Shown piece by piece: positions 1 through 34,066 of a stretch of DNA of 34,066 bases. Below the pieces are notes generated by a model. That model searched no databases, was not told the DNA's origin, and saw nothing but the letters and a program-made list of their open reading frames with translations. Origin of the DNA: Actinomycetota bacterium (GTDB taxonomy: Bacteria; Actinomycetota; Actinomycetes; JACCUZ01); contig JAVEDB010000008.1 of the NCBI GenBank assembly GCA_030841185.1, positions 1 to 34,066 of the forward strand, read 5' to 3'. A program made the position numbers and the translations under genes. How positions within the stretch are numbered: position 1 is the stretch's first letter; each line of letters starts with the position of its first letter.

Positions 1-309
1 CCGGCGCTCGGCTGGCCGATGCTGGTGCTCGTGCTGGCCGGGCAGGCCCTGCGCTGGTGGTGCATCCGCACGCTGGGCCCGCAGTGGAACACCCGTGTGG
101 TGCTCGTTCCCGGACTGCCTCTGGTGAGCACAGGTCCCTACCGGTTCCTGCGCCACCCGAACTACGTCGCCGTCGTCGTGGAGGGCGTGGCACTGCCGCT
201 CGTTCACAGCGCATGGGTGACGGCGGTGGCCTTCACCGTGCTCAACTCGGTCCTGCTCACCGTCCGCATCCGGTGTGAGGACCAGGCGTTGGCCGGCGCG
301 CCGGCATGA
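1..309 (+). CDS. Isoprenylcysteine carboxyl methyltransferase (ICMT)-family protein, 3' part (5' end outside window)
   Basis: Frame is open from base 1. C-terminal motif GPYRFLRHPNYVAVVVEGVALPL is typical of ICMT/PEMT-like membrane methyltransferases. Stop overlaps the next ATG (ATGA). Confidence 0.85.
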   Translation, partial: PALGWPMLVLVLAGQALRWWCIRTLGPQWNTRVVLVPGLPLVSTGPYRFLRHPNYVAVVVEGVALPLVHSAWVTAVAFTVLNSVLLTVRIRCEDQALAGAPA

Positions 310-1322
310 GAGACCTGCTGGTCGTCGGGGGAGGGCCAGTCGGCCTGGCGGCCGCGATAGGTGCTCGTCTCGCGGGTCTCGACGTCACGGTCGTGGAGCC
401 GCGCCCCGACCCGGTCGACAAGGCGTGCGGTGAAGGGCTGATGCCCGGGGCCGTCGACGGGCTGCATGCCCTCGGTGTGACGCCCGCAGGCCAGCCGTTC
501 CTCGGCGTCCGCTACGTCGGGCCCGACCACCAGGCGGAGGCCCGCTTCCGGGCCGGCTCCGGGCTCGGCGTACGCCGCACGACCCTGCAGGCCGCGTTGG
601 GGCGACGTGCCGACGAGCTCGGCGTCGACCGGGTCCGCGGCTGGGCGACCGACGTGTCCCAGGACGGCGAGCGGGTCACGGCCGCCGGGATGTCCGCCCG
701 CTGGTTGATCGCCGCCGACGGACTGCACTCCCCGGTACGCCGGAGCCTGGGCCTCGAGCGTCCGGCCCCCGGTTCACCCCGGTTCGGACTGCGTCAACAC
801 TTCGCCGTCAAGCCGTGGACCGATCTGGTGGAGGTGCATTGGTCCGGTCGCTCGGAGGCCTATGTCACGCCGGTGGGTGGCGGAGTCGTGGGCGTCGCGG
901 TGCTCTGTGGCCCGGGCCTGTCCTTCGCGGACCGGTTGAGCGAGTTCCCCGACCTGTCTGCGCGGCTGTCCGGGGCCGAACCGTGTGACGACGTCCGGGG
1001 AGCAGGGCCGCTCCGACAGGTCAGCGCGGCCCGGACGAAGGGTCGGGTGCTGCTGGTCGGCGACGCCGGTGGCTACGTCGACGCACTGACCGGCGAGGGG
1101 GTGGCCGTGGGTCTCGCGACAGCGGCGGCCGCCGTGCATGCCGTCCTGACCGGCCGGCCGGAGGGTTACGAGCGGGCGTGGCGGCGCGAGACACGCCGCT
1201 ACCGGATGCTCACGGGGCTGCTGCTCCGTGCCGCCCAGTCGCCGAGGGTCCGCCCACGGATCGTGCCGGCCGCCAGCCGGCTGCCGCGGGTCTTCGCCGG
1301 GGCCGTCGCCCTGCTTGCGTGA
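306..1322 (+). CDS. FAD-dependent oxidoreductase / geranylgeranyl reductase-like monooxygenase
   Basis: N-terminal GGGPVGLAAAIGARLAGLDVTVVE dinucleotide-binding motif and internal GRVLLVGDAGGYVDALTGEGVAVGL FAD motif. Confidence 0.9.
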   Translation: MRDLLVVGGGPVGLAAAIGARLAGLDVTVVEPRPDPVDKACGEGLMPGAVDGLHALGVTPAGQPFLGVRYVGPDHQAEARFRAGSGLGVRRTTLQAALGRRADELGVDRVRGWATDVSQDGERVTAAGMSARWLIAADGLHSPVRRSLGLERPAPGSPRFGLRQHFAVKPWTDLVEVHWSGRSEAYVTPVGGGVVGVAVLCGPGLSFADRLSEFPDLSARLSGAEPCDDVRGAGPLRQVSAARTKGRVLLVGDAGGYVDALTGEGVAVGLATAAAAVHAVLTGRPEGYERAWRRETRRYRMLTGLLLRAAQSPRVRPRIVPAASRLPRVFAGAVALLA

Positions 1323-1333
1323 CCCGGGCCGGC

Positions 1334-2065
1334 TCAGGCTGAGATCGGGACCTGGACGACCGGGGACGTGGTCGGCCGGTCCGAGCCGCCGCTGGGCTCC
1401 ACCGTGAGACCGATGGCGTCGCCCGGGTGCACGTTCGCGATGAACCGCTCGAGGTGCGACCGGGTGCCTCGACCGAGCACGGCAACCGATCGGGCACCGC
1501 CCGCCGCGTCCATCACCCAGAGCTGGTAGCTGCGGTTCGCCGGCAGGACCGTCAGGCCGTCTGCCCGGAAGACGGCATTGCCGCCGGCGGCGACGACGAT
1601 CGTCGAGCCCCCGGTGCGCACCTGCTGGCTGAGAACCTGACGGTGCGGGTCGGTCGCGACGGCGGCGATCCGGGCCGCAGCCTGTTCGGCGTCACTGGCG
1701 TGTCGCTGGGCGCTGAGGGCGAAGGCGGCCAACCCGAGGCACGCGACCAGCAGGAACGACGCGGCGACTCCCATCGGCTGACGGAACCACGGCTGCGTCC
1801 GTCGGTCTCGCTCGGACGACCTCGCTCCCGAGGGAGAGAGCTGGCGCACCGTGTGGATCTCGGCCAGCACCCGGGAGCGCAGCTGGGGTGGGGCTGGCTC
1901 CGCCGCGGCCGCTGCCAGCCGCGCAGTGGTCGCGGTGAGCTCGAGGACCTCCTGGCGGCAGGACGGGCAGCCCTGCAGGTGCTCGGCGAAGGCCCGGCGC
2001 TCGTCGTCGGGCAGGGCGTCGGCGGCGTAGGCACCGGTGAGGCTGTGCGGGTCGGTGTCGCTCAT
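1334..2065 (-). CDS. Anti-sigma factor, RskA-like, with N-terminal zinc-finger motif
   Basis: HLQGCPSCRQEV (HX3CX2C) at the N-terminus, one TM segment, RskA-like C-terminus (YQLWVMDAAGG). Overlaps the sigma gene stop. Confidence 0.9.
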   Translation of the reverse strand: MSDTDPHSLTGAYAADALPDDERRAFAEHLQGCPSCRQEVLELTATTARLAAAAAEPAPPQLRSRVLAEIHTVRQLSPSGARSSERDRRTQPWFRQPMGVAASFLLVACLGLAAFALSAQRHASDAEQAAARIAAVATDPHRQVLSQQVRTGGSTIVVAAGGNAVFRADGLTVLPANRSYQLWVMDAAGGARSVAVLGRGTRSHLERFIANVHPGDAIGLTVEPSGGSDRPTTSPVVQVPISA

Positions 2066-2694
2066 GGCTCGACCCCCAGACAGTCGCGCAGCCGGATCAG
2101 CCCGTCCCGCAGCCGGGTCTTGACCGTCCCGAGCGGCAGGTCGAGCAGCTCGGCGACCTCGCGGTAGGTGTGCCCTCCGTAGTAGGCAAGCGTGATCGAC
2201 TCGCGCTGCAGGTCCGTGAGCTGCTCCAGGCAGCGACGGACCTGCTCCTGCTCGAGCCTGGCCTCCACCTGCTCGGCCACCTGGTCGTAGTCGCGGACGT
2301 GGTCGCGGGTCGCGACTCGCAGGTCGCGGTCCTGGGAGGCCTGCGAGGAGCGCACCCGGTCGATCGCCCGACGATGCGCCATCGTGAGGATCCAGGTGGT
2401 GGCGCTGCCGCGCTCGGGGTCGAACCGGGTCGCGGTGCGCCAGACCTCGACGAGCACCTCCTGGGTGACCTCCTCGGACTGCGCCGGGTCGCGCAGCACC
2501 CGGCGGACCACCCCGAAGACGGCGTTGGCCACCTCGTCGTACAGCACCTCGAAGGCGGGACCGTCACCCCGGGCGACCAGGGTGAGGAGGTCGTCGAGGG
2601 TCGGGGGTCCGTCGTCCACCACGGTCGGCCGGAAGCCGCGCCGCAGGGAGACCATGCCGGGCATGGTCTCACCAGCTCGGGCGCTGACGCTCAT
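2062..2694 (-). CDS. sigK: ECF RNA polymerase sigma factor (SigK-like)
   Basis: Region 2 (FDPERGSATTWILTMAHRRAIDRVRS) and region 4 (LTDLQRESITLAYYGGHTYREVAELLDLPLGTVKTRLRDGL). Paired with an anti-sigma gene. Confidence 0.88.
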   Translation of the reverse strand: MSVSARAGETMPGMVSLRRGFRPTVVDDGPPTLDDLLTLVARGDGPAFEVLYDEVANAVFGVVRRVLRDPAQSEEVTQEVLVEVWRTATRFDPERGSATTWILTMAHRRAIDRVRSSQASQDRDLRVATRDHVRDYDQVAEQVEARLEQEQVRRCLEQLTDLQRESITLAYYGGHTYREVAELLDLPLGTVKTRLRDGLIRLRDCLGVEP

Positions 2695-2773
2695 CCGGAC
2701 TCCGGTCTCCCTGAGTGCGGGATCGCGAGAAGGGCTGACTCCTGACGCAACAAGGTTCGGTGCGCTCCTCCGG

Positions 2774-2793
2774 CCGGCTTGCTGCGGAGCCGG
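2774..2793 (-). terminator. Possible intrinsic terminator 3' of sbcC
   Basis: CCGGCT-N8-AGCCGG stem between the sbcC stop (2803) and the sigma gene. No T tract. Confidence 0.4.
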
Positions 2794-2802
2794 TCCGGGT
2801 CG

Positions 2803-5799
2803 TCACTGCTCGACGGTGGAACCCGTCCTGCTCTTGACTACGCGAAGCTGGACGGGGATTCGTTGCCGCAGCTCAGCGACGTGGCTCACGATCCCGACCA
2901 CGCGGCCACCGTCCCGCAGCCCGTCCATCACGCCCATCACCTCGTCGAGCGTCTCCTCGTCCAGGCTGCCGAAGCCCTCGTCGACGAAGAGCGTCTCCAA
3001 GAGCGAACCGCCCGCCTCGGCCGTGACGACGTCGGCGAGTCCGAGCGCCAGGGCGAGCGAGGCTGCGAAGCTCTCGCCACCGGAGAGGGACGTCGGGTCG
3101 CGCTCGACACCGGTCCATGCATCGAGCACGCGCAGGTGTAGGCCGCCCCTGGCCCGGGCGCTGCCGGCCTCGGCTGTGTGCACGAGCTGGTAGCGGCCCG
3201 AGGACATCAGCGCCAGCCGCTGGCTCGCGCTGACGGCGACCTGCTCGAGCCGGGCCGCCAGCACGTAGCCGGACAGGCTCATCCGCAACCGGTTGTCGGC
3301 GCTCTTGCCCTCGGCAAGCCGGGACAGTCCGTCGACGGTGTGGTGGTGCTCGGCGAGCGGGCCGCGCCGCGCCAGGACCTCGTCGAGGGCGCTGGCGAGC
3401 CTGGACAGCGACTCGAACCGCGCGGCTGCGGTTGCTGCGGCAGCGCCGGCGCCGGCCCGGACCGCCTGCAGCTCGGCCATCTGCTCGCGCAGCACCTGCA
3501 GATCGGGGGCGGGGGAGTCGCCCAGCGCGGTCAGTGCCGGTTCGCCGAGCTGCTGGCGGACGGAGGCAAGCTCGCCGTCGTGGTGGCGACGGGCCTCGTC
3601 GAGGCGGGCCACCTCCTCGTCGTCGCGGGCCATCATGGCGACGTCCTCCACGGAGGTCAGACCACGCTTCAGAGCGGCCCGCTCGGCGCGTTGCAGGGCG
3701 GCGGCGACCTGGTCGCCGAGCTGCTCGACGACGCCGACCTGCGCCGCCAGCGCCTCGAGGTCCTCGGCGATGCGGGCCAGCCGGGCGGCCCGGGCGGCGA
3801 TGGACGGGTCGTCCCCGCGCGCCAGGTCCAAGGCCGCACGCACGCGGTGCAGACGTTCGGTGTCGGCGGCCACCTGGGCGCGCAGGTTCTTGGCGTCCTG
3901 GTCGAGAGACACCCTCTCCTGCAACAAGCCCTCGTGCTGGGCGCCGAAGCCGGCCAGCGCCGCGGCGTCGGCACGAACGTTGCCAGCGAGGACGGTCAGC
4001 CGCTCGACCTCGGCGAGGGCGGAGTCGTGGGTAGCGCGCAGGTCGTCGACCGGGTTGTCGCCGCCCGCCGCCGACCGGGCGGCGGCGAGGGTCGCCTCGA
4101 GAGCAGCCACACTTTCGGTGGCGGATGCGCGGTCCCGCTCTGCGGTTTCCAGGAACTCGGCCGCCGCGTCCTCCTCGTCCCTGCTGACGGCGTCCGCGGC
4201 AACCACGGCCGGACGCGGGTGCTCGGCGCTCCCGCACACCGGGCACTCGGCGCCGGACACCAGGCTCTGGGCGAGCTCGGCTGCCATACCGTCGAGGCGG
4301 GACTGGCGCAGACCGAGCCAGCGGTCGCGTGCCGTCTGGGCGACGTCGGTGCAGGTCCGGAGCTGGTCGGTGGCAGCGACCTTGCGCAGCACCAAGGCGT
4401 CGCGCTCTTGGGCGGCGGCCAGCCGGACCGCGGCCGTCTCGGCGGCGGTGACCGCGCCCGGCAACCCGGCGGCAGCGGCCTGGCTCCGGTCGCGAGCCGC
4501 CTCCAGCTCGGCCCGTCGGGCGGGTGCGGCCTCGAGCTCGGCGGCGAGCCGCTCGGATCGGCTGTCGAGCTCGACGACCCGTTGTTCGAGCCCCGCAGTC
4601 GCCGTGGTGAGCAGGTCGGCCTCCGCCTCGTCCTTGCCCAGCGCCCGCAGGCCTCCGACCTCGTCGCGGTGGTCGCGCGCCAGAGCCTGCAGGGAACCCG
4701 GTGCCGGCAGCGGCAGGCTGAAGACCGCACCGGCGTCCGTGCCGGTCGCCTTCAGCGCCGCCGACAGCTGCAGGCCGGCGGCGGCCGCGACCGACCTGGC
4801 CTCCTCCAGCTCGACCTGGAGCCGGGCGACCTCGGCCACCAGGGGGATCAGCGGGGCGACCGCACGGGCTGCCTCGACGGCCACAGCGGCGGCGCTGTGC
4901 GCCGGTGCGGCCTCGGTCAGCTCCACCAGGCGGGCGTGCAGCGCGGTCCGGCGGAGGTGGGCCTCGGCAACCACCGTGGCCGCCTCGACCGAAGCAATTG
5001 CCCCGTCGTGTCGAGCGGCGGCGAGGGTCTCGGTCGCAAACGTGGCGTCGCGTGCGACGCGTGCGACCTCCAGCAGCTCGGCGACCCAGTCGGGCGCGTG
5101 CGTCGGCTCGACGTCATCGGGGACCTCGACGCCGGCCGCCTCCGCGATCCGGGCCAGCACGTGCGCAACCTGCTGGTCGGCCTCGTCCAGCACCCGATAG
5201 CTCTCTTGCCGGCGGGCGACGAGCCATCGCTCCACGTTGGTGAACCGACCGGTGTCGAACAGGCTCTCCAGCAGCTCGCGGCGCTTCTCGGCGCCGGCTC
5301 GGAGGAACTCGGCGAACTGCCCCTGGGGCAGCAGCACGACCTGGCAGAACTGCGTGAGGCTGAGCCCGAGCAGACCCACCACGAGCTGGCCGGTTTCCTC
5401 CAGCCGGGTGGACAGGGTGGTCCACCCGGCGGTGCCGCACTCCTCGAGGTGGACGCGGGCGGGCTCGGTCGTCACCCCGGTTCCGCGTCTCTTGAGCCGG
5501 TCCCACTGCGGGGACCGGGTGATGCGCAGCCGCCGACCGCGGAGGGACACCTCGAGAACAACCTCGGTGCGGACGCCGTCGACAGCGTGGTCGCTGCGCA
5601 GCGAGCGGCTGTTGTGGCGGGCGCCCGGCACGTCCCCGTAGAGCGCGAAGCACACGGCGTCGAGGATGCTCGTCTTGCCCGCACCGGTCGCGCCGGTGAA
5701 CAGGAACAGGCCGGATGAGGCGAGGGCATCGAAGTCGACCCGTTCGCTGGCCGCAAACGGCCCGAACGCGGTGACCTCGAGTCGGTGCAGCCGCATCAA
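2803..5799 (-). CDS. sbcC: Exonuclease SbcC (SMC-like ATPase subunit)
   Basis: Walker A FTGATGAGKTSILDAVCFALYGDVPG, CPVCGSAEHP zinc hook, signature SLSGGESFAASLALALGLADVV, Walker B ETLFVDEGFGSLDEETLD. Confidence 0.96.
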   Translation of the reverse strand: MMRLHRLEVTAFGPFAASERVDFDALASSGLFLFTGATGAGKTSILDAVCFALYGDVPGARHNSRSLRSDHAVDGVRTEVVLEVSLRGRRLRITRSPQWDRLKRRGTGVTTEPARVHLEECGTAGWTTLSTRLEETGQLVVGLLGLSLTQFCQVVLLPQGQFAEFLRAGAEKRRELLESLFDTGRFTNVERWLVARRQESYRVLDEADQQVAHVLARIAEAAGVEVPDDVEPTHAPDWVAELLEVARVARDATFATETLAAARHDGAIASVEAATVVAEAHLRRTALHARLVELTEAAPAHSAAAVAVEAARAVAPLIPLVAEVARLQVELEEARSVAAAAGLQLSAALKATGTDAGAVFSLPLPAPGSLQALARDHRDEVGGLRALGKDEAEADLLTTATAGLEQRVVELDSRSERLAAELEAAPARRAELEAARDRSQAAAAGLPGAVTAAETAAVRLAAAQERDALVLRKVAATDQLRTCTDVAQTARDRWLGLRQSRLDGMAAELAQSLVSGAECPVCGSAEHPRPAVVAADAVSRDEEDAAAEFLETAERDRASATESVAALEATLAAARSAAGGDNPVDDLRATHDSALAEVERLTVLAGNVRADAAALAGFGAQHEGLLQERVSLDQDAKNLRAQVAADTERLHRVRAALDLARGDDPSIAARAARLARIAEDLEALAAQVGVVEQLGDQVAAALQRAERAALKRGLTSVEDVAMMARDDEEVARLDEARRHHDGELASVRQQLGEPALTALGDSPAPDLQVLREQMAELQAVRAGAGAAAATAAARFESLSRLASALDEVLARRGPLAEHHHTVDGLSRLAEGKSADNRLRMSLSGYVLAARLEQVAVSASQRLALMSSGRYQLVHTAEAGSARARGGLHLRVLDAWTGVERDPTSLSGGESFAASLALALGLADVVTAEAGGSLLETLFVDEGFGSLDEETLDEVMGVMDGLRDGGRVVGIVSHVAELRQRIPVQLRVVKSRTGSTVEQ

Positions 5800-6944
5800 C
5801 GACTCGTCTCGGCCAGTCGGACGGCCTCGAAGCCGGCCGCGAGTAAGGCAGCCTCGGCGGGCTCGGCCGGACCTCGCACGTGGGCGACGAAGTCGGCTGC
5901 CATCTCGACGTCGGTGCGGCCCCGGACCCGGGCGGAGTAGGACGTCGATGTCTCGGCGACACCGTCGGGGGCGAAGCCGAGGGTGAGGACGTGCGGGAAC
6001 CGGGACCGCAGTCGCTCCATCGGGTCGCGGGGCCGCACCGGGTCGGTCAGCGTCACCTGCAGGTAGTGGCCGGCGAAGCCGCCCCAGCGCGGATCGGTGA
6101 GGAGGTCGTCGAGTCGGCCGGAGAGCCGGGCCAGCGGCCGGTGCACCGGGGTCGGCACTTGCTCGACGGAGAGGGGCGCACCGGGTCGGTCCCCGAGCTC
6201 GACCAGCAGCAGCTGCTTGGTCTGGTGCTCCTCGGAGAACGAGAACGGCAGCGGCGAGCCGCTGTAGCGGACCCGGTCGGAGAGCCGTTGGGCGCCATGG
6301 AGGTGCCCGAGCGCTGCGTAGTCGATGCCGTCGAACACCGACCGCGGGACCGATGCGACGCCCCCGACCGTGATGTCACGCTCGCTCTCACTCGTCTCGC
6401 CGCCGGTGACGAACGCGTGGGCCAGCACGACCGACCGGGCGCCGGCCCGGCCGGACAGGTCGCCCCGCACCCGGGCCATGGCCGCGCCGAGGACCGCTGC
6501 GTGGCTTCGCTCGTCGCAGCCGAGCTCGGCGCGGACGGCGTCGGGCTCGAGGTAGGGAATGGCGTAGACGGCCACCGGCCCGTCCTTGTCCTCGAGCACG
6601 ATCGGCCGGTGCGCATCCGCGACGTCGGTGCGCAGATGGATGCCGGCGGCGTCGATCAGCCCCGAGCCGAAGCCGAGGCGCCGTCCCGAGTCGTGGTTGC
6701 CGCTGATGAGGACGACCCGGGTGCGGGTGGCGGCCAGCCGGCGCAGCGCGTCGTCGAACAGGGCGACGGCGTCCACCGAGGGGAGGGCCCGGTCGTAGAC
6801 GTCGCCGGACACCAGCACCGCGTCGACCTGCTCGGAGCGCACCGTCTCGACGAGAAAGTCGACGAACCCCGCCTGGGCGCTCAGCAGGTCCTCGCGGTGG
6901 AACGACCGGCCCAGGTGCCAGTCCGAGGTGTGCAGCAGGCGCAT
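5796..6944 (-). CDS. sbcD: Exonuclease SbcD (metallophosphoesterase subunit)
   Basis: MRLLHTSDWHLGRSFHRE start, VLVSGDVYDRALPS, ISGNHDSGRRL, ALGHLHGAQ motifs. Overlaps sbcC. Start chosen at MRLLHTSDWHLG rather than the longer ORF. Confidence 0.95.
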   Translation of the reverse strand: MRLLHTSDWHLGRSFHREDLLSAQAGFVDFLVETVRSEQVDAVLVSGDVYDRALPSVDAVALFDDALRRLAATRTRVVLISGNHDSGRRLGFGSGLIDAAGIHLRTDVADAHRPIVLEDKDGPVAVYAIPYLEPDAVRAELGCDERSHAAVLGAAMARVRGDLSGRAGARSVVLAHAFVTGGETSESERDITVGGVASVPRSVFDGIDYAALGHLHGAQRLSDRVRYSGSPLPFSFSEEHQTKQLLLVELGDRPGAPLSVEQVPTPVHRPLARLSGRLDDLLTDPRWGGFAGHYLQVTLTDPVRPRDPMERLRSRFPHVLTLGFAPDGVAETSTSYSARVRGRTDVEMAADFVAHVRGPAEPAEAALLAAGFEAVRLAETSR

Positions 6945-7108
6945 GCCCCGACGGTAGGGCGGGGGTAGGACAGCCAGCCCCAAGCCGGGCGGCGTGTCGG
7001 CGCCCACCCTCGGCGTACCGGCCGGAACGGCATCGCGGCCCGCGTCTAGCGGGCCCACCGTGGCCTGTGCGAGGTTGTGCCCAGCGGAGGCCGGGGAAGG
7101 GGTGCCTC

Positions 7109-8581
7109 ATGGGCCAGGACGTCGACAAGACCCAGTTCACGCGCGAGGACCGCCAGCAGTACCGCCAGAAGGTCCGGCGCTGCCTCGACGTGTTCGCCCG
7201 GATGCTCGCCGAGTCACGCTTCGACATCGAGCGGCGCACGATGGGGCTGGAGATCGAGCTCAACCTCACGAGCCCGGACGGCGATCCGGCCATGGTCAAC
7301 GACAAGGTTCTGGAGCTCATCGCCGACGACGACTTCCAGACCGAGCTGGGCCAGTTCAACATCGAGATCAACATCCCTCCGGGCCGGATCGAAGGGCGGG
7401 TGTTCTCCGAGCTGGAGACGGCGGTGCGGGCCAGCCTGAACCATGCCGACGACATGGCCGACCAGGCCGACGCCGACGTGGTCATGACGGGGATCCTGCC
7501 GACGTTGAGGCCGGAGCACCTCACCGAGGCCACGTTCAGCCACAACCCCCGCTACCTGCTGATCAACGAGCAGGTCTTCGCGGCCCGGGGTGAGGACATC
7601 CAGATCTCCATCGACGGCGTCGAGCGTCTGTCGACCTATGCCGACACCATCGCGCCCGAGGCCGCCTGCACCAGTGTCCAGCTGCACCTGCAGGTGGCAC
7701 CCGAGACCTTCGCTGCGCACTGGAACGCTGCGCAGGCCATCGCCGGCGTGCAGCTCGCGATCGGCGCCAACTCGCCGTTCTTCTTCGGCAAGGAGCTGTG
7801 GCGGGAGACGAGGATCGCGCTGTTCGAGCAGGCGACCGACACCAGGTCCGACGAGCTCAAGGCCCAGGGTGTGCGGCCGCGGGTGTGGTTCGGCGAGCGG
7901 TGGATCACCTCGATCTTCGACCTCTTCGAGGAGAACGTCCGCTACTTCCCTTCGCTGCTGCCGATCTGCGACGCCGAGGACCCGGTCGAGGTGCTCGACC
8001 GGGGTGACGTGCCGTCCCTGGCGGAGCTGCGGCTGCACAACGGCACGATCTACCGCTGGAACCGACCCGTGTACGACGTGGTGCGGGGCAAGCCCCACCT
8101 ACGCGTGGAGAACCGCTGTCTGCCGGCCGGGCCGACGGTCGTCGACGTCCTCGCCAACGCCGCCTTCTACTACGGGCTGATGAAGGTACTCGCGGAGGCC
8201 GACCGGCCGGTCTGGTCGCAGATGTCGTTCTCCGCCGCGGAGGAGAACTTCCACAACGGCGCGCGGCACGGCATCGACGCGAGGATCTACTGGCCGGGGA
8301 TCGGGGAGGTGCCGGCCACCGAGCTCGTCCTGCGGCGGCTGCTCCCGATGGCGCACGAGGGGTTGCAGCAGTGGGGCGTCGACACCGCCGACGAGGACCG
8401 GTTGCTGGGCATTATCGAGCAGCGCTGCCTCGGCGCGACCAACGGAGCGGCTTGGCAGGCCGCCGCGTTCCACCGCCTCAACGACGACCGAGATCGTCCG
8501 GACGCGCTGCGCGAGATGATGCGCCGATACATCACGCACATGCACAGCAACGAGCCGGTGCACACCTGGCCGGCGGGCTGA
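7109..8581 (+). CDS. GCS2-type glutamate-cysteine ligase family protein (carboxylate-amine ligase)
   Basis: GLEIELNLTSPDGDPAMVND, FNIEINIPPGRIEGRVF, HLQVAPETFAAHWNAAQAIAG, RVENRCLPAGPTVVDVLANAAF; GCS2-like fold. Purine-rich RBS (GGGGAAGGGG) upstream of ATG 7109. Confidence 0.85.
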   Translation: MGQDVDKTQFTREDRQQYRQKVRRCLDVFARMLAESRFDIERRTMGLEIELNLTSPDGDPAMVNDKVLELIADDDFQTELGQFNIEINIPPGRIEGRVFSELETAVRASLNHADDMADQADADVVMTGILPTLRPEHLTEATFSHNPRYLLINEQVFAARGEDIQISIDGVERLSTYADTIAPEAACTSVQLHLQVAPETFAAHWNAAQAIAGVQLAIGANSPFFFGKELWRETRIALFEQATDTRSDELKAQGVRPRVWFGERWITSIFDLFEENVRYFPSLLPICDAEDPVEVLDRGDVPSLAELRLHNGTIYRWNRPVYDVVRGKPHLRVENRCLPAGPTVVDVLANAAFYYGLMKVLAEADRPVWSQMSFSAAEENFHNGARHGIDARIYWPGIGEVPATELVLRRLLPMAHEGLQQWGVDTADEDRLLGIIEQRCLGATNGAAWQAAAFHRLNDDRDRPDALREMMRRYITHMHSNEPVHTWPAG

Positions 8582-8599
8582 GGCGGGGCACCGCTCCCG

Positions 8600-9106
8600 T
8601 CAGCTGCCGAAGATCTCCGCCGACACGCTGACTCGCAGCCGCTCCAGGATCTTCGCCTGACGGCCGGCCCTGGCGAGCAGGTCGTCCAGTGGTGCCGCGT
8701 CGAGCCGCGCGTCCTGGTCCGCGATGGCCCGCAACGTTCGCCACAGGCACGCCTTGCCCTCGACGCCGAGGCGAAGCGCCTCGACCTCGACGAGCGAGCT
8801 CAGCGGCGAGCGGTCCAGCAGGTGACCGTTCAGCTTCAGCCGGCCGACCTTCTCCGCCGCCCACGCCGAGTAGACCTTGTACTGGCGCACCGGCACGCCC
8901 AGCCCGGACATCATCGCGACCAGTGCGTCGCGGTCCTCCGCGATCTCGGTGGCCAGTGTCGCGAGCTGCTTTCCCCGGTCCGTATCGGGCTGCGCCCCCG
9001 CGGCGCGCCTCGCGAGCTCGAGACCGCCGGTCGCGCCCGCCAGGTGGTCGTTGAGGTAGATGCCGAGCAGCGCTGGTTCGGCCCTCGTGCCTGCAGTTCC
9101 GGTCAT
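8600..9106 (-). CDS. Conserved hypothetical protein, all-helical (possibly ferritin-like bundle)
   Basis: 168 aa ORF with plausible start and coding-like composition, LLGIYLNDHLAGATGGLELARRAA. No recognised catalytic motif. Confidence 0.7.
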   Translation of the reverse strand: MTGTAGTRAEPALLGIYLNDHLAGATGGLELARRAAGAQPDTDRGKQLATLATEIAEDRDALVAMMSGLGVPVRQYKVYSAWAAEKVGRLKLNGHLLDRSPLSSLVEVEALRLGVEGKACLWRTLRAIADQDARLDAAPLDDLLARAGRQAKILERLRVSVSAEIFGS

Positions 9107-9182
9107 GCCGCCTCCCGAGGGTCGCTCGGGCCCCGGGTCGAGCCCGCACCCTTCATGCCCGCGGATCTGGACGGTACGCCGG

Positions 9183-9620
9183 TCAGGCGGTGCCGGCTCG
9201 GTCGGCGTTCGCGGCGATGGCGGCGCAGACGTAGGCGGCCAGTCCGGCAGCGCGGGCCTCGTAGTGCGCGGCGAAGCGGGGGTCCGAGCGGTACATCTCG
9301 CCCAGACCCCGGTGGATGTCGTGGTCGCAGTCGTAGTACCACCGCGAGATGTTCGCCCGGTGCGCCTCGGCCGCGTCCATCGCCTCCGGGCTGTCCGGCG
9401 GCAGGCCCGCTGTCATCGCGTCCAGCAGTCCTTCCTCCACCTGCTCGGTGGCCGCCTTGATCTGCAGCCAGTCGTCCTTGGTGTACGACGACGTCCGGCG
9501 CCGGGACTGCCGGTACGCGTCGGTCTCGCCCCACCGCTGCTGCGCCTCGGCCTCGTGTTCGCGCGGGTCGCTCTCGCCGAACACCTCCAACATCTCTTCC
9601 GGGTTGAGACTGATGCCCAT
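9183..9620 (-). CDS. Stand-alone TipAS antibiotic-recognition domain protein
   Basis: EAQQRWGETDAYRQSRRRTSSYTKDDWLQI...HRANISRWYYDCDHDIHRGLGEMYRSDPRFAAHYE resembles TipA C-terminal domains. No MerR HTH present. Confidence 0.85.
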   Translation of the reverse strand: MGISLNPEEMLEVFGESDPREHEAEAQQRWGETDAYRQSRRRTSSYTKDDWLQIKAATEQVEEGLLDAMTAGLPPDSPEAMDAAEAHRANISRWYYDCDHDIHRGLGEMYRSDPRFAAHYEARAAGLAAYVCAAIAANADRAGTA

Positions 9621-9639
9621 CTGGTGTGCCTCCAGTCGG

Positions 9640-10923
9640 TCAGGCGGTGGCGGCCGAGAGCCGGGTGCGTTCGTCCGAGCACCACAGGGCCAGCAGGCCG
9701 CGGTAGTGCGCGACGAACTGCTCGTGCTCGTGCGGGGGGAACGTCGAGGTCACCGTGTCGACGAGCAGCCGGTCGAAGTCCGCGCCTTCGAAGTACGTCA
9801 GCGCGGTCTCGTCGACATGCGCCAGTCGACTGGCGCAGAAGTCGCCGTAGCGGTCGGTCTCGAAGTAGTCGTCCGCCATGGTGCGGTAGGCAGCGAGGCG
9901 CTCCTCGTAGCTGAGGTCGTCACGATCGGCGACGTCGAACCACGGTCCCGGTGCGACGTGCGGCGTCGCCGGCCGTCCGGTGGCGGTGCAGAAGACTGAC
10001 CACTTCACCAGCGCCTTCATGGCCCACGGGAAGTAGTAGTGCAGGGACGTGATGGCCACGTCGGGACACGCGTTCGCGTAGTCGATCGGGTGCACGTCGG
10101 AGCCGCCCTGGTGGGACTTCACCAATGTCTCGCACGAGTTGAACTCCCACCGGAAGAACGCGTTGACGACCCGTCCGATCGTGACGACCTCGTCACCGAC
10201 CTCCGGACTGAGGAAGTCGTGGTTCACCGAGTAGCGGCCGTGCATGGGCTGGTCGGGGTCGAACTTCATCACCATCGTCTCGGCACCGATCGAGAGCGAA
10301 CGTGCGAACACGTCGTAGCCCTCGACCGACGCCTGCAGATGCATGAGCATCTCGCCCGACTCGTCGTAGGCACGGTGCAGCTCGGCCTTGTCGCGGATGC
10401 GCGACACCCCACGCCATGCGCCGCCGTCGTAGGGCTTCATGAACAACGGGTAGCCGATCTTCTCCGCGACGGCGTCCAGGTCGAACGGGGCGTTGTAGCG
10501 CGCCGCCGTGAACGCGTACTTCGCGTTGTCCAGCGGGTTCTTGTAAGGGACGAGCACGGTCTCGGGGACCTTGAGCCCGAGACGCATCATCGCGCAGTAA
10601 GCGGCGTGCTTCTCCATCGCCTGGAAGGTGAAGGGGGAGTTCATCAGGTACACGCCGTCCATCAGGGCGACCTTCTTGAGCCACTCCCGCGGGTGGTAGT
10701 ACCAGTAAGCGAGCCGGTCGATCACGAGGTCGTACGACGGGTGCTGGCGCAGGTCGAAGGGCTCGATCGTGACGCGCTCCACGTCGTACCGGTGGCTCGT
10801 CCCGGCCCCGTCGGTCACCGGCCCGAGCCGGCGCACCAGCGTCTCGAACGCCGTCGGCCAGTCGTTCTCGGTGCCCAGCAACAGGCCGATCGCGTGCCGG
10901 GTTTCGGTCACTGCCTCAGACAT
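9640..10923 (-). CDS. ATP-grasp family protein
   Basis: MEKHAAYCAMMRLGLKVPETVLVPYK, IGYPLFMKPYDGGAWRGVSRI, MLMHLQASVEGYDVFARSLSIG: ATP-grasp-like core with a long C-terminal extension. Confidence 0.82.
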   Translation of the reverse strand: MSEAVTETRHAIGLLLGTENDWPTAFETLVRRLGPVTDGAGTSHRYDVERVTIEPFDLRQHPSYDLVIDRLAYWYYHPREWLKKVALMDGVYLMNSPFTFQAMEKHAAYCAMMRLGLKVPETVLVPYKNPLDNAKYAFTAARYNAPFDLDAVAEKIGYPLFMKPYDGGAWRGVSRIRDKAELHRAYDESGEMLMHLQASVEGYDVFARSLSIGAETMVMKFDPDQPMHGRYSVNHDFLSPEVGDEVVTIGRVVNAFFRWEFNSCETLVKSHQGGSDVHPIDYANACPDVAITSLHYYFPWAMKALVKWSVFCTATGRPATPHVAPGPWFDVADRDDLSYEERLAAYRTMADDYFETDRYGDFCASRLAHVDETALTYFEGADFDRLLVDTVTSTFPPHEHEQFVAHYRGLLALWCSDERTRLSAATA

Positions 10924-10946
10924 GGGACCTCCTCAACGTCGCGGCC

Positions 10947-11687
10947 CTAACAGAACCGGGGCAGGTGGTAGGCCAGCTGGCGCTGCCAGGACGGCCAGTC
11001 GTGGGGTACATCGTGGCCCCAGACGTCGAGGTCGTGCGAGATGCCCTTCTCGCGGAGCAGCTCCGCGAACTGCAACGTGCTCGGCAGCGAGCCGGTGGGG
11101 TCGACCTCCCAGGCGCCCTGGCCGACCACGAGCACGAGGTGCACCTGGTTGCGCAGCCAGTCCAGGTGCTCCCCGTGCAGGTTGGCGACGTAGTCCATCG
11201 GGTTGTGGAAGTAGGAGTCCGGGCCGCGGTCGCCCCAGGCGTTCCAGGCGCCCGGGTCGTAGTTGCCGGACAGGCACAGGGCCAACGGAAACAGGTGCCC
11301 GTGGCGCAGGGCGATGTTGGCCGCGTGGTAGGCGCCCAGGCTGCACCCGACCGTCACGAACTCGGTGCTGCCGCCGCTGTCCCCGGAGATGAAAGGCACC
11401 ACCTCCTGCAGGATCCACTGCTCGTAGAGCCCGTGCCGGCGGGCGCGCTCCTCGACGGGCAGCGAGCGGTCCGACCAGGTGACGGCGTCGGCGGAGTCGA
11501 CGCAGTAGAGCTTCACCCGGCCGGCGTCGACGAGGTCACGTACGGCGTCGACCATCCCGTTGTTCCCGAAGTCCCACGCGTCGCCGGCCTCCGAGGGGAA
11601 CACCAGCACCGGGCGCCCCCAGTGGCCGTGGGAGACCACCGACCCCCGCCATCCGCTGGCGGCCGACGTCAGCTCGACATGGTTCAT
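10947..11687 (-). CDS. Alpha/beta-hydrolase esterase family protein
   Basis: GRPVLVFPSEAGDAWDFGNNGMVDAV, nucleophile elbow TVGCSLGAYHAANIALRH, C-terminal WGHDVPHDWPSWQRQLAYHLPRF. Start ATG 11687 overlaps the upstream gene stop (ATGA). Confidence 0.88.
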   Translation of the reverse strand: MNHVELTSAASGWRGSVVSHGHWGRPVLVFPSEAGDAWDFGNNGMVDAVRDLVDAGRVKLYCVDSADAVTWSDRSLPVEERARRHGLYEQWILQEVVPFISGDSGGSTEFVTVGCSLGAYHAANIALRHGHLFPLALCLSGNYDPGAWNAWGDRGPDSYFHNPMDYVANLHGEHLDWLRNQVHLVLVVGQGAWEVDPTGSLPSTLQFAELLREKGISHDLDVWGHDVPHDWPSWQRQLAYHLPRFC

Positions 11688-12763
11688 GCCGCGACCATCC
11701 GCAGCAGCCGGGTGAGGTACGGGTGGAACGCGTCGCGCCACGCGGTGTAGTTGTGGACGTCGGGCACCTCGTGCAGGGCCACGTCGTAGCGCTGGGCAGC
11801 GAGCGCCCGGGCCATCACCCGGTTGTTCTCCAGGTTCTCCTCGATCTGGCCGCAGGTGAGCACGACCGGGACGGGGGAGGAGTGGCCGCCGGCCCGCAGC
11901 ACCGCGTCCACGCCGCGCACGACTCGCTCGTAGTGCGCGAACCGCCGCTCGTGTGCGTCGAAGCTGGGGTGGAAGAAGCTGCCCGACTGCAGGAAGAGCG
12001 CGTCGAAGCTGCCGCCGTGCCGACGTTGCGCGTGCAGCATCGCGAGCGCGCCGAGGCTGGTGCCCATCCCGATGACGGCGGTGGCCGGCGCGATGGCCCG
12101 GAGGCGGGGGAGGACCGCGAGGCACAGCGCGCGGGTGTAGGCGCCGTTTCCGGAGTACCAGTCGTCCCGGGGGCCCGGCGCGAGCAGTGCCGCGCGCAGG
12201 CGCGGCAGCTGGCCCCGGTCGATCATCACCGCGAGGTACGCCGTGAGGTGGGCCAGCGCGTCGTACTCAGGGCCGTCGTGGACGACGAGCAGTGGGAGGG
12301 GTTCGGCTGCGGAGCAGCCGGCGGGCTCCCACAGGGTCCCGCTGATGTGGTCCGCCACCGACCGCGCAGCGACGGCCAGTTCGCTGGTCCGCCCGGCCGG
12401 GGCCGGGGCGCCGACCCACCAGGGGGCCCGGTAGCCCGGGAACTCGACGACGGACTTCTCGCCGAACGCTCCCGGGACCCGGGCCGGGTTGGCCGGGTCC
12501 GGCACCACCTCGCGGCGCCCGCCGGGGTGCTCCAGCTCGACCAGGTACTCCATCCGCGCCACGGCGGGGCGAGCCAGCCGCAGCTCCCAGCCGTCGCTCC
12601 CGAACCGGAAGCCGAGCAGGTCGCCCGGCACCCGGACCTCCTGGCAGAGCCGCACGCCGGCCAGCGTGCGCCCGGGGTCGGCCACCCGGAAGGTCACCGC
12701 GTCCGCGCTCACGACAGGCCCGGACCGAGCCGTCGCGGCGACGTCGATGGGGTCTGCGGCCAC
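11684..12763 (-). CDS. Enterochelin-esterase-like (Fes-type) alpha/beta hydrolase with N-terminal beta domain
   Basis: LPLLVVHDGPEYDALAHLTAYLAVMIDRGQLP, AVIGMGTSLGALAMLHAQRRHGGSFDALFLQSGSFF, N-terminal early-set-like region. Confidence 0.88.
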   Translation of the reverse strand: MAADPIDVAATARSGPVVSADAVTFRVADPGRTLAGVRLCQEVRVPGDLLGFRFGSDGWELRLARPAVARMEYLVELEHPGGRREVVPDPANPARVPGAFGEKSVVEFPGYRAPWWVGAPAPAGRTSELAVAARSVADHISGTLWEPAGCSAAEPLPLLVVHDGPEYDALAHLTAYLAVMIDRGQLPRLRAALLAPGPRDDWYSGNGAYTRALCLAVLPRLRAIAPATAVIGMGTSLGALAMLHAQRRHGGSFDALFLQSGSFFHPSFDAHERRFAHYERVVRGVDAVLRAGGHSSPVPVVLTCGQIEENLENNRVMARALAAQRYDVALHEVPDVHNYTAWRDAFHPYLTRLLRMVAA

Positions 12764-12800
12764 CGAGCCAGCCTATGGGTGGGCCCGCCCGAGGCCGGGT

Positions 12801-12872
12801 CTCACCGCGGCGCTCCCAGTCAGCCAGCCCGCCGTGTCCCAGCACGTGCGGGTGCTGCGCGAGGCCGATGAG
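12801..12872 (+). pseudogene. Remnant of an ArsR-type HTH recognition region
   Basis: Plus-strand translation LTAALPVSQPAVSQHVRVLREADE matches the ArsR HTH core (SQPAVSQHxxVLREA). Flanks are not coherent ArsR sequence. Confidence 0.5.
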
Positions 12873-12926
12873 CGATCGGCGGCGGGGGAGCGCTCGACGT
12901 GGACCGAGGCCGAGAGTGGGACCCGG

Positions 12927-13994
12927 TCAGAGGAGGGAGAGCTGATCGGCTGACTGCGCACTCGGTGCGGGTGGGGTCGGGGACTGGCCGCCAGATGGCT
13001 GGTGCGCCGCGCGTCCCCGGCCGGCGGCGTCGCGGCCGACACCGTGGCGGCGCGCGGCCGCGTGAACTCGCGCGGTCACGTCCTGCTGGTAGGCCTTCGG
13101 CGCGTAGGCACGCTCGCCGTACAGGGCGGCGTAGCGCCCGACCAGCTCGGGGTGCTCCCGTCGGAGCCAGGCCTGCCACCACTCCCGCGCGCCGGGTCGC
13201 AGGTGCAGCACGATCGGCGAGACGTGGGAGGCGCCGGACGCCGCGATCGCCTTCACCGTCGCCTCGATGTGCTCGTCGGAGTCGGTGAGGAACGGCAGGA
13301 CGGGCGCCATCAGGACGCTGCACCGGATGCCCGCCCCGGTGAGAGCCGCGCACACCTCGAGCCGGCGACGCGGCGACGGCGTCCCGGGCTCGACGGCCCG
13401 CCAGACCTGCTCGTCGACGGACCCCACGCTCACCGCTGCGGAGACGTCGACGGTGCGGGCGGCCTCGGCCAGGAGGGGCAGGTCGCGCAGGATCAGTGCG
13501 CCCTTGGTGAGGATCGAGAACGGGGTGCCCGACTCGAGCAAGGCCCGGAACACCCCGGGCATCAGCCGGTAGCGGCCCTCGGCCCGCTGGTAGCAGTCGA
13601 CATTGGTGCCCATGGCAACGTGCTCGCGGGTCCAGCTGGGCCGGGCCAGCTCCCGGCGCAGGACCTCGGCGACGTTGGTCTTGACCACGATCTGGGAGTC
13701 GAAGTCGTGCCCGGCATCGAGGTCGAGGTACTCGTGGGTCTTACGCGCGAAGCAGTAAACACAGGAATGGCTGCAGCCGCGGTAGGGGTTGATCGTCCAG
13801 CGGAACGGCACCCGGGAGGCCTCCGGGACCTTGTTCAGCGCCGACCGGGCGGTGACCTCGTGGAAGGTGATGCCGCGGAAGCCCGGAGTGTCGAACGTCC
13901 GGGTCACCGCGCCGCGCGGCAGCAACGGGAGCCGCCCATCCGGCGGCGGGGCGTCCTCGGTCAGCCGCAGTGAGTCCCAGCGCACAGGGGACAT
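12927..13994 (-). CDS. Rv2578c-family radical SAM protein (spore photoproduct lyase-like)
   Basis: NPYRGCSHSCVYCFARKTHEYLDLDAGHDFDSQIVVKTNVAEVL radical SAM CX3CX2C. Ends QSADQLSLL. GTG at 13985 (VRWDSL) is a plausible alternative start. Confidence 0.93.
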   Translation of the reverse strand: MSPVRWDSLRLTEDAPPPDGRLPLLPRGAVTRTFDTPGFRGITFHEVTARSALNKVPEASRVPFRWTINPYRGCSHSCVYCFARKTHEYLDLDAGHDFDSQIVVKTNVAEVLRRELARPSWTREHVAMGTNVDCYQRAEGRYRLMPGVFRALLESGTPFSILTKGALILRDLPLLAEAARTVDVSAAVSVGSVDEQVWRAVEPGTPSPRRRLEVCAALTGAGIRCSVLMAPVLPFLTDSDEHIEATVKAIAASGASHVSPIVLHLRPGAREWWQAWLRREHPELVGRYAALYGERAYAPKAYQQDVTARVHAAARRHGVGRDAAGRGRAAHQPSGGQSPTPPAPSAQSADQLSLL

Positions 13995-14010
13995 GGGAAC
14001 ATATGTTCGA
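13995..14010 (-). promoter_or_regulatory. LexA/SOS box-like palindrome at the radical SAM gene start
   Basis: Minus strand TCGAACATATGTTCCC (core GAAC-N4-GTTC), matching the actinobacterial SOS-box core. Confidence 0.75.
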
Positions 14011-14088
14011 ATGACTGTCCAGCAGGCGCCTCAGGAGTCCTACACGACATAATGTCACTTATCGGCGTAACGCCGGGCAGCAGGCAGG

Positions 14089-16479
<2,391 letters not shown>

Positions 16480-16481
16480 CG

Positions 16482-16610
16482 TCAGTTCGCGGCGGGCGCG
16501 TCGGCCGCCGGATCGACGCCGAGCAACGCGGCGTACACCGGCTTGGCCTTCTCGAGGTCGGAGACGGGATGCAGCACGGTCTTGATTCCCTCGGTGGCCA
16601 CGTCGGTCAT
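16482..16610 (-). pseudogene. Truncated VOC (glyoxalase) family N-terminus, 42 aa
   Basis: MTDVATEGIKTVLHPVSDLEKAKPVYAALLGVDPAADAPAAN*: the first strand/helix of a VOC module, then stop, 2 nt before the UvrA-like start. Its ATG overlaps the upstream VOC stop. Confidence 0.75.
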
Positions 16611-17017
16611 GGCAGCTCCTGGATGCGGATCAGGTTGCCGGCGGGATCGCGTACGGCGCAGTCCCGCACGCCGTACGGCTGGTCGGCCGGCTCCTGCACC
16701 ACGTCGGCGGCGCGGGCCTGCAGCCGCTCGAAGGTCCCGTCGACGTCCTTGGTGGCCAACAGCAGCGTGGCGTAGGTGCCCTTGGCCATCATCTCGGCGA
16801 TGGTGCGGCGCTCGTCGTCGGTGATGCCCGGGGTGGCGGCCGGCGGGTACAGCACGATGGACGTGCCGGGCTGGTCGGCGGGGCCGACCGTGATCCAGTG
16901 CATCCCGTTGTACCCGACGTCGTTGCGGACCTCGAAGCCCAGGACGTCGCGATAGAACGCGAGGGCGGCGTCCGGGTCGTCCTGCGGCAGGAAACTCGAG
17001 TGAATGGTGATGTCCAT
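16607..17017 (-). CDS. VOC family (glyoxalase/bleomycin-resistance-like) protein
   Basis: MDITIHSSFLPQDDPDAALAFYRDVLGFEVRNDVGYNGMHWITVGP...DCAVRDPAGNLIRIQELP. Confidence 0.92.
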   Translation of the reverse strand: MDITIHSSFLPQDDPDAALAFYRDVLGFEVRNDVGYNGMHWITVGPADQPGTSIVLYPPAATPGITDDERRTIAEMMAKGTYATLLLATKDVDGTFERLQARAADVVQEPADQPYGVRDCAVRDPAGNLIRIQELP

Positions 17018-17022
17018 GACGC

Positions 17023-17472
17023 TCACGCTAGGTGCAGCCGGCTCACCGGCGCTTCTCGATTCCTGATCGGTCTGGTCACCTGTTTCGCCACGCACGACGG
17101 CATCCCGGCCGTGGCGCGCGACGCATCGCGCCGGTAGGTGCTGGGTGGCATCCCGACGAGCTCGGTGAAGCGGGTGCTGAAGGTGCCCAGCGACGAGCAG
17201 CCGACCGCGAAACACACATCGGTGACGCTGAGGTCGCCCCGACGCAGCAGCGCCATCGCGCGCTCGATGCGGCGCGTCATGAGATAGCTGTACGGCGACT
17301 CGCCGAAGGCGAGGCGGAACTCGCGGCTGAGGTGCCCGGCCGACATGTGCGCGCCGCGGGCAAGGGCCTCGACGTCCAGCGGCTGCGCGTAGTCCCTGTC
17401 GATGCGGTCGCGAACGCGGCGCAGCAGGGCAAGGTCGCGCAGGTGCTGCGCCGCGGCGGAGGTGCTGGTCAC
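17023..17472 (-). CDS. AraC-family transcriptional regulator
   Basis: Two HTHs: DVEALARGAHMSAGHLSREFRLAFGESPYSYLMTRRIERAM and VTDVCFAVGCSSLGTFSTRFTELVGMPPSTYR. GTG start proposed; start uncertain. Confidence 0.88.
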   Translation of the reverse strand: MTSTSAAAQHLRDLALLRRVRDRIDRDYAQPLDVEALARGAHMSAGHLSREFRLAFGESPYSYLMTRRIERAMALLRRGDLSVTDVCFAVGCSSLGTFSTRFTELVGMPPSTYRRDASRATAGMPSCVAKQVTRPIRNREAPVSRLHLA

Positions 17473-17533
17473 CTTCGAGATCGTGCCACGTCGCCCCAGC
17501 TTCAGCGGACCTCCGGGGCTGTCGAAGGAGTGG

Positions 17534-18823
17534 ATGAGCCCCCGAGACCCAGGAATCGAGCACGTGCCCCCTCGCGAGAACGTCGCCGGTGTGCTCCGAC
17601 GGGCCCTCGGGGTTGCCCTGGTGTGCGCGCTGTCCGCTGCCATGGCTGCCGGGCCGGCCGCCGCCGACGAGCCCACGATTGGCCAGTTGCAGGCCCAGCA
17701 GCGCCGGGTCGCCGGCCTGGAACGGCTCGCCGACGCCCAGGCGGTAGGCACCCGGTCCGCCGCGCACCGGCTGACCGCGCTCGCCCAGGAGGCGGCCCGC
17801 TCTCTGCAGGCCTACGTGACGATCCGTGACGAGGCGTTCCGGGCCCGGGCCGAGGAGTCCGCCCAACGGCACGTCTACGACGACGCCCGCGCACTGGCCG
17901 AGCAGAAGCACAGCGACCTGGGCCGGTTTGCGTCCTCGGCCTACCGCAACGGCGGGGGCGCCGGCGAGCTGGCGACGATCGCCACCCTGCTCGACGCCAC
18001 CAGCGTCACCGACATGGGCCGCGGTGCCGCGGACCTGGCCTGGGCCGGCGAGCAGCAGAGCCGCACCCTCGACCGGGCGCAAATGGCAGAAGCGCAGGCC
18101 GCCACGGCTGCCGCGGCCGCGGCGGCAGCGAAGGAGCGGGCCGAGGACGCCGAGCGCCGCGGGCGCATCGCCAAGGATGCCGCCGACGCCCTCGTCGCAG
18201 CGCAGCAGAGCCTGGTGGCGGCCCTGGCCCAGCAGGCTCGAACCACGAAGGACGCGGCCCGACAGGCAGCCGCCGAGGCCGCCCGGATGGTGCAGGCGCG
18301 CGCCGTAGCCGCGCAGCGCCGGGCGGCCGCCGCGCAGGCCCGCCAGGCCGCGCTCCGTCGTGGCGAGGCCGTCCGCTTCAACGCGGCCGCCGCCGGCAGC
18401 GGAGCGTGCCAGGGCGGCGACATCTCGTCGTACCCCAACGGCGAGATCCCCCGCGAGATGCTGTGCCCGCTGTGGGGAGCCGAATGGCAGGTCCTGCGCG
18501 CCGACGCTGCCGCGACCTTCAGCGCGATGAGCAAGGCGTACGCCGCGCGGTTCGGCCGGCCGATCTGCGTCACCGACTCGTACCGCAGCCTCGAGATGCA
18601 GATCGACGTGCACCGACGCAAGCCGACCATGACTGCGGAGCCGGGCACCAGCAACCACGGCTGGGGCACGGCAGTCGACCTGTGCGACGGCATTCAGGCG
18701 TTCGGGACCGTCACCTATCAGTGGATGCAGGCCAATGCACCGCGGTTCGGCTGGTTCCATCCCGGTTGGGCCGAGCCCGGCACCTCGCGGCCGGAGCCGT
18801 GGCACTGGGAGTTCGGGGGCTGA
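17534..18823 (+). CDS. Secreted M15-family D-alanyl-D-alanine carboxypeptidase with Ala-rich coiled-coil region
   Basis: Signal peptide (ALGVALVCALSAAMAAGPAAADEP), long coiled coil, C-terminal VTDSYRSLEMQIDVHRRKP...GTSNHGWGTAVDLCDG...PWHWEF. RBS GAAGGAG before ATG 17534. Confidence 0.92.
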   Translation: MSPRDPGIEHVPPRENVAGVLRRALGVALVCALSAAMAAGPAAADEPTIGQLQAQQRRVAGLERLADAQAVGTRSAAHRLTALAQEAARSLQAYVTIRDEAFRARAEESAQRHVYDDARALAEQKHSDLGRFASSAYRNGGGAGELATIATLLDATSVTDMGRGAADLAWAGEQQSRTLDRAQMAEAQAATAAAAAAAAKERAEDAERRGRIAKDAADALVAAQQSLVAALAQQARTTKDAARQAAAEAARMVQARAVAAQRRAAAAQARQAALRRGEAVRFNAAAAGSGACQGGDISSYPNGEIPREMLCPLWGAEWQVLRADAAATFSAMSKAYAARFGRPICVTDSYRSLEMQIDVHRRKPTMTAEPGTSNHGWGTAVDLCDGIQAFGTVTYQWMQANAPRFGWFHPGWAEPGTSRPEPWHWEFGG

Positions 18824-18850
18824 CCCGGGCCCCTCCCCTACCCTGCGCAG

Positions 18851-19642
18851 ATGCGAGGAACCGGCCGGCCGTCGCTGCCGGCCTTCCCGTTCCTCGACCA
18901 CGACGGGCCGATCGCCTTCGCGCACCGCGGTGGGGCTGGCGGCGGCCTGGAGAACTCGATGGCCGCGTTCCAGAACGCTGTCGACCTCGGCTACCGGTAC
19001 GTCGAGACCGATGTGCATGCGACCGCCGACGGCGTCCTGCTCGCCTTCCACGACCGGACCCTGGACCGGGTCACCGGGCTGACCGGCCGCATCGGGGACC
19101 AGACCTACGCCCGCCTCCGCGCCGCCCGCATCGCCGGTGAGCACCCCATCCCGACCCTGGAGGAGCTGCTCGGGACCTGGCCGCTGCTGCGGGTGAACAT
19201 CGACGTCAAGTCCCTCGAGGCCACCGGCCCGCTCGCCGAGGTGATCCGGCGGACCGGATCGATCGACCGGGTCTGCGTCGCGTCCTTCTCCGAGCGACGG
19301 GTCTCAGCCCTGCGCGCGGCCCTCGGACCCCGGCTGTGCACGGCGCTGGCCCCCAGCCGGGTCGCCCTGCTCAGGGTCGCCTCGATGTCCCGGCTGGCCG
19401 CGGTGCTCGCGCCGCGGCGGGTGCCGTGCGTCCAGGTCCCGGATCGGCTTGGCCCCGTCCCGGTCGTGACCGCCGGCCTGGTGGCCCTCGCCCACCGCCA
19501 CGGGCTGCACGTGCACGTGTGGACGATCGACGACGCGCGGGACATGAACCGGCTGCTGGACCTGGGGGCCGACGGGATCATGACCGACCAGATCGGGACG
19601 CTCAAAGAGGTCATGCTGGCGCGGGGGGCCTGGCCGACCTAG
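18851..19642 (+). CDS. Glycerophosphodiester phosphodiesterase
   Basis: IAFAHRGGAGGGLENSMAAFQNAVDLGYRYVETDVHATADGVLLAFHDRTLDRVTG, C-terminal VHVWTIDDARDMNRLLDLGADGIMTDQ. Confidence 0.95.
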   Translation: MRGTGRPSLPAFPFLDHDGPIAFAHRGGAGGGLENSMAAFQNAVDLGYRYVETDVHATADGVLLAFHDRTLDRVTGLTGRIGDQTYARLRAARIAGEHPIPTLEELLGTWPLLRVNIDVKSLEATGPLAEVIRRTGSIDRVCVASFSERRVSALRAALGPRLCTALAPSRVALLRVASMSRLAAVLAPRRVPCVQVPDRLGPVPVVTAGLVALAHRHGLHVHVWTIDDARDMNRLLDLGADGIMTDQIGTLKEVMLARGAWPT

Positions 19643-19643
19643 C

Positions 19644-19659
19644 TGTGACGGATATCACA
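19644..19659. promoter_or_regulatory. CRP-type operator palindrome
   Basis: TGTGACGGATATCACA: exact TGTGA-N6-TCACA, between the GDPD gene and rbpA. Confidence 0.65.
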
Positions 19660-19694
19660 CGGCCTCGGGCGCCGGTTCGCAGCACCCGCAACCG

Positions 19695-19720
19695 GGAATC
19701 CTGAGTAGGCGTCGCTCGTT
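19695..19720 (+). promoter_or_regulatory. SigR-type promoter upstream of rbpA
   Basis: GGAAT (19695-19699), 18 bp spacer, GTT (19718-19720); matches the SigR consensus GGAAT-N18-GTT. Confidence 0.7.
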
Positions 19721-19779
19721 GTGAACCGAGACGGGAGTTTCCCCGTCCTATACGGGGACCACTTCAGAAGGGAACAACC

Positions 19780-20154
19780 ATGGCCGAGCGTGCACTGCGT
19801 GGCTCGCGTCTGGGTGCTCAGAGCTACGAGACCGACGCCGGCGTCGAGATGGCGCCCCGCCAGAGCATCACCTACGACTGCCCCGAGGGGCACCGGTTCG
19901 CGATGCCGTTCTCGCTTGAGGCCGACGTTCCCGCGGTCTGGGAGTGCACCGTGTGCGGCGCCGAGGCGCTGCGCGTAGACGGCACCAGGCCGGAGCCCAA
20001 GAAGGGCAAGCCGGCCCGGACGCACTGGGACATGCTGCTGGAGCGGCGCAGCGTCAAGGAGCTCGAGGTCCTGCTCGCCGAGCGCCTCGAGCACCTCCGC
20101 TCCGGCCCCGCACCGGTGAAGACCCCGCCCCGGAGCCAGCGCAAGAGCGCCTGA
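19780..20154 (+). CDS. rbpA: RNA polymerase-binding protein RbpA
   Basis: MAERALRGSRLGAQSYETDAGVEMAPRQSITYDCPEGHRFAMPFSLEADVPAVWECTVCGAEAL...KPARTHWDMLLERRSVKELEVLLAERLE. Confidence 0.97.
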   Translation: MAERALRGSRLGAQSYETDAGVEMAPRQSITYDCPEGHRFAMPFSLEADVPAVWECTVCGAEALRVDGTRPEPKKGKPARTHWDMLLERRSVKELEVLLAERLEHLRSGPAPVKTPPRSQRKSA

Positions 20155-20172
20155 GCCCGATACCCGCAGACC

Positions 20173-20209
20173 CCGGGTCGCGTCGTTGCCCCCCGGCGAC
20201 GCGACCCGG
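20173..20209. terminator. Bidirectional hairpin terminator between rbpA and fxsA
   Basis: Perfect 13-bp stem CCGGGTCGCGTCG / CGACGCGACCCGG with 11-nt loop, between convergent genes. Confidence 0.85.
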
Positions 20210-20237
20210 CCCTTTGCTGTCCAGACCCGGCCCCGGC

Positions 20238-20726
20238 TCAGCGCGCCCGGTCCGGACCTGTCGGGCCGGGTGCCCCCGGGTCGCGGGGGTCGCGCACGAC
20301 CTCACCCGGCACCGTGCGACCACCCCGGGGCGGGAGGGGACCGACCCGCCGGGACACCATCCGGCCGGCCCGCCGAGCGACGATGCCGGCCAGCATCCGG
20401 CGGGCCAGCGGCCGGGTCACCGGCAGGATGAAGAAGAAGCCGACGACGTCGGTGAGGAAGCCGGGCGTCAGGAGCAGGGTGCCGCCCACGAGGACCAGCG
20501 CCGCGTCGGAGAGCTCGCGGCTGGGGAGTCGGCCGGTCCCGACGGCATCACGCAGGGCGCGCCAGGCACGGCGGCCCTCCCGCTTCACCAGCCAGGCGCC
20601 GATCGCGCTCTCCACGAGCAGCAGCGCGATCGTCGGTAGCGCACCGATCTGCTGGCCGACCTGGACGATCACATAGATCTCCGCGATCGGCACGATCAGG
20701 AACGCGACGATCAACACGACGCCCAT
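20238..20726 (-). CDS. fxsA: FxsA family membrane protein
   Basis: IAEIYVIVQVGQQIGALPTIALLLVESAIGAWLVKREGRRAWRAL...ALVLVGGTLLLTPGFLTDVVGFFFILPVTRP. Confidence 0.93.
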   Translation of the reverse strand: MGVVLIVAFLIVPIAEIYVIVQVGQQIGALPTIALLLVESAIGAWLVKREGRRAWRALRDAVGTGRLPSRELSDAALVLVGGTLLLTPGFLTDVVGFFFILPVTRPLARRMLAGIVARRAGRMVSRRVGPLPPRGGRTVPGEVVRDPRDPGAPGPTGPDRAR

Positions 20727-20730
20727 GCGG

Positions 20731-21480
20731 TCACCTCCGTCCGCCGGCGATGCGGCGCAGCTGCCCCAGCCGGTGCGCCGCGCCCCACACCGTCACCCTC
20801 CAGAGTGCCTCGCGAACGATAGCCCCGCTCATCTTGCTGGTGCCGAACTCGCGTTCGACGAACTCGATCGGCACCTCGACGACGTGGAAACCGCGGTTGG
20901 CGGCTCGCCAGGCGAGGTCCACCTGGAAACAGTAGCCGTGGCTCGCCACGATCTCCGTCATGAGGGTCTCGAGGGTTTCCCGGCGGAACACCCGGAACCC
21001 CCCGGTGGCGTCGCGCAGGCCCAGACCCAGCGCCAGCCGCACGTAGGTGTTGCCGCCCCGGGACAGCAGCCGCCGCCGGGTCGGCCAGTTCACCACGCTG
21101 CCGCCGGGAACCCACCGCGAGCCGAGCACCAGGTCGGCGCTCTCCGACGCGGTCAACAGCAGAGGCAGCTGCTCGGGCTGGTGCGAGCCGTCGGCGTCCA
21201 TCTCGACCAGCGCGTCGTAGCCGCGGTCCAGCCCCCACCGGAAGCCGGCCAGGTACGCGGCGCCGAGGCCGAGCTTTTCGTCCCGGTGCAGCACCTGGAC
21301 CTGGGTGTCGCCCGCGGCGAGCCGGTCGGCGATCTCCCCCGTGCCGTCCGGGCTGCCGTCGTCCACGACGAGCACGTCGGCGTCCGGCACGGCCCGGCGG
21401 AGCCGGCCGAGAACCAGCTCCAGGTTCTCCCTCTCGTTGTACGTGGGCACCACCACGAGGACCCGGCGGGGCGTGCTCAC
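20731..21480 (-). CDS. ppm1: Polyprenol monophosphomannose synthase (DPM1/Ppm-type GT2)
   Basis: VVVPTYNERENLELVLGRLRRAVPDADVLVVDDGSPDGTGEIAD, EMDADGSHQPEQLP, GSRWVPGGSVVNWP. GTG start overlaps the lnt stop. Confidence 0.93.
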   Translation of the reverse strand: MSTPRRVLVVVPTYNERENLELVLGRLRRAVPDADVLVVDDGSPDGTGEIADRLAAGDTQVQVLHRDEKLGLGAAYLAGFRWGLDRGYDALVEMDADGSHQPEQLPLLLTASESADLVLGSRWVPGGSVVNWPTRRRLLSRGGNTYVRLALGLGLRDATGGFRVFRRETLETLMTEIVASHGYCFQVDLAWRAANRGFHVVEVPIEFVEREFGTSKMSGAIVREALWRVTVWGAAHRLGQLRRIAGGRR

Positions 21481-23048
21481 CGGCGTCCCGAGGCGCGGCG
21501 AGCCGCGACGAACGAGGCCGCGGCTGCGGCCAGCCCGGCGGCGGCCAGCAGCCACTCCGGCCAGGCACCCAGCCGGTCCGCGACGGTTCGGCCGTCGCGC
21601 AGGGGCACCGCCGAGACGAGCGAGACGGGCCGCAGCTCCCGGCTGCGGGCCAGCACCGTGCCGTCGGGCGCGATGATCGCGCTGATCCCGCTGGTGGCCG
21701 CCACCAGCACCGCCCGGCCGTGCTCGACGGCACGCAGCCGCGACATCGCCAACTGCTGGGCTGGCTGACCGGTGCCGTTGTACGTGGCGTTGTTGGTCTG
21801 GACGACCAGCAGCCGGGCTCCCCCGTCGACCACGTCGCGCACCAGCCCGTCGTACGCCACCTCGAAACAGATCACGTCCCCGACCCGGGCGGGGCCGACC
21901 TCGAGCACACCGGGGCGGGGCCCGGCCGCGAAGTCGCGGGGGATCTGGTCCAGCCGCCGGAACAGCCCGGCCAGCTCCGCCCGGAACGGGATGTACTCGC
22001 CGAACGGGACCGGGTGCCGCTTGACATAGCGCATGCCGGGACCGCTCACCGGCGACCAGACGATGCCGACGTTGCTCACGTGGTCGGGGCCTGGTCCGTC
22101 GACGAGCGAGCCGACCAGGACCGGAACGCCGGTCCGCCGCACCGTGGCATCGATCAGGCTGAACGCGCCGGCGTCCGTGAACGGGTCGATGTCGGACGCG
22201 TTCTCCGGCCAGATGATCAGGTCCGGGCGGGGGGTCCGGCCCGCATCGACGTCGTCGATGAGCTTGTTCGTCGCGGCGACGTGCTTGCGCAGCACCTCCT
22301 CGCGCTGGCCGAGGAAGTCCAGCCCCGGCCGGGCGACCCCACCCTGAACGAGCGCCGCCGTGGTCCGCGGGCCGTCGGTGGGCAGCGGGACGGCGAGCGC
22401 CGCCACGGGCACGGCGAGGGCCGCGAGCAGCGCCCCGACCGACCAGGCGCGTCGATGCCGGTGGACCACGGCGGCGGCGAGCAGGGTGCCGCTGGCGGCG
22501 GTCGCGAAGGTCACCAGCGATGCGCCACCGAGCGCGGCGTACGGCGTGAACGGTGAGGCGGTCTCGGCGAAGGCCAGCCGGCCCCAGGGGAACCCGCCGA
22601 ACGGCACCGTTGCCCGCGCGAGCTCCTGGCCGACCCACAGGCAGGCCGCCCAGAGCGGCCACAGCCGCTGCCGTCCCACGACGGAGATCAGGGCGCCCAT
22701 CGCGGCGTAGAAGGCCGCCTCGAGCAGTGCCAGCGCGACCCAGGCGTCACTCCCGATGATCCGCATCCAGGCGAGCAGCGGCAGGAACAGGGCGAGGCCG
22801 GCCACCAGACCCAGCAGTGCGGCCCGGCGCGGCCGCTGCCCCCGGCAGAGCAGGGTCAGCACCATGACGGCGGGCACCGCCAGGAACCACAGATCAAAGG
22901 GAGGGAATGCTGCGGTCGCGAGGACACCACTGCCGGCCGCCGCGAGGACCGACGGGAGCAACGGGCCGGATCGCACCGGTGCCGGACCGTGCTGCACCGG
23001 ATGGTTCTTCCCGCCGGGGGCACGCGCGTCTGTGGCTGCCGTGCTCAC
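21477..23048 (-). CDS. lnt: Apolipoprotein N-acyltransferase
   Basis: Multi-TM N-terminus, nitrilase-like domain with PDLIIWPENASDIDPF, YVKRHPVPFGEYIPFR, GDVICFEVAYDGLVRDVV. GTG 23048 preferred over the longer ORF. Confidence 0.93.
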   Translation of the reverse strand: MSTAATDARAPGGKNHPVQHGPAPVRSGPLLPSVLAAAGSGVLATAAFPPFDLWFLAVPAVMVLTLLCRGQRPRRAALLGLVAGLALFLPLLAWMRIIGSDAWVALALLEAAFYAAMGALISVVGRQRLWPLWAACLWVGQELARATVPFGGFPWGRLAFAETASPFTPYAALGGASLVTFATAASGTLLAAAVVHRHRRAWSVGALLAALAVPVAALAVPLPTDGPRTTAALVQGGVARPGLDFLGQREEVLRKHVAATNKLIDDVDAGRTPRPDLIIWPENASDIDPFTDAGAFSLIDATVRRTGVPVLVGSLVDGPGPDHVSNVGIVWSPVSGPGMRYVKRHPVPFGEYIPFRAELAGLFRRLDQIPRDFAAGPRPGVLEVGPARVGDVICFEVAYDGLVRDVVDGGARLLVVQTNNATYNGTGQPAQQLAMSRLRAVEHGRAVLVAATSGISAIIAPDGTVLARSRELRPVSLVSAVPLRDGRTVADRLGAWPEWLLAAAGLAAAAASFVAARRASGRR

Positions 23049-23148
23049 CGTCGCCTGTCCTCCCGGGACCTCTGTGGAACGCGACGGTACAACGGCCGGT
23101 CGGCGCGCACAGTGCCGACATCGTGATCGCGGTCGCGGGACCCGGGGA

Positions 23149-23241
23149 CGGGAAAGGGCCCACACCGCCCTTCGGACCGACTGGGTCCGGCCGGATGCCG
23201 GATCCCATGCCGTTGTCTACTGGGCGGTGGGGCCCTTCCCG
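23149..23241. other. Long imperfect inverted repeat enclosing an inner hairpin in non-coding DNA
   Basis: CGGGAAAGGGCCCACACCGCCC pairs with GGGCGGTGGGGCCCTTCCCG (minor bulges). Inside, CGGACC-N5-GGTCCG (23173-23189). Confidence 0.6.
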
Positions 23242-23444
23242 TGTCTCACCCCGGTGGTCATTCCGTCCCCGTCACGTTCTCCGCGTGCAACGGCGGCGAT
23301 CGGACCTGGCACCCTGGACGGCGCTTGCGCATTGCGTCGTCCCGTGGCCCGAAGCCGGCGGTTCTGGCGGAGGAAAAACCACTGCGGTGTCCTGGTGGAC
23401 CCCTGAACCTTGGCCGTGAAGACGCCTCCTGTCAACCGGCCGTT

Positions 23445-23474
23445 CACCTGCAGAAACGTGCAAACATGCAGGTG
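23445..23474. other. Inverted repeat CACCTGCA-N14-TGCAGGTG
   Basis: Perfect 8-bp arms in the lnt-kal intergenic region. Confidence 0.55.
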
Positions 23475-23524
23475 GACCGTGTCCTAGTGGATCACCGGTT
23501 TCCCAAGTAATTTCAACGGTTTTC

Positions 23525-23545
23525 GGCGTGTCGGATCGACACGCC
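23525..23545. terminator. Hairpin, probable second terminator downstream of kal
   Basis: GGCGTGTCG-GAT-CGACACGCC, perfect 9-bp stem. Confidence 0.5.
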
Positions 23546-23561
23546 AGTCGCCCTCATCCAT

Positions 23562-23585
23562 TCGGACTATGAGCGCTTAGTCCGA
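23562..23585 (-). terminator. Hairpin immediately downstream of the kal stop
   Basis: TCGGACTA-N8-TAGTCCGA, perfect 8-bp stem 15 bp after the kal stop. Confidence 0.6.
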
Positions 23586-23599
23586 GTGGTTGATGTGGC

Positions 23600-23980
23600 T
23601 CATGGCACGACCACAGTGCCGCGCGCGGTCACCACGACAAGAGGTGGCTCGAGCATCTCGGCAGCCGAGACGGACACGTCGGGGCGGCCCCGGGCGACAA
23701 CCCTCGCCGTGAAGTCGAGCTCTCGACTACGGGTCCCCATCCGCGCGACGGTTGCCGTCACCTCGAGGACGTCACCGCCTTGCACCGGGGCGAGGAACTG
23801 GACGTCGCTGTACGCCGCGAACAGACCCTCGTCGGCATCCGTGCGGATGCACACCTCGGTCGCCACGTCGCCGAACAGCGCCAGCACGTACGCGCCGTCG
23901 ACGAGATTGCCGGCGTAGTGCGCGGCGGAATGGGCGACGTAGCGTCGGTGGGTCACGACCAGTCCCGGGTCGGCGGTCAT
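23600..23980 (-). CDS. kal: 3-aminobutyryl-CoA ammonia-lyase (hotdog fold)
   Basis: RRYVAHSAAHYAGNLVDGAYVLALFGDVATEVCIRTDADEGLFAAYSDVQFLAPVQGGDVLEV, adjacent to lysine 5,6-aminomutase genes. Confidence 0.88.
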   Translation of the reverse strand: MTADPGLVVTHRRYVAHSAAHYAGNLVDGAYVLALFGDVATEVCIRTDADEGLFAAYSDVQFLAPVQGGDVLEVTATVARMGTRSRELDFTARVVARGRPDVSVSAAEMLEPPLVVVTARGTVVVP

Positions 23981-24723
23981 GCGGTCCTCCTCTCGGCCAG
24001 GGCGTGCACCAGGTAGCTCGCGACCTCGCCGGGGGTGGTTCCCCGACCGAAGATCCGATCGACGCCGAGCTCCTTGGTGGCCGCCGGGTCGAACCGGGGT
24101 CCCCCCACCACGAGCAGGGGGGTGCGTCCCGCTGGATAGGCCTCCCGGAACGCCGCGGACATCTCCTTGGCGTTGGTGAGGTGGGCGTCGCGCTGAGTCA
24201 CGACCTGGGAGACCAGGACGGCGTCGGCCTTCTCGGCGCGGGCCCGAGCGACGAGCTCCGGGACGAGCACCTGCGCGCCGAGGTTGACCACCTTGACCTC
24301 GCGGTAGTACTCCAGACCCTTCTCCCCCGCGAAGCCCTTGATGTTGAGGATCGCGTCGATGCCCACCGTGTGCGCGTCGGTGCCGATGCAGGCACCGAGG
24401 ACGACGAGCTTGCGCCGCAGCTGGCGTTTGATCGCGGAGTTCACGTCCTTCGCGCTGAGCAACGGGAACTCCCGCTCGACGACCCGGACCGCGCTCAGGT
24501 CGACGAGATGGTTGACGCGCCCGTAGACGACGAAGAACGAGAAGTCCGGACCCATCGCCTTGGCGTGCACGACCATCGCGGGATCCATCCCCATCTTGGT
24601 GGCCAGCTGCAGGGCCGCGCCCTCGGCTCGCTTGTCGTGCGGGATCGGCAACGTGAACGACATCTGCACCATGCCGTCGCCCGTCGTGTCGCCGTAGGGA
24701 CGGATCATCCTCTTCTCGCTCAT
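23977..24723 (-). CDS. kamE: Lysine 5,6-aminomutase beta subunit (B12-binding)
   Basis: IRPYGDTTGDGMVQMSFTLP, VVLGACIGTDAHTVGIDAILNIKGFAGEKGLEYY (B12-binding DxHxxG-like), VGGPRFDPAATKELGVDRIFGRGTTPGEVASYLV. Confidence 0.95.
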   Translation of the reverse strand: MSEKRMIRPYGDTTGDGMVQMSFTLPIPHDKRAEGAALQLATKMGMDPAMVVHAKAMGPDFSFFVVYGRVNHLVDLSAVRVVEREFPLLSAKDVNSAIKRQLRRKLVVLGACIGTDAHTVGIDAILNIKGFAGEKGLEYYREVKVVNLGAQVLVPELVARARAEKADAVLVSQVVTQRDAHLTNAKEMSAAFREAYPAGRTPLLVVGGPRFDPAATKELGVDRIFGRGTTPGEVASYLVHALAERRTA

Positions 24724-26309
24724 CGGGCCGGCTCCTCGAGCAGGTCGGTCGCCGGGTTGAAGTACGCCGGTGCGTGGGGCACCACCCCGTCGTACCCCTT
24801 GCCCTTGTCGGCTGGACGCTTCATCAGCCCGAAGGTCCCGTCGCCGATCGCCGACAGCAGCGCCGCGTCGCCGGGCTCGTCGACGATGCGCTCGAGCAGC
24901 TGCACCGCCTCGGCGAGCACCTGGTTGGCGCGCCGGTTGATGAACCCGTCCGGCGCGGGCCGGAAGTCCTCGTGCAGGTTCCCGGCGGCCTCCATGACGT
25001 AGCGCACGTTCTGCAGTGCGAGGTCGCGGTCGGACAGGAACGGCGTCACGACGGCCTCGGTCATCATGCCGACGAGCAGGATGCCCTGACCGGTCATCGC
25101 GCCCACCAGGTTGAAGAAGCCGTCGAGCAGGTAACCGCGGAAGACGTCGCCGGTCATGTGCTTGGTCGGCGGCATCCACTTGAGCGGCGCCTTCGGGAAC
25201 AGCTGTCTCGCGAGCAGCGCATGGGCGAGCTCGAGCCGGAATGAGTCGGGGATCTCCGGGTTGATCTCGAAGGCGTGCCCCAGGCCGAGCTGCCAGTCCT
25301 CGAGCCCCGCTTCCTTCGCGAAGTACTCGTTCAGCAACTGGCTCACGGTGACGGTGTGCGCCTCATCGACCGCGTCGGCGGTCGTGAGGTAGTTGTCCTC
25401 GCCGGTGTTGATGATGATGCCGGCGCGCGCGTGGATCTGGCGCGAGAAGCGCTGGTCCACGAAGGTGCGCACCGGGTTGATGTCGCGGAAGAGGATCCCG
25501 TACATCGAGTCGTTGAGCATCATGTCGAGACGCTCGAGCCCGGCAAGCGTAGCGATCTCGGGCATGCACAGCCCGGAGGCGTAGTTGGTGAGCCGGACGT
25601 AGCGACCCAGCTCCTTCGACACGTCGTCGAGCGCCGCCCTCATCAGGCGGAAGTTCTCCTGCGTCGCGTACGTGCCGGCATAGCCTTCCCGCGTCGCGCC
25701 CTCAGGCACGTAGTCGAGCAGCGACTGCCCGGTGGAGCGGATCACCGCGATCACGTCGGCGCCTTCCCGGGCGGCGGCCTGCGCCTGCGGGATGTCCTCG
25801 TAGATGTCTCCGGTTGCGACGATCAAGTAGATCCAGGGCGTGCGCGGGGCGTCGCCGATCCGGCGCACCAGCCGCTCGCGTTCCACCCGGCGCCGGTCGA
25901 TGCGGCGGATGCCGGCCCCCACCTGGCGGGCGGCCGCTGACCGGGCCCGCGTTGCGGCGCGCCCTTCGGGGAGCCCGAACGCCACTCCCCCGGTCGAGGC
26001 CTTCTGCGCCAGCTCGGTCAGGTCGGCGTGGTCGCCGCGGAGCAGCGCGTCCCAGACGGGCAGCGCCACTCCGTGCTCGAGACCGACGTCGGCCCGCACC
26101 GCGTCCACCAGCCGGTTGACCCACGGGATGCCGTCGGGATCGGCTCCCGTCACCCCGGCCAGCCGCAGCACCGCGCGTTCCACGGAGACCGTGGTGTTGC
26201 TCCGCGCGAGGTCCACGATGGGCCGGCCCGCGCGCCGCGCCAGGCCGCGCGCGCGTCGCACGACCGCAGGGTCGAGCGTCAGCTTCGCAGCGGGCCGGGC
26301 GCGGGTCAC
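24720..26309 (-). CDS. kamD: Lysine 5,6-aminomutase alpha subunit
   Basis: LARSNTTVSVERAVLRLAG, YLIVATGDIYEDIPQAQAAAREGADVIAVIRSTGQSLLDYVPEGATREGYAGTYATQENFRLMR. GTG 26309 preferred. Confidence 0.95.
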   Translation of the reverse strand: MTRARPAAKLTLDPAVVRRARGLARRAGRPIVDLARSNTTVSVERAVLRLAGVTGADPDGIPWVNRLVDAVRADVGLEHGVALPVWDALLRGDHADLTELAQKASTGGVAFGLPEGRAATRARSAAARQVGAGIRRIDRRRVERERLVRRIGDAPRTPWIYLIVATGDIYEDIPQAQAAAREGADVIAVIRSTGQSLLDYVPEGATREGYAGTYATQENFRLMRAALDDVSKELGRYVRLTNYASGLCMPEIATLAGLERLDMMLNDSMYGILFRDINPVRTFVDQRFSRQIHARAGIIINTGEDNYLTTADAVDEAHTVTVSQLLNEYFAKEAGLEDWQLGLGHAFEINPEIPDSFRLELAHALLARQLFPKAPLKWMPPTKHMTGDVFRGYLLDGFFNLVGAMTGQGILLVGMMTEAVVTPFLSDRDLALQNVRYVMEAAGNLHEDFRPAPDGFINRRANQVLAEAVQLLERIVDEPGDAALLSAIGDGTFGLMKRPADKGKGYDGVVPHAPAYFNPATDLLEEPAR

Positions 26310-26455
26310 TGGCGTCCTCTCTCCGGGGGCGGGTAGACCGTCTCGCCCCGTACGACGGTGCGCGGGCGGGCCGGGAGCGCTGCTCCCTCGGTCAGACCTG
26401 GCAGGCCGTTCGCGGCATGGTCCCACATGGCGAGTGTCGCGCCGGCCGGAGCCGA
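26306..26455 (-). pseudogene. 3' remnant of a second amidohydrolase gene
   Basis: SAPAGATLAMWDHAANGLPGLTEGAALPARPRTVVRGETVYPPPERGRQ* aligns with the C-terminus of the 28338-29867 amidohydrolase (ATFAVWDVTGPGLPDLDVGQPLPACRQTVVRGRTVAGSSG*). Its stop overlaps the kamD GTG start. Confidence 0.75.
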
Positions 26456-27310
26456 CTACTCCGTGCGGGCGAAACGGGCCACCGCCGCGGTCAGCAGCAG
26501 GAGGCAGGCCAGAACGACCACCAGTACCTGCAGCCCGAGCGACACGCGGTAGTCACCCCAGTGGATGCCGGGATCGAACGCGGCCAGGGTCGCCGCGTCC
26601 GTGTCCAGCCGGGCGAACACGACCGACCGCATCGGCTCCACGGCGTAGGTCATCGGGTTCACGTGGGTCAGCACCGTGAGCCACCCCGGCAGTCCGGACA
26701 GCGGGAACAGCGCGCCGGAGAGGAACATCAGCGGAGTGATGATCAACTGGACCATGGGCATGGCCGCCTGGATCGTCTTGACCCGCGATGCCAGCAGCAG
26801 GCCGAGCGCGGTGATCATGAACGCCATCAGGAACAGCAGCCCCACCAGCTCGAGGAGCATCACCACGTCGTAGGGGACGCCGACGGTTCCCGCGAGCGCC
26901 AGCAGGACCAGGCTCTGCAGGGTGGCGACCGTCGCGCCGCCGACGCACTTGCCGGTCAGGATCGCCGCCGTGCTGACCGGGGCCACCAGCATCTCGCGCA
27001 GAAACCCGAACTCGCGGTCCCACACCATCGAGATCCCCGCGAACGCAGCCGTGAACAGCACCGAGGTCGCGAGCACCCCGGGGAACAAGAACGTCTTGAA
27101 GTCGACCGAGCCGGTCCCCGCCTGAACGATCGAGGACAGCCCGCCGCCGAGCACGAACAGGAACAGCACCGGCTGCACGAGCGAGGACACCACCCGGGCG
27201 CGGTCCCGGGAGAACCGGATCATCTCGCGCTGCCATACCACCGAGGCCGCGCGCAGCTCGTGCCGTAGGCCGCCGGCCGGGATCCTGACCGCTGCGACTT
27301 CGGTGGTCAT
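26456..27310 (-). CDS. ABC-2 type transporter permease (DrrB-like)
   Basis: MIRFSRDRARVVSSLVQPVLFLFVLGGGL, FLFPGVLATSVLFTAAFAGISMVWDREFGFLREMLVAPVS, ITPLMFLSGALFPLSGLPGWL. Confidence 0.93.
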   Translation of the reverse strand: MTTEVAAVRIPAGGLRHELRAASVVWQREMIRFSRDRARVVSSLVQPVLFLFVLGGGLSSIVQAGTGSVDFKTFLFPGVLATSVLFTAAFAGISMVWDREFGFLREMLVAPVSTAAILTGKCVGGATVATLQSLVLLALAGTVGVPYDVVMLLELVGLLFLMAFMITALGLLLASRVKTIQAAMPMVQLIITPLMFLSGALFPLSGLPGWLTVLTHVNPMTYAVEPMRSVVFARLDTDAATLAAFDPGIHWGDYRVSLGLQVLVVVLACLLLLTAAVARFARTE

Positions 27311-27314
27311 CGCG

Positions 27315-28295
27315 TCACCGTCCTCTCGCCATGATCGCGAACGGGTTGCCGCCGCCCCGCTCCGCGTCGCGGATGGTCGTGCCCGTGTGGGCAAGGAACA
27401 CGTCGTCGAGGCTGGGCCGGGTCACGCTGACCGAGTGGATCGGCACGTCCAGCCGGGCGAACAGCTGCGGCACGAACGCGGCACCGTCGGTCACGGCGAA
27501 GCTCACCGCTCCCTCATGCACAGCCGCCTCGATCTCGAACTGCTCGCGCAGCGACGCGATCGCCGCCCCGTCGTCGTCGGTCGTGATGACGACCCGATCC
27601 TTCCCGATGGCCCGCTTGAGCGCCTCGGGGGTGTCCAGCGCGACGATGCGCCCCTCGTTCATGATGGCGATCCGGTCGCAGTTCTCGGCCTCGTCCATGT
27701 AGTGCGTGGTGACGAAGACAGTGATGTCCTCGCGGCGGTGCAGCTCTCGGATGTACTCCCAGATGGACGCCCTGGTCTGCGGGTCCAGCCCGATCGTCGG
27801 CTCGTCCAGGAACAGCACCTGGGGAGAGTGCAGCAGCCCGCGGGCGATCTCGAGCCGGCGCCGCATGCCGCCGGAGTAGGTCTGCACGGCGTCGCGACGC
27901 CGGTCCCACAGACCCACCATCTGCAGCACCTCCTCGCGACGGGCTGCGGCCGTCGAGCGGTCCACGCCGTACAGCTCGCCGTGGAACCGGAGGTTCTGCT
28001 CACCGGTGAGGTAGGCGTCCAGGGTCGGTTCCTGGAAGACCAGGCCGATCCGGCGCCGGACCGCGTCGCGGTCGCGGGCGACGTCGAAGCCGGCCACCTG
28101 CGCCGTGCCCTCGGTCGCCTCGACCAGCGTGCACAGGATCTTGATGGTGGTGGACTTCCCCGCGCCGTTGGGGCCGAGGAAGCCGAACGTCTCGCCCGGC
28201 ACCACGTCCAGGTCGATGCCGCGGACAGCCTCGACCTCCTTGTAGCGCTTGACGAGGCCCCGCACCCGCACGGCGGCCGCCACCTGCTCGCCCAC
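27315..28295 (-). CDS. ABC transporter ATP-binding protein (DrrA-like)
   Basis: FLGPNGAGKSTTIKILCTLVEATEGTAQVAGFDV, TYSGGMRRRLEIARGLLHSPQVLFLDEPTIGLDPQTR. Confidence 0.95.
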   Translation of the reverse strand: MGEQVAAAVRVRGLVKRYKEVEAVRGIDLDVVPGETFGFLGPNGAGKSTTIKILCTLVEATEGTAQVAGFDVARDRDAVRRRIGLVFQEPTLDAYLTGEQNLRFHGELYGVDRSTAAARREEVLQMVGLWDRRRDAVQTYSGGMRRRLEIARGLLHSPQVLFLDEPTIGLDPQTRASIWEYIRELHRREDITVFVTTHYMDEAENCDRIAIMNEGRIVALDTPEALKRAIGKDRVVITTDDDGAAIASLREQFEIEAAVHEGAVSFAVTDGAAFVPQLFARLDVPIHSVSVTRPSLDDVFLAHTGTTIRDAERGGGNPFAIMARGR

Positions 28296-28337
28296 TCCGG
28301 ATCCCTTCTCCCACCTTGAGGCCGACAGGTTTCGACG

Positions 28338-29867
28338 TTACCCGGACGAACCGGCGACGGTCCGGCCGCGCACCACGGTCTGCCGGCACGCGGGCAGCGG
28401 CTGTCCGACGTCGAGGTCGGGCAGGCCCGGCCCGGTCACGTCCCAGACGGCGAACGTCGCAGCCGCTCCCTCCGCCAGGGTGCCCGCACCGTCCCGGCCG
28501 GCCGCCCGCCAACCGCCCGCGGTGTGCGCCTCGAACGCGGTCGCGATGTCCAGCCGTTCCCCCGCGGTCCGGTGGCTGACGGCGGCGCGGACCGTTCCCC
28601 ACGGGTCGAGCGGGGTCACGGGCGAGTCCGAGCCGAGGGCGAGGATCACGCCGGCGGCGGCCATGCTGGCGAACGGGTTGAGCGTTCTCGCGCGCTCAGG
28701 CCCGAGCCGCTCGGCGTACATGCCGTGGTCGCCGCCCCACAATGCGTCGAAGGCGGGTTGGACCGAGGCCACGATCGCGAGGTCGGCCAGCGTCGCGATC
28801 ATGACGGCGTCGACCATCTCGACGTGCTCGAGCCGGTGTCTGGCGGCTCGCACGGCGGCTGGCCCGATCCGTTCGGCGGCCTCGCGGAAGCCGGCGGTCA
28901 CCGCTTCCAGCGCCCCGTCGCCGATGGCGTGGAAGCCGGCCTGCACCCCGGCCTGCGTGCAGGCCACCACGTGGTCGCGCACGTCGGCGGCGCTGAGGTA
29001 GGCGTGCCCGCTTGACGCAGCGTCGGCATAGACGGATCGCAGGTACGCCGTGTGCGACCCGATCGCACCGTCGGCGAAGAGGTCCCCCGCGGCGCCGAGC
29101 GCCCCGAGCTCGCGGGCGCGCTCGACGCCACCGAGTTCACCCCAGTAGCCGATGACGTCCGGACCCGGCTCGGTCGCCGCGAGGGTGAGCATGTCGCGCA
29201 GGTCGTCCGCGCTGGAGATGTCGGGGCCGGCCAGCTCGTGCAGGCAGCCGATCCCGAGCTCGCCGGCCCGACGCCGGGTGGCGCGCTGGGCAGCCCGCCG
29301 CTGAGCGCTGGTCACCGACTCGCGGGCCACCCGGCGCGCGACATGGTGGGCCTCGGTGGTGAGGTGCCCGCTGTCGGCGAACCCCTCCGCCGCCCGGGCC
29401 TCCGGTGCCGCTGCGAGCAGCGCCGAGGAGACGACGGCGGAGTGGACGTCGATGCGGGACAGGTAGACGACGCCTCCGTAGGACGCGCGGTCCAGCTCCT
29501 GCCGGGTGGGTGGCCGGTGCTCCGGCCAGCTCGTCTCGTCCCAGCCGTGCCCCAGGACGACGCCGCCTCGGCGGGCCCGGCAGAAGTCCTCGACCGCCGT
29601 CAGGCAGGCGGCCAGGCTGGCGCAGCCCGTCAGGTCGAGGCCCTCGAGCGCGATGCCGGTCGAGGTGGCGTGCACGTGCGCGTCCACGAAGGCCGGCGTC
29701 ACCAGCGCCCCCGCGAGCTCGACCACGGCGTCGACGCCGTCCCGGTGGGCGTCGGCACCGTCCGCGCCGCCGATCCATCCGATCGTGGGCCCGTCGACGA
29801 CGAAGGCGGTCGCCGGCCCCGGCACGGCGGCGTGAACGTGGGCGTCGCGGTAGAGCGTGACCGTCAC
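28338..29867 (-). CDS. Amidohydrolase family protein (YtcJ-like)
   Basis: VTPAFVDAHVHATSTGIALEGLDLTGCASL, GHGWDETSWPEHRPPTRQELDR, HRLEHVEMVDAVMIATLADLAIVASVQPAFD, LALGSDSPVTPLDPWGTVRAAV. GTG start overlaps the kdd stop. Confidence 0.93.
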   Translation of the reverse strand: MTVTLYRDAHVHAAVPGPATAFVVDGPTIGWIGGADGADAHRDGVDAVVELAGALVTPAFVDAHVHATSTGIALEGLDLTGCASLAACLTAVEDFCRARRGGVVLGHGWDETSWPEHRPPTRQELDRASYGGVVYLSRIDVHSAVVSSALLAAAPEARAAEGFADSGHLTTEAHHVARRVARESVTSAQRRAAQRATRRRAGELGIGCLHELAGPDISSADDLRDMLTLAATEPGPDVIGYWGELGGVERARELGALGAAGDLFADGAIGSHTAYLRSVYADAASSGHAYLSAADVRDHVVACTQAGVQAGFHAIGDGALEAVTAGFREAAERIGPAAVRAARHRLEHVEMVDAVMIATLADLAIVASVQPAFDALWGGDHGMYAERLGPERARTLNPFASMAAAGVILALGSDSPVTPLDPWGTVRAAVSHRTAGERLDIATAFEAHTAGGWRAAGRDGAGTLAEGAAATFAVWDVTGPGLPDLDVGQPLPACRQTVVRGRTVAGSSG

Positions 29868-30907
29868 GGCTCGAGGCGCCGCTCGAACAGCGCGCGCAGC
29901 GCCGGCTCGGTGCGCAGCAGGTCCAGCGCGTACGCCGCGTGCCCCGGGACGTAGCCGTTGCCGATCAGCATGGTGACGTCGGCCGCCAGGCCCTCGGCGC
30001 CGAGTGCCGCGGCCGAGAAGGACGTCGCCATCGAGAAGAAGATCACCGTGCCGCGGTCCGCCGTGGCGAGGACCGCTCCGTGCTCGCAGCCCGGTACGTC
30101 GACGCAGACCACGGTGACGTCCGCCGGGCCGCCGAGGGCGGTCCGGACCCCGTCGGCCAGGGCCACCGGGTCGCGGGCGTCGGCCACGGTCACCACGTCG
30201 GCCAGGCCGCTGTGCTCCAGCAGGGCCGCCTCGGCAGGCACGGGGACCACGCCGACGGTGCGGGCCGCGCCCGCACGCCGGGCCGCGGCCAGCGACATCG
30301 ATCCGCTCTTCCCCGCGGCGCCGATGACAGCGACGGTCCCTCCTGCGTATTTCTCGACGACCCGGGCGGTCAGAGCCGGCGCGCCGCACACGTCCATGAC
30401 CGCCATCGCGAGCCCGGCCGGCAGGTCCGCGGGCAGCACCGCCGCGATCGAGCGGGCGAACAGGATGGCGTGGCCCCCGGCCGGCACCTGCTCGGATCTG
30501 CCGTCCCACCCGGACAGGCCGTCGCTGATCTGCAACGGGGTAAGGCTGAGAGAGACCAGCGTCGCGACCCGGTCGCCGGGCGCGAGGCCGAGCGGTGACT
30601 CCGGCCCCACCTCGTCCACGACGCCGATCAGCATCCCGCCGGACCCGGTGACTGGGTTCTGCATCTTGCCGCGCTCCGCGATGATTGCCAGCACCGCTGC
30701 CCGCACGGCGGCCCCGTCCCCGTCGTGCTCGGTGCTGAGCTGGCGGAAGGACGCGGCGTCGAGGTTGAGGCGCTCCACCCGCAGGCGTACCTCGTCGGGC
30801 CACAGCACTGGGTCGGTGTCCAGCCGGCTCGCGGCCTGCGGCAGGGCGCCCCGCGGCTCCAGCACGCGGTGCACTCCCACCGGGGAACTGTCGGACCGAG
30901 CCTGCAC
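29864..30907 (-). CDS. kdd: L-erythro-3,5-diaminohexanoate dehydrogenase
   Basis: HRVLEPRGALPQAASRLDTD...LNLDAASFRQL, GKMQNPVTGSGGMLIGVVDEVG, GGTVAVIGAAGKSGSMSLAAARRAGA; lysine-pathway context. Confidence 0.92.
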   Translation of the reverse strand: MQARSDSSPVGVHRVLEPRGALPQAASRLDTDPVLWPDEVRLRVERLNLDAASFRQLSTEHDGDGAAVRAAVLAIIAERGKMQNPVTGSGGMLIGVVDEVGPESPLGLAPGDRVATLVSLSLTPLQISDGLSGWDGRSEQVPAGGHAILFARSIAAVLPADLPAGLAMAVMDVCGAPALTARVVEKYAGGTVAVIGAAGKSGSMSLAAARRAGAARTVGVVPVPAEAALLEHSGLADVVTVADARDPVALADGVRTALGGPADVTVVCVDVPGCEHGAVLATADRGTVIFFSMATSFSAAALGAEGLAADVTMLIGNGYVPGHAAYALDLLRTEPALRALFERRLEP

Positions 30908-31052
30908 AGTCGCCCCTTTCCGTGAGTCTGGTCGGGAAATCCTACGGTGTCCGGGTGGATTCGCCGAAGTATCTCCCGTAGCCTTGCCGTACCGCCGGGA
31001 AGAATGCGCCCGGTCCGCCCTCGCCAGCAGCCCGTCCAGACAAGGAGCATCC

Positions 31053-32537
31053 ATGACCTCGACGATGGCCGCTCGCCCTGGGTCCGACGGGATCGGCGCC
31101 ACCAGTCTGGACCAGCCCTACCCCTACCGGCGGGTCGAGCTGGTCGAGCCGGACTGGACCCGGGTCCCCGGGTGGCACGGGGTCAGCGCCGACGAGTGGG
31201 CCTCCGCGCAGTGGCAGCGGGCCCACTGCGTGAAGAACATCAAGCAGCTGCGCGCGCTCATGGGTGATCTGCTCGAGGAGCGCTTCTACGCCGACCTCGA
31301 GCGCGACCAGGCCGAGCGGGCCACGATGTCGATGCTCGTCCCGCCGCAGATGCTGAACACGATGGTGCCGACCGGACCGCAGCCGGGGCAGAGCTGGACC
31401 GAGGCGTTCTACGCCGACCCGGTGCGCAATTACATGATCCCCGTCTTCTCCGACCGGCGTATCGACTGGCCCTCGCACCCGCACGCGACTCGCGACTCGC
31501 TGCACGAGCACGACATGTGGGTCGCCGAGGGACTCACCCACCGCTACCCGACCAAGGTGCTGGCCGAGCTGCTGCCGACCTGCCCCCAGTATTGCGGGCA
31601 CTGCACCCGGATGGACCTCGTCGGCAACTCGACCCCGGTCATCGAGAAGCTGAAGTTCGATCTCAAGCCGGTCGACCGCTACGACGCGATGATCGACTAC
31701 CTGCGCCGCTCCCCCGGGGTGCGCGACGTGGTGGTCTCGGGCGGTGACGTCGCGAACATGCCCTGGAAGAACCTCGAGTCGTTCGTGGCACGCCTGCTCG
31801 ACGTGGACAACATCCGCGACATCCGGTTGGCCACCAAGGCCCTGATGGGCCTGCCTCAGCACTGGCTGCAGGACGACGTCCGGGCCGGGATGGAACGACT
31901 CGCCACGGTGGCGCGGGCCCGCGGCGTACATCTCGCGATCCACACCCACGTCAACAACGTGCAATCCCTCACGCCGGCCGTGGCGGCCGCGACCCGGGCC
32001 ATGCTCGAGGCCGGCGTGCGTGACGTGCGCAACCAGGGCGTGTTGATGCATGGGGTCAACGCCACCGAGAAGGACTTGCTGGACCTCTGCTTCGGGCTGC
32101 TCGACGGCGCCGGGATCATGCCCTACTACTTCTACATGTGCGACATGATCCCGTTCTCGGAGCACTGGCGGGTCTCGGTCAAGGAGGCGCAGCGGCTGCA
32201 GCACGGGATCATGGGCTACCTGCCCGGGTTCGCGACGCCGCGGATCATCTGCGACGTCCCCTTCGTCGGCAAGCGGTGGGTGCACCAGCTCGAGGAGTAC
32301 GACGAGGAGCGGGGCGTCTCGTACTGGACGAAGAACTACCGGACCGGTATCGAGCAGACCGACCCCGAGGCGCTTGACCGGCGCTACGAGTACTACGACC
32401 CCATCCACACGCTGCCCGAGACCGGCCAGGCGTGGTGGCGCCAGCACGGGCCCTCTGTCGACCACGCGGCCGCCGCCGATCGCGCTGCGGCGTCGCGGAC
32501 GGCCGCCTCCCAGCAGGCGGAGACGGCCGTCGGCTGA
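31053..32537 (+). CDS. kamA: Lysine 2,3-aminomutase
   Basis: CPQYCGHCTRMDLVGNS (radical SAM), RRSPGVRDVVVSGGDVANMPWKNLESFVARLLDVDNIRDIRLATKALMGLPQHW, MPYYFYMCDMIPFSEHWR. RBS AAGGAG before ATG 31053. Confidence 0.95.
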   Translation: MTSTMAARPGSDGIGATSLDQPYPYRRVELVEPDWTRVPGWHGVSADEWASAQWQRAHCVKNIKQLRALMGDLLEERFYADLERDQAERATMSMLVPPQMLNTMVPTGPQPGQSWTEAFYADPVRNYMIPVFSDRRIDWPSHPHATRDSLHEHDMWVAEGLTHRYPTKVLAELLPTCPQYCGHCTRMDLVGNSTPVIEKLKFDLKPVDRYDAMIDYLRRSPGVRDVVVSGGDVANMPWKNLESFVARLLDVDNIRDIRLATKALMGLPQHWLQDDVRAGMERLATVARARGVHLAIHTHVNNVQSLTPAVAAATRAMLEAGVRDVRNQGVLMHGVNATEKDLLDLCFGLLDGAGIMPYYFYMCDMIPFSEHWRVSVKEAQRLQHGIMGYLPGFATPRIICDVPFVGKRWVHQLEEYDEERGVSYWTKNYRTGIEQTDPEALDRRYEYYDPIHTLPETGQAWWRQHGPSVDHAAAADRAAASRTAASQQAETAVG

Positions 32538-32552
32538 CGGCGCGGCGCCCGC

Positions 32553-32999
32553 TCAGTAGGGCGCGCGGAAGATCTCGGTCACCCAGAGATAGCCGCCGGA
32601 GCTCGCGACCCCGATGCCCGCTCCGCCCCAGCGCCGGTCCAGGATATTGGCCCGGTGGCTCGGGGAGGCCAGGAAGGCCAGGTGCACGCGGGTGAGCGTC
32701 GGTCCGTAGCCGACGTTCTCCCCGATCAGGGTGTAGCAGCAGATCACGGACAGGTTCGAGTGGAAGAGCGCGTGCCTGGTCGCCATCGCCAGCGATTGCT
32801 TGCGGGCGAAGTAGTTCAGATCGGCGCGCATCGGTAGGGCCCGCAGTCCATAGGCGGTCCGAGTCGCGTTGACCTTGCTGAGCATGGCCCACTCGAGGCT
32901 GCTGGTAGCCGCTGACGCGGGTGTGCCACAGAGCAGGGCGACCGACAGCGTGGTGGCCAGGCCGAACACGAGCAGGAGCGTTCGCAACGGGTGACGCAT
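32553..32999 (-). CDS. Secreted CAP-domain (SCP/PR1-like) protein
   Basis: Signal peptide LLLVFGLATTLSVALLCGTPASAA; MLSKVNATRTAYGLRALPMRADLNYFARKQSLAMA, IGENVGYG, ASPSHRANILDRRWGGAGIGV. Confidence 0.92.
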   Translation of the reverse strand: MRHPLRTLLLVFGLATTLSVALLCGTPASAATSSLEWAMLSKVNATRTAYGLRALPMRADLNYFARKQSLAMATRHALFHSNLSVICCYTLIGENVGYGPTLTRVHLAFLASPSHRANILDRRWGGAGIGVASSGGYLWVTEIFRAPY

Positions 33000-33121
33000 G
33001 GGTGGTGCCTTTCGCCGGGGACGAAACGCGGCTCCCCCCGGGGCCGGGCCCTAGTCGAAGCGGTCGACCCCTTCGGTAGACCCATGCGACGTGCTTGATG
33101 TCGCAAAAAAAGTCGCGTTGG

Positions 33122-33580
33122 TTAAAGATTTCCTACAAAGGGTGGACGTGCCTCGTACGGCGTGCTCAGCACGATCGTCGTCCGGGTCGCCACGTTCGCG
33201 GCGGCCCGGATCCTGGCCAGCAGGGTCTCCAGGGCCCCCGGCGAGGCCACCCGCACCTTGAGGATGTAGCTCTCGTCCCCGGCGACCGAGTGGCACGCCT
33301 CGATCTCGTGCAGGCCCTTGAGTCGCTCGGGGGCGTCGTCGGGAGCGCTCGGGTCGATCGGTCGCAGCGAGATGAACGCGGTGAGCGGCAGGCCCACCTG
33401 GTCTGCCGCGACCACTGCCGCGTAGCCCAGCAGCACCCCTCGCTGCTCGAGCCGGCGGACCCGCTGATGCACCGCCGAGGTGGACAGGCCGGTGGCCTTC
33501 CCGAGGTCGGTGTAGCTCATCCGGCCGTCTGCGGCGAGCAGCCGGACGATGTCACGGTCGGTATCGGTCAGCTCCTCCAT
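33122..33580 (-). CDS. Lrp/AsnC family transcriptional regulator
   Basis: LTDTDRDIVRLLAADGRMSYTDLGKATGLSTSAVHQRVRRLEQRGVLLGYAAVV, C-terminal RAM-like domain. Confidence 0.94.
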   Translation of the reverse strand: MEELTDTDRDIVRLLAADGRMSYTDLGKATGLSTSAVHQRVRRLEQRGVLLGYAAVVAADQVGLPLTAFISLRPIDPSAPDDAPERLKGLHEIEACHSVAGDESYILKVRVASPGALETLLARIRAAANVATRTTIVLSTPYEARPPFVGNL

Positions 33581-33621
33581 GGGCCCACGGTAACGGCCCC
33601 GGAGGCTGCGAAACGGACCGT

Positions 33622-33674
33622 ACGACGGCCGCCGCGTCCGGACGATGAACGGGTCCGGTCGCGGCGGCCGTCGT
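33622..33674. terminator. Very long hairpin (22-nt arms, one mismatch)
   Basis: ACGACGGCCGCCGCGTCCGGAC - GATGAACGG - GTCCGGTCGCGGCGGCCGTCGT, between the 33696-33938 gene and the AsnC gene. Confidence 0.75.
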
Positions 33675-33695
33675 GCCGCTCGGTGTGTCGACGGA

Positions 33696-33938
33696 TCAAC
33701 GCACCTGGCGGATGGTGCCGTCCGCGTCGCGGACGTACTTCACGGCCGGTCCGAGACCGACACCGTCACCGGTGTCCGCCTGGACGGCCGTCCCGACCGG
33801 AGCAGGCTCCGGTCGAGCTCGCCGCGACGCCGGGTGGTCCGACGCCATGGCTGGCAGGGTCACCGCGACCCCCGCACCGACCGTGACGGCCAGCAGGAGG
33901 ACACCTCGCCCCACCTTCGTGCCCAGGACCGTGCGCAT
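33696..33938 (-). CDS. Small secreted or membrane-anchored protein, unknown function
   Basis: MRTVLGTKVGRGVLLLAVTVGAGVAVTLPAMASDHPASRRARPEP...VKYVRDADGTIRQVR; signal-peptide-like N-terminus; GGGAG upstream. Confidence 0.65.
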   Translation of the reverse strand: MRTVLGTKVGRGVLLLAVTVGAGVAVTLPAMASDHPASRRARPEPAPVGTAVQADTGDGVGLGPAVKYVRDADGTIRQVR

Positions 33939-34066
33939 GGAGCTACTCCCGTCCGAGGTGCCGGTCCCGCGATCCGCCTGCGCGTATCCCGGAGCCGGCT
34001 CGACGAACGAGCCGGTCTCGCCACTCACTCCCCCAGCTGCCTAGGCGACCGCATGTCTCCGTGCCC

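Follow-up and report, generated by a model that had tools for sequence, protein, structure and literature searches.

An Rv2578c-family radical SAM gene of Actinomycetota with a conserved LexA box and a conserved clamp-type C-terminal tail

Described relatives and the family of the gene

SplB-like genes are found in the SOS regulons of many phyla, so far without an assigned function. Their SOS control is already published in several phyla: predictions or demonstrations exist for Alpha- and Betaproteobacteria (PMC3323433) and also for Bacteroidetes (PMC8565304), and an analysis of Gram-positive bacteria including M. tuberculosis lists 'a radical SAM protein' in the core SOS regulon (PMC7739468). 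In S. venezuelae, LexA ChIP and mitomycin induction are reported for the radical SAM gene vnz_31145, a candidate orthologue of the gene described here, with a box that differs (PMC9380542). Phage Samy uses the Streptomyces orthologue as its attachment site, and the link of this gene to DNA repair is termed speculative in a 2026 paper (PMC12924846). The initial annotation counts the mycobacterial Rv2578c gene among those listed with SOS boxes; we found no open-access paper naming Rv2578c or PA0069 together with LexA.

Recruitment to the sliding clamp is described for other SOS proteins. The SOS-induced mycobacterial ImuB requires its clamp motif QLPLWG for focus formation and mutagenesis (PMC10421592). 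ImuB and DinB Y-family proteins, which are SOS-linked and reach the clamp through a QLPLWG- or QLxLG-type motif (PMC10421592), are in these features a parallel to the protein studied here, but they have a polymerase fold rather than that of a radical SAM enzyme. Archaeal NreB-SplB-like pairs provide another parallel, in which gene neighbourhood ties an SplB-like protein to another whose sequence possibly includes a PCNA-binding motif; there, however, the clamp motif is on a separate, archaeal protein (PMC4929162). In the open-access literature we found no report of a clamp motif with a radical SAM protein or spore photoproduct lyase (SPL), and within that literature the tail described below is provisionally considered unreported.

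The window, which is the whole stretch of 34,066 nucleotides analysed here, contains a minus-strand open reading frame at 12927–13994. The protein read from it ends in ...SAQSADQLSLL*, in agreement with the initial annotation. An in-frame ATG at 13994 would place the residues MSP ahead of a protein started from GTG 13985. We regard GTG 13985 as the likely start because homologues begin at the M or V of '(M/V)RW'; the ATG is disfavoured on the same ground and also overlaps the inferred −10 element. The gene then spans 12927–13985 (minus strand) and encodes 352 residues.

Against NF038135, the NCBIfam model of the Rv2578c family, the protein scores 518–521 bits (521 bits for the 352-residue form) over model positions 1–316/317, above the curated cut-off of 430, so that the Rv2578c-type identity proposed earlier is confirmed. 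Domain, start, box and tail are common to this family. The radical SAM superfamily model PF04055 gives 53.8 bits (cut-off 29.5), and family alignments and PF04055 place the cluster motif C71-x3-C75-x2-C78 at 13752–13775 (minus strand). These three are the only invariant cysteines of the family. Many members carry inteins at CxxxCxxC (L005, L007, L009, L028, L171, L178, L227 and others), and in the sequences read the break lies at or beside the third cysteine. The protein falls outside the sister PA0069 family, NF033668 (237 bits vs a curated cut-off of 360). A search with PADLOC for a defence role gave no match, and a phage or mobile origin was rejected, the phage relatives being distant only.

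Directly upstream, at 14089–16479 (minus strand), lies a gene for a UvrA-like protein of 796 residues, which scores below the UvrA equivalog cut-off and is possibly a UvrA paralogue. We rejected it as an operon partner since the adjacency is unique to this genome among the loci examined, and the genes around the radical SAM gene thus do not support a repair role.

LexA box and promoter

The LexA box, TCGAACATATGTTCCC, locates at 13995–14010 (minus strand; core 13997–14008), and its second half-site is imperfect, with GTTCCC for GTTCGA. It had been described as abutting the start codon. The palindrome does touch the in-frame ATG, but the likely start, GTG 13985, lies 9 nt further on. This gap is the usual spacing among relatives outside Streptomyces; across homologues, GTTC stands 9–12 nt from the start, and about 32 nt in Streptomyces.

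The box is strongly conserved. The promoter was not used to collect the 175 complete Actinomycetota homologues, and 109 of 144 genes carry a perfect GAAC-N4-GTTC no more than 100 nt from their start, vs none of 562 control windows taken further upstream. When at most one mismatch is allowed, the figures are 138/144 and 14/562. Within this genome, recA and ruvC have the same type of box in front of them. Further boxes of this type stand before DUF222/HNH genes and before a gene with DUF6504; the contig of the latter additionally encodes two polymerases, one DnaE-type and one of the Y family. The boxed DUF222/HNH genes include L051 and L232, on contigs 121 and 253, and several more boxed loci of the genome look DUF222/HNH-like by eye. 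The 13E12 genes of M. tuberculosis likewise have LexA-type boxes in front of them.

In the window itself, GAAC-N4-GTTC occurs twice, vs 0.31 expected, and of the two only TCGAACATATGTTCCC coincides with the start of a recognised gene. The other palindrome, CGAACTCGCGTTCG, is at 20844–20857; two further copies of its 13-mer exist elsewhere in the genome, and it is linked to no recognisable gene.

We read a putative promoter, TGGACA-N17-TCCCAT, at 13993–14021 (minus strand), with a weak match to the −10 consensus. The box would occupy its spacer and overlap the −10 element, and the predicted start of transcription coincides with GTG 13985 or falls close to it. The box of several relatives likewise lies between a TTGAC(A/T)-type −35 element and the start and overlaps the inferred −10. 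This position suits repression by occlusion. In many species the transcript may be leaderless.

C-terminal tail and linker

The last five residues, QLSLL (12930–12944, minus strand), form a predicted beta-clamp-binding-type peptide that is conserved in Actinomycetota and also among the Pseudomonadota, in proteins of the PA0069 family. It follows a variable linker rich in Pro, Ala, Ser, Gly and Arg (residues about 317–347; 12945–13037, minus strand), which cannot be aligned and lies beyond the family model. The disorder claimed for this linker agrees with the AlphaFold2 model, in which pLDDT exceeds 90 in the core and drops to about 46–59 for residues 321–352. NF038135 ends at residue 316 of the protein, just ahead of the linker. 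The last model position, 317, thus precedes linker and tail alike, and annotation by this model misses the clamp motif.

Homologues were collected with a 317-position family model stopping before the linker, together with internal peptides, and the tail therefore had no part in their selection. Conservation of the tail in orthologues, which the initial annotation proposed as a check, is clear from this collection. A strict Q-motif lies within the last 14 residues of 139 of the 175 complete Actinomycetota homologues, and most of the others carry variants such as ALTLF, QMSLDLG, QLSII and QLKLC. Other actinobacteria have the tail as QPTLF or QATLF. Among 447 C-termini of neighbouring open reading frames the Q-motif is absent (one match if xLF ends are counted), and about 1% of shuffled tails fit the clamp pattern.

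With one sequence taken per 70%-identity cluster, the tail is found in 59 of 61 full-length actinobacterial clusters and in all 11 of intermediate score, which makes 70 of 72 Rv2578c/PA0069-type clusters; in the most distant clusters it is found in one of four. In an alignment of 52 sequences from the two families, conservation of the tail's Q and L reaches at least 90%, a level also seen at catalytic positions. The tail is truly absent from the full-length actinobacterial clusters L023 and L030 and from the homologue L224. In L064 and L097, where it seems lost, QLTLL is still readable nearby in another frame; these apparent frameshifts may reflect sequencing error or recent decay. The peptide thus has the form of a beta-clamp client, a QLxLF/L-type motif at a flexible, conserved position. 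The genome also contains a DnaN gene and encodes a DinB-like protein with RQLLLG.

Our conclusions on the PA0069 family rest on 10 plasmid- or chromid-borne genes of Alpha- and Gammaproteobacteria. Their proteins end in QLSLL, QLSLF, QLRLF, QLTMF and similar peptides, and six of the ten genes have a LexA box of their own group upstream, GTTC-N7-GTTC in five and CTGT-N8-ACAG in one (Aeromonas). These sequences are the LexA sites of the respective proteobacterial groups. The combination of SOS control and a clamp-type tail therefore spans two phyla and three different operators. In common with the window protein, members of the PA0069 family have the QLxLF/L tail, and many of their genes have a LexA box; the family differs in its N-terminus, its C-terminal helix and its group-specific LexA sites. 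One of these genes, L160, adjoins polX on a Legionella adelaidensis plasmid, and another, L159, lies near a dnaE gene on a Sphingomonas parapaucimobilis plasmid.

More distant members, among them those of Runella, Paenibacillus and Haladaptatus as well as L217, L218 and L221, have no such tail. In two distant Actinomycetota relatives, a PolX-like C-terminal region (L217) and a helix-hairpin-helix-looking one (L221) replace the clamp peptide. These regions are possibly an alternative DNA-targeting module.

Likeness to spore photoproduct lyase and a candidate role

Among 350,542 PDB chains searched with Foldseek, the top six fold matches are all SPL (TM about 0.6, E about 1e-8). The resemblance is moderate, with an rmsd of 4.5 Å and 13–14% identity. 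SPL chains are also the only matches of a profile search against the PDB with E up to 1, at E about 0.001 with a wider alignment, and the SPL resemblance claimed at the outset holds in both comparisons. SplB (PDB 4FHC and others; TIGR04070) shares the fold class, the CxxxCxxC cluster and an EPGT...RL segment. On the other hand, SPL acts in spores, and the family studied here has no invariant donor cysteine: beyond the cluster three, no cysteine is invariant in the alignments, where a counterpart of the SPL donor C140/C141 was sought by invariance. The SPL family models do not match the window protein, and some PA0069 relatives reach 20–28 bits vs a cut-off of 400. Because of the low identity, the missing model match and the lack of a further invariant cysteine, we do not assign the protein to the SPL family.

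The conserved clamp-type tail would place the enzyme at the replication machinery, and DNA is therefore a likely substrate, a point that we make with moderate confidence. The enzyme could also be SOS-induced and clamp-bound without reversing any lesion, the clamp merely localising it while it modifies a fork protein, the nucleotide pool or RNA. The substrates of radical SAM enzymes are numerous, the second tier of Foldseek matches consists of glycyl-radical activase, RiPP maturases, lipoyl synthase and MiaB/RimO, and the SPL donor cysteine has no invariant counterpart. However, SPL is nearest both by fold and by profile, and the PolX-like region of L217 points to DNA. We consider this alternative unlikely, although it is the best placed of those weighed here.

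For the tail, we give a small chance to a role as degradation or localisation signal, or to a partner other than DnaN. Hydrophobic C-terminal residues can act as protease tags, and most tails stop exactly at the motif. However, the pattern Q-L-x-L-L/F with its near-invariant Q is the clamp signature, it is kept even with residues after it (QLTLFDVDV, QMSLDLG, QLDLFAGIV), and the same tail recurs in another phylum. We predict, with strong confidence, that the tail binds the DnaN clamp. That box and tail are chance resemblances within one high-GC gene, as two GAACN4GTTC sites in the window might hint (5 of 100 shuffled windows have two or more), is practically refuted because both are conserved across the phylum far above background.

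We thus favour, as the probable reading, an SOS-induced, beta-clamp-tethered radical SAM enzyme of SPL type that acts on DNA lesions where replication takes place. This largely upholds the role suggested in the initial annotation. Relatives in many bacteria keep both the damage on-switch and the clamp-type tail, which argues for a DNA repair enzyme acting at replication sites. In undamaged cells, LexA would occupy the promoter of the gene. Upon DNA damage, RecA would become active, LexA would be lost, and the enzyme would be made. Its flexible linker would bear the C-terminal QLxLL/F peptide, which would bind the DnaN sliding clamp in its hydrophobic cleft and so bring the catalytic domain to forks that have stalled or to daughter-strand gaps. 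At these sites, SAM and the [4Fe-4S] cluster would generate a 5'-deoxyadenosyl radical, reversing or processing the lesion. ImuB is a functional precedent, as QLPLWG recruits it and is needed for its damage-induced foci (PMC10421592). Direct reversal of a pyrimidine-type lesion is a weaker suggestion, since the SPL hydrogen donor has no invariant counterpart here.

The five-residue tail offers a single mutation target for testing the clamp model. If the favoured reading is true, a radical SAM enzyme would join the clamp-controlled damage response beside translesion polymerases. More tentatively, and with somewhat less than even confidence, we speculate that bacteria which do not sporulate have a widespread class of SOS-induced, clamp-tethered radical SAM enzymes, and that these act at replication gaps by direct reversal of a common DNA lesion. 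Such a class would be a replication-coupled, light-independent counterpart of photolyase.
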